This document shows, piece by piece, positions 1 through 47,692 of a DNA stretch of 47,692 bases. The notes beneath the pieces are model-generated. The model ran no database searches, was not told the origin of the DNA, and was given only the letters and a program-made list of their open reading frames with translations. The DNA comes from an uncultured Clostridia bacterium (GTDB lineage Bacteria; Bacillota; Clostridia; Oscillospirales; CAG-272). Location: the NCBI GenBank assembly GCA_945949385.1, contig CAMFEL010000003.1:1-47692 (forward strand), read 5' to 3'. A program made the translations under genes and the position numbers. The stretch's first letter is position 1. Each line of letters starts with the position of its first letter.

Positions 1-97
1 CTTTTTCCTGCGTTTCTTCAGATGCCTGCCGCTTGCGCGGCACCCCTGCGGGAACTATTCTATATTTCCATACCCTTATTAAAAGTTTTTTGGAGTC

Positions 98-129
98 CTT
101 AGAACCTTTTTCTCAAAAAAGGTTCTAAG
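98..129. terminator. Perfect 14-bp inverted repeat, CTTAGAACCTTTTT-N4-AAAAAGGTTCTAAG
   Basis: Read directly in the sequence; A/T-rich arms at the base of the stem, located downstream of the minus-strand gene at 271-1068. Confidence 0.55.
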
Positions 130-133
130 CGGA

Positions 134-266
134 GCGCGAGGCAGAGCCTCGCATATACCCACCGGGGTGCGGGGCGGAGCCCCGTATATATCCCGCGGAG
201 CGCGGGGCGGAGCCTCGCATATACTCGCCGGTGCAAGGGGTAGCGCCCCATATTTATCCCAACGGG
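134..266. repeat. Four-unit ~33-bp tandem array of GC-rich hairpins (GCGGGGCGGAGCCCCGTATATAT-like)
   Basis: Units begin near 134, 167, 200 and 231 (spacing 33, 33, 31); each has a GAGGCnGAGCCTC or GGGGCGGAGCCCC palindromic core followed by an AT-rich ATATA segment. Confidence 0.8.
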
Positions 267-270
267 AGTT

Positions 271-1068
271 TCAGCGTCTGCCGCCTATACATATGAGCGC
301 CGCCATAGTGCCGCGCTTTCCCCCGGTGGCACGGTGGGAATGGTACAGATAAGGCTTGCAGGCTGTGCATTCGGGGCAGACATCGACGCAGACCGCACCT
401 GCGTCAATCAGTATTTCTCTGTTCATACCCGCAATATCCGCGTACAGCCTGCCGCCGCGGCAGCGGATGTGACGATCGGCAAAGGCGCGGCTCTGCATTT
501 TTGCTACCGCGTCCCTCATATCCTCGCCCACCTCGTAGCAGCAGCCGTGTATGCAGGCGCCTATGGCGGCACGGATGTTTTCGGCGCCAAGCGCCTTCAT
601 TTTTTCAACGGTCACGGCGGCAATTCCCGCCGCAGTACCACGCCAGCCCGCGTGTGCCGCACCTATGACAGCGCCTCCCGCTGCGGTCTCTCCGCAAAGA
701 AGCAAGGGGGCGCAATCCGCCACCCGTACCGCCAGCGTCAAACCCGCCTCTGCCGTTACAAAGCCGTCGCAGGGCTGAGGCGCTTCTCTTTCAACACCCT
801 CTCCCGCGCCGGAAAGGTCAACGGTGCGCACCGTGACGGAGTGTATCTGCGGCGCCGCCGCAACTGCTTCCGATACTCCCGCATATGCGCACAGACGCTT
901 TATATTCTCCCGAACGGTTTCGTCACTGTCACCGCGGAAAAATCCGGTGTTCATGGATACAAGGTGCGGCTCTTTGCTGACTCCGCCCAGGCGCGTGGAA
1001 AAGCCGTGGCTCACACCCTTTACATTCAGCGCGTCGCTTTGCCATATATAATCGTGATAAGTAAACAA
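271..1068 (-). CDS. pgeF: Peptidoglycan editing factor PgeF / YfiH multicopper-like laccase-domain protein
   Basis: GFSTRLGGVS, QIHS, AVRVADCAPLLL, AAHAGWRGTAAGI and GACIHGCCYEVG motifs typical of the YfiH/LACC1 family. Confidence 0.93.
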   Translation of the reverse strand: MFTYHDYIWQSDALNVKGVSHGFSTRLGGVSKEPHLVSMNTGFFRGDSDETVRENIKRLCAYAGVSEAVAAAPQIHSVTVRTVDLSGAGEGVEREAPQPCDGFVTAEAGLTLAVRVADCAPLLLCGETAAGGAVIGAAHAGWRGTAAGIAAVTVEKMKALGAENIRAAIGACIHGCCYEVGEDMRDAVAKMQSRAFADRHIRCRGGRLYADIAGMNREILIDAGAVCVDVCPECTACKPYLYHSHRATGGKRGTMAALICIGGRR

Positions 1069-1166
1069 ATGCGTGTCCTTTCCGGTATATCCGTATAAAT
1101 GTATGCTTATTTGCTTGATCCGCTGCGGCGGTTTTTGACGGTTTTTGCCGAATTCCCCTGCACCTA

Positions 1167-1191
1167 AAAAGGGCTGCCTTGCAGTCCTTTT
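1167..1191 (-). terminator. Hairpin AAAAGGGCTGC-CTT-GCAGTCCTTTT
   Basis: 11-bp stem with one wobble pair and T/A-rich flanks, between pgeF and pduL. Confidence 0.6.
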
Positions 1192-1218
1192 CAGTATATT
1201 CCGTGTTTTATATACGGA

Positions 1219-1791
1219 TTATTTAATAATCTCGCCGTAGCACTCACCGAAAGCGCAGGCAGCGTTTGCCTCGTCGGTGTCAATGTGCATTGCGGCGGCA
1301 AACTTGGGGGAAACTCTTACGACCACATCTCCGAAAACGGTGCTGCGGTCGGCGCTGTCGATCTTTACGGAAACGATCTGCTTGTCCTCAACTCCCGCCT
1401 CGGCAGCCTCCTCGGGGGTAAAGTGGATGTGGCGCTTTGCGGCGATAACGCCCTCGGAAATTTCAACCTCTCCGCAGGGTCCCACGATCTTGCAGGCACC
1501 GCTGCCGGCAATGTCGCCGCTCTCACGCACGGGAGCTGCAACACCCAGTGTGCGGGCGTCGGTGAGAGAAACCTCGACCTGCGTTGCAGGGCGGGCGGGT
1601 CCGAGAATTATTACATTTTCAATGCTCTTTTTGGGGCCTACCAGAGTAACTCTCTCCTGGCAGGCGAACTGACCGGGCTGGCTCAGATCCTTTTTGTGGG
1701 TAAGGGCTGCACCTGCTCCGAACAGCTTTTCAATATGCTCCTCGGTCAGATGAACATGGCGGGCGCTTGTTTCTACGAGTACCTTTGACAT
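1219..1791 (-). CDS. pduL: Phosphate propanoyltransferase (PduL-type phosphotransacylase)
   Basis: N-terminal VETSARHVHLT, GPARPATQVEVS and AKRHIHFTPEEA motifs of PduL. Confidence 0.92.
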   Translation of the reverse strand: MSKVLVETSARHVHLTEEHIEKLFGAGAALTHKKDLSQPGQFACQERVTLVGPKKSIENVIILGPARPATQVEVSLTDARTLGVAAPVRESGDIAGSGACKIVGPCGEVEISEGVIAAKRHIHFTPEEAAEAGVEDKQIVSVKIDSADRSTVFGDVVVRVSPKFAAAMHIDTDEANAACAFGECYGEIIK

Positions 1792-1938
1792 ATGCTTTTC
1801 TCCTTGAATTATATTATTTTATACAATTTTAGCACTACATGAAACTAAAATCAATAGGAGCTTTGATTTTTTGAGTATTTTCCGGTATTTACGCCAAGAG
1901 AAAGAGCGAAGCGCCGCGTGCTTCGCTCTTATGATATG

Positions 1939-2796
1939 TCAGGACAGATTAAGCCGTTTTTTAAGTATGGAATTTGTGATTACAAGCTGAATCACGGCTG
2001 TGACTCCGTAAAGGATTGCTATTGTGCCGAGAAGCCCGTACATAAAGCCTTCCGGCGTCCAGTTATCAAGCCAAGCCAGCGAGCCTGCAGCATCGAGATT
2101 TTCCAATACAACGCCGCACACCGTGGCAAGAATTACAAAAACTATCTCAACAGCGGAGTTTATGGCAAAATAGAAGCCTACGGATGCAATGACCTTGCCC
2201 TTTCTCGCAACGGTGCTGCCGATTGTAATGGCAAGAAAGACCGTACATATCATACACGTCCACTGAACAACGGCGCATACGGCTGTCATTATCAGCATAC
2301 CGACTCCGGCTTCGCCCGTTAATGGCGAAAACATTTTCCACATATCCGTTAAGATATTTACATTCAGAAACGCTCCTGCGGGCGCGGAACTTACGGAGAA
2401 CATCAGAACAGCAAGAACTGCCGTAATTATCACCGCCGCGATCCACCACAGAACGGAAGCAAACAGCTTTGAAAGCATAAGCTGACGGGTAGTGACAGGC
2501 AGGGTGAAAGTGAGATATCCCTCATCGGAGAAAAAGTTTTTATAAAACCTTGCAAAAATCACCACAAAACACAGCACCGAATACGCAACGATGGCAAGAA
2601 CAGAGGTAATGACAATTATGGAAAGAATAGCGGTCAGCGCAAACTCTGTCACCGAGCCGATATCCGTGCCGGAAATATTCTTCATTCCGAACAGGGCTGC
2701 ACTCCCCGCCAGGGCCACGGCAATTGCCAGGAGAGAGATGGGTACTATAAGCCGTCCCATACCCTTGAAATCGTATTTGAACAGTTTTCTCAGCAT
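1939..2796 (-). CDS. ABC-2 type transporter permease
   Basis: Multi-TM protein, FSDEGYLTFTLPVT motif, adjacent to and overlapping an ATPase gene. Confidence 0.8.
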   Translation of the reverse strand: MLRKLFKYDFKGMGRLIVPISLLAIAVALAGSAALFGMKNISGTDIGSVTEFALTAILSIIVITSVLAIVAYSVLCFVVIFARFYKNFFSDEGYLTFTLPVTTRQLMLSKLFASVLWWIAAVIITAVLAVLMFSVSSAPAGAFLNVNILTDMWKMFSPLTGEAGVGMLIMTAVCAVVQWTCMICTVFLAITIGSTVARKGKVIASVGFYFAINSAVEIVFVILATVCGVVLENLDAAGSLAWLDNWTPEGFMYGLLGTIAILYGVTAVIQLVITNSILKKRLNLS

Positions 2797-3494
2797 CTGA
2801 ATACCTCCCTGAAGAACCGGTCAAGGCTTTTGCCCAACTCGCGGCGCACATTGTCGCAGTTGTTGTAAAGAATGAGCTTGCCCTCGTTTATAAACATAAA
2901 CTCATCAAGAATGTTTTCCACGTCGGAGATAAGATGTGTGGAAATTATAACCGAGGAATCGGGCGAGTAGTTGGAAATAATAGTCGAAAGAATGTAGTCG
3001 CGGGTAGCGGGGTCAACGCCGCCGATAGGCTCGTCAAGCAAATACAGCTTTGCTCTGCGGGACATAACAAGCACAAGCTGAACCTTTTCTCTTGTGCCCT
3101 TTGAAAGCTCTTTTATCTTTCTTGCAGTGTCGATATTCAGCTTTTCCAGCATAACTTTTGCACGCTGTTCGTCGAAATCCGCAAAAAAATCCTTGTAATA
3201 TGCCATGACACCCTCAACTGTCATGGAAACGTCGAAGCATATACGCTCCGGCAAATATGAAACGATGCTTTTGGTATCGGGTCCGACGGGCATGCCGTCG
3301 ATGTAAAGCTGACCCGAGGTAGGTCTCAGCAGTCCCGCGCACAGCTTTATCAGCGTGGTCTTGCCGCTGCCGTTAGGACCTAAAAGTCCTATTATCCTGC
3401 CCGCCGGCAGAGCCACGGAAAAGTCCTCAAGACCTCGGTGCGAGCCGTACGTCTTGGTAAGTCCGCGGCATTCAAGAATGGGCGCTTCTGTCAT
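2790..3494 (-). CDS. ABC transporter ATP-binding protein
   Basis: Walker A GPNGSGKTT, LSKGTREKVQLVL signature, Walker B LYLLDEPIGGVDP, H-loop STH. Confidence 0.95.
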   Translation of the reverse strand: MTEAPILECRGLTKTYGSHRGLEDFSVALPAGRIIGLLGPNGSGKTTLIKLCAGLLRPTSGQLYIDGMPVGPDTKSIVSYLPERICFDVSMTVEGVMAYYKDFFADFDEQRAKVMLEKLNIDTARKIKELSKGTREKVQLVLVMSRRAKLYLLDEPIGGVDPATRDYILSTIISNYSPDSSVIISTHLISDVENILDEFMFINEGKLILYNNCDNVRRELGKSLDRFFREVFRC

Positions 3495-3862
3495 TTGGTT
3501 TCTCCTTCATAAGTTTTCTTCAAAAGTTCAATTGTGTCCTCTCCGGTATAGCCCAGCGCTTCCATACGGCGGCAAAATGCGCCGATCGTATCCTGCGCAA
3601 GAGTCTCCCGCGCCGCCTCCACCGATTCAAGGCTGTCGGTAACATAACGGCCCATGGTGCCCCGCGTCTCAATAAGCCCGTCGTTTTCAAGGCACATAAA
3701 GGCGCGCTGCACCGTATTGGGGTTTACCGCCGCTTTAACGGCAAGATCCCTGACGCTGGGAAGCTGGCTGCCGCGCTCGTACTCTCCGCTTACGATGCGT
3801 CTGCGCACGGTCTCGGCTATCTGTAAATATACCGGTACGGATGTGTCAAAATCCCACGGCAT
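3491..3862 (-). CDS. GntR-family (YtrA-like) transcriptional regulator
   Basis: Start trimmed to MPWDFDTSVPVYLQIAETVRRRIVSGEY; GntR wHTH GSQLPSVRDLAVKAAVNPNTVQRAFMCLENDGLI; AGGAGGAG ribosome-binding site upstream. Confidence 0.92.
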   Translation of the reverse strand: MPWDFDTSVPVYLQIAETVRRRIVSGEYERGSQLPSVRDLAVKAAVNPNTVQRAFMCLENDGLIETRGTMGRYVTDSLESVEAARETLAQDTIGAFCRRMEALGYTGEDTIELLKKTYEGETK

Positions 3863-3879
3863 TTTGCTCCTCCTTTGTA

Positions 3880-3899
3880 TTACTGTAATAATACAGTAA
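3880..3899. promoter_or_regulatory. Candidate GntR/YtrA operator TTACTGTA-ATAA-TACAGTAA
   Basis: Perfect 8-bp inverted repeat directly upstream of the GntR-ABC operon start. Confidence 0.75.
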
Positions 3900-3998
3900 C
3901 ACACACGTGCTCGCTTGTCAATATAATTTGCAAAAATTTCTTGTTTTTTCACAAAAAAGCATACAAAGCCGCCTGCCCTTCCGTTTGCCCCGCGCCCG

Positions 3999-4874
3999 CT
4001 AAAAGCTGTCGGAAAAATCATATATAAGGCGGGAAAGCAGCGAGGTAAATTCCGACAGCCACTTTTCGCTTTTAAGGTCAGCCACGTCACGCGGGTTTGT
4101 ACCGTAGCCCATTTCAATAAGCACGGAGGGCATATCGGCATATTTTGTCACGATAAACGCTTCCTCCCACGAATCTTTCCACACAGCCGTCTCCTTTTTC
4201 AGAAAGTCCTCCGCAGCCTTTTTGAAGGAGGTGCAAAAATCCCCCAGCACCGCGCTGCACCGCGAGCCGCCCCAGTAGTCTGCGGAAAGCCCCGAAACGC
4301 CGCTGTCCTCAAAGGAATTTGTATGCAGGGATATGTAGAAATACCTTGCCTCCGGAGTACGCTTTTTAATAATATTTGCGTATATGCTGCGCTCGTAGGC
4401 GCTGAAAACGGCGTCATCTCTCATTTTGTCGGCTTCGTAGTCAACGCCGAGGCTGTCCGCCTCCGAGCAGATCTCATCGCAGGAGGGAAAGCTTTTGCCG
4501 TCGTGCAAAAGTACAGAAGCTATCCCCTGCTCCGTAAGCTTCTTTTGCAGAAGCAGGGCGGCGCCAAACGTCACCTCCGCTTCGTCGCAGCCGAGCAGGG
4601 CAGGCTGACTGCCCGGATCCCCGAAGCCGTGTCCGGCGTCGATAATAACGGTAAGCGGCGCCACCGACATATCGGGGGAGTCGGGTGAGTCGGGTGAGTC
4701 GGGTGAGTCGGGAGCAGAGCGGTTGTCCGTAGACAGTGCCGTGGACGGTGCTTCAATACCGTCGGAGTCACTGCTGCCGCAGTTTGTGTTATCCGAGCTT
4801 GCCCATATATCGGCACAGGAAAACAGAAACAGACAAAACATCAGCAGCAGCGCCGCAGCGCAAAGTTTTTTCAT
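3999..4874 (-). CDS. Lipoprotein N-acetylmuramoyl-L-alanine amidase (Amidase_3)
   Basis: Lipobox LFSC, (SPD)4 linker, VIIDAGHGFGDPG, FYISLHTNSFED, VLIEMGYGTNPRD. Confidence 0.92.
   Translation of the reverse strand: MKKLCAAALLLMFCLFLFSCADIWASSDNTNCGSSDSDGIEAPSTALSTDNRSAPDSPDSPDSPDSPDMSVAPLTVIIDAGHGFGDPGSQPALLGCDEAEVTFGAALLLQKKLTEQGIASVLLHDGKSFPSCDEICSEADSLGVDYEADKMRDDAVFSAYERSIYANIIKKRTPEARYFYISLHTNSFEDSGVSGLSADYWGGSRCSAVLGDFCTSFKKAAEDFLKKETAVWKDSWEEAFIVTKYADMPSVLIEMGYGTNPRDVADLKSEKWLSEFTSLLSRLIYDFSDSF
4678..4713. repeat. Four tandem 9-bp units (GAGTCGGGT) encoding an (SPD)n linker
   Basis: Read directly; in-frame repeat inside the amidase gene. Confidence 0.9.
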
Positions 4875-5028
4875 AGTATTATAAGCACCGCCTTTTTCAT
4901 ATTTCGGAGCGGCGGGGAAAATGCGTATATCTGCGTTCTTTGCAGAAAGATCAGTCAGGAGAAGATGACAGAAATGAAAGCAAAAGAATAAAGAAAAACT
5001 GCCGCGGCAATGCGCGGCAAATGCAAGT

Positions 5029-5064
5029 CTCCCCGCCGCTGTATATATTTTAGCGGCGGGGGAG
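5029..5064. terminator. GC-rich hairpin CTCCCCGCCGCT / AGCGGCGGGGGAG
   Basis: 12-bp stem with one bulge, AT loop, downstream of the 5126-6109 gene. Confidence 0.55.
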
Positions 5065-5125
5065 ACATGAAGTATTCAGCTTTTTGTAAGATAAATGTAA
5101 GTTACGCCTTTTTCGGCGCAAAGCC

Positions 5126-6109
5126 TTACGGCTCCGCCTCCGATACCACGCTGCCGTAGCTTTGATCTGCGTAGGTTTTGGGAGCCGTTACGGTCATACC
5201 GGTTATTCTTTCTTCACATATGCTGTATTTCAGAGTGAGTGTTCCGCTGTCATCCTCCCATGTCATATACACATTTCCGCTGTCATATTCCATACTGCAG
5301 CGGCAGGAGGAAATCAGCCGTATTACCGTATCTACGGGAAGCTGTGCAAAGCCTTGTCCTATGGCGGAGCACCACAGTCTCAGCACAAAGTCTCTGATAC
5401 TGCAGTTTTCTCCCAGCAGCTTGTAAAGAAGCTTTTCGGCGCTCTCGGAGTCCTCGGAGCTTATATCGAAATAATACTCGCCCGCCGCGTACATAAGGTC
5501 AAACATATCTCCGCTGCCGTACAGCTCCCCCGCCTCCTGCGAAAGAACGGCGCAGGCGGCGCTTGCCTCGTCTGTGCTTACGTAGCGCACCGCCGTATCT
5601 CCGAACTCAAAAGCCGCAAGAGTATTGTCGCAAAGGGCAAAACGCAGGGAGGCGTTTTTGCCCATGGAGGGATAAACCGCAGTGCAAAAGTCAATAAATG
5701 TATAGTGTCCGCCGTCGCCGTCTGTCTCGTAAATACGGGCGCTGCCGAAATCAATATACAGATCGTCGCAGGACTCCCCCCACGGAAGCATTATAAGGCG
5801 AGCAAGACTTTTGCACAGGCTGTCAAGCTCCTGATTTCTGTCAGAGTATGATGGGTTTGATGAAAGCGCCTCGCTTTTTTCTTCGTCGTAAAGCGTCCAC
5901 GGATACAATCCCGAAAGGCTGAAGCTTTCTGCTTTGTTTTCCGCAGGGCTGTCGTACTCCCTGACCTTTTCTCCGACGTCACCCGCATTAAGGGGTATAA
6001 ACGCCGAGGCAACTCCCGCCGCGGCGATTAAAAGCGCAAGAGTGACGGGAATTATGACTGACATAAGTGATGCTTTGAATTTTTCAAATGATACTTTTTC
6101 ATTTTTCAT
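5126..6109 (-). CDS. Membrane-anchored protein of unknown function, co-transcribed with the two-component system
   Basis: N-terminal TM (SVIIPVTLALLIAAAGVASAFIPL); ATG at 6109 overlaps the histidine kinase stop codon (11 bp). Confidence 0.75.
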   Translation of the reverse strand: MKNEKVSFEKFKASLMSVIIPVTLALLIAAAGVASAFIPLNAGDVGEKVREYDSPAENKAESFSLSGLYPWTLYDEEKSEALSSNPSYSDRNQELDSLCKSLARLIMLPWGESCDDLYIDFGSARIYETDGDGGHYTFIDFCTAVYPSMGKNASLRFALCDNTLAAFEFGDTAVRYVSTDEASAACAVLSQEAGELYGSGDMFDLMYAAGEYYFDISSEDSESAEKLLYKLLGENCSIRDFVLRLWCSAIGQGFAQLPVDTVIRLISSCRCSMEYDSGNVYMTWEDDSGTLTLKYSICEERITGMTVTAPKTYADQSYGSVVSEAEP

Positions 6110-7598
6110 CACCGACCGCACCTCCGATCTTTGCCCATGGGACAGTCACATACACGGCGGTACCCACACCGGGACGGCTTTTTGCCGTTATGCGTGCGTT
6201 GTGCCTTTTGGCGATCTCAACGCACAGGGAAAGCCCCAGACCGGCGCCGCCCGCCTTGCGGGAGCGGGATTTGTCCGCCATGTAGAAGGGCTCCGTTACC
6301 TTTTTCAGCACCTCTTTCGTCATGCCGATTCCGCTGTCGGATACGGAAATTACCATACCGTTGTCGGCGGCCTTTGAGCGCAGGCGCACGCTCTGCCCCG
6401 CCTCGCTTGCCTTGGCGGCGTTGTCGCACAGATTGTAAATAAGGGATTTGAACAGTTCCCTGTCGCACAGTATAACGCCGTCGTCCCCTGTGTATTCAAG
6501 GGTAATTCCCCGTGCGCGCAGGGCGGGTCCTACGGTCGCCGTGCTTTCCGTCAGCAGTTCACGCACGCTGACAGGCTCCATTTCAAGCTCCATATTGTCG
6601 GCGCAGGCAAGCTCTAAAAGCTTTGAAGAAAGATTTTTCATTCGCCGCGCCTCGTCTACGATTATGCCCGCATATTCTATGCGCTCTCCGTCGCTGACGC
6701 TGCGCTTTATTCTCAAAAGGTCTCCGAAGCAAAGTATGGAGGTCAGCGGCGTTTTCATCTCGTGGGCAAGACTGTCCACATAGTGCTTCCTGCCCTCCGC
6801 AATAGATTCGAGCCGCTCTACATTGTCCTGCACTGACTGCGCCAGCGCATTGACGCTTTCCGCCATTTCCCGCTCCTCCATGCCGCCGCGCACCGTCATA
6901 CGCTTTGAAAAGTCGCCGTCGGCAATGAGTCTTAAGGTCTTGTTCATATCGGACACGGGGCGCAGTATTGCACAGATCAGGGCAAAAATCACAAGAGACA
7001 CAGCAAGGGACGCCGCCGTCCCTACGGCTGCCGCCGTAATAAGACTTGCTCTGAAATCGGAATACGCCTCATCAATATCATAAACAGTATACAAATACAT
7101 CTTACCCTCTTTGGCGGTCACGGCGGAGCATACGGCAATGCGTCTGCCGTCTTCGTCTTTGCATATAGCCGAGTAGCATTTTCCCTCCGTCATACTGTCT
7201 GCATCGGGCAGCAGCGGAAGGCGGCTTTCTTCGCCCTCTCCCGTTCTTGCCACGGCAATCATATCAGTTCCCTGTCCCGCTGTAAAAACGGCAGCGCCGC
7301 AGTATCCCGTGCCGTAAGCCGAAAGGGGAGCCTCAACGGCTTTTTGTACCGCATAGGAAACGGCGGCGCTGTCAAGCACCGGAACATTTTCGTCTGTTCT
7401 TTTTTGCAAAAGACTGCTTTGCAGGGAAGAAGAAACATATGAATGCTCCGCCGCCGCGCCGTCCTGCAATAATTCAAGGCGCTTTGAAAAATCCCGCCGC
7501 AGCAAAACGCCGGAAACCGCGGTCACCGCCGCCGTTATAAGCGCAAAGGAAGCAAGAAATATTTTTCGTCCGAGGCGCAAGCGCTCACCTGCTTTCAA
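6099..7598 (-). CDS. Sensor histidine kinase
   Basis: Two TMs, HAMP, DSLAHEMKTPLTSI H-box, N-box NLCDNAAKAS, G-boxes. Confidence 0.95.
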   Translation of the reverse strand: MKAGERLRLGRKIFLASFALITAAVTAVSGVLLRRDFSKRLELLQDGAAAEHSYVSSSLQSSLLQKRTDENVPVLDSAAVSYAVQKAVEAPLSAYGTGYCGAAVFTAGQGTDMIAVARTGEGEESRLPLLPDADSMTEGKCYSAICKDEDGRRIAVCSAVTAKEGKMYLYTVYDIDEAYSDFRASLITAAAVGTAASLAVSLVIFALICAILRPVSDMNKTLRLIADGDFSKRMTVRGGMEEREMAESVNALAQSVQDNVERLESIAEGRKHYVDSLAHEMKTPLTSILCFGDLLRIKRSVSDGERIEYAGIIVDEARRMKNLSSKLLELACADNMELEMEPVSVRELLTESTATVGPALRARGITLEYTGDDGVILCDRELFKSLIYNLCDNAAKASEAGQSVRLRSKAADNGMVISVSDSGIGMTKEVLKKVTEPFYMADKSRSRKAGGAGLGLSLCVEIAKRHNARITAKSRPGVGTAVYVTVPWAKIGGAVGDEK

Positions 7599-8247
7599 GC
7601 CGATAACCCAGCTTCGGTATGGTCACAAGGCAATCGTGCAGACCCAGCTTTTTGCGTATCTGCTGTATATGTATGTCAACTGTGCGGCTCTCGCCCTCAA
7701 ATTCGTAACCCCACACCGCGCCGAGCAGTCTCTCGCGGGTGACGGCAATATCCTGATTGCGCAGAAAAAACACCAGCACATCAAATTCTTTGGGAGTAAG
7801 CGGCACGCTTTTTGCACCCTTTGCAACGGTGTGGGCGGCGGTGTCCACACGGATGTCGCCGTAGCACAGCTCCGTGCTCAGCTTTCCCGTACGGCGCAGC
7901 ACCACCTCGATGCGGGCAAGCAGTTCAAGCGCTTCAAAGGGCTTGACGATATAGTCCTCCGCCCCCAGCTTCAGACCGTTGACCTTGTCCAGCACATTCT
8001 GCATGGCAGTCAGAAATATTACGCTTACGCCGCAGGGCGCTATGCGCCGCATGACTTCAAAGCCGTCCATTGTAGGCAGCATTACGTCAAGCAGCACCAC
8101 ATCCCAGGAGGCGGCGCTGTTTTTGACTCTCTCCACGGCGTCCGCTCCGTCCGAAACGATCTCGGACTCATATCCTACGGCGGACAGCGTTGCCTTTATG
8201 GTCTTTGCAATATTTTCGTCGTCCTCAACAATGAGTATCCTTGCCAT
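7585..8247 (-). CDS. OmpR/PhoB-family response regulator
   Basis: Receiver domain VVLLDVMLPTMDGFEV, KPFE, winged helix LTPKEFDVLVFFLRNQ. Confidence 0.95.
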   Translation of the reverse strand: MARILIVEDDENIAKTIKATLSAVGYESEIVSDGADAVERVKNSAASWDVVLLDVMLPTMDGFEVMRRIAPCGVSVIFLTAMQNVLDKVNGLKLGAEDYIVKPFEALELLARIEVVLRRTGKLSTELCYGDIRVDTAAHTVAKGAKSVPLTPKEFDVLVFFLRNQDIAVTRERLLGAVWGYEFEGESRTVDIHIQQIRKKLGLHDCLVTIPKLGYRLESR

Positions 8248-8313
8248 TTGCCAAAAGTCCTTTCGGAATTTTACAAAATCAGTATAGCATTTATGAGCGA
8301 AAAATGCAAACGG

Positions 8314-9479
8314 TCATACGGCAGGGCTGACATATGCCAAAGGATCCTTTTTCACTCCGTTTACGCGCAGCTCAAAATGCAGGTGGTTACCCTTGGAAAA
8401 TCCCGTAGTGCCCACATATCCGATCACCTGTCCCCGCGTTACCGTCTGTCCGCCGCAAACCGCCAGAGACGAGCAGTGGGCATACAGCGTGCTTATTCCG
8501 CCGCCGTGGTCTATCAGAATAAAATTGCCGTAGCTTGAATGGCTCATGGCACGCACCACGGTGCCGTCGTTTGACGCATATATGGGAGTGCCCGCGGGAG
8601 CCGCCGTATCAAGCGCCCAATGAGGATCGCCTTTCGGGTCTGTCTCACCGTAGCGGCAGGTTATATATCCCACTCCCGCAGGCAAAGGCCACATATAGTC
8701 GCCGTCGGCACTGACAGGGGAGGAATTCTGATCTTTTATCTGCGACAGAAGCGCTTCAAGCTCACTTTCAAGCTCGCTCTCCGCCCTGCGCGCCGCATCG
8801 TATTCGCGCTGAAGCGCCTCCCTGTCCTTTGAAAGAGAGTCATAATAGCTTTCCGCACGGCGGGAAAGCTCGCCGTACTTTTCCCTGTCCGCCTCAAGGG
8901 AGGAAAGAGTTTTTTCCTGAAGCGCCTTTGCGCTTTTCAGCTCCTCCGCCGCGTCGGACAGGCTTTGCTTGTCCGCCTCCAGCCTTTCGGCAGTTCTTCG
9001 GTCGTATTCCAATACGGTATTTATCCGCTCAAGGCGGGACAGAAAATCGCTGACACTGACACTGCCGAACAGCACCTGAAGATACCCGCGCCGCCGCTGT
9101 CCTGACTGTCTCGAAGTCGTTCTTTCATTTTTTCGCGGGTCGCGTCTATGCTTTTTTCAAGGGCGTCCACCCTGTTCTCCGTCTCACTTATCTGCTCCGA
9201 CAGTTCCCGATTCAGCGCCTCGGAAGCGGCAATTTTCTGGTCAACCGCTTCTACCAGCATATCAATACTATGCTTGTTTTCAAGGGCGCCGCCCGCCTGG
9301 GAGTCAAGGGAGGCTATTTTATCTTCAAGCTCCTTTTGCCGCCCCTCAAGCTCCGATATTCTGTCGCGGTATTTCTGTACATCGGCGTTTGCCGCTCCCG
9401 CCGCCGTTGAAAAGGAAAAAATCATGGCTGCGCAGACTCCCGCCGCAAAAACGCGTATTACCCCTCTCCTTGTATTCAT
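8314..9479 (-). pseudogene. EnvC-like murein hydrolase activator / M23 peptidase, split by an apparent frameshift
   Basis: ORF 9021-9479 encodes signal peptide and coiled coil; ORF 8314-9075 continues with coiled coil and the M23 domain (ALDTAAPAGTPIYASNDGTV, LYAHCSSL, GNHLHFELR). The reading shifts at the CCC (minus-strand GGG) at 9085-9087. Confidence 0.85.
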
Positions 9480-9741
9480 TGATTTTCACCTCTTATATGT
9501 ACTGTTATCTGACAGTATCATACACTTTCGCCGTTATTAAGTCATCATAAAAACGTAAGGGAAATGTAAAAGAGCCGCAGGGTCATATTTTGGAAAAAAG
9601 TCTTTATTTTTTTCATATCTTATGGTACAATAAAAATAACTAAGGCATATAATAGGCGTGGCACGGCGAGCTGCCTGCCGCCGCCCTGCCCCTTTCAGCA
9701 ATATCCGGAGAAAAAGTTCTCCGCAGACCACGGAGCCGCGC

Positions 9742-11163
9742 ATGGTTTTTACTTCTCTTGAATTTCTGTTTCTGTATTTTGCGGTGACGATGATATGCTA
9801 TTTCATCGTCCCTCTGCGCCTGAGGAATATGGTTCTTCTCGTCGTCAGCCTTGTATTCTACGGCTGGGGTGAGCCGAAATATGTCGTCATAATGCTTGTC
9901 TCCATGGTGGTCGACTACACCTGCGGCTACTTTGCGGGCAAGTACAGGGAGATCGATAAAAAAAGGGCGCGGCGGTTTGTTATAATCAGCGCCGTCATAA
10001 ATCTGGGTATACTGGGATTTTTCAAATACTATACATTCATTGTGCAGAATCTGCAGCTTCTGCCTTTTGAATTTCTTAAAAAGATACCTCTTCTGGCAGA
10101 TGTTCCTCTGCCTATCGGAATTTCATTCTACACCTTCCAGACCATGTCCTACACCATCGATGTATACAGGGGCGACGCAAAGGTGCAGAGAAATATGGCC
10201 TCCTTCGGCGCCTATGTTACCCTGTTCCCTCAGCTTATAGCTGGACCCATTGTCAGATATCAGGACATCGACGATCAGCTCCGCTCAAGACCTCACAATA
10301 TAGATATGTTCGCCTCCGGTATGCGCACCTTTGTGTGCGGCTTTGCCAAAAAGATCATGCTGGCAAACGCCGCAGGCGCTTTGTGGGATCATTTCAGAGG
10401 TCTGTCGGAGTCCGGCGGCTCCGTTACGGTGCTCGGCTCCTGGACGGGACTTATTCTCTACGCTTTCCAGATATACTTTGACTTTTCCGGATATTCCGAT
10501 ATGGCAATAGGACTGGGAAAAATGCTGGGCTTCAACTTTAAGGAAAACTTTTTCTATCCCTATGTTTCAAAGAGCATTACGGATTTCTGGCGCCGCTGGC
10601 ATATTTCCATGGGCACCTGGTTCAGGGAGTATGTATATATCCCCCTGGGCGGCAACCGCTGCGCCAAGTGGAAAATGTTCCGCAATATTATAGCTGTATG
10701 GTTCCTTACGGGACTTTGGCACGGCGCAAGCTGGAACTACATACTGTGGGGACTTTACTACTGCCTGTTCCTGCTTATTGAAAAAGCGTTCCTTCTGAAG
10801 GTGCTTAAAAAGCTGCCCGCGGCAGTTTCCCATATATACACCCTTGCGGTGGTGCTTTTCGGCTGGTGGCTGTTCGTATTTGAGGATCTGTCCGCAGGCT
10901 GGACCTATCTGGGGCATATGTTCGGGGTGGGCGCCGCATTTACGGAGCCCGCGGTCACCTACGACATACTGCGCAATCTCTTATTCATAGTCATCCTCTG
11001 CATTGCCGCAACGCCCTTACCCAAAAAGCTGTACTACAAGTTCTACACCGCGGGAAAAGGCGCCCGTATTGCCGTAAGCGTATGCTGCGCCGCCGTGCTT
11101 GTGCTGTGCACCGGGTATCTGGTGGATTCCTCCTACAACCCGTTTTTGTATTTCAGATTTTAA
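9742..11163 (+). CDS. MBOAT-family O-acyltransferase (AlgI/DltB-like)
   Basis: LPIGISFYTFQTMSYTIDVYRG, YFDFSGYSDMAIG, FWRRWHISMGTWFREYVYIPLGGNR, GLWHGASWNYILWG; start trimmed to MVFTSLEFLFLYF. Confidence 0.95.
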   Translation: MVFTSLEFLFLYFAVTMICYFIVPLRLRNMVLLVVSLVFYGWGEPKYVVIMLVSMVVDYTCGYFAGKYREIDKKRARRFVIISAVINLGILGFFKYYTFIVQNLQLLPFEFLKKIPLLADVPLPIGISFYTFQTMSYTIDVYRGDAKVQRNMASFGAYVTLFPQLIAGPIVRYQDIDDQLRSRPHNIDMFASGMRTFVCGFAKKIMLANAAGALWDHFRGLSESGGSVTVLGSWTGLILYAFQIYFDFSGYSDMAIGLGKMLGFNFKENFFYPYVSKSITDFWRRWHISMGTWFREYVYIPLGGNRCAKWKMFRNIIAVWFLTGLWHGASWNYILWGLYYCLFLLIEKAFLLKVLKKLPAAVSHIYTLAVVLFGWWLFVFEDLSAGWTYLGHMFGVGAAFTEPAVTYDILRNLLFIVILCIAATPLPKKLYYKFYTAGKGARIAVSVCCAAVLVLCTGYLVDSSYNPFLYFRF

Positions 11164-11178
11164 GGGAGGTACCGGAAT

Positions 11179-12486
11179 ATGGCAAACGATACGAATAAAA
11201 GCAAAATAATTACCGCCGACGGCGAAGCAAAAAAATATTTTGATTTGCAGATGTCGCTGAAAGGCTCCTCACGTTTCGCAAACATACTGCTGACTTTCCT
11301 TACCATGGGTTTTGTATTCGTGTTTGCGGCTCTGTTCTGGATCCTTCCCGACAGGGATTTTTCCCCGGAGGAAAACCGCTCGCTGGCAAAGGCGCCGGAA
11401 ATGACGGTTGAAAATCTGTTTTCAGGCAATCTCACCGAAGAATTTTCCGATTATATGGCAGATCAGTTCCCCGCAAGAGGCTTTTTCGTAGGCGTGAAAG
11501 CCGTGGGAGAGCTGGCGCAGGGCAAGCAGGAAAACAACGATGTGTTTGTGGCAAAGGACAACTATCTTATTGCCCGCGTCGATTATCCCGACGAAAAAAA
11601 TCTTCAGAAAAACATATCCGCCGCAGGCCGCTTTATTGCCGCCGCCGAGGATAGCGGCATAAACTGCACCGCAGCCTTTGCGGGACGCAAAGCCGATGTG
11701 TGCTACGATAAACTGCCTGCCGTTTATAACGGCAAGTATTACTCCGACAGGATATGGGGTATACTTGATGATATGTGCAAGGCCTCCGGCTTTGACTTTG
11801 TAAATCTGAGGGATGTACTGCGCACCCACGAAGCTGACGGCGAAGAGATCTATTACAGAACCGACCACCATTGGAATTCCTACGGCGCGTATATCGCCTA
11901 TACTGCCATCGGCGACTCTGTGGGCTACAAGCCCCTTCCCCTAACCGATTTTGAAAAGGAAAAGGTCACCGACTCATTTCTCGGTACCACCTGGTCAGCC
12001 TCCGGCATCAAGTGGCAGGAGGGTGAAGAAATAGACTTTTACCGCTGGGAGGGCGACGGAGATTTCACCATGCGCGTGCTTGACCCCTCGGGTCAGCTCA
12101 GCGACTGCGAGGGACAGCGCACCGTGGAGGAGGACGGCGATGTATATTCCGTGTTTGACTCCTACTATATCCGCGATTTTCTCGACAAAAAAGATAAGTA
12201 TGCCTCCTTTATCGGCGGCAACTTCGGCTATACGGAGATATACAATAATACAGACGGGCAGCGCGAGACCCTGCTGATCCTTAAAGACTCCTTTGCCAAC
12301 AGCATGGTGCAGTTCCTCGCCCGTGACTATGACCTGATCATGATAGACCTGCGCTACTACAAAGCCAACATTACAAGGCTTTGTGAGGAAAAGGACATTA
12401 AAAATGTACTGCTTCTGTATAACATGGAAACGCTTACCGAGTCCTCCGACCTTGTAATTCTCAATACGGGACTTATGAATAAGTAA
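11179..12486 (+). CDS. DHHW / AlgJ-AlgX-like SGNH-type acetylation protein
   Basis: ENRSLAKAPEMT, TDHHWNSYGAYIAY, LLILKDSFANSMVQFLA; immediately follows the MBOAT gene. Confidence 0.88.
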   Translation: MANDTNKSKIITADGEAKKYFDLQMSLKGSSRFANILLTFLTMGFVFVFAALFWILPDRDFSPEENRSLAKAPEMTVENLFSGNLTEEFSDYMADQFPARGFFVGVKAVGELAQGKQENNDVFVAKDNYLIARVDYPDEKNLQKNISAAGRFIAAAEDSGINCTAAFAGRKADVCYDKLPAVYNGKYYSDRIWGILDDMCKASGFDFVNLRDVLRTHEADGEEIYYRTDHHWNSYGAYIAYTAIGDSVGYKPLPLTDFEKEKVTDSFLGTTWSASGIKWQEGEEIDFYRWEGDGDFTMRVLDPSGQLSDCEGQRTVEEDGDVYSVFDSYYIRDFLDKKDKYASFIGGNFGYTEIYNNTDGQRETLLILKDSFANSMVQFLARDYDLIMIDLRYYKANITRLCEEKDIKNVLLLYNMETLTESSDLVILNTGLMNK

Positions 12487-12542
12487 CTGCCGCGCCTGCG
12501 GCACCGAAAAGTCCGCCTATTCGGCGGCAGAACGGAGAATTT

Positions 12543-12992
12543 ATGAAAAAGATACTTAAAACCTTGATTGTCACCGCCGCCCTTATTACGGCAGCAGCCT
12601 GTCTCTTTTCATGCGCACGGGGCGCGGGAAAAGAAGAGGACACCACAGAGCCCTCGGTGACTACGGAGCGCAGCGGCTTTGAGGATGTGACCGCTCCTCC
12701 CGAAAGCACGGGCGCCGACACCGAGACCTCGGGCGACGCAGTTTCGTCGGACGCAGACATCTCACTGACAAACGAGGAAGCCGTTGAAGCGGCAAAGGCC
12801 TGGCTTGGAGAGACCGACCCCGACACAGGCTACAAATACGCCTATTCCTTTGACGGAATGGACGAAAACGGCGGCGAGGAGTGCTTCCGCATCCGCGTTT
12901 CCTGGTATCTCGAGGACGAGGACAGATACTCTCTCTGCGGTTATCTTTTAGTGTCCGAGGACGGCAAAAACATTCAAAAATTTGATTGGTAA
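12543..12992 (+). CDS. Small predicted lipoprotein
   Basis: Signal peptide and lipobox ACLFSC, Thr/Ser/Glu-rich linker. Confidence 0.7.
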   Translation: MKKILKTLIVTAALITAAACLFSCARGAGKEEDTTEPSVTTERSGFEDVTAPPESTGADTETSGDAVSSDADISLTNEEAVEAAKAWLGETDPDTGYKYAYSFDGMDENGGEECFRIRVSWYLEDEDRYSLCGYLLVSEDGKNIQKFDW

Positions 12993-13004
12993 GGCAGTAC
13001 GGAA

Positions 13005-15005
13005 ATGGCAAAAGTAAAGGAAGCGGCAAAATACAACGATCTTTCAATTGAAAAGCTGGAGGGCGCCGACCGCGTGAGAAAGCGCCCCGCCGTCATATTC
13101 GGCTCCGACGGGCTTGAAGGCTGCGAGCACGCCTTTTTTGAGATCCTTTCCAACTCCGTGGACGAGGCAAAGGAGGGCTACGGCAGCGTTATCACCGTTA
13201 CCGCCTTTCGGGATCATTCCATAGAGGTTGCCGACAGAGGACGCGGAGTACCCATGGGCTACAACGAGAAATACGGCTGCTATAACTGGGAGCTGGTCTA
13301 CTGCGAGCTGTATGCGGGAGGCAAGTACAACAACAACTCCGGCGATGGCGCATATGAGTATTCCATAGGACTTAACGGCCTGGGCGCCTGCGCTACTCAG
13401 TATTCCTCCGAGTTATTTGAAGTACACTCATACAGCGGCGACACAGAATCCAGTATGTCTTTCCGCCAGGGCGAGCCGGTGTCAAAGCTTGAAGTGCGCC
13501 AGCTTGACAAAAAAGAGCGACGCACGGGCACCGTTACCTACTGGAAGCCCGACCTTGAAGTCTTTACGGATATAAATATCCCCAAAGAATACTTCACCGA
13601 TGTGCTGGAAAAACAGGCGGTGGTAAACGCCGGACTTAAGTTCGTTTTCCGCTTTGAAAACGAAGACGGCGGCTTTGAACAGTCCGAATTTATTTACGAA
13701 AACGGAATTCTGGACTATGTCTCCCGCCTTGCGGGGGACAGCGCCATTACCCAGCCTGTTTCCTGGAAAATGGGGGAGGTCAAAGGGCGCGACCGCGAGG
13801 ACAAGGCAGACTATAAGCTTACCTGCGAGGTAGCTTTCTGCGCTTCAAACGCCGTAAGCATTGCGGAGTATTACCATAACTCAAGCCATCTGGAGTACGG
13901 CGGAAGCCCGGAAAAGGCTGTGCGCACCGCCTTTACCTACGCGGTGGACAAGCAGCTTAAAACACTGGGAAAATACAACAAGAACGAGTCCAAAATAACC
14001 TACGCGGATATTGAGGACTGTCTCATTATCGTCACAAATTCCTTTTCCACCGTCACCTCCTACGAAAACCAGACAAAAAAGAAAATTACAAACTCCTTTA
14101 TAGCGGAGGCTATGACCGCATTTATAAAGGAACAGCTTGAAATTTACTTTGCGGAAAACCCCATCGACGGAGAAAAATTCGTAAATCAGGTGCTTGTAAA
14201 CAAGCGCTCAAGAGAGACTGCGGAAACCACCCGTCTCAATATCAAAAAGAAGCTTGCCGCCTCAACCGATGTGGCAAGCAGAGTGGAAAAATTCGTCTCC
14301 TGCCGCTCAAAAGACCCCGACAGACGCGAGCTTTACATTGTGGAGGGCGACTCCGCAATGACAAGCTGCAAGCTGGGCAGAAACGCGGAGTTTCAGGCAA
14401 TAATCCCCGTCAGAGGCAAAACCCTGAACTGCCAGAAAAGCACCTACGACAAAATATTCAAAAGCGATATAATAGTCGATCTTCTCCGTGTTATCGGCTG
14501 CGGAGTGGAGATAAAGGCAAAGGTCAAGGGCAATTTCGTGCCCTTTGATATTAACTCTCTTAAATGGTCAAAGATCATTATCTGCACCGATGCGGACGAG
14601 GACGGCTTCCAGATACGCACTCTGCTGCTGACGCTGTTCAACAGACTGCTGCCCACACTTATAAAAGAGGGCAAGGTGTATATCGCCGAATCTCCCCTGT
14701 TTGAGATAACCACAAAGGAAAAAATTTATTTTGCCTATAACGAGCAGGAAAAAGCGGACATTCTCGCCACTCTTGAGGGCAAAAAATACACGCTTCAGCG
14801 CTCAAAGGGTCTTGGCGAAAACGAGCCGGATATGATGTGGCAGACAACCATGAATCCCGCAACTCGCCGCCTTATACGGGTGACCCAGTCGGACGCCGCC
14901 GCAACGGAGCATATTTTCGATGTGCTTCTGGGCGACAACCTGCCGGAGCGAAAGAAATTCATCGCACAGTACGCCGCCCGCTACGCGGAATTGGCGGATA
15001 TATAA
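13005..15005 (+). CDS. Type IIA topoisomerase ATPase subunit (ParE/GyrB-like)
   Basis: GHKL ATPase motifs ILSNSVDEA, DRGRGVPMG, GLNGLGA; TOPRIM YIVEGDSAMTSC and CTDADEDGFQIRTLLLTLF. Confidence 0.92.
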   Translation: MAKVKEAAKYNDLSIEKLEGADRVRKRPAVIFGSDGLEGCEHAFFEILSNSVDEAKEGYGSVITVTAFRDHSIEVADRGRGVPMGYNEKYGCYNWELVYCELYAGGKYNNNSGDGAYEYSIGLNGLGACATQYSSELFEVHSYSGDTESSMSFRQGEPVSKLEVRQLDKKERRTGTVTYWKPDLEVFTDINIPKEYFTDVLEKQAVVNAGLKFVFRFENEDGGFEQSEFIYENGILDYVSRLAGDSAITQPVSWKMGEVKGRDREDKADYKLTCEVAFCASNAVSIAEYYHNSSHLEYGGSPEKAVRTAFTYAVDKQLKTLGKYNKNESKITYADIEDCLIIVTNSFSTVTSYENQTKKKITNSFIAEAMTAFIKEQLEIYFAENPIDGEKFVNQVLVNKRSRETAETTRLNIKKKLAASTDVASRVEKFVSCRSKDPDRRELYIVEGDSAMTSCKLGRNAEFQAIIPVRGKTLNCQKSTYDKIFKSDIIVDLLRVIGCGVEIKAKVKGNFVPFDINSLKWSKIIICTDADEDGFQIRTLLLTLFNRLLPTLIKEGKVYIAESPLFEITTKEKIYFAYNEQEKADILATLEGKKYTLQRSKGLGENEPDMMWQTTMNPATRRLIRVTQSDAAATEHIFDVLLGDNLPERKKFIAQYAARYAELADI

Positions 15006-15008
15006 GAC

Positions 15009-15035
15009 AAAAGCTCCGGCACCGCCGGAGCTTTT
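15009..15035. terminator. Bidirectional terminator AAAAGCTCCGGC-ACC-GCCGGAGCTTTT
   Basis: Perfect 12-bp stem between the convergent topoisomerase and TIR genes. Confidence 0.9.
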
Positions 15036-15079
15036 TATTATGTACAGATATAGTATACAGTATACCTTACTTATGAGTC

Positions 15080-17521
15080 CTAAGCGCTCAGATCAATCCA
15101 CAAAGCGGGGCGGACGGCAAAACCATGATGGCCGACACGGCCGCCGTCCTCGACGACGCCGCCGTAATCGTCGAAATAGGCGGCCCAACTCTGACAGCAG
15201 CCGGGCGACCGCAGCCACCAATAGCAGTTGTCGTTGTAGCTATTGACAAACGCTCCACCAGCAACAGCATACTCGGTAGGTTTACATTGTCTTGCGCTAT
15301 CGGAGCTGAAGTACTTATTTGCTTCGGTAATGCTTAACAAGAACACCCGGTCCTGTGTTGCGTTGCCGGGGTTTGTGGAATAGCTGGGATTTTCATCTGC
15401 GGATACCGTTACCGTAGGAATCATTGCCTTTTCGTTGGCAGTAAACGCAGAATTGATGAAATTGTTATTTAACCAGTTTCGGAGTGTGCAGGTCTCCCAA
15501 GTGACGTCGGCATAACTTGTGTTGTACTGCTGGCAGTCAAGAGCATATTTGCTGATGACAAGTGCTTTGCCGTCTTTCACTTCAAGAACAAGCCACTCAA
15601 TATTTTCCTTGCCGTTGGATGTGTTGTTGTCTTGCTCGTATGTACCAAAAAACACATAATCGCCGACGTTTGCGCTTTTCAGCTTCTCCGTCTCATATCT
15701 AACGTAAATGGAATTTGCTTTTTCGGTACTGTCCTTGTATCCATCAAGCGCAATTAACGCTTCATACGCTTCAGCGATATTCCCAGCATCCATCAAGGCA
15801 ATAGCATCGTTATATTTGCTGTTGGGGATAATTACGGTATTCAATACAATTATAAAGGCGATAATTGCACAAACGGTAGGCGTTAAAACAGCAATAATTA
15901 TTTTCCGTTTCTTTGCCATGAGTTCTGCTTCCAAACGCTCCATGCGGTAAATTTCTTCTTGTTTCTGTTTTATTTCCTCAATCTTTCTTTCACAAATTTC
16001 GATTTGTTCATCTGCATCTCGCCAGTTAGGGATCTGTTTGAATTTTGCGATAGCAATTTGAAAGCCGTAGACTGAATTCTCTTTCGTTTTTTTAATCGCT
16101 TGCCTATAAGTTTCATCTTTATGACACGCTTCCGCTTTTTCAAGGCACTGATCCCTCAAACAGTCGGAATCCTTAAAACCTTTAATTCTACCAAATAAAT
16201 CGGCAGCAGTCTTGAAAGCGCTCTCCGTCGTCGCATTTGCCATAGCATTTAATGCCCATTCATAATTTCCGTTAAGTCGCTCATTCTCGTTTCTTTCATT
16301 TATATGGGCAATATAGCCTTGGAGCGATGCTTTAAGTTTGGCACCTCCGAAGCGTATAATTTTTTGATAGTTACCGTAATCGTCAAACGGCTGTTCACAG
16401 TCAGCAAGTTTTTCCTGTGTGTTTACTTTAAGCTCCGCCATAAGCTTCCCGAGATAAGCTTCGGCACATTCGGGATCAAGGTCAAGCACCTTTTCGCAAT
16501 ACTCATTTGCAGAATCCCAATCCCCATCCTCAAGGAACATAAATACCCGTTTCAGCAAAGGAGTGGTGTTTGCGTTTCCCGCGGCAATTACGGTTTCCTT
16601 CACAACTGTTGCTTTCGGCTCGTCATTTTGTGCAATCTTCTTAATACCGCGAATCAGATCCTGCATAAAGCCGAGTTTTGACATATCCTGCGCCTGAAGA
16701 TGAGAAAACTCATCGGGGAGGTCATAAGGATCCATATCCTTATATGCGGGGATGAGCATTTTTTTGCCGCCGCTTTTCTTTACCAAAGAAAGGTATCTTG
16801 ACCACTCGTTTTTCACCCATACCGCATTGAAATACTCCGGTTTTGTGCCGAGAGCCACCATTACCTTTGCGCTGTTAAGTGCGGCAAATATGTACGGCTC
16901 ATATGCGCTTCCCAACTTGTCCTCAAGAGTGATTCTTGCAAAGAAAACCTTGAATCCTTCTTGGGTTAACTGATGATAAAGATCGTTGGCTAAAACGCTG
17001 TCAGGGGTACGGCGACCGTTATTGTCTGTTTCTTTATAACAAATAAATACATCAAAAGGTTTTTCTTTGGCAGAAATTTCAAGAATACCCTTTTGGATGT
17101 CGTCTATAGCCTTTGCTTCTTCCTCGTATATCTGCTTCTGATAACCGTCGGCGTACTGCAGGGCGGATTTGTAATCCTCATCCATATAGACAGAGGTAAA
17201 CTGCGCACGGTTAACGGTAGGAACACGCTTGTGAGTAGCAGGATCTTCCACATACTCTATTCCATAGCGGCACAGCACCAAAGACCAGTATGCCTCCGCG
17301 TCGGTGCTGTCCTCGTTAAGTATCTGCTCATATATTGCCGCAGCCTTATCATAATCATTGTTGCGGCGAAAATGATTGGCTCTGTCATAAAGATTGGCTT
17401 TTTTATCATCATCAAGGCGGGGCAAAGTCTGCTTTGTCCCGCAGCTGTCGCATACCCCGACAGTTGCACCTTCTTCAAACTCTATGGTGCCTCCGCACAT
17501 TTTACATTTGAATATAGACAT
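15080..17521 (-). CDS. Zn-ribbon / TPR / TIR / TM / DUF6273 (C-type-lectin-like) receptor-like protein
   Basis: CKMCGG...CDSCG; TPR-like repeats; TIR KPFDVFICYKETD...SAYEPYIFAALNSAKVMVALGTKPEYF; one TM (KKRKIIIAVLTPTVCAIIAFIIVLNTVIIP); DUF6273-like C-terminus ending WWLRSPG...AVRPALWIDLSA; start trimmed to MSIFKCKM. Confidence 0.88.
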   Translation of the reverse strand: MSIFKCKMCGGTIEFEEGATVGVCDSCGTKQTLPRLDDDKKANLYDRANHFRRNNDYDKAAAIYEQILNEDSTDAEAYWSLVLCRYGIEYVEDPATHKRVPTVNRAQFTSVYMDEDYKSALQYADGYQKQIYEEEAKAIDDIQKGILEISAKEKPFDVFICYKETDNNGRRTPDSVLANDLYHQLTQEGFKVFFARITLEDKLGSAYEPYIFAALNSAKVMVALGTKPEYFNAVWVKNEWSRYLSLVKKSGGKKMLIPAYKDMDPYDLPDEFSHLQAQDMSKLGFMQDLIRGIKKIAQNDEPKATVVKETVIAAGNANTTPLLKRVFMFLEDGDWDSANEYCEKVLDLDPECAEAYLGKLMAELKVNTQEKLADCEQPFDDYGNYQKIIRFGGAKLKASLQGYIAHINERNENERLNGNYEWALNAMANATTESAFKTAADLFGRIKGFKDSDCLRDQCLEKAEACHKDETYRQAIKKTKENSVYGFQIAIAKFKQIPNWRDADEQIEICERKIEEIKQKQEEIYRMERLEAELMAKKRKIIIAVLTPTVCAIIAFIIVLNTVIIPNSKYNDAIALMDAGNIAEAYEALIALDGYKDSTEKANSIYVRYETEKLKSANVGDYVFFGTYEQDNNTSNGKENIEWLVLEVKDGKALVISKYALDCQQYNTSYADVTWETCTLRNWLNNNFINSAFTANEKAMIPTVTVSADENPSYSTNPGNATQDRVFLLSITEANKYFSSDSARQCKPTEYAVAGGAFVNSYNDNCYWWLRSPGCCQSWAAYFDDYGGVVEDGGRVGHHGFAVRPALWIDLSA
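15095..15238 (-). other. Candidate DGR-type variable region at the 3' end of the TIR gene
   Basis: WWLRSPG-(variable, mostly NNC codons)-VRPALWI layout; GC-rich block in an otherwise AT-richer gene; no TR, RT or Avd found in this window. Confidence 0.4.
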
Positions 17522-17523
17522 AA

Positions 17524-18318
17524 TTATTTCTCCTTGACATAGCTGCAATCAGAGCAAAGATTCCAATTGATTTTACTTTTTAATGCACTTTCTTGATAAT
17601 TGCATTTTTTACAATTGGGAGAATCATACACTCTCTTCGATAGGCTCTCTTTATATTTTTCAGGAAACTTAATTGCAACGACTTTGATTGGAAGATTGTC
17701 TAACAATTCTTTTTTTATAGAAACTATTATTCTGCATTCATTTTCATAAGACCACGGAAGTGTTTTCTTTTGAAAATTAAGATTATCAACTAGCGATTTC
17801 TTAAAATTGCCATTTACTTCATCCGAGCGTTTAACATAGTACTCTCCAGTACTTTTTTTAGAATCAGCATAGTAAATAACATCAGAAATAAAAATTCTAA
17901 ATTCGCAACTATTTAATACCTTTAATCGTTTAAATTCTCCATGCTCAAACACACCTAATTCAACAGCATCAGTATTTAATATCTGATTAATTATATCCTT
18001 ACTATAATCAATCATACATCCATCATTTCCGCTATAAAGCATCCACATTGCGACATTTTCCGATTTTGAAAATGACAAACAAACAGCGAAATTTTCATAT
18101 TCTTTTATACTACTATTTAAATTCTCTCTATCTAAAGTATCGTTCCACTTTTCACCGTTTGTTAAATAAACGGTATGATTTTTGATAATATTGGATATGT
18201 ATTCTGATTTAGAATAATATTTAAAATGTGTATGATTTCTAGCTTTTTCTTCTAGATACGATTTTAAACTGTCTGAATTTTCAAAAGAATTATCTCTAAT
18301 AGATTTATTTATAGACAT
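17524..18318 (-). CDS. DUF2971 domain-containing protein
   Basis: FKYYS...NIIKNHTVYLTNGEKWND, VCLSFSKSENVAMWMLYSGNDGCMIDY, SYENECRIIV pattern typical of DUF2971; AT-rich. Confidence 0.8.
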   Translation of the reverse strand: MSINKSIRDNSFENSDSLKSYLEEKARNHTHFKYYSKSEYISNIIKNHTVYLTNGEKWNDTLDRENLNSSIKEYENFAVCLSFSKSENVAMWMLYSGNDGCMIDYSKDIINQILNTDAVELGVFEHGEFKRLKVLNSCEFRIFISDVIYYADSKKSTGEYYVKRSDEVNGNFKKSLVDNLNFQKKTLPWSYENECRIIVSIKKELLDNLPIKVVAIKFPEKYKESLSKRVYDSPNCKKCNYQESALKSKINWNLCSDCSYVKEK

Positions 18319-18324
18319 ATTATC

Positions 18325-19023
18325 TCACTTCAACAGTTTACACTTCTTATTTCTATCACAGATCAGAACAATCAGTTCTTCAGCAACGGTGTTAATATCC
18401 TTGTCATCAGCGTTTGCCACTGTGGTAAATTGATTAAACTTAATTGCTATTTCACTTTCAATACCGGCAAGAGCGTCATCTGACATAGGATCCGAATATC
18501 GTACTGCATCATATACTTTTTTGCAGGCAGATTTTGCTTCTTCACTTTTTGCGCGGTCAAGCAGATTTTCCGCATCAACGGTCAGCGATTTAATAAACAA
18601 TGTCTGAGATTTAATTTTGCCGTCAACATTCCCGACTATATCGGACGCAGCCTTTGCTTTGATTACCGCTATTGCAGTAAACGCAAGCACAAGGAAACAC
18701 ACTATTATCCCTACCCAGTTAGGCAAATCGGGAATTGCCATGCAAAGCGCACCGAAAACAAGAGTCAAAATGAGTCCGATGTAGCTTATGCGAATTACCG
18801 GAATATTGTAAAACAGCTTTTGTTTATCGTCGGTTCTCAGTGCCATATATGCACAGACAAGCTGACCGATAAACGCTAAAGTTATAAATATGTATCCTGC
18901 CCAGAACGCACCGCCGAATTTTGACATACCGGCGATCTCGCCCGGTGTTACAAAGCATATAACGTTAAACACGGCAAGAAGGATTGCCCATATCAGCGCA
19001 TATATCTTTATGCTCTTTTTCAT
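18325..19023 (-). CDS. Multi-TM membrane protein with cytosolic C-terminal tail
   Basis: Four hydrophobic segments in the first ~130 aa followed by a soluble helical tail; tightly packed in the TIR operon. Confidence 0.75.
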   Translation of the reverse strand: MKKSIKIYALIWAILLAVFNVICFVTPGEIAGMSKFGGAFWAGYIFITLAFIGQLVCAYMALRTDDKQKLFYNIPVIRISYIGLILTLVFGALCMAIPDLPNWVGIIVCFLVLAFTAIAVIKAKAASDIVGNVDGKIKSQTLFIKSLTVDAENLLDRAKSEEAKSACKKVYDAVRYSDPMSDDALAGIESEIAIKFNQFTTVANADDKDINTVAEELIVLICDRNKKCKLLK

Positions 19024-19036
19024 TATTTCATCCCCC

Positions 19037-20167
19037 TCAGATAATATCGGAAAGCAGTTTTGCTTTCATCTCATTGAATTCTTCTTCGCTTATGAGTCCT
19101 GATTCTTTCATAATATTCAGTTTTTCGACTTTAGCTTTGAAAGTTGCCGTATCATCGGCAGGCTGAACTGTCGGTGTCTCTGCCGCGGCATTCATCGCAT
19201 CGTTTACGGCATTACCCACAACACCGCCGACAGCGCCGCCCACGCCAGCCATCGTACCGAGTCCGACACCCATATTGGTGAACTGACCGACCGCTTCGTT
19301 TTGTGCTACCTTTTCCGCAACATCAAAGCCGCGCTCCTGAGCGTATGTATAACCCTCCTGCGCCCGTTTTGTTGCCTGTGCCTGAGAATCTATCACTACC
19401 TTCTGAGCTTCTGTCTGTGCATATATCAAGTCGGTCTGCTGCCTTAACTTTGCTTCGGCAATATCCGCATACTGCCTGAAGTGCAGCTCCTTGAATTTTT
19501 CGTACTGTCTGTCTCCGTCGGGTTTTACAATTGTAGTAACGAAAAACCGTTCAAGCGCTATACCGTAATCGTCAAAATCGGGAATAAGGAGTTTATGTAT
19601 GTTTTCCGAGAACGCCGTCAGATTTTCATCGATCTCGAAAATATTGATTGCATTTGCCTTGATGACTTGCGCGATATAGGTTTTGACTCGCGTCATCAGG
19701 AAAGCGCGGAAAAAGGAAACAAGCTTCTGCTGACCGAGATGGTTTTCTGTTCCGACAAGCTTGACAAGAAGCTTACGGCTATCTTCTGCGCGAAGTGACA
19801 TCTCGCCGGATGCACCGATTGCAAGCGGGAATCCGTACTGCGGATCTATATACTGCACCTTGCTGTCGGTACCCCATTTGATTGACATTTGCTCGGTTTT
19901 GTTGATAAAGTATACTTCGCAATGAAACGGAGTTTTGTCACCGGTGGCGCGGTTTAACACTTTGCCTATTTTCGGAATATTCTGCGTTTCAAGGGTATAT
20001 CTGCCCGGTCCGAACAAATCAAGAGCCTGGCCGTTCATAAAGAAAATCGCTTCCTGAGATTCGTGAACTATCAGTTGTGTAAGACTGTTAAAGTCCTCGC
20101 ACGGATGCTTCCAGATAAATGTACTGTTATCTCCCTCATATTTTATAATCTCAGCTATCTGTGGCAT
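19037..20167 (-). CDS. SPFH-domain protein (YdjI-like) with C-terminal SHOCT domain
   Basis: IIKYEGDNSTFIWKHPCEDFNSLTQLIVHESQEAIFFMNG; C-terminal EKLNIMKESGLISEEEFNEMKAKLLSDI is SHOCT. Confidence 0.9.
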   Translation of the reverse strand: MPQIAEIIKYEGDNSTFIWKHPCEDFNSLTQLIVHESQEAIFFMNGQALDLFGPGRYTLETQNIPKIGKVLNRATGDKTPFHCEVYFINKTEQMSIKWGTDSKVQYIDPQYGFPLAIGASGEMSLRAEDSRKLLVKLVGTENHLGQQKLVSFFRAFLMTRVKTYIAQVIKANAINIFEIDENLTAFSENIHKLLIPDFDDYGIALERFFVTTIVKPDGDRQYEKFKELHFRQYADIAEAKLRQQTDLIYAQTEAQKVVIDSQAQATKRAQEGYTYAQERGFDVAEKVAQNEAVGQFTNMGVGLGTMAGVGGAVGGVVGNAVNDAMNAAAETPTVQPADDTATFKAKVEKLNIMKESGLISEEEFNEMKAKLLSDII

Positions 20168-20204
20168 AATTTACCCTCCCTGACATTTTTATTACATAAT
20201 CAGC

Positions 20205-20231
20205 ATTATGTTGTAAACATACAAACATAAT
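20205..20231. promoter_or_regulatory. Candidate operator: ATTATGTT-N11-AACATAAT inverted repeat
   Basis: Perfect 8-bp arms ~38 bp upstream of the SPFH start codon. Confidence 0.4.
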
Positions 20232-20571
20232 ACCTATAAATATTTGTTACATTATATCACTATAAACAGAAAATGTAAATAGATTATGTCGAAAAATTGG
20301 AAGGAAGTGGTATCGGTTATGGAGTAATTAAGCCCTATCTTTTATCGTTTTTTATGTTTAGAAAAGGCTTGTTTTTTCTACGCTGTTTTGAAGTGTATTT
20401 GTTATTTCTCAAAGAAGCTTTTGCTTGGATTACAACATAATTGTGATTATAACATAACCGCCTGAATTGGCGTTTTTCAGCATTGCATAGCCGTCTTTCA
20501 CCCGCAAAAAAACCGAAAAGCTGTCTACGGGATATATTTCATATCGTCTCAGTTCCCGTATGAAGATATAT

Positions 20572-20608
20572 AAAAAACCGTTTTGCTCATCCTGCAAAAC
20601 GGTTTTTT
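20572..20608. terminator. AAAAAACCGTTTTGC-N7-GCAAAACGGTTTTTT
   Basis: Perfect 15-bp stem downstream of the minus-strand gene at 20610-21152. Confidence 0.9.
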
Positions 20609-20609
20609 G

Positions 20610-21152
20610 TCAGTAATCTTTATTGTTTTTAATGTAATCCTTCAAATAACCGAAGGTTTCTCTTTCGCCCTTTTCCTCAAGCATTCGCAACAGCTTTTCA
20701 AGAAAATCCGAGGTTTCGGGGTGTATGACTCTTATGCTTTTTGAGTTCATAAAGTATTCCAGAGGGTCGGAGTTGGTATATTTGTCTCCCCGGTAGATTT
20801 TGCTTGCAGCCACTCTGTCGCAGAACATTTCCGCCACATACCTGAGCGGCATTTTCACAGGCTCCGTAAGTCTGGTGTAAGGATTGTAGTCCGTCCAGTA
20901 TTCAAAATGGTGGCGGTTACGCCCCTTATGGTGGAGCCACGCCTCGGAATACCCCTTTTCCAACCTTTCCGCCACATTGGGACTTCTGGTGCCCTGATAG
21001 TAGCGGGCGCCGGGGAAAAATTCGCGAGGAGAATATTTTGAAAGGTCGTGTCTCAGCCCCTGCCACAGTATTCCCGCTTTGGCGCAGTGGGCTATGACCC
21101 GGTGCCGGTGTTTGGTAATTGTCTTAAAGTGCTTGATGGGGTGCATTTTCAT
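20610..21152 (-). CDS. DUF5662 family protein
   Basis: HRHRVIAHCAKAGILWQGLRHDLSKYSPREFFPGARYYQG, AWLHHKGRNRHHFEYWTDY. Confidence 0.85.
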   Translation of the reverse strand: MKMHPIKHFKTITKHRHRVIAHCAKAGILWQGLRHDLSKYSPREFFPGARYYQGTRSPNVAERLEKGYSEAWLHHKGRNRHHFEYWTDYNPYTRLTEPVKMPLRYVAEMFCDRVAASKIYRGDKYTNSDPLEYFMNSKSIRVIHPETSDFLEKLLRMLEEKGERETFGYLKDYIKNNKDY

Positions 21153-21205
21153 ATCCTTTCGGAATTACGGAGGGCGCCGCGGCGCTCCCGATTCATTTTC
21201 CCGCC

Positions 21206-22138
21206 TTACGCAGCCGTTACTCCCAAAAGCTCCAAAAACCACATAACGGCAGGTATGGTGACTACGGACAGCAGGGTACTGACGGCAAATATTTCCGACG
21301 CCCACAAACTGTTCTTACCGTAGGTATGGGCAAACATGGTGGTAATGGTGGCGCTGGGGCAGGCGGTGGCTATCATTACTATGGAAATTATCATAGGGTC
21401 CACTCCCACGGCGGTCAGCTTGAAAAGCGCAAGACAGCACAGCGCGGGTATGACAATAAGCCGCATGGCGCACACAAAGTACAGCTTTGGCTTTTTCAGG
21501 CATTTCAGAAGATTTGTGCCCGCCAAAGTTGAGCCGGCTACCAGCATGGCAAGAGGCGTGTTCATTCCTCCCACCGTATTCAGCGGCTGAGCGATTATAT
21601 CCGGAATGGTTATGCGGCAGAAATAGAAGATAAGTCCTAAAATCACGCTTATGACCGCGGGGGTGCAAAGATTTTTCAAAGTCTCTTTGAAAGACACCTT
21701 GCCCGTCATAAGAGCTACGCCGTAAGTCCAAACAAGTATATTGAATACCGTAATGAACATGGTCAGATATATGACGCCGCTTTTGCCGAACACGCTTTCC
21801 ACCAGCGGGATGCCGATGAAACCGCTGTTGGAAAAGATGATGGACAGGCGCTCTATGGCGTATTCCTTGCTTTTCTTCGGAACGGTTAGGGTGGCAACGG
21901 CTATCTGAATTGCAAAAATCGCCACGGAAATACCCAGGGTTATAAGCAGATTTTTTGATATTTCCGATGAATACTCGCTCTGATACGACATAAATGTCAG
22001 CAGCGGGTTTACAAGCCACAGGGACAGCTTTGACAGCTTTTTATTGCCGTCGGGGTCTATAAGTCCCACCTTGCCGCACAGAAATCCCACTGCTATCATT
22101 ATAAACATAATGATAATTTTTTGCTGTATAATACTCAT
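21206..22138 (-). CDS. AEC (auxin efflux carrier) family transporter
   Basis: Ten-TM pattern, GFLCGKVGLIDPDGNKKLSKLSLWLVNPLLTF, NSGFIGIPLVESVFG. Confidence 0.9.
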   Translation of the reverse strand: MSIIQQKIIIMFIMIAVGFLCGKVGLIDPDGNKKLSKLSLWLVNPLLTFMSYQSEYSSEISKNLLITLGISVAIFAIQIAVATLTVPKKSKEYAIERLSIIFSNSGFIGIPLVESVFGKSGVIYLTMFITVFNILVWTYGVALMTGKVSFKETLKNLCTPAVISVILGLIFYFCRITIPDIIAQPLNTVGGMNTPLAMLVAGSTLAGTNLLKCLKKPKLYFVCAMRLIVIPALCCLALFKLTAVGVDPMIISIVMIATACPSATITTMFAHTYGKNSLWASEIFAVSTLLSVVTIPAVMWFLELLGVTAA

Positions 22139-24246
22139 TTGGCTTTAATTTCCACCATATAAAGTTTTCCGGCGGCACCGGGCACCGTTACGGTACCCTT
22201 CTCCGTCATTTCTCCGTCACCCACGGTGCTGCCGCCCTCATCGGTCACCTTCCATGTATGGGCGCGGCTGTCGGTGAAGAACGAAAGGTCAAAGGGAATC
22301 TCCGCGTCCTCGTGCGCCTGCTTGTAGACAACCATAAGGAAGTTCTTATTCTCACGGTCAAAATAGCCCGTAACGCGGCAGGGCACATCGCCGCAAACGG
22401 CGGTGTCGGAAATCATAAGTCCGTCAGCAAAATAGGAAAGATACTGACGCCTGAGCGCTGCGCAGGTCTTGACCGCCTCGGAAAACTCGGGGTACTCGGA
22501 AATAAGCGCGCTGCCGTTATAGGTCTCCGGCTTTGAGGGGTACACATTCATCATCAGATTGTCCATGAAAATGAATTTGACATTTTCCGGTGTGGAGTCC
22601 ACATTCATATTGGGTCTCAGCGTCTCAACTATGTGCATATAAGGACGGTAATCGCCTCTGCCCGGCCAGTAGAGCCAGTTCCAGGTAAAGTCCGTGTTGT
22701 CGATGTCGGACTCGTAGTACAGGGTGCATTCCGAGGAGAACGCCGTGCCGGGGTACATTTTTTCAGTTTCAAGACGGTATTCGTTGATAATATCGTGCAG
22801 TACATCGTTGCGATCGTCGCCCAGCACATACTGATCCCAGCATATGTCGGGACAGCCCAGCTCGTCGCGGATAAAGCGCATGCCATCAAGAATATCCTTC
22901 TGCCAGCGCTTGTCGGAATGGTCATGAAGCTGATAGCAGCTCCAGCGCTTGCAGTAAGGCGCGGCAAACATGGGAGTGGAGCGGGGTGTCTCCGCCCAGG
23001 AGCCGCTGCGCTCCTCAATTCCGTAGTTCCGTGCGGTTTCGTCCCATGCGGACACCCATGAAACGAGAGGGGTCACGGTGACGCCCATTTCGTGCAGCTT
23101 ATCTATATTCTTTTTGCAGTTCTCAAAGCCGCCCCACTCTTTATGGAAGCAGTCCTTGCCGAAAGGCAGGGTGTAGTTGAACAGAGTCCAGGCGTTAAGG
23201 TCATAAATGCCGTGCTCCTTCATATCCTCGGCAACCTTGGGCAGATCGTCATAGTTCCAACTGTAATCGGTGGGGTCCTTCAGATACCCGTTGTTCATAA
23301 AGATGGTCCGAAATCCCAGCATTTCCTTTACGCGGCGCGGAACGGGCACCACTCTGTGCCTGTTCTGTTCCACAAAAGCCTTGTAGGCGCCTACGCCGTG
23401 TATCCAGTTGCCATTGTGCGCCGTAAGCACATATTCGCCGGAGTCGTATTCCCCGCCCGGCTCTACATTGGGATAGTGAACGGAGGCAATCCGCACTTTA
23501 GATGTAAGATTATCGTATTTTACCCACAGCACCTCGCTGTAACCCATCATGTCGGCACCCTGTTTCGGCTGACGGTCGGGTCCCCAGCCCCAATGACGGC
23601 GGTACATTGAAAATCCGCCCGCACGGGAGCCCATATCGTACCAGCGTCCTACCAGAGGATCCTGCTGAAAGCCGCCTGCGTGATAAAACCTGCCGGTATT
23701 GGCTTCTGTCCACGCAAAGAAGGTCTCGCGGGAGCGGGGGGTGCTCTTCATTTCCGTAAAGGGATTGCAGGAGCCCGCCATCATGGTAAGGCGCGCGTGC
23801 CCCTCGTCCATGGTGGGAACGATACCGTTCATATCGGGGAAAAGCACCTGCTCTACGGCAGCGCCCGAATTATTTTTAAGCTTCAGACGCATGGCCACGG
23901 ATTTTTTATCTTCATCCGCCCTGAGAATAAGCTCAGCCATTATACCGCCCTCAAATTCCTGAACGCCCGCAGGGTCCATGGTACAGGGGACGACGGAATA
24001 TGTGACGGTGAGAACACTCCCGTCAAAATCAAAGCTCGGCGGGCATTTCATATATGTGCCTGCGGGCGTCGCTCTCTGTATATCGTAGTCGTTATGTACC
24101 GGCCACGCAAGATCGAAAAGTCCCCGTCCGCCGATGATCATCGGTGTAACACCGGGGTACTCCAGACTGTCAAGGGCGCCCGTGCTTTTGTCAAAGGTGA
24201 AAACAGTACCGTTAAGGGTGTAGCTTACATTATCCATCATAATCAT
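22135..24246 (-). CDS. Glycosidase-like DUF6259 protein
   Basis: TIM-barrel-like region DLNAWTLFNYTLPFGKDCF, GCPDICWDQYVLGD, GTAFSSECTLYYESDIDNTDF; 4-bp overlap with the AEC gene. Confidence 0.7.
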   Translation of the reverse strand: MIMMDNVSYTLNGTVFTFDKSTGALDSLEYPGVTPMIIGGRGLFDLAWPVHNDYDIQRATPAGTYMKCPPSFDFDGSVLTVTYSVVPCTMDPAGVQEFEGGIMAELILRADEDKKSVAMRLKLKNNSGAAVEQVLFPDMNGIVPTMDEGHARLTMMAGSCNPFTEMKSTPRSRETFFAWTEANTGRFYHAGGFQQDPLVGRWYDMGSRAGGFSMYRRHWGWGPDRQPKQGADMMGYSEVLWVKYDNLTSKVRIASVHYPNVEPGGEYDSGEYVLTAHNGNWIHGVGAYKAFVEQNRHRVVPVPRRVKEMLGFRTIFMNNGYLKDPTDYSWNYDDLPKVAEDMKEHGIYDLNAWTLFNYTLPFGKDCFHKEWGGFENCKKNIDKLHEMGVTVTPLVSWVSAWDETARNYGIEERSGSWAETPRSTPMFAAPYCKRWSCYQLHDHSDKRWQKDILDGMRFIRDELGCPDICWDQYVLGDDRNDVLHDIINEYRLETEKMYPGTAFSSECTLYYESDIDNTDFTWNWLYWPGRGDYRPYMHIVETLRPNMNVDSTPENVKFIFMDNLMMNVYPSKPETYNGSALISEYPEFSEAVKTCAALRRQYLSYFADGLMISDTAVCGDVPCRVTGYFDRENKNFLMVVYKQAHEDAEIPFDLSFFTDSRAHTWKVTDEGGSTVGDGEMTEKGTVTVPGAAGKLYMVEIKAK

Positions 24247-24503
24247 TGCCTTTCCGGCTGTGCCAGCCGTTTTGAAGTCAAGAAAAAGTCACAATGATAC
24301 TTTACCAAAGTTTTGCGCATTTATCAAGTAGGTACGGCGCAATTCCGGGCTCTGTGCTCACTTTTTTTCGCGCCGTCTTCCAAAAATCGGAAAAATATGC
24401 TACAATATATGCAGTATTATATAAATGTGCCGTATACAGCCGCGACGGCGCCGTATTTCCGGCAAAAGCGCGGCGGAAAACATAAAGAAAAAGGAGGGTC
24501 TTT

Positions 24504-26645
24504 ATGGCTGTGACCCTTGCTTCACCGGTCACGGAGCTGAGAGGAATAGGCAGTGCGAAAGCGGCGTCGCTTGCAAAGCTGGGCGTAAAAGCCGTAGGCG
24601 ATCTTCTGCGCCTTTATCCCCGCGCATATCAGAATCGGGGAGATGTTCACACCGTTGCCGAAGTCGGCGAAGCGTGCCGCCGTTCCCAGTCTCCGCCTCC
24701 CGTATCCCTTGAGCTGACGGTCTCGTCGGAGCCGAAGCTGGCGGTTATACGGCGGGGTATGAGCATTACCCGCTTCAAGGCCTTTGACGAAACCGGCGTT
24801 GTGGAGATATCCTACTTTAACCAGCCCTTTATGAAAAATGTATTTCATACGGGCGCTGTCTTCCGCTTCTGGGGCAGAGTGGAGCTTCGCGGAGGCAGGC
24901 TGACCATGGCAAATCCCGTGCAGGAGGCTGTGACCGAGGGCACACCGCTTTTGCCTATCGTGCCGGTATACCCTTTGGCGTCGGGACTTCGGCAAAAGCT
25001 TATGCAGTCCCTTATCCGGGAGGCTCTGAGCGCGGCAAATACGGAGATTTGCGACCATATACCGCCGTCGGTGCTTCGCCGCTGCGGACTTTGCTCTCTT
25101 TCATACGCAATAAAAAACATACATTTTCCCGACAGCATACAGTCCCTTGACAGCGCACGCCGCCGTATGGCATTTGATGAGGTGTTTACCGTATCCTCCG
25201 CCATGTGCAGTGCTAAGCTTGCGAAAAAATCGGGAGGCGCTCCCATTATCAAAGCGGATGTTTCCCCGCTTATGAAGCTTTTCAGGTTCGAGCTGACGGG
25301 AGCGCAGAAGCGCTGTGTTTCGGAAATACTCGGGGATATGTCCTCGGGCGCGCCTATGAGCCGCATACTGTGCGGCGATGTGGGCAGCGGTAAGACCGCG
25401 GTAGCGGCTCTGGCAGCCTACGCGGCGGCAGCGTCGGGCTATCAGTGTGCGCTGATGGCTCCCACCGAAATACTGGCAAAGCAGCACTATGCCCAGCTTT
25501 CGCCCATGTTTTTTGCACTGGGTCTTGGCTGTGTTCTGCTGTGCGGCTCCCTTACTGCCGCCGAGAAAAAGAAAATACAGGCATCCCTGTCCTCCCCCGA
25601 CGCTCCCATGCTTGTCATCGGCACCCACGCTCTTCTCAGCGAGGGGGTGGAATTCCGCCGTCTGGGTCTGGTAATCACGGACGAGCAGCACCGATTCGGC
25701 GTTAATCAAAGAGCGGCGCTGAGGCGCAAATCCCAAGGAGCTCACAATCTTGTCATGAGCGCAACGCCCATTCCGCGTACTCTGTCTCTTGTCATATACG
25801 GCGATCTTGATGTGTCCCGCCTTGACGAAATGCCTCCCGGCAGGCAGAAGGTCTCCACCTTTAAGGTAGACGAGAGCTACCGCCGGCGACTTCTGGGCTT
25901 TGTACGCAAGCAGGCGCAGGAGGGGCACCGCACCTATGTAGTTTGCCCGTCAATTGAAGAAAAGCCGAAGCAGGCGGAGGACGCGGAGGAGCTTTACGAC
26001 ATTAGCTTCCTTGCGCCGGAGGAGGAAGAGCCGCCAATGAAAGCCGCCGTAAGCTACGCAAAAGAGCTTTCGGAAAAGCTGCCGGATCTTAAAATAGGCT
26101 TTATTCACGGAAAAATGAAAACCGCGGAGAAAGACGCCGCCATGGCATCCTTTGCCGCGGGAGATACAGATGTGCTTGTATCCACCACCGTTATTGAGGT
26201 GGGAGTGGGTGTGCCCGAAGCAACGCTTATGGTGGTGGAAAACGCGGAGCGCTTCGGACTGTCTCAGCTTCATCAGTTAAGAGGCCGCGTGGGCAGAGGA
26301 AAGGCAAAATCCTGGTGTATACTGGTTTCGGACACCGAAAACGAGTCTTCCCTGCGCCGCCTCGATGTAATGTGCCGTGAAAACGACGGCTTTAAGGTTG
26401 CGGAGGAAGACCTCAGGCTGCGGGGTCCCGGTGACTTCTTCTCTCGCGGGGGAGAATTCCGTCAGCACGGCAGCGCTGATATGCGCTTTGCCGCGGAGGT
26501 CACGGACACCCGCCTTACGGAGCAGGCTGTGGAATGTGCAACGGAGGTCTGCACCGCCGACCCGCGCTTTGAAAAAGAGGAGGATCTCGCCCTGGGCGCC
26601 GTTGTCCGCAAAATGCTGGAGGAATCCGAAGATACGGTGAGCTGA
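24504..26645 (+). CDS. recG: ATP-dependent DNA helicase RecG
   Basis: Walker A CGDVGSGKTAVA, DEQHRFGV, MSATPIPRTL, STTVIEVGVGVPEA, LHQLRGRVGRG. Confidence 0.97.
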   Translation: MAVTLASPVTELRGIGSAKAASLAKLGVKAVGDLLRLYPRAYQNRGDVHTVAEVGEACRRSQSPPPVSLELTVSSEPKLAVIRRGMSITRFKAFDETGVVEISYFNQPFMKNVFHTGAVFRFWGRVELRGGRLTMANPVQEAVTEGTPLLPIVPVYPLASGLRQKLMQSLIREALSAANTEICDHIPPSVLRRCGLCSLSYAIKNIHFPDSIQSLDSARRRMAFDEVFTVSSAMCSAKLAKKSGGAPIIKADVSPLMKLFRFELTGAQKRCVSEILGDMSSGAPMSRILCGDVGSGKTAVAALAAYAAAASGYQCALMAPTEILAKQHYAQLSPMFFALGLGCVLLCGSLTAAEKKKIQASLSSPDAPMLVIGTHALLSEGVEFRRLGLVITDEQHRFGVNQRAALRRKSQGAHNLVMSATPIPRTLSLVIYGDLDVSRLDEMPPGRQKVSTFKVDESYRRRLLGFVRKQAQEGHRTYVVCPSIEEKPKQAEDAEELYDISFLAPEEEEPPMKAAVSYAKELSEKLPDLKIGFIHGKMKTAEKDAAMASFAAGDTDVLVSTTVIEVGVGVPEATLMVVENAERFGLSQLHQLRGRVGRGKAKSWCILVSDTENESSLRRLDVMCRENDGFKVAEEDLRLRGPGDFFSRGGEFRQHGSADMRFAAEVTDTRLTEQAVECATEVCTADPRFEKEEDLALGAVVRKMLEESEDTVS

Positions 26646-26690
26646 AATAAATCTCAAAAAGAACCGCACCCAATTTCTGCAAAAATACTG

Positions 26691-26728
26691 TACAAAAACA
26701 GCCGCCCCGCAGGACGGCTGTTTTTGTA
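26691..26728. terminator. TACAAAAACAGCCG-N10-CGGCTGTTTTTGTA bidirectional terminator
   Basis: Perfect 14-bp stem between convergent recG and tpiA. Confidence 0.93.
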
Positions 26729-26755
26729 TGTTTAAGCATTTATGCCTTCAATCGC

Positions 26756-27523
26756 TTACTGCGCCGCAGACACGATCTTGTCAAACTTTTCGGGAACAAG
26801 GGACGCGCCGCCGATAAGTCCGCCGTCAACATGATACTTGGACAGAAGCTCCGCAGCGTTGCCATCGTTCATGCTTCCGCCGTACTGAATGGTAACGGAC
26901 TCGGCAGTATCCTTGCCGTAAAGCCCTTCAAGCACACCGCGGATAATTCCGCAGGCCTCGTCAGCCTGCTCGGGAGTTGCGGTAAGCCCGGTGCCGATTG
27001 CCCATACGGGCTCATATGCGATGATGATATTTTTCATATCCTCTGCGCCGACGCCTGCAAGGTCAAGCTTTGTCTGCATGGAGACTATCTCCTCGGTAAT
27101 ACCGCTCTGTCTCTCTTCAAGCACCTCGCCTACGCAAAGGATGACCTTAAGTCCTGCCGCAAGGGCAGCCTTCAGTCTCTTGTTTACGGTCTCGTCGGTC
27201 TCGCCGAAATACTGTCTTCTTTCGCTGTGGCCGATGATAACATACTCGGCGCCGCATTCCAGCAGCATAGCCGCAGAAATCTCTCCGGTATATGCGCCCT
27301 TTGCCTCAAAATGCACATTCTGCGCGCCGATTTTTACATGAGTACCCTTTGCTGCCTCAACAGCGGGAGCAATGTCCACAAAGGGAACGCAGAGAATCAC
27401 GTCGCAGCCGTTCTTGCCCTCGGTAAGCTCTGCGGTCTTTTTTACTGCCGCCACAGCCTCGGAGGGGGTCATATTCATTTTCCAGTTGCCGGCGATTACC
27501 GCCTTGCGTGTAGCCTTGTTCAT
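26756..27523 (-). CDS. tpiA: Triosephosphate isomerase
   Basis: AGNWKMNMT, IGHSERRQYFGETDE, AYEPVWAIGTG, IQYGGSMNDGNAAEL. Confidence 0.98.
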   Translation of the reverse strand: MNKATRKAVIAGNWKMNMTPSEAVAAVKKTAELTEGKNGCDVILCVPFVDIAPAVEAAKGTHVKIGAQNVHFEAKGAYTGEISAAMLLECGAEYVIIGHSERRQYFGETDETVNKRLKAALAAGLKVILCVGEVLEERQSGITEEIVSMQTKLDLAGVGAEDMKNIIIAYEPVWAIGTGLTATPEQADEACGIIRGVLEGLYGKDTAESVTIQYGGSMNDGNAAELLSKYHVDGGLIGGASLVPEKFDKIVSAAQ

Positions 27524-27560
27524 ATCAATACACCTCGGTTTTTGATTTTTTCAAGTATAA

Positions 27561-27586
27561 GGCGGACGGCAACAAGGCCGTCCGCC
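27561..27586 (-). terminator. GGCGGACGGC-AACAAG-GCCGTCCGCC hairpin between pgk and tpiA
   Basis: Perfect 10-bp stem. Confidence 0.7.
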
Positions 27587-27603
27587 GTCTTTTGTTTTTC
27601 GGA

Positions 27604-28791
27604 TTACTTGTCCTGCAGACAAGCAATGCCGGGAAGTTCAAGTCCCTCAAGGAATTCCAGAGAAGCACCGCCGCCGGTGGAAATGTGAGTCATCTTGTCG
27701 GCATATCCCAGAGCCTCAACAGCAGCCGCAGAGTCGCCGCCTCCGATAATGGAAACAGAGCCGGACTCAGCCACAGCCTTTGCTACGCTGCGGGTACCGG
27801 AAGCAAAGTTCTCCCACTCGGAAACGCCCATAGGTCCGTTCCATACCACAGTGCCTGCGCCTGCGATAGTCTTTGCAAACAGCTCCTGAGTCTTTTCGCC
27901 GATGTCAAGTCCCATCCAGCCGTCGGGAATGGAATCGGAATAAATTCTCATAAAGGTGGTGTCTTCCTTGTACTCGCGTCCGATAACGTTATCAACGGGA
28001 AGCAGGAAGTTTACGCCCTTTTCTCTTGCCTTTTTGAGAAGGTCAAGAGCCAGGTCAAGCTTGTCGTTCTCGCAGATGGAGGTGCCGATGTCGTTGCCCA
28101 GTGCGCGGAAGAAGGTATATGCCATACCGCCGCCGATAATAAGGGTGTCGCACTTGTCGATAAGGTTGTTGATAACGCCGATCTTGTCGGATACCTTAGC
28201 GCCGCCCAGAATTGCCACAAAGGGACGGGCGGGATCAGCCAGCGCCTTGCCCATGATCTCAACCTCCTTGCGGATAAGGAAGCCGCATACTGCGGGCAGA
28301 TAGTCTGCAACGCCTGCGGTGGAAGCGTGAGCGCGGTGAGCGGTGCCGAACGCGTCGTTTACGAAGATCTCTGCCATGGAAGCAAGCTCTTTTGCAAAAG
28401 CGGGATCGTTCTTTTCCTCTTCTGCGTGGAAACGGACATTTTCGATAAGCATTGCCTCGCCGGACTTAAGAGCGGCAGCCTTTGCCTTTGCGTCGGGTCC
28501 CACAACATCTGCGGCAAGAACAACTTCCTTGCCCAGAAGCTCGGAAAGTCTCTTTGCTACGGGAGCAAGAGAATACTTCATATTGAACTCGCCCTTGGGT
28601 CTGCCCATATGAGAGCAAAGGATAACGGCAGCGCCGTGCTCCATCAGGTATTTAATCGTAGGAAGCGCGCCGACTATTCTCTTGTCGTCGGTAATAACTC
28701 CGTCCTTCATAGGAACATTGAAATCGCATCTTACAAGAACCTTCTTGCCGGCAACATCAATGTCTTCAACTGATTTCTTGTTGTAAGTCAT
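27604..28791 (-). CDS. pgk: Phosphoglycerate kinase
   Basis: [53 protein letters not shown]. Confidence 0.98.
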
Positions 28792-28916
28792 TCTTTTATA
28801 TCCTTTCGTATTAGTAACCGGTATAACGGCTTTTCCTATTTAACCAATTTATAATATACCATATTATTCCCGTCTTTACAAGAATTTTTTCAAAAAAAGC
28901 CTCTCAGCAGAAAAGT

Positions 28917-28951
28917 TCTCCGCCTTCGTACATACTGTACGGAGGCGGAGA
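28917..28951. terminator. Imperfect hairpin TCTCCGCCTTCGTAC / GTACGGAGGCGGAGA
   Basis: Long inverted repeat with one bulge between the capD-like gene and pgk. Confidence 0.5.
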
Positions 28952-29013
28952 CGAAAAATTGGATGTTTTGACAGATGAAAGCTGCTGCCGTTTCCTGTTA
29001 AAAAGCCGCGCTT

Positions 29014-31164
29014 TTATTCTGCCGCACTTTTCGCCGTGCGGACCGCGTCGGCAGCAGGCGCTTTTGCAGTTTCGGCGGGACGGTAGGGATGATATGTAGG
29101 CACTATTTCCTCAACCATGGAACATATATCCTCGCTTTCGTTATAAGCGGCGTCCGCAAGGCGTGTAAGCTGCGCGGAAAATACATCGTCGTCCATTTTT
29201 ATGGGATGACCTATATGAATAAGCTTGTTGTCCGTGGACCGGAGTCCCTCTTCGTCCATAAGCAGTTCTTCGTACAGCTTTTCACCGGGACGCAGACCGG
29301 TATATTCTATCATTATATCCTCATCCGGCACATATCCCGAAAGGCGTATGAGATTTCGCGCCATATCGTCAATGCGCACGGGATCGCCCATATCCAGAAC
29401 AAAAATCTCGCCGCCGTCAGCATAATACGATGCCTGAAGCACCAGAGACACCGCCTCCGGTATGGTCATAAAATGTCTGATTATGTTTTTGTCGGTAACG
29501 GTTACGGGACCTCCGTGGGCGATCTGCTTTTTGAACAAAGGAATAACGCTGCCGTTTGAGCCCAGCACATTGCCGAAGCGCACCGCTACAAAATCCGTTT
29601 CCGGATACTTTCTGTTCATCATCTGGACGATCATTTCGCAAATGCGTTTTGAAGCGCCCATTATGTTGGTGGGATTCACGGCTTTGTCGGTGGAAATAAG
29701 GACAAACTTTGAAACGCCGCAGCGTGCCGCCGCCTGCGCTGTTTTTAATGTGCCGAAAACATTATTTTTTATTGCTTCGTCGGGACTTGTCTCCATCAGC
29801 GGCACATGCTTATGCGCGGCAGCATGGAAAACAACATCCGGACGGTATGTTTTCATGACGCTGTTGATACGGTTGGTATTACGGACGGAGCCTATAAGCA
29901 CCGTCAGCGCAAGACCCGGACAGTCACGCAGAAGCTCCTGCTGAATATCGTACGCATTATTTTCGTATATATCGAAAATAACAAGTCTTTCAGGCTCGGA
30001 ACGTGCGATCTGACGGCAAAGCTCGCTTCCGATCGAGCCGCCTCCTCCCGTGACGAGCACGGTTTTTCCCTTTATTGATTTCAGTATCTCGTCATTATTT
30101 ACACTCACCTGATCTCTTCCGAGCAGGTCGGATATGTCCACGTCGCGCAGTTTTGTAACGCTGACCTCGCCGTTCACTATCTGATCCACGCCGGGGATGA
30201 TCTTTACACGGCAGGAGGTCTCCTTACATATATGGAGAAGATCTTTTTTGGCAAGCGGTGAAATACTGGGGATTGCAATAATTATTTCGGTTATTTCATA
30301 TTTTTTCGCCATCTGCGGGATGGACTCCCTGTTTCCCACAATGGGGATACCCTCGAGCAGTCTGCCTGTTTTATTGGGGTTATCGTCGATAATACAGCAG
30401 ACTCTGCGTCCGTCACGGGAGCGCTGTATTTCCTTTATAAGCGTCTGTCCCGCGCTTCCGCCGCCGATAAGCATCGTATGCACAAAGGAATCGTCCCGTC
30501 CCCGTTTACAGTCAATGAAAAATCTGACAAATCGGTACGAAAATCTGATACCGATAGTAAAGCAGAAAGTCAGCACATAGCCTATGAAATAGAAGGAGCG
30601 GGGCATGGAAGCTCCGTAACGCATATACTTGGCGCCTGCAAATATCAGAGGGATCAAAACAAGATGTGCGCCGATAAGCCTTGAAAGCTCGGCAACACTG
30701 GCAAGCTTCCATATGCTGTGATACAGCCTGAAGCCGAAGAATACCGCCACCGTTATTATTATCATATACGGCAGGGAAAAGACATACCCGCGCAGATAAT
30801 ACAGCGGCACGTGTCTGTAATCAAAGTCGAAACGGATAAGTAAAGCCGCAAGGTATGACAGAATAACGATAAGTGAATCGGCAAAAGCAAGCAGGAACGC
30901 CTTTACCACCCACGCTTTGCCGAGCCCTTGCTTTGCAGCGCCTCTGTTAAGCTTTCTGATAACAACTATCCACAAACCGGCTGTCAGTGCCGTCACGGCT
31001 GCCGTAACGGAAGCTACGGGGCTGGTAATCATATCCGATTTTGCAAGATAGCTCTGCACCGCTTCGCTCCGTGACGCCAGTATATTGCCCACAACAATTG
31101 CCGCGGCAATAAGCAGCGTGACGATTATTGCCGGCACAAGTACGGCAGCTTTCCTTTTTTTCAT
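29014..31164 (-). CDS. CapD/FlaA1-like nucleoside-diphosphate-sugar epimerase/dehydratase (membrane)
   Basis: Four N-terminal TMs, CoA-binding-like domain, TVLVTGGGGSIGSELCRQI, HAAAHKHVPLMETSPDEAIKNNV, STDKAVNPTNIMGASKR; start trimmed to MKKRKAAVL behind AGGAGGT. Confidence 0.94.
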   Translation of the reverse strand: MKKRKAAVLVPAIIVTLLIAAAIVVGNILASRSEAVQSYLAKSDMITSPVASVTAAVTALTAGLWIVVIRKLNRGAAKQGLGKAWVVKAFLLAFADSLIVILSYLAALLIRFDFDYRHVPLYYLRGYVFSLPYMIIITVAVFFGFRLYHSIWKLASVAELSRLIGAHLVLIPLIFAGAKYMRYGASMPRSFYFIGYVLTFCFTIGIRFSYRFVRFFIDCKRGRDDSFVHTMLIGGGSAGQTLIKEIQRSRDGRRVCCIIDDNPNKTGRLLEGIPIVGNRESIPQMAKKYEITEIIIAIPSISPLAKKDLLHICKETSCRVKIIPGVDQIVNGEVSVTKLRDVDISDLLGRDQVSVNNDEILKSIKGKTVLVTGGGGSIGSELCRQIARSEPERLVIFDIYENNAYDIQQELLRDCPGLALTVLIGSVRNTNRINSVMKTYRPDVVFHAAAHKHVPLMETSPDEAIKNNVFGTLKTAQAAARCGVSKFVLISTDKAVNPTNIMGASKRICEMIVQMMNRKYPETDFVAVRFGNVLGSNGSVIPLFKKQIAHGGPVTVTDKNIIRHFMTIPEAVSLVLQASYYADGGEIFVLDMGDPVRIDDMARNLIRLSGYVPDEDIMIEYTGLRPGEKLYEELLMDEEGLRSTDNKLIHIGHPIKMDDDVFSAQLTRLADAAYNESEDICSMVEEIVPTYHPYRPAETAKAPAADAVRTAKSAAE

Positions 31165-31272
31165 AGGACATACCTCCTGTTTCGACCTTTTTCGCGCTTT
31201 TCGCAAAAATAAAATTACCAATATGAAATATATTCAATACGAAACCTGTCAGCGTCTTATACGCCGGAGCTT

Positions 31273-32874
31273 CTACGGCTCCCTTGCGCCGAGGTCGCAG
31301 ACAATCCCGTGCGGACTTGTATCAAACAGGTATTTTGCATACCGCGGCGAAATTTTTCGCGACACGATCTCTCTCGCACGTGACATATATACTGTTCTGC
31401 GGTCTGTGCCGTGGGCGTCGCTTGCCACAGCGTCGGCAAGACGCTGCGACGCTATAAAAAACGCCGCTTCCAATACTTCCCCGCCGCAATTGCCCGTAAA
31501 GCTGCCTTTGTTCAACTGGATCAGACAGCCTTTTTTGCGCCACCGCTCCACAGTTTCAATATCGTATCTGACAAATTCATACCTTTCGGCGTGCGCCACA
31601 ACAGGCACAAGTCCGCAGGACAGAATTCCGTCAAGGATTCTGTCGGCAAATTCCGGATCCCCTCCGAAATCAAACTCAACAAGAAGATACCGGCTGCCCG
31701 CGAGAGTCAGCACCTTTTCATCGCGTATGAGCTTCGTAAGCCCTTCCGTTGCAAAAACTTCCATGCCTCTGTGCAGCTTTACTGGTATGCGCTCCTGTGT
31801 AATGGCGTTTTTCAGAGCCGAAAAACGCTCCTCATACCCGGCGCCGCGATAGTTTCCGCTCATACCCGGTACATTGCAATGGGGCGTTGCCACAATATCG
31901 GTAACACCGTCACGGGCGGCTTCATCAGCCATTTCCAGAGATTCGTATATATCTCTTGCGCCGTCGTCAAAGCCGGGCAGTATGTGCATATGAATATCAG
32001 TCATACTGAACCTCCGCGGCGTTTTTTTCCAAGCGACGCAAGTCTGAAAAGAGGTCGGCGCATAGGGACGATCCACAGCCACGGCCCGCTGAAAAATTTC
32101 CAGATGAGATTTTCGGTAGGAGACCTTCATTGCAATCTTTCTGAAGGTCTCAATATATCCGAAGCTGGTGGTCGGGGCGCTGACAAGGATTTCACCGCCG
32201 CCCTTGCGCACACGTTTTTTCTTCTCGTGATATACGGACGCAATCAGCTTTGTATCAAGCTTTTTCTCAATCTGTCCCGGGTTCTTAATATCGTCGTGCA
32301 GGTAAAAATACAAAAACAGGATAAGTATTTCCAGAACGGCCGCGGCAAGAAAAATCTTAGTAATAATACCCCATCCGCTGTACGGATTTACGACCGACTC
32401 GGGCACCTTGGGAGTTTCAAGCACCTGAAGCACCTGATCGCTGAGTATAGTCTCGGAAAACTCATTGTAATGCTCAAGTATACCGTTAATCGTCAGCATA
32501 GCGTCTCTGGGAGAGGACGCCGTCACCGTAAGTATCATCATATTTGTGTTTCTGATATTGCTGCACGAAACGGTACCGGGCAGGCTGTCAAGTCCGAGAG
32601 AGGCCGCAACCTTGTCTTTCAGCACCTTGCTGGAAACGATCTCTCTGAAAATGCCGGCGGTGTTCTCGGCATTTGAAACGCCGCTCCACTTATACATTTC
32701 CTTTTCAAGTACCACTATTGTAGCCTTGGTACGGTATTCCGGTCTGTACATAAAACAGGAAACCGTGCCCGCGGCAAAGGCGGCGATAAGAGCGATCATA
32801 ATGATCTCCTTCCACCGTCTGGCGATGTTTCGCACTATATTGGAAAAATCAAAGCCTTCATTCATTGGCGGCAT
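31273..32874 (-). CDS. Fusion ORF: N-terminal Wzz/CpsC-like chain-length domain plus C-terminal CpsB/YwqE PHP tyrosine phosphatase
   Basis: N-term NIARRWKEIIMIALIAAFAAGTVSCFMYRPEYRTKATI; C-term MTDIHMHILPGFDDGARDIYESLEMA is CpsB. A well-placed GGAGG and ATG at 32004 suggest CpsB can start independently (31273-32004). Confidence 0.85.
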   Translation of the reverse strand: MPPMNEGFDFSNIVRNIARRWKEIIMIALIAAFAAGTVSCFMYRPEYRTKATIVVLEKEMYKWSGVSNAENTAGIFREIVSSKVLKDKVAASLGLDSLPGTVSCSNIRNTNMMILTVTASSPRDAMLTINGILEHYNEFSETILSDQVLQVLETPKVPESVVNPYSGWGIITKIFLAAAVLEILILFLYFYLHDDIKNPGQIEKKLDTKLIASVYHEKKKRVRKGGGEILVSAPTTSFGYIETFRKIAMKVSYRKSHLEIFQRAVAVDRPYAPTSFQTCVAWKKTPRRFSMTDIHMHILPGFDDGARDIYESLEMADEAARDGVTDIVATPHCNVPGMSGNYRGAGYEERFSALKNAITQERIPVKLHRGMEVFATEGLTKLIRDEKVLTLAGSRYLLVEFDFGGDPEFADRILDGILSCGLVPVVAHAERYEFVRYDIETVERWRKKGCLIQLNKGSFTGNCGGEVLEAAFFIASQRLADAVASDAHGTDRRTVYMSRAREIVSRKISPRYAKYLFDTSPHGIVCDLGAREP

Positions 32875-32922
32875 TTCCTTTCTGTTATCAGCGTCATAAA
32901 CGGCTCGCAGCTCCGCTGTCGG

Positions 32923-33780
32923 TCAATGCCGGGACTCGCCCACAATCACAATAAGCGGGACCTGCATAGCGCCGTCGCCTTCTCCGGCGGTATATATGAC
33001 GGCGTAGGTACCTGCCGTCTCGGTATTAAGGTTTGTGTCAACCGAAAGGAGCGACGCTTCGGCATCGGTACCGTTGATCCTGACTTCGGTAACAAGACTT
33101 AAGGGATCAAAACTTTCGCCTTTTTCAATATAAACGAGATAGTCGCTGAGAGCCACATAGCAGTCGCTTGCAGCGGAGGTCCAGGAAGTGTTTATCATAA
33201 CGGGAATATCCGCTTCCACAATATCTCCGCAGCTGTTTGTCACCTGAATTTTCACAACTCTCATGGGAGCGCCGCCTACCGTAATTTCCTCATTTGAAGA
33301 CAGCAGCACCATTTCATCGGTAATATCGCCGTCAATGCAGTCGGTTGCCCCAAGCCCCTTAACAAGCTCGGCGGAGCCTGCGGTGGCGGAGACGGAAACA
33401 AGAGGTTCTGTCAGCGAAAGGCGGGGAGATGTATAGTCCGTATAGACAATCTGCCGCTGAGCCTTGCCCACATTGCTGTCGCCGTCAAAGGCAGCATAGG
33501 TTACTATACGCCGGTTGCCGTCAAGCAGCGCAGACAGGGATTCTATCATCAGGCTGTCCGTCACATCTCCGTCTTTATCGTCATATGCCGATACGCCTTT
33601 CAGAAGCTCCTCCTGCGTCACGGAAACGGATACGCTCAAATTGTCGCTGTCAAAGCTTATCTTCGGGGAGGCAGTATCTTTAAGACTGGATATATACCAG
33701 CGGCTGCCCGCATACACAGCGGCAGCAAGTATGCATACAACAAGCAGCAGTATACTGAATTTTTTCGATTTTTTCTTCAT
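32923..33780 (-). CDS. Membrane-anchored protein with tandem Ig-like/HYR-type domains
   Basis: Start trimmed to MKKKSKKFSILLLVVCILAAAVYAGSRW; two YDDKDGDVTD / TDCIDGDITDE repeats typical of DUF5011/HYR-like domains. Confidence 0.7.
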   Translation of the reverse strand: MKKKSKKFSILLLVVCILAAAVYAGSRWYISSLKDTASPKISFDSDNLSVSVSVTQEELLKGVSAYDDKDGDVTDSLMIESLSALLDGNRRIVTYAAFDGDSNVGKAQRQIVYTDYTSPRLSLTEPLVSVSATAGSAELVKGLGATDCIDGDITDEMVLLSSNEEITVGGAPMRVVKIQVTNSCGDIVEADIPVMINTSWTSAASDCYVALSDYLVYIEKGESFDPLSLVTEVRINGTDAEASLLSVDTNLNTETAGTYAVIYTAGEGDGAMQVPLIVIVGESRH

Positions 33781-33820
33781 CTGGATCCGTTGCCCCTTTA
33801 CAGGTTGTATGAAAAGCAGA

Positions 33821-35553
33821 TCACACCGTCTCGGGCGTAAGTCTGCCGTTTTTATCAATGCGCAGTACCGAAGTGCAATACTTGAGAATGCCCTTTCTGT
33901 GAGTAGTCAGTATGCACACTCTGCGCGGATCGGCGCGCATAAGGTTTTTAAGAACACCGCCTCGGTCTCATGGTCGAGAGCAGAGGTTATCTCATCCATA
34001 AGCAGTACGGGAGATTTTCTCAGTACCGCTCTTGCAATGGCAATACGCTGAGACTGACCCTCGGAAAGCCGCAGTCCCCTCTCGCCCACCGATGTCATCA
34101 GTCCGTCGGGCAGAGACATGACAAAATCCTTTATATCCGCTATCTCCAGCGCCTCCAGCAGTTCCTCATCGGTTGCATCCGGCGACACAAGACGGAGATT
34201 GTCGGCAAGTGTTCCTGAAAACATACTGTTGCCTTGCGGCACATATGAGCAAAGACGCCTTGTACTGTCGGAAGCGCAAAGCTTTCCGACCCCCTCGGCT
34301 TCAAAGGTAATAGTCCCGCAGTCAGGCTCCATAAGTCCGAGAATAAGACGCAGCAGCGTTGTTTTTCCTTCTCCGGAGGGACCTACCAGCGCTACGACAT
34401 CTCCGGGCGACGCGGTCATCCCCACCTCGCACAAAGTCGCGGCGGTCGCGTCCTTATATGTAAAGCTTACACCTTCGATTTTCAGAGTAATGCCTGAAAC
34501 ACGCGCTTCTTTTTCAAGCTCTTTGGCAACCCTTCCGTCGCTGTCGTTTTCGCAATCAAGGTTTGTGATCTCCATAATACGCCCCGCTGAGGTTGCCACG
34601 GAAACAGCGCCGGGGAGCAGCCCTACCATAGCCGAAAACGAGGATGTGAGCGTGCTGCATATTTGTAAAAACAAAGTCATGGTACCGTATGTAATAGCTC
34701 CGTTCCAGAGCCTGTATACACTCCATCCGTAGCAGGAGTACGATACCGCCAGTCCTATAGCGGAAAAGCAAAGAGTCGTGAGAATAGAGAATTTATCCTT
34801 ATCCACCCTGACTTTTCTGTACTGTCCCAAAAGAAGTGAAAACTTGGAAACATAGTCACGGGTTATGCCGAAGGCTTTGACCGTCTGCAAATTCTGCACC
34901 GCTTCTTCCCCGAAGGACAGAATTCGTCCGTTCATTTCACGGCTTTCCGTGTTATACTTGCGTATCATGCGCATCATATGGCGCGAGCAGAGAAACATGA
35001 CGGGGGCACTCAGCAGAGCAAGCCCTGCCATTACAGGATCGTAATACAGCACTATTATGAGAGCGCCGGCAAACTGCGTTACCCTGATTACGGTGTTGGG
35101 AACAAGTCCGACTATGCCCTCGGACACAGCCGAAACATCGCCCTCAAGCCTGTTTACAAGCTCACCGGAATGGTATTTTCCTATATCCTCAACGCGGGCG
35201 TACATCATATGGCTGAAAACATCACCGCGCACCTCGCTGCTCACCTTTGCGCCTACATTTGACGCCACGCGGGAAGCCGCCGCCTGGAGAATTATCTGGA
35301 AAAGGGCAAGACATATAACCAAAGCGGCGCTGCGGACGAAAGTGTGGCTTTGGCTGATAACATCGTCGATCAGATATTTTGATGCAACGCCGCTGCCCAG
35401 GCCCATAATTACGCCCACAAAGCCGAAAATCACATTTACAAAAATGCCGAGGCGGTATTGCTTTATGTACCCGAACATCCACTTCCACTCGTTTTTCAGC
35501 TCCCGAAGAAGCCTGAAGCTGAAGCCTTTGTTCTCGCTCTTTTTTTCGTCCAA
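33821..35553 (-). pseudogene. ABC transporter (fused permease/ATPase), frameshifted near its 3' end
   Basis: ORF 33907-35553 has Walker A GPSGEGKTT, LSEGQSQRIAIARA, Walker B LLMDEITSALD but ends in ECAY*. The -1 frame continues LKNLMRADPRRVCILTTHRKGILKYCTSVLRIDKNGRLTPETV* to 33821, including the H-loop. Confidence 0.88.
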
Positions 35554-35810
35554 ACCGCCGCCTCCTCTCTTTGTCCGCTTAACCGTCCGCTCTCAGATCA
35601 TCTGCGTTTTCCGCGCTTTTTGCACCCCCGAATATACCAAGGGCATAAAAATCGCAATATTATGTAATGTTATATCATTATACAGGACAAAAATCAATAG
35701 CCGATGCCTTAAAACAAGTAAACGTCTCGCGCCCCGGCGAAGCATCACCGATGCTGTTCTCCCCATACTTCCCGATTATTCCGAAAAAAAGAGGCTCAAT
35801 ACATAGAAAA

Positions 35811-35844
35811 GCCCTGTGCAAAGGGCAAAGCCTTTGCACAGGGC
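35811..35844 (-). terminator. GCCCTGTGCAAAGG-N6-CCTTTGCACAGGGC hairpin downstream of hpf
   Basis: Perfect 14-bp stem. Confidence 0.75.
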
Positions 35845-35879
35845 GCCTGCACCGCACAGATCACGGCAAAAATCAAATA

Positions 35880-36404
35880 TCAGCCTTTTTCCGGAATTAT
35901 CATCCCGTAGTCGCCGTCATGACGTTTATAAACGGTGCATACTTCTCCGCTTGCGGAATCGGCAAACATAAAGAATTCGTGTCCCAGCAGGTTCATCTGC
36001 AGTATTGCCTCCTCCGCCGTCATGGGCTTCAGAGTAAAGGTCTTTGTGCGGATGCGGAAATCACCCTCCTCCGCCACATCGTCGCTTTCGTATTCGGGGA
36101 TACGGATATTGTCCCGCAGTCTCTTGGAAAGTCTTGTTTTGTTTTTTCTTATCTGCCGCTCGATACTGTACATACAGCAGTCCAGCGCGTTCATAAACGT
36201 GGAGCTTTCGTCCTCGCTGCGGAAAAGGAAGGGTCCTGCCGCAATAGTCACCTCCACGCGCTCAATATCGCGCACCCGTGAGAGCTTGACGGTCGCCTCC
36301 GCTTCTCCGGGGAAGAATTTGTCAAATTTGGCAAGCTTTTTTTCGATATGATCCGAAAGATCGCGGCTTACCGTTACTTTGCGTGCATTGATGGTGATTT
36401 TCAT
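35880..36404 (-). CDS. hpf: Long-form ribosome hibernation promoting factor
   Basis: MKITINARKVTVSRDLSDHIEKKLAKFDKFF, C-terminal EAILQMNLLGHEFFMFADSASGEVCTVYKRHDGDYGMI. Confidence 0.96.
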   Translation of the reverse strand: MKITINARKVTVSRDLSDHIEKKLAKFDKFFPGEAEATVKLSRVRDIERVEVTIAAGPFLFRSEDESSTFMNALDCCMYSIERQIRKNKTRLSKRLRDNIRIPEYESDDVAEEGDFRIRTKTFTLKPMTAEEAILQMNLLGHEFFMFADSASGEVCTVYKRHDGDYGMIIPEKG

Positions 36405-36430
36405 ACTTTCAGCCCACCCTTTTCTTTATT

Positions 36431-36475
36431 TGTCAGGGGACGGCGCCAACGGCGCTTTTTTGTTCCCCTTTGACA
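36431..36475 (-). promoter_or_regulatory. Structured 5' leader hairpin upstream of hpf
   Basis: Nested complementary segments TGTCA/TGACA, GGGGA/TCCCC, GCGCC/GGCGC, ending ~27 nt before the hpf ATG. Confidence 0.5.
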
Positions 36476-36691
36476 GCTATATTATACCACACTCCCGTCA
36501 AAATGTCCATACTTTTTGTTAAAATTATATAAACAATTGTGAATTTTACACACCGATTTCAGCAGCTTTATATTTACGCTTCAAATATGTCCGAATACGG
36601 CGCAAAAGGACGGTACATTTCATCGAAATTATACAAAACCGTCCCGCCGCTATTGACACAAATGGACTTTTGAAGTAATATAATTTATGTG

Positions 36692-36705
36692 TTAGCAATA
36701 ACTAA
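36692..36705. promoter_or_regulatory. Candidate metalloregulator half-sites TTAG-CAATAA-CTAA upstream of feoA
   Basis: Short inverted repeat just downstream of a TTGACA / TAATAT-like promoter, 46 bp before feoA. Confidence 0.4.
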
Positions 36706-36750
36706 TCACATTTGATATTTCACATATAAATCAAAAAGAGGAGACGTCCG

Positions 36751-37044
36751 ATGACACTGAAAGAACTGAAAGTCGGTCAGTCCGCCGAGATCGTCGCCGT
36801 GGGCGGCGAGGGCTCACTGCGCAACCGGCTTATAGATATGGGGCTTATCCCCCGCACCGTTCTTACTCTCAGAAAGGTCGCGCCTATGGGGGATCCCATT
36901 GAAATACTTATTCGCGGCTATGAGCTTACCCTGCGTCTTGAGGACGCGGCAAATATAACCGTAAAGACAGTAGAAAACAAAAAGCCGCAGGAGCCTCCCG
37001 TCATAAAGTACGGCAGAAAAAGAAAGCGCAGAGGCTCCGTATGA
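36751..37044 (+). CDS. feoA: Ferrous iron transport protein A
   Basis: LKVGQSAEIVAVGGEGSLRNRLIDMGLIPRT. Confidence 0.93.
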   Translation: MTLKELKVGQSAEIVAVGGEGSLRNRLIDMGLIPRTVLTLRKVAPMGDPIEILIRGYELTLRLEDAANITVKTVENKKPQEPPVIKYGRKRKRRGSV

Positions 37045-37126
37045 GCCGCACTGCGGGCGGCTGCCGAGAATGCTGCAATGCAAATCAAGTTTTATGTCAT
37101 TGATTGGGAAAGGATAGATCGCAATT

Positions 37127-39139
37127 ATGAAATTTGCGCTTGCGGGAAACCAGAACTGCGGCAAAACCGCGCTTTTCAACGCGCTCACGGGTATGCGCTG
37201 TCATGTGGGCAACTTCCCCGGAGTGACGGTGGAGCAGAAAACGGGAGAGATCCGCGGCTTCGGCGGATACTCCGTGGTTGATCTGCCCGGCATATACTCC
37301 CTGCGCCCCTATACGCAGGAGGAAATAGTCACCCGCGACTACATACTGAACGAAAAGCCCGACTGCATCATAAACATCATCGATGCCACCAATATTGAGC
37401 GCAATTTGTATCTTACCATGCAGCTTCTCGAGCTTGATGTGCCCATGGTGCTGGCTCTTAATATGATGGATGAGGTGCGCGCCAACGGCGGCACCGTGGA
37501 TATTGAAAAAATCAGCCGCGAGCTGGGGATCCCCGCAGTCCCCATCAGCGCCATCAAGGGCGAGGGCGTGTCAGAGCTTATTGACCGCGCCGTAGATACC
37601 GCAAAGCATCACGTGCTGCCCGTGCGCGCCGATTTCTGCGCCTCCGATTCGCCCTGCCACCGCTGTATCCACGCGGTTATGCACCTGGTGCAGGATCACG
37701 CCGAGGAGGAGGGGCTTCCCCTGCGCTTCTGCGCATCAAAGCTTATTGAAAGCGACAGCGACATCGCAGACAAGCTGCGACTTGACACAAACGAACGGGA
37801 GCTTATAGAGCACTGTCTCGTTCAGCTTGAGAGCGAATCGGGACTTGACCGCAACGCGGCGCTGGCGGATATGCGCTACTGTTTTATCGAAAGCGTTGTA
37901 GCCTGTGCCGTCGTTAAGGCAAACGAAAGCCGCGAGCACCGCCGCAGCGTGGCAATAGATAAGATCCTCACCGGAAAATATACGGCTATCCCCGTTTTTC
38001 TCGGGGTCATGATGCTTGTTTTCTGGCTTACCTTCAATGTTATCGGCGCCGCCCTTCAGCGTCTGCTGGAGGCGGGCATCGGACAGCTTACGGACATAGT
38101 TGACCGCGCTCTGACTTCATTCGGTCTGAACGAGGTGATTCACAGCCTGATAATCGACGGCATATTCAACGGCGTGGGCAGCGTGCTGTCCTTTTTGCCC
38201 ATTATAGTCACTCTGTTTTTCTTCCTGTCCATACTTGAGGACACCGGGTATATGGCGCGCATCGCCTTCGTTATGGATAAGCCCCTGCGCCGTCTCGGTC
38301 TGTCTGGGCGCTCATTTGTGCCCATGCTCATAGGCTTCGGCTGCTCCGTACCCGCCGTTATGGCGACCCGCACCGTTTCCTCCGACCGCGACCGCAAAAT
38401 GACCATGATGCTGGTGCCCTTTATGAGCTGCTCGGCGAAAATACCCATTTACGCCGTGTTCACCGCCGCCTTTTTCCCCGGTCACGGAGCCGTGGTTATG
38501 TTCGCTTTGTATTTCACGGGCATAATTCTGGGAATACTTATGGCGCTGCTGCTGAAAGGAACGGCTTTCCGCGGAAAGCCGGTGCCCTTTGTAATGGAGC
38601 TTCCCAATTACCGCCTGCCCTCTCCCCGCAGCGTGGGACTGCTGCTTTGGGAGAAAGCCCGCGACTTTTTGCAGCGCGCCTTTTCCGTTATTTTCATCGC
38701 AACCGTTGTTATATGGTTTTTGCAGAGCTTTGACTATCACCTGAATCCCGTTTCCGACTCCACGGAAAGTATGCTGGCAAATGTGGGGCAGGCTATATCC
38801 GTAATCTTCAAGCCTCTGGGCTTCGGAGACTGGCGCTTCTCCACCGCCCTTATCTCAGGCTTTATAGCAAAGGAGCAGGTGGTGTCAACACTTGCCGTTC
38901 TTATAGGCTGTGACGCAAGCGTTCTGTATACCGTACTGCCCTCAGCCTTTCCCTCAACCCTTGCGGCGTGCAGTTTTCTGGTGTTCACCCTGCTGTACAC
39001 TCCCTGCGTCGCCGCCGTCGCATCCTTCAGACGCGAGTTCAACTCACGCATTACCACTCTCGGTGTAGTTATCCTGCAATGCGCGGTAGCGTGGATCGCC
39101 GCATTCCTCGTATATAATATAGGAGGTCTGTTCCTGTGA
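37127..39139 (+). CDS. feoB: Ferrous iron transport protein B
   Basis: GNQNCGKTALFNALTG, HVGNFPGVTVEQKTG, VVDLPGIYSL, Gate motifs GFGCSVPAVMATR and MSCSAKIPIY. Confidence 0.98.
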   Translation: MKFALAGNQNCGKTALFNALTGMRCHVGNFPGVTVEQKTGEIRGFGGYSVVDLPGIYSLRPYTQEEIVTRDYILNEKPDCIINIIDATNIERNLYLTMQLLELDVPMVLALNMMDEVRANGGTVDIEKISRELGIPAVPISAIKGEGVSELIDRAVDTAKHHVLPVRADFCASDSPCHRCIHAVMHLVQDHAEEEGLPLRFCASKLIESDSDIADKLRLDTNERELIEHCLVQLESESGLDRNAALADMRYCFIESVVACAVVKANESREHRRSVAIDKILTGKYTAIPVFLGVMMLVFWLTFNVIGAALQRLLEAGIGQLTDIVDRALTSFGLNEVIHSLIIDGIFNGVGSVLSFLPIIVTLFFFLSILEDTGYMARIAFVMDKPLRRLGLSGRSFVPMLIGFGCSVPAVMATRTVSSDRDRKMTMMLVPFMSCSAKIPIYAVFTAAFFPGHGAVVMFALYFTGIILGILMALLLKGTAFRGKPVPFVMELPNYRLPSPRSVGLLLWEKARDFLQRAFSVIFIATVVIWFLQSFDYHLNPVSDSTESMLANVGQAISVIFKPLGFGDWRFSTALISGFIAKEQVVSTLAVLIGCDASVLYTVLPSAFPSTLAACSFLVFTLLYTPCVAAVASFRREFNSRITTLGVVILQCAVAWIAAFLVYNIGGLFL

Positions 39140-39294
39140 ATGCGATTGATATAGCAGTCCTGATAATTGTGGCTGCGGCAATCGCCGCCGCAGTATTCTT
39201 TTCCGTAAGAGGGCGCAAAAAGCGCGGCGGGGGCTGCGGCTGCGGCTGCTCAAGCTGCCCCGGCTGTCCGGCTGCCAAAAAGAACAAAAAATAA
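39136..39294 (+). CDS. FeoB-associated Cys-rich membrane protein (52 aa, GTG start)
   Basis: VNAIDIAVLIIVAAAIAAAVFFSVRGRKKRGGGCGCGCSSCPGCPAAKKNKK*; GTG overlaps the feoB TGA; absent from the supplied ORF track. Confidence 0.88.
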   Translation: MNAIDIAVLIIVAAAIAAAVFFSVRGRKKRGGGCGCGCSSCPGCPAAKKNKK

Positions 39295-39342
39295 AAAAGC
39301 GCCTGACCGATAAGCGGCGCAGCGTGCGCCGAATATATTCAA

Positions 39343-39373
39343 AAAGCCCGATTTGCAATGCAAATCGGGCTTT
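39343..39373. terminator. AAAGCCCGATTTGC-AAT-GCAAATCGGGCTTT
   Basis: Perfect 14-bp stem between convergent feo and 39383-39796. Confidence 0.9.
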
Positions 39374-39382
39374 CCCGTTAAG

Positions 39383-39796
39383 TTACTGTTCGCGCGTCGT
39401 ATTTTTTGCTAATTCTATGTTTATCAGTTCCACCAAGCGGTCGGACATTACAGCCATTGATTCAATATGTACCTTGTTTTCTCCCAACATCAAGGTTAAG
39501 GAATCGGGGTTCTGCTTTATATCGGTAATCTCGGAAAACCTGAATACCTTTTTATTGCCGAACATAGTATAATATTCAAAAGTATCGTCATCAACAACAT
39601 AAATCTTCTGATTATTCCAACACAGAAAAGCCGCAACGCTCAGCAGTATTACAGGTGCAGACACCACGGCAAACCAGATGTTCGTAAAAACTGCCGCACA
39701 TATCAGCAGGGCAGCGGCTACTATTGATAAAAAGATTCCGAGTATAAGTACCGCTGTGGGCAAATGCAAATCAGCTTCATTTTTGCTATTTTTCAT
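39383..39796 (-). CDS. Two-TM PH-like membrane protein (DUF6560-like)
   Basis: Start trimmed to MKNSKNEADLHL; two TMs then VVDDDTFEYYTMFGNKKVFRFSEITDIKQN. Confidence 0.65.
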   Translation of the reverse strand: MKNSKNEADLHLPTAVLILGIFLSIVAAALLICAAVFTNIWFAVVSAPVILLSVAAFLCWNNQKIYVVDDDTFEYYTMFGNKKVFRFSEITDIKQNPDSLTLMLGENKVHIESMAVMSDRLVELINIELAKNTTREQ

Positions 39797-39910
39797 TTTA
39801 TCTCCTCCTTTTTTACAATTGTAACACAGAAAAGGTATTCTGTCAATAGAGCAAAAAGCACAGATCCGCATACGCAACAGGGAACACCGCTTTGCGCCCG
39901 CCGAAGCAAA

Positions 39911-39956
39911 TCGGTATTGACCTGAAATCGAATTCGGTATTGACCTGAAATCGAAC
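39911..39956. repeat. Two tandem 23-bp copies TCGGTATTGACCTGAAATCGAA(T/C)
   Basis: Near-perfect direct duplication read in the sequence. Confidence 0.9.
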
Positions 39957-40001
39957 AATGTTGGCTACACTCCGAACAATTATATTCCCTTACGGATTTT
40001 C

Positions 40002-40024
40002 AACCGCGCGACTGTCGCGCGGTT
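40002..40024. terminator. AACCGCGCGA-CTG-TCGCGCGGTT hairpin
   Basis: Perfect 10-bp stem followed by TTTCGTTTT. Confidence 0.65.
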
Positions 40025-40040
40025 TTCGTTTTACAAAAAG

Positions 40041-40065
40041 CCGCATCAGCTGTTTGCTGATGCGG
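40041..40065. terminator. CCGCATCAGC-TGTTT-GCTGATGCGG hairpin
   Basis: Perfect 10-bp stem followed by ATTTTTAT. Confidence 0.75.
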
Positions 40066-40135
40066 ATTTTTATGAAGTTATCAGAAGAAATCGGCAATGC
40101 ACGAATGCTTGTTCAAGCGCGCTGTTTTCCTTGAC

Positions 40136-40594
40136 TTATATATTATTATGGAAATAATATAAGATGTTTGTTTCAACATCAAAATAATAGACATTATAAT
40201 TTCCGAATTCCGGACAATCCGGATCATCATAAATATAAATATAATCTGAATCGGATATTACAGAACGGTCAAAATCGTAATTTACAACCACTTCATTATC
40301 AGCGTCAGTATCTCTTACCGCTTGTACCCAATTTTCAAAATCGTCAATATGTGCTTCCAAATTTTCCCTGCTGCTTTCCGTAATGATTTGAAAATAAGAA
40401 TTATCCGAAAAGTCAACACTGTCAAAGCAGTACTTCGCATAATCGGTAAAATCCTGAAAACCGCCGCTGGTAAAAAATTGCTTTGATTCATACTTGCCCA
40501 GAGAATCAAGCACATCATCTTTGGGTATACTGCATCCCGCTAAAGAAACAACTAAAACAAGAGAAAATAATGCTGCTGCCAACTTTTTCATCAT
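40136..40594 (-). CDS. Small predicted lipoprotein
   Basis: Signal peptide and lipobox LVVSLAGC, Asp/Tyr-rich body. Confidence 0.7.
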   Translation of the reverse strand: MMKKLAAALFSLVLVVSLAGCSIPKDDVLDSLGKYESKQFFTSGGFQDFTDYAKYCFDSVDFSDNSYFQIITESSRENLEAHIDDFENWVQAVRDTDADNEVVVNYDFDRSVISDSDYIYIYDDPDCPEFGNYNVYYFDVETNILYYFHNNI

Positions 40595-40846
40595 TTTACC
40601 TCCTTATATTGTAACACAAATCACATAATAAATTATAGCACAAACTTATTTGGAATTCAAGTGAAGTGCCGTAATGACGGTAAATGAGAAGTAATATTCT
40701 GTGCTGTCGCACAAAGTGATATTGCGGATTTCATTCGCAGTGATATTATATTCACATCTTAACTGCCTGAAGGTCAATACCATTCGGCGTCAGACAAATA
40801 TCGCTGCGAAGCAATATCACCGGCCGTAGGAAAATATACCTGAAAA

Positions 40847-40872
40847 CCTCCTTGTTCTCTCGAGCAAGGAGG
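40847..40872. repeat. CCTCCTTG-N10-CAAGGAGG hairpin
   Basis: Perfect 8-bp stem in the hairpin-rich segment 40670-41170. Confidence 0.6.
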
Positions 40873-40884
40873 TCAGCCTGTCGA

Positions 40885-40912
40885 AAAAAGTCCGGATCTT
40901 TCCGGACTTTTT
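40885..40912. terminator. AAAAAGTCCGGA-TCTT-TCCGGACTTTTT hairpin
   Basis: Perfect 12-bp stem. Confidence 0.7.
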
Positions 40913-41128
40913 CAAAGGCTGTAATCCCCAAAGACTTATGCCTTTGAGGCTATGGGGCGTCACTACTCGTTGCGGTACCCGAAATTTGTTCCGCTTAGCA
41001 AGCTCAGCGGCAAATTTCGACCGCTGCCGTATTCGCCCGTTTGCTTCATCCGCCCCCGGCGGCGCAAGCGGGCGAATCAGATTAGAACCGCCGCTTCGCT
41101 GTCGCTTCAGGAAAACAGATGACGCCTC

Positions 41129-41166
41129 CAAAAGAAAAAACAGCCTCTCGTCTGTTTTTTCTTTTG
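41129..41166. terminator. CAAAAGAAAAAACAG-N8-CTGTTTTTTCTTTTG hairpin attached to a tRNA-3'-end-like GACGCCTCCA
   Basis: Perfect 15-bp stem directly after TGACGCCTCCA, identical to the tRNA-Cys 3' end. Confidence 0.75.
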
Positions 41167-41221
41167 TGTATGTGCGACGGAAAAGCACAACTGGAATTTG
41201 TTAGTGCAGAATATTTACAAG

Positions 41222-42292
41222 CTACATAGCATCAACTGTATCGAATATACATTTAATTCCTATCGGTATTGTTCCTTGAAGCAACCATTCAAAGAAATTC
41301 AAATCATGATTATGGTCTGCGAAAATATTTACAGTTAGATTTGTTTTGCCGCGTTTAAGAAAATCATCCCTTATGTCTTCAGCATACTTTAACGGACATG
41401 CCGCATCGTCGACGCCTTGAAAAATATGTATAGGTAAATCCAATTGCGGCAGTATGCTCTTCGTGGGTGCTAATGAAAAATGTTCATTAAACCAACCTGT
41501 TGTCAGCTTGACTTTCGGATTGATATAGTTAGTTTTAAGCCATTCGTCGTCATTTCTCGATATTGCGTCGAGCAGAGAATCAAGATAAGGTTTTTGAAGA
41601 GCCGCAAAGTCGGATATATCGATTCGTCCATCCGAATTACTATCAATTTTTTCGAACGGTTGATTCCCGAGCAAATCCGCTTTGATTTTCGGATCTGCCG
41701 TATCATAATCATTTTTAGATATATATCCCTTTTTGTCTTTGTCAAAGTGCTTCCTAAGACTTACATATGAAGAATTGCCGCTAAGTTGCCATATTAAAGC
41801 ATTCTTCATATTTTCATTGCAATATCCTGCCAATAGAAGAGCATCGACTCTTACATTTTTTCGCAGTGCTACATGCGGAGCAACAATCGTTCCTTCACTC
41901 CAGCCTAGCAAAAAAATTTTTGCGTTATTAAATTCCGGCAATTTAGTGAGATGTCGGACAATAGATTCGATGTCCCTTACGGAATTAAGCGGTTTATATT
42001 TTTTATACTCATCTTCGTCGACAGTAACAAATAAAGGCTCGCTGTCCCCGATATCAACACCACGGGTATTATAGCTGCAATAAGCTACATTCCTTGACAA
42101 AAACTCGTTCCTGAAAAAATCGTGATAATTAAAGAATCCGCCCTTTGGATTTTTTCTCTTATTATCATATGTGTTTTGCCCTGATCCGTTTACATAGATT
42201 ACTAGTTTATCAACAGGAGCATTATCGGAATATGAATATTTAATTTTTGTTACACTGCCATCATAAAGAGAAATTGTATCTATTTTATCCAT
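41222..42292 (-). CDS. Alpha/beta hydrolase with two inserted EF-hand-like loops
   Basis: GWSEGTIVAPH nucleophile elbow, VDDAACP acid-region motif, DHNHDLNFF His; insertion with DKDKKGYISKND and DSNSDGRIDISDF. Confidence 0.85.
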   Translation of the reverse strand: MDKIDTISLYDGSVTKIKYSYSDNAPVDKLVIYVNGSGQNTYDNKRKNPKGGFFNYHDFFRNEFLSRNVAYCSYNTRGVDIGDSEPLFVTVDEDEYKKYKPLNSVRDIESIVRHLTKLPEFNNAKIFLLGWSEGTIVAPHVALRKNVRVDALLLAGYCNENMKNALIWQLSGNSSYVSLRKHFDKDKKGYISKNDYDTADPKIKADLLGNQPFEKIDSNSDGRIDISDFAALQKPYLDSLLDAISRNDDEWLKTNYINPKVKLTTGWFNEHFSLAPTKSILPQLDLPIHIFQGVDDAACPLKYAEDIRDDFLKRGKTNLTVNIFADHNHDLNFFEWLLQGTIPIGIKCIFDTVDAM

Positions 42293-42690
42293 AACTCTTC
42301 ATTTCCGTAATCATAAGTTATCATCGAAACAATTTTGTTTTCTTATAGTTATCACTATATCATATCTTTTCACAAAAGTAGAGTCGACATGCTACAGTAT
42401 TACTGCTAAAAAGCATGCCAAAGCAATCGAATTTTTAATACTTGTTTCACCGTATTATTTCCGCCTTTCATTGCCGTATGGTATTTCTCCTATATCGTTT
42501 GATAAACCCAGTATAACATATTTTTTATCAATTTACAAGAAAAAAAGACGGTTACTCCCGTAACCTTCTTTTTGCTCCACTGTTGGGCTCAGAACCGCGG
42601 TTTGCATTGTGGTTTGATTGAACATTACGCCACCCTTATCGCAAACCTTTGTGGGCTTCGCTCTCGCGGTTCATCGACGTAGAGAAAAAG

Positions 42691-42727
42691 CCAAAAGAAA
42701 AGCACACCGTACGGTGTGCTTTTCTTT

Positions 42728-42730
<3 letters not shown>
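42691..42730. repeat. Perfect 40-bp palindrome including the tRNA-Cys CCA end
   Basis: CCAAAAGAAAAGCACACCGTACGGTGTGCTTTTCTTTTGG is identical to its reverse complement. Confidence 0.95.
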
Positions 42731-42802
<72 letters not shown>

Positions 42803-42810
42803 TTATAAAT

Positions 42811-42836
42811 CGAGCCGCATAGAATTATGCGGCTCG
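42811..42836. other. CGAGCCGCATA-GAAT-TATGCGGCTCG hairpin between tRNA-Gly and tRNA-Cys
   Basis: Perfect 11-bp stem with tetraloop. Confidence 0.75.
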
Positions 42837-42912
42837 TGGAGCGGATTACGGGGCTCGAACCCGCCACCTCCACCTTGGCAAGGTGGCGCTCTACCAAATG
42901 AGCTAAATCCGC
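42837..42912 (-). tRNA. tRNA-Gly (GCC), CCA encoded
   Basis: GCGGATTTAGCTCATTTGGTAGAGCGCCACCTTGCCAAGGTGGAGG...GGTTCGAGCCC...CCGCTCCA. Confidence 0.97.
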
Positions 42913-42915
42913 ATA

Positions 42916-42991
42916 TGGTGCCTCCGGTCGGAATCGAACCAACGACACGGAGATTTTCAGTCTCCTGCTCTACCAACTGAGCTACAGAGGC
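42916..42991 (-). tRNA. tRNA-Phe (GAA), CCA encoded
   Basis: GCCTCTGTAGCTCAGTTGGTAGAGCAGGAGACTGAAAATCTCC...GGTTCGATTCC...GGCACCA. Confidence 0.97.
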
Positions 42992-43013
42992 GTCGCCCGG
43001 AATTTTCCGGAAA

Positions 43014-43090
43014 TGGCGACCCGAAGGGGGCTCGAACCCCTGACCTCTAGCGTGACAGGCTAGCGCTCTAACCAACTGAGCTACCGGGCC
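43014..43090 (-). tRNA. tRNA-Asp (GTC), CCA encoded
   Basis: GGCCCGGTAGCTCAGTTGGTTAGAGCGCTAGCCTGTCACGCTAG...GGTTCGAGCCC...CGCCA. Confidence 0.97.
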
Positions 43091-43094
43091 GTAT

Positions 43095-43170
43095 TGGTGG
43101 GAACAATAGGGCTCGAACCTATGACCCTCTGCTTGTAAGGCAGATGCTCTCCCAGCTGAGCTATGCTCCC
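43095..43170 (-). tRNA. tRNA-Val (TAC), CCA encoded
   Basis: GGGAGCATAGCTCAGCTGGGAGAGCATCTGCCTTACAAGCAGA...GGTTCGAGCCC...CCCACCA. Confidence 0.97.
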
Positions 43171-43564
43171 GATTTTTCGCCGCGGTCTTACGCGGCTTTT
43201 ATAGTATAGCAAAGCGGGGCGGCGTTGTCAATACCTTTTTTTCAATTTTCGCAAAAAAATTTCCGCAGCCGTTTACAGAGTCGCCGAAAAACGATCATAT
43301 GAGGTAAGGATCATCGTCTGCCGTCAAGGCAGGCAGAGCCCCCATCCCATAACACTGCCGCATAACAAGCAGGTTAATCAAAACAAACAAGTACACAGGA
43401 TAACTGAAAATCTGCTGTCGACACGCTCCAAAGCTTTGCTTTATTTCCGCCGCGAAATTTGATGTATAGACTGACGGGACAGCAGTCCCTCCGAATATTC
43501 CCCACTGCATTTCTATCGTCTGACAATCAAGTTTGAATTCTGCAAACCTTAGTAACGGGCAAAC

Positions 43565-44335
43565 TCACTTTTTCGCCCTTGCAATCACATACCAGCGTTC
43601 GCAGTCCTTCTTCGGCGCGCCGAAGCTGTAGTCACCGAAAAATCCCAGCACCTCAAAGCCTGCGCGCGCAAGCTCTCCCCGCAACCGCTTTTCCGTATAG
43701 CAGCGCTCCCGCTGCACAGCGTCCACCCTGTCCCACGCGCCGTCAGAGCGGCGGGTAAACACGGAAAGATAAAAATCGCACACACCGCGCCGGCTGTCGT
43801 AGTGATTCTGCCAGCAGCAGGTAACGCCCTCATCCTCCAGAATATAGTCGTTGTCACCGTAAAAGGTTCTGAATTTATAAGGCGTATTCACATCGAACAG
43901 GAACAGACCGTCGGGCTCAAGATAGTTGTGCACGAGAGACAGACACTTTCCCAGATCCTTTGCGCCGCAAAGATGATTTATGCCGTCGAGGCAGCACACA
44001 GCCGCGTCTACCGTGCCGTACAGTTCAAAGCTGCGCATATCCTGACACAGCCACAGAATATCCTCATATCCCGTCTCAGCAGCCCGCTGACGCGCCACGG
44101 AAAGCATATCGCAGCTTATATCCACCGCCGTCATATCAAAGCCCCGCTGACGCAGTTCAAATGTCATCGCCCCTGTACCGCAGCCCAGATCCAGCACGCT
44201 TGATATTTTCTTTGCGCCGAATTTTTCAAAAGCGGCGCAGAAAAAATCCGCCCATGCCGAATAATCCGTCTCGGAATTCAGCCTGTCGTAGGATGAGTAC
44301 AATGCATAATATGCGCCGTCCTGCATTTTTGTCAC
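43565..44335 (-). CDS. Class I SAM-dependent methyltransferase
   Basis: SVLDLGCGTGAMTFELRQRGFDMTAVDISCDMLSVA. Confidence 0.93.
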   Translation of the reverse strand: MTKMQDGAYYALYSSYDRLNSETDYSAWADFFCAAFEKFGAKKISSVLDLGCGTGAMTFELRQRGFDMTAVDISCDMLSVARQRAAETGYEDILWLCQDMRSFELYGTVDAAVCCLDGINHLCGAKDLGKCLSLVHNYLEPDGLFLFDVNTPYKFRTFYGDNDYILEDEGVTCCWQNHYDSRRGVCDFYLSVFTRRSDGAWDRVDAVQRERCYTEKRLRGELARAGFEVLGFFGDYSFGAPKKDCERWYVIARAKK

Positions 44336-44341
44336 CGCCGC

Positions 44342-44647
44342 TTATTCCGGACTTTCGCCTGCGGCGTTAAGATTGTCCAGCACCAGCCTGTAACCGTCGC
44401 TGCCGTATCTCAGACAGCGGTTGACGCGGCTGATGGTAGCCGTAGAAAGTCCCGTTTTTTCAATCACATCCGTATATGTTGCCTCGTCGGAAAGCATTTT
44501 CGCGGCGGTCAGTCGGTTTGACATATCTATAAGCTCCGTAATGGTGCAGATATCGTCAAAAAATGCCCTGCACTCCTCCACCGTCTTAAGGGACAGAATC
44601 CCGCGGAACAGATAATCCGTTTTCCTGTCCGGTTCTCTTTTAGCCAT
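44342..44647 (-). CDS. YerC/YecD family TrpR-related regulator
   Basis: VEECRAFFDDICTITELIDMSNRLTAAKMLSDEATYTDVIEKTGLSTATISRVNRCLRYGSDGY. Confidence 0.94.
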   Translation of the reverse strand: MAKREPDRKTDYLFRGILSLKTVEECRAFFDDICTITELIDMSNRLTAAKMLSDEATYTDVIEKTGLSTATISRVNRCLRYGSDGYRLVLDNLNAAGESPE

Positions 44648-44784
44648 TCTCCTCTGATTCCTTTCCTGTACTTATGTCGTAATCCGTGCCGGGGTGTACC
44701 GCGGCACTATGTCTCTGCACGCCGCCGTATAGGCAGATAAGAACCTGCCCTATCCCGCGCCCCGCAGTTTTACGGCTTTACGCT

Positions 44785-45792
44785 TTATTTGTTCGTGTCT
44801 CCGCCCGTGAGAATAAGACGGGCAATATCGTCGGCGCAGGCGCCGGAAATATAGTCCCCGACTCCCTCAAGCGCCGCTCTCAGCGCTCCGGGCTCCAGCG
44901 ACACTCCCTCAAGAGAAGCGCAAAGCTTCTTTGTGTCGGCGGTGCCGAAAAAGTCTCCCTTTATATCAATATGCCCGATAACTCCTCTGTCGGCGCTGAG
45001 ATAGACCTCTACGCCGCCGTAGGAAAAACGCTGTCTGCACTCTCTGTCGCAGGCGGGGGAGGCGCCGAAATTCCAACTCCACCGGGAATATTTATCATCG
45101 CTCAGCCGTCTGATTGCCGCCCTTTCCTCCTCGGTGAAGTCCCGAGGCTCGCCCAGCTCTCCCGCCACAAGCTCGCACAGCCGCAGCATAAAGCCCTCTG
45201 CGTCCCGCGGTCCGCAGTAGCCCTCCAGAGCGGAAATATTGCACACTCTGGAGCGAACGCTTTTTACTCCTTTTGAGCGCAGCTTGTCCTCCGAGACCCG
45301 AAGTGCCGCGCCAAGCTCCGCCATATCGGCGCCGAACAGCAGCGTGCCGTGGTGCATGAGCCGCTTTCTGCCGTCGGCGGTGTCGTAGACGCACTGAGCG
45401 TTGCCGGATATTTTGCAGCCATCTGCCACAATGTCGTTTCTGCCGTCGGCGCAGGCAACAACGCCCATAGCGCTCAGCGCCTCGATAATAGGCGCGGTAA
45501 AGCGGCTGAAATCAAGCCCGCCCTCTCCGGCGGCGGTTATAAACGTAAAATTTACATTCCCCGGATCGTGAAAGACCGCGCCGACGCCCGTAAGCCGCCG
45601 CACTATTTTAATACCGGTCTTTTCCGCATAGTCAAGATTCACCTCGGCATAGGTGTTCTGATTTTTCCCCACTATTACCGCACGGTCATTGCGCCACAGC
45701 ATAAAAACATCGTCCCGCGAGTTTTCCAGAAGGTACTCCTCAGAGGCAAGATTGAAATAAGCGTCCACCACGGAATTGTTTATAACGAGCAT
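44785..45792 (-). CDS. lplA: Lipoate-protein ligase
   Basis: Start trimmed to MLVINNSVVDAYFNLASEEYLL; MLWRNDRAVIVGKNQNTYAEVN, RLTGVGAVFHDPGNVNFTFI, DGCKISGNAQ. Confidence 0.94.
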   Translation of the reverse strand: MLVINNSVVDAYFNLASEEYLLENSRDDVFMLWRNDRAVIVGKNQNTYAEVNLDYAEKTGIKIVRRLTGVGAVFHDPGNVNFTFITAAGEGGLDFSRFTAPIIEALSAMGVVACADGRNDIVADGCKISGNAQCVYDTADGRKRLMHHGTLLFGADMAELGAALRVSEDKLRSKGVKSVRSRVCNISALEGYCGPRDAEGFMLRLCELVAGELGEPRDFTEEERAAIRRLSDDKYSRWSWNFGASPACDRECRQRFSYGGVEVYLSADRGVIGHIDIKGDFFGTADTKKLCASLEGVSLEPGALRAALEGVGDYISGACADDIARLILTGGDTNK

Positions 45793-46020
45793 AAAAGGAA
45801 TTTCCTTCCGAAAAACCGCGCCGCACGGCGCTGATAAGAAACTGCATATGTATTGTATCACATACGGCAGCCACTTTTCAACATAGCGGTGAAACTTTGG
45901 TTGAAACGCCGAAAAAGATGTGGTAAAATATTATAGGTTGTCCAAGACTTCCGCCGTCTCCCGGGCAGAGCATATTATTCCGACATAAATTTTCGAACAA
46001 TTCGGAAAGGAAGATAAAAA

Positions 46021-46542
46021 ATGACAAACGCAGTAATCGAAAACATGAAAAACAGGCGAAGCTATCGCAGCTACGAATCCCGCCAAATAACGCAGGAGGA
46101 GCTTGACGCCGTGCTGGAGGCCGGGCTCTGGGCGCCCAGCGGTATGAACCGCCAGTGCGTAAAGCTGGTCGCCGTAACAAACCCCGACGCCGTCTCCCGC
46201 CTGTCACGTATGAACGCCGCCGTTATGGGCTCGTCGGGAGATCCCTTTTACGGCGCGCCCTGTGTTATAATAGTATTTGCCGACTCGCAGGCGCACACTT
46301 ATACGGAGGACGGAAGCCTTGCTATGGGAAATATGCTCTGCGCCGCCGCGTCTCTGGGACTCGGCTCCTGCTGGATACACCGCGCAAGAGAGGTCTTTGA
46401 AACCGACGAGGGCAGGGCGCTTATGAAAGAATGGGGAATACCCGAAAGCTATAAAGGCATCGGCAACTGTATCTTAGGCTACGCCGCCGAGACTCCGGCT
46501 CCGAAGCCCAGAACCGACGGCAGAATAATCAAGGTGAAATAA
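46021..46542 (+). CDS. Nitroreductase family protein
   Basis: MKNRRSYRSYESRQI, EAGLWAPSGMNRQ, GLGSCWIHRAREVF. Confidence 0.93.
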   Translation: MTNAVIENMKNRRSYRSYESRQITQEELDAVLEAGLWAPSGMNRQCVKLVAVTNPDAVSRLSRMNAAVMGSSGDPFYGAPCVIIVFADSQAHTYTEDGSLAMGNMLCAAASLGLGSCWIHRAREVFETDEGRALMKEWGIPESYKGIGNCILGYAAETPAPKPRTDGRIIKVK

Positions 46543-46581
46543 GCCGAAATGATTCACCCCCCCGCTTTGCTTACAGACAAC

Positions 46582-46636
46582 GCGAAAATCGGGCAATCAA
46601 ATCCCTGCCGGAATACCGTTTTTTGCCCGATTTCGC
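46582..46636 (+). terminator. GCGAAAATCGGGCAA / TTGCCCGATTTCGC long-loop hairpin after the nitroreductase gene
   Basis: 14-bp stem with one bulge and a 26-nt loop. Confidence 0.5.
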
Positions 46637-46806
46637 CCACGTATTTATAAATAATTGTAAATAACCTGAAAAAATATGGCGACTTACTCACTTTTTTTCG
46701 CAAAACTATGGAAATCCGGGGGAAAATATGATAGAATGACAAATGCGACACATAGTGCCGTTTGTAAAGTTGACAAATAAAAAATATATTTTTGGAGGAT
46801 TGTAAA

Positions 46807-47692
46807 ATGGGAAAGAAGTATGTATACCTTTTCTCCGAGGGCAACGCTAATATGCGCGAGCTGCTCGGCGGTAAAGGCGCAAACCTGGCGGAAATGACCA
46901 ACATAGGTCTTCCTGTTCCCCAGGGCTTCACGATCTCAACGGAGGCGTGCACACAGTACTACGAGGACGGCAGAAAAATAAGCGACGATATCATGGCTCA
47001 GACCATGGAGGGCGTCAAGAAAATGGAGGAGATCAACGGCAAAAAGTTCGGTGACCTCAAGAACCCCCTGCTTGTTTCCGTTCGTTCCGGCGCACGCGCA
47101 TCCATGCCCGGTATGATGGATACCATCCTCAACCTCGGTCTTAACGACGAAGTTGTGGAGGCAATGATCGCCGGCAACGACGATCCTAAGTTCAAGAGAT
47201 TCGTATATGACTCTTACAGAAGATTTATCCAGATGTTCTCCGACGTCGTTATGGAGGTCGGCAAGAAGTACTTCGAAGAGCTCATCGACAAGATGAAAGC
47301 CGAGAAGGGCGTTCAGTTCGACGTAGACCTTACTGCGGACGATCTGAAAGAGCTTGCACGTCAGTTCAAGGCAGAGTATAAGGCAAAGATCGGCGAGGAC
47401 TTCCCCTCCGACCCCGTTACTCAGCTCAAGCTGGCTATCGAGGCAGTATTCCGTTCATGGGATAACCCCCGTGCAAACGTTTACCGCCGCGATAACGATA
47501 TCCCTTACTCCTGGGGTACCGCAGTTAACGTAATGCCTATGGTATTCGGTAACCTTAACAACAACTCCGGTACAGGCGTTGCCTTCACCCGTGACCCCGC
47601 AACCGGCGAAAAGAAGCTCATGGGCGAGTTCCTTGTAAACGCACAGGGCGAGGACGTTGTTGCAGGCGTCCGTACTCCTATGCCTATCGCAC
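46807..47692 (+). CDS. ppdK: Pyruvate, phosphate dikinase (5' part, truncated by window end)
   Basis: [77 protein letters not shown]; no stop before 47692, so missing from the ORF track. Confidence 0.98.

Follow-up and report, generated by a model that had tools for sequence, protein, structure and literature searches.

The question raised by this locus is whether a single bacterial polypeptide could join a sensor outside the cell to a TIR domain within it, and to what kind of system such a protein would belong. The window, meaning the whole stretch of 47,692 nucleotides that was analyzed, encodes a receptor-like TIR protein of 813 amino acids at positions 15083..17521 of the minus strand, on which all other features of this gene and its operon given below also lie. 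Going beyond what an earlier note on this DNA had described, the gene was found to belong to an SPFH operon, the C-terminal halves of its family proved to be modular, and its tip was found to be hypervariable and DGR-like.

Architecture of the TIR protein and its family

The open reading frame runs from an ATG at 17521 to a final sense codon at 15083, followed by a stop at 15080, and was characterized by Pfam matches and hydropathy. Its parts are arranged in the order zinc ribbon, TPR, TIR, TPR/coil, transmembrane helix, TPR-like stalk and DUF6273. The zinc ribbon (residues 5–28; 17438..17509) contains two CxxC pairs beginning at residues 6 and 24, and all four cysteines (C6, C9, C24 and C27) showed no variation across the 57 sequences aligned. 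TPRs were located by Pfam near residues 44–84 and 330–364. The domain order that had been claimed for the 813-residue ORF was borne out by the Pfam matches to TIR_2, DUF6273 and TPRs together with the CxxC pairs.

A family sample of 78 loci was collected by similarity to the window protein. Since the N-terminal architecture was the same in these 78 related loci, a chance origin of the arrangement can be excluded. The family combines a fixed N-terminal half with a modular C terminus, and many of the relatives came from animal gut samples.

The genome that contains the window also encodes another TIR-DUF6273 protein, 63% identical, at G000:C4:18345-20735 (L002, L163). Its gene adjoins a TetR-like gene and large repeat proteins, has neither SPFH nor MP232 within 4 kb upstream, and encodes a tip with a weaker NNY bias (0.80).

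The TIR domain and Glu208

The TIR domain occupies residues 158–282 (16676..17050; Pfam TIR_2, E 3e-12). A structural model of residues 1–320 (pLDDT 85.8) was compared with known structures using Foldseek, and the best PDB folds were those of the SARM1 TIR domain with inhibitors (probability 1.00, at modest E-values of about 1e-3), followed by MyD88, plant L7/L6, SPARTA and others. Profile similarity to the TIR domains of Toll-like receptors was also detected (7ylf, E 5e-5).

A glutamate of the catalytic type had been proposed at a SARM1-like position, and this assignment is now supported by three observations: Glu208 (in SAYEPYIF; codon 16898..16900) was invariant in 104/104 family TIR domains, helix 208–217 starts at this residue in the model, and the top folds were those of SARM1. 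The match of Glu208 to SARM1 E642 itself was made by eye, against the SARM1 segment quoted in the earlier note. Taken with the model, the invariant residue makes NADase activity of the domain plausible.

Predicted membrane topology

The sole hydrophobic helix of the protein (KD 2.93) spans residues 541–559 (15845..15901), just after MAKKRK, in keeping with the single membrane crossing suggested previously. In the single-TM relatives the net charge upstream of the helix exceeded that downstream in 74/78 cases, with means of +4.6 before and +0.9 after it. An N-in/C-out orientation is therefore predicted, and the placement of the TIR domain in the cytosol and of the C terminus outside, as claimed for the window protein, is upheld as a prediction by this family-wide bias. 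Surface sensing or display is not general in the family, because 8/59 of the relatives with DUF6273 have no TM.

The operon and its accessory slot

The TIR gene was found to be the last of a compact four-gene operon, in the order SPFH, four-TM protein, DUF2971 and TIR, with intergenic gaps, by coordinates, of 13, 6 and 2 bases. The first gene (19037..20167) encodes an SPFH/Band 7 protein with a C-terminal SHOCT, which is of the Band_7_1 type (E 7e-39) and carries no TM helices. It is followed by a conserved partner, MP232 (18325..19023), a 232-residue membrane protein with four hydrophobic segments and no Pfam family above cut-off, and then by the accessory-slot gene, which encodes a DUF2971 protein of 264 residues (17524..18318; Pfam E 2e-6). 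The DUF2971 protein also matched PDC-S31 of PADLOC (E 1e-8), a candidate-defense model. Consensus matching, as the only basis, placed a promoter-like site upstream of the operon (20251..20279; 11 of 12, extended TG) and terminator-like hairpins on both of its sides (20608-20572 and, with a 12-bp stem after the last gene, 15035-15009).

SPFH was present in 54/80 loci and MP232 in 50/80. Where at least 4 kb of upstream sequence was available (n = 50), the TIR gene was preceded by SPFH in 39 loci and by SPFH together with MP232 in 35. Among 98 related genomes, strong matches to the TIR protein were obtained in 9, to MP232 in 12 and to both in 8 (Fisher p 2.7e-8), and the distribution was patchy. 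Integrases or resolvases, identified by eye, lie upstream of some operons, and one copy was located on an IMG/VR contig beside what appeared by eye to be a lysozyme-like gene and a serine recombinase. A search of viral contigs with a single protein returned one contig only, which was already known.

An extra gene often stands between MP232 and TIR and varies by locus, encoding HEPN, SIR2_2, TIR_2, DUF4365 or DUF1413 proteins; DUF2971 was found in this slot in the window and in L005. Several of these types are standard effectors of bacterial conflict systems. Across species (L003, L007, L020, L033, L046 and L079) the slot swaps HEPN, SIR2-like, TIR and DUF4365 genes in the manner of effector-exchange hot spots.

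In some related SPFH(-MP232) operons the third gene is not a TIR gene and likewise encodes a zinc ribbon at its start; because such genes occur, the combination of SPFH, MP232 and zinc ribbon looks like a wider scaffold. At L156 (G016:C7), an SPFH-MP232 operon was observed in which the place of the TIR protein is taken by two related TM proteins and a helical-repeat protein with a zinc ribbon.

C-terminal modules and the DUF6273 domain

Among 98 C-terminal halves, 58 carried DUF6273, 12 carried RCC1-type repeats and 3 carried BspA-type LRRs, with MORN, Flg_new, RHS and others as single cases; these frequencies are biased toward DUF6273 because the loci were sampled for their similarity to the window protein. 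The LRR fusions are at L061:2176-4644, L011:4098-7859 and L045:4165-6747, with a TM in L011 only. The relative at L050:8001-10145 ends in MORN repeats and a CFI-box.

In the window protein the C-type-lectin-like DUF6273 domain covers residues 650–810 (15092..15574; Pfam E 7e-31) and was modeled with a pLDDT of 94.5. The assignment of a lectin fold to DUF6273 is taken from published work (PMC10743442), and the model matched phage DUF6273 proteins as well as a DUF6273-bearing IgA peptidase (9qa6).

A hypervariable tip with a codon footprint

A hypervariable, DGR-like variable region (VR) was identified at residues 775–801 of 813 (15119..15199) by tests of entropy, codon usage and identity. It is bounded by the near-invariant motifs WWLRSPG and AVRPALWI. 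Mean entropy among 17 close homologs was 1.98 bits at residues 776–802 and 0.91 in the rest of DUF6273 (p 3e-6, a value that, like the other p-values given here for the VR, is inexact because the sequences share ancestry). Pairs among L003–L007, which come from five different MAGs, were 30–48% identical in the VR and 83–87% identical elsewhere in the protein.

The variable codons are of the form NNC or NNT, the third base being constant within each column. Entropy at codon positions 1, 2 and 3 was 1.61, 1.56 and 0.80 in the variable columns, against 1.01, 0.98 and 1.35 elsewhere (p 4e-9). Selection on amino acids was ruled out as the cause of this bias by a test confined to fourfold-degenerate codons, of which 93.5% ended in C or T in the VR as opposed to 41.4% elsewhere (p 3e-20); in the full set of 53 the corresponding NNY shares were 78.7 and 47.4%. 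GC3 was about 0.7 in the VR and about 0.42 in the remainder of that stretch. At conserved fourfold codons, silent entropy was lower in the cassette (0.79 bits) than elsewhere (1.49 bits; p 2e-5), so that copying of the cassette from a shared template appears to have happened more recently.

This pattern is, on the evidence of the codons themselves rather than of comparison with a template, the footprint of DGR adenine mutagenesis of AAC/AAT codons, and from it we infer that a DGR made the variation. As in DGR targets, the hypervariable region lies near the 3′ end of the gene, in a C-lectin-type domain. In phages of Faecalibacterium the VR is known to lie at the C terminus of DUF6273 (PMC11792537), and in tentaclins the VR forms a surface hairpin (PMC10743442). 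In the C-terminal model, strands 192–196 and 202–208 fall in the same place as the tentaclin VR hairpin.

Search for a template and a reverse transcriptase

The template that was searched for had been deduced from the VRs and is possibly wrong in places; no repeat within three mismatches of it was present in the window's own genome, in 24 + 20 carrier genomes or in 388 Clostridia, nor was it found in viral contigs. When each locus was scanned with the final 600 bp of its TIR gene, likewise no template emerged. In the 24 genomes, all BLAST matches to the deduced template were VRs; phages gave none, and one VR-like DUF6273 fragment on a plasmid matched it. Overall, searches of plasmids and phages turned up DUF6273 fragments and nothing more. 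Weak BLAST matches were dismissed as other variable regions or chance, and three IMG/VR pattern matches as low-complexity chance matches. An 85-bp copy of the 3′ end of the TIR relative in L050 was observed 2.1 kb downstream (12290-12374); it was rejected as a template, being the duplicated end of a CFI-box gene.

No reverse transcriptase (RVT_1) was found in the window genome, which is 92% complete. In the carrier genomes, the reverse transcriptases with a readable motif were group II intron- or retron-like, except for that of a prophage DGR in G112, the sole DGR-type enzyme with an SQ motif in the 24 genomes. This prophage-like element, L216 (G112:C2:16000-24500), has a variable region near 2122-2255, a template near 3284-3410 and the SQ-motif enzyme. 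It was rejected as the mutator of the TIR family, since its own template and its phage tail-type target are both different. Its recovery served as a positive control, because it shows that the search method finds a DGR when one is present. As template and reverse transcriptase were not found, the mutator may reside on elements left out of the MAGs or have been lost, or the cassettes may arrive already diversified.

Proposed mechanism and alternative explanations

The interpretation that we put forward, at what we judge to be an even chance, is that of a membrane-scaffolded TIR conflict system of the defense type whose surface sensor is diversified. SPFH and its four-TM partner would together make up a membrane scaffold, to which the TIR protein, as a single-pass receptor with its N terminus inside, would be tethered, possibly via the zinc ribbon. 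The lectin-like DUF6273 domain would lie outside and bind a variable ligand, for example a phage particle or a molecule on a competitor's surface. Ligand binding would cluster the receptor on the SPFH/MP232 platform and so bring about assembly of the cytosolic TIR domains, and Glu208-dependent cleavage of NAD+ would then lead to cell death or arrest, or provide a signal for an accessory effector. That effector would be the DUF2971 protein in the window, and HEPN, SIR2, TIR or DUF4365 proteins elsewhere. Diversity at the binding tip would arise, in the style of a DGR, from a template-derived cassette that undergoes adenine-directed mutagenesis by a mutator acting from elsewhere. In this scheme we infer the scaffold contact, the export, the ligand, the NADase activity and the outcome. 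A further proposal, advanced tentatively and with more doubt than conviction, is that of a single-polypeptide surface immune receptor, with TIR inside and lectin outside, which would sit on an SPFH scaffold while a retroelement, trans-acting or mobile, actively diversifies its tip; this would amount to anticipatory, receptor-diversifying immunity in unicellular gut Firmicutes (Clostridia).

The operon could alternatively be an envelope-stress module, in which SPFH and the membrane proteins would watch the membrane as PspA-YdjGHI does, the TIR domain would be a structural scaffold or a damage-responsive signaling NADase, and the lectin would anchor the protein to cell wall or glycans. The hypervariable tip, the nuclease/NADase-type slot genes, the patchy distribution and the finding that none of the four operon proteins (0/4) matched PspA make this unlikely, even though the TM-less SPFH protein of the Band_7_1 type recalls YdjI with its need for membrane partners (PMC8581546), and TIR-less SPFH(-MP232) operons with other zinc-ribbon third genes exist. 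Were the C terminus inside the cell, the helix would only attach the protein to the inner face of the membrane and DUF6273 would read invader proteins in the cytosol. The family members without a TM are in line with this arrangement, as are the cyanobacterial DGR targets, mostly predicted to be cytosolic (PMC7517822), and the FGS domains proposed as binders of invader molecules inside the cell (PMC8195603); the hydropathy of the helix and the flanking-charge bias nevertheless predict a real membrane crossing, and a cytosolic sensor is considered quite improbable.

The origin of the variation raises a separate alternative, which is compatible with the receptor model and which we hold to be possible but rather doubtful: the tip may owe its hypervariability to cassette exchange or gene conversion among DUF6273 copies, those of phages included, and not to a reverse transcriptase mutator acting on the TIR gene. 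The fruitless searches for a template repeat and a matching reverse transcriptase favor this explanation, as do the existence of partial C-terminal gene copies (L006 6453-6776), the carriage of DUF6273 proteins by phages and the divergent GC3 of the VR. Exchange alone, however, does not produce variation at positions 1 and 2 together with a third base that is constant within each column, so an adenine-directed mutator would be needed at the source. That a gut commensal uses the protein to modulate animal Toll signaling is extremely improbable; the profile similarity to Toll-like receptor TIR domains and the animal gut origin of many relatives would fit, but the TIR domain is N-terminal, has no export signal and is predicted to be cytosolic, and its gene is operon-linked to bacterial effector-type genes.

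Comparison with known systems

No PADLOC defense model matched the TIR protein, and a description of an SPFH-TIR operon was not found in the open-licence PMC literature. Membership of Thoeris was rejected: ThsB gave no PADLOC match, the NCBIfam model ThcB4 scored 25.6 bits against a cut-off of 220, and the gene beside TIR is not of the ThsA effector type, the partners being SPFH, MP232 and DUF2971.

The earlier note had likened the layout to that of a Toll-like receptor. This stands as a functional analogy only, in that both are predicted to combine an outside sensor, one TM and an inside TIR domain. Toll-like receptors are of type I, opposite in orientation to the N-in, C-out window protein, and the TIR domain is the only part of the window protein that resembles them. 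Extracellular N-terminal LRRs with a C-terminal TIR domain are absent from the window protein, whose TIR domain is N-terminal to the TM and whose sensor is C-terminal; sensor and scaffold are non-homologous, and the animal adaptor system is missing. With SARM1 and the bacterial TIR NADases (SpbK, TIR-STING and SPARTA) the protein shares the TIR fold and, in alignment with SARM1, the glutamate at the start of helix C, whereas identity is only about 20% and the sensor is arranged differently.

The PspA-YdjGHI system of B. subtilis resembles the operon in that a TM-less SPFH protein is encoded with membrane-integral partners; membrane recruitment of YdjI needs YdjG and YdjH (PMC8581546), and its C-terminal zinc finger also occurs in some relatives of the window SPFH protein. 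PspA is absent from the window operon, however, where a TIR receptor and accessory genes of effector type are present in its place, and the likeness to YdjI is not proof of shared function. The DUF6273 DGR targets of Faecalibacterium and gut phages, and the tentaclins, have the same domain with a VR at the C terminus and a variable beta-hairpin (PMC11792537, PMC10743442). These targets are phage receptor-binding or decoration proteins encoded with a reverse transcriptase and template, whereas the window domain forms part of a TIR receptor, and neither of the two was found.

Conflict systems of multicellular bacteria are known to pair TIR domains with hypervariable sensors of lectin fold (PMC7159879, PMC8195603, PMC10907252). 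The FGS/C-lectin systems (VMAP ternary, STAND-FGS) have in common with the window protein a TIR effector, a C-terminal lectin-fold sensor and a hypervariable 3′ end, and in both groups sensors and effectors are modular. The window operon differs from them in using DUF6273 rather than FGS, in a sensor predicted to be outside via one TM, and in that no linked reverse transcriptase was found; its predicted membrane topology, its putative SPFH scaffold, an operon without a STAND/MoxR ATPase and its occurrence in gut Clostridia set the family apart. The proposal poses a sharp question, namely the location of the mutator behind the VR footprint, and offers a concrete hypothesis of a membrane platform that would couple recognition outside the cell to NAD+ cleavage. 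Hypermutated antigen sensors have so far come mainly from multicellular bacteria and phages and, if the proposal is true, an exported hypervariable-lectin TIR receptor on an SPFH scaffold, present in many gut Clostridia, would extend hypermutated sensing to the surface of unicellular gut bacteria.
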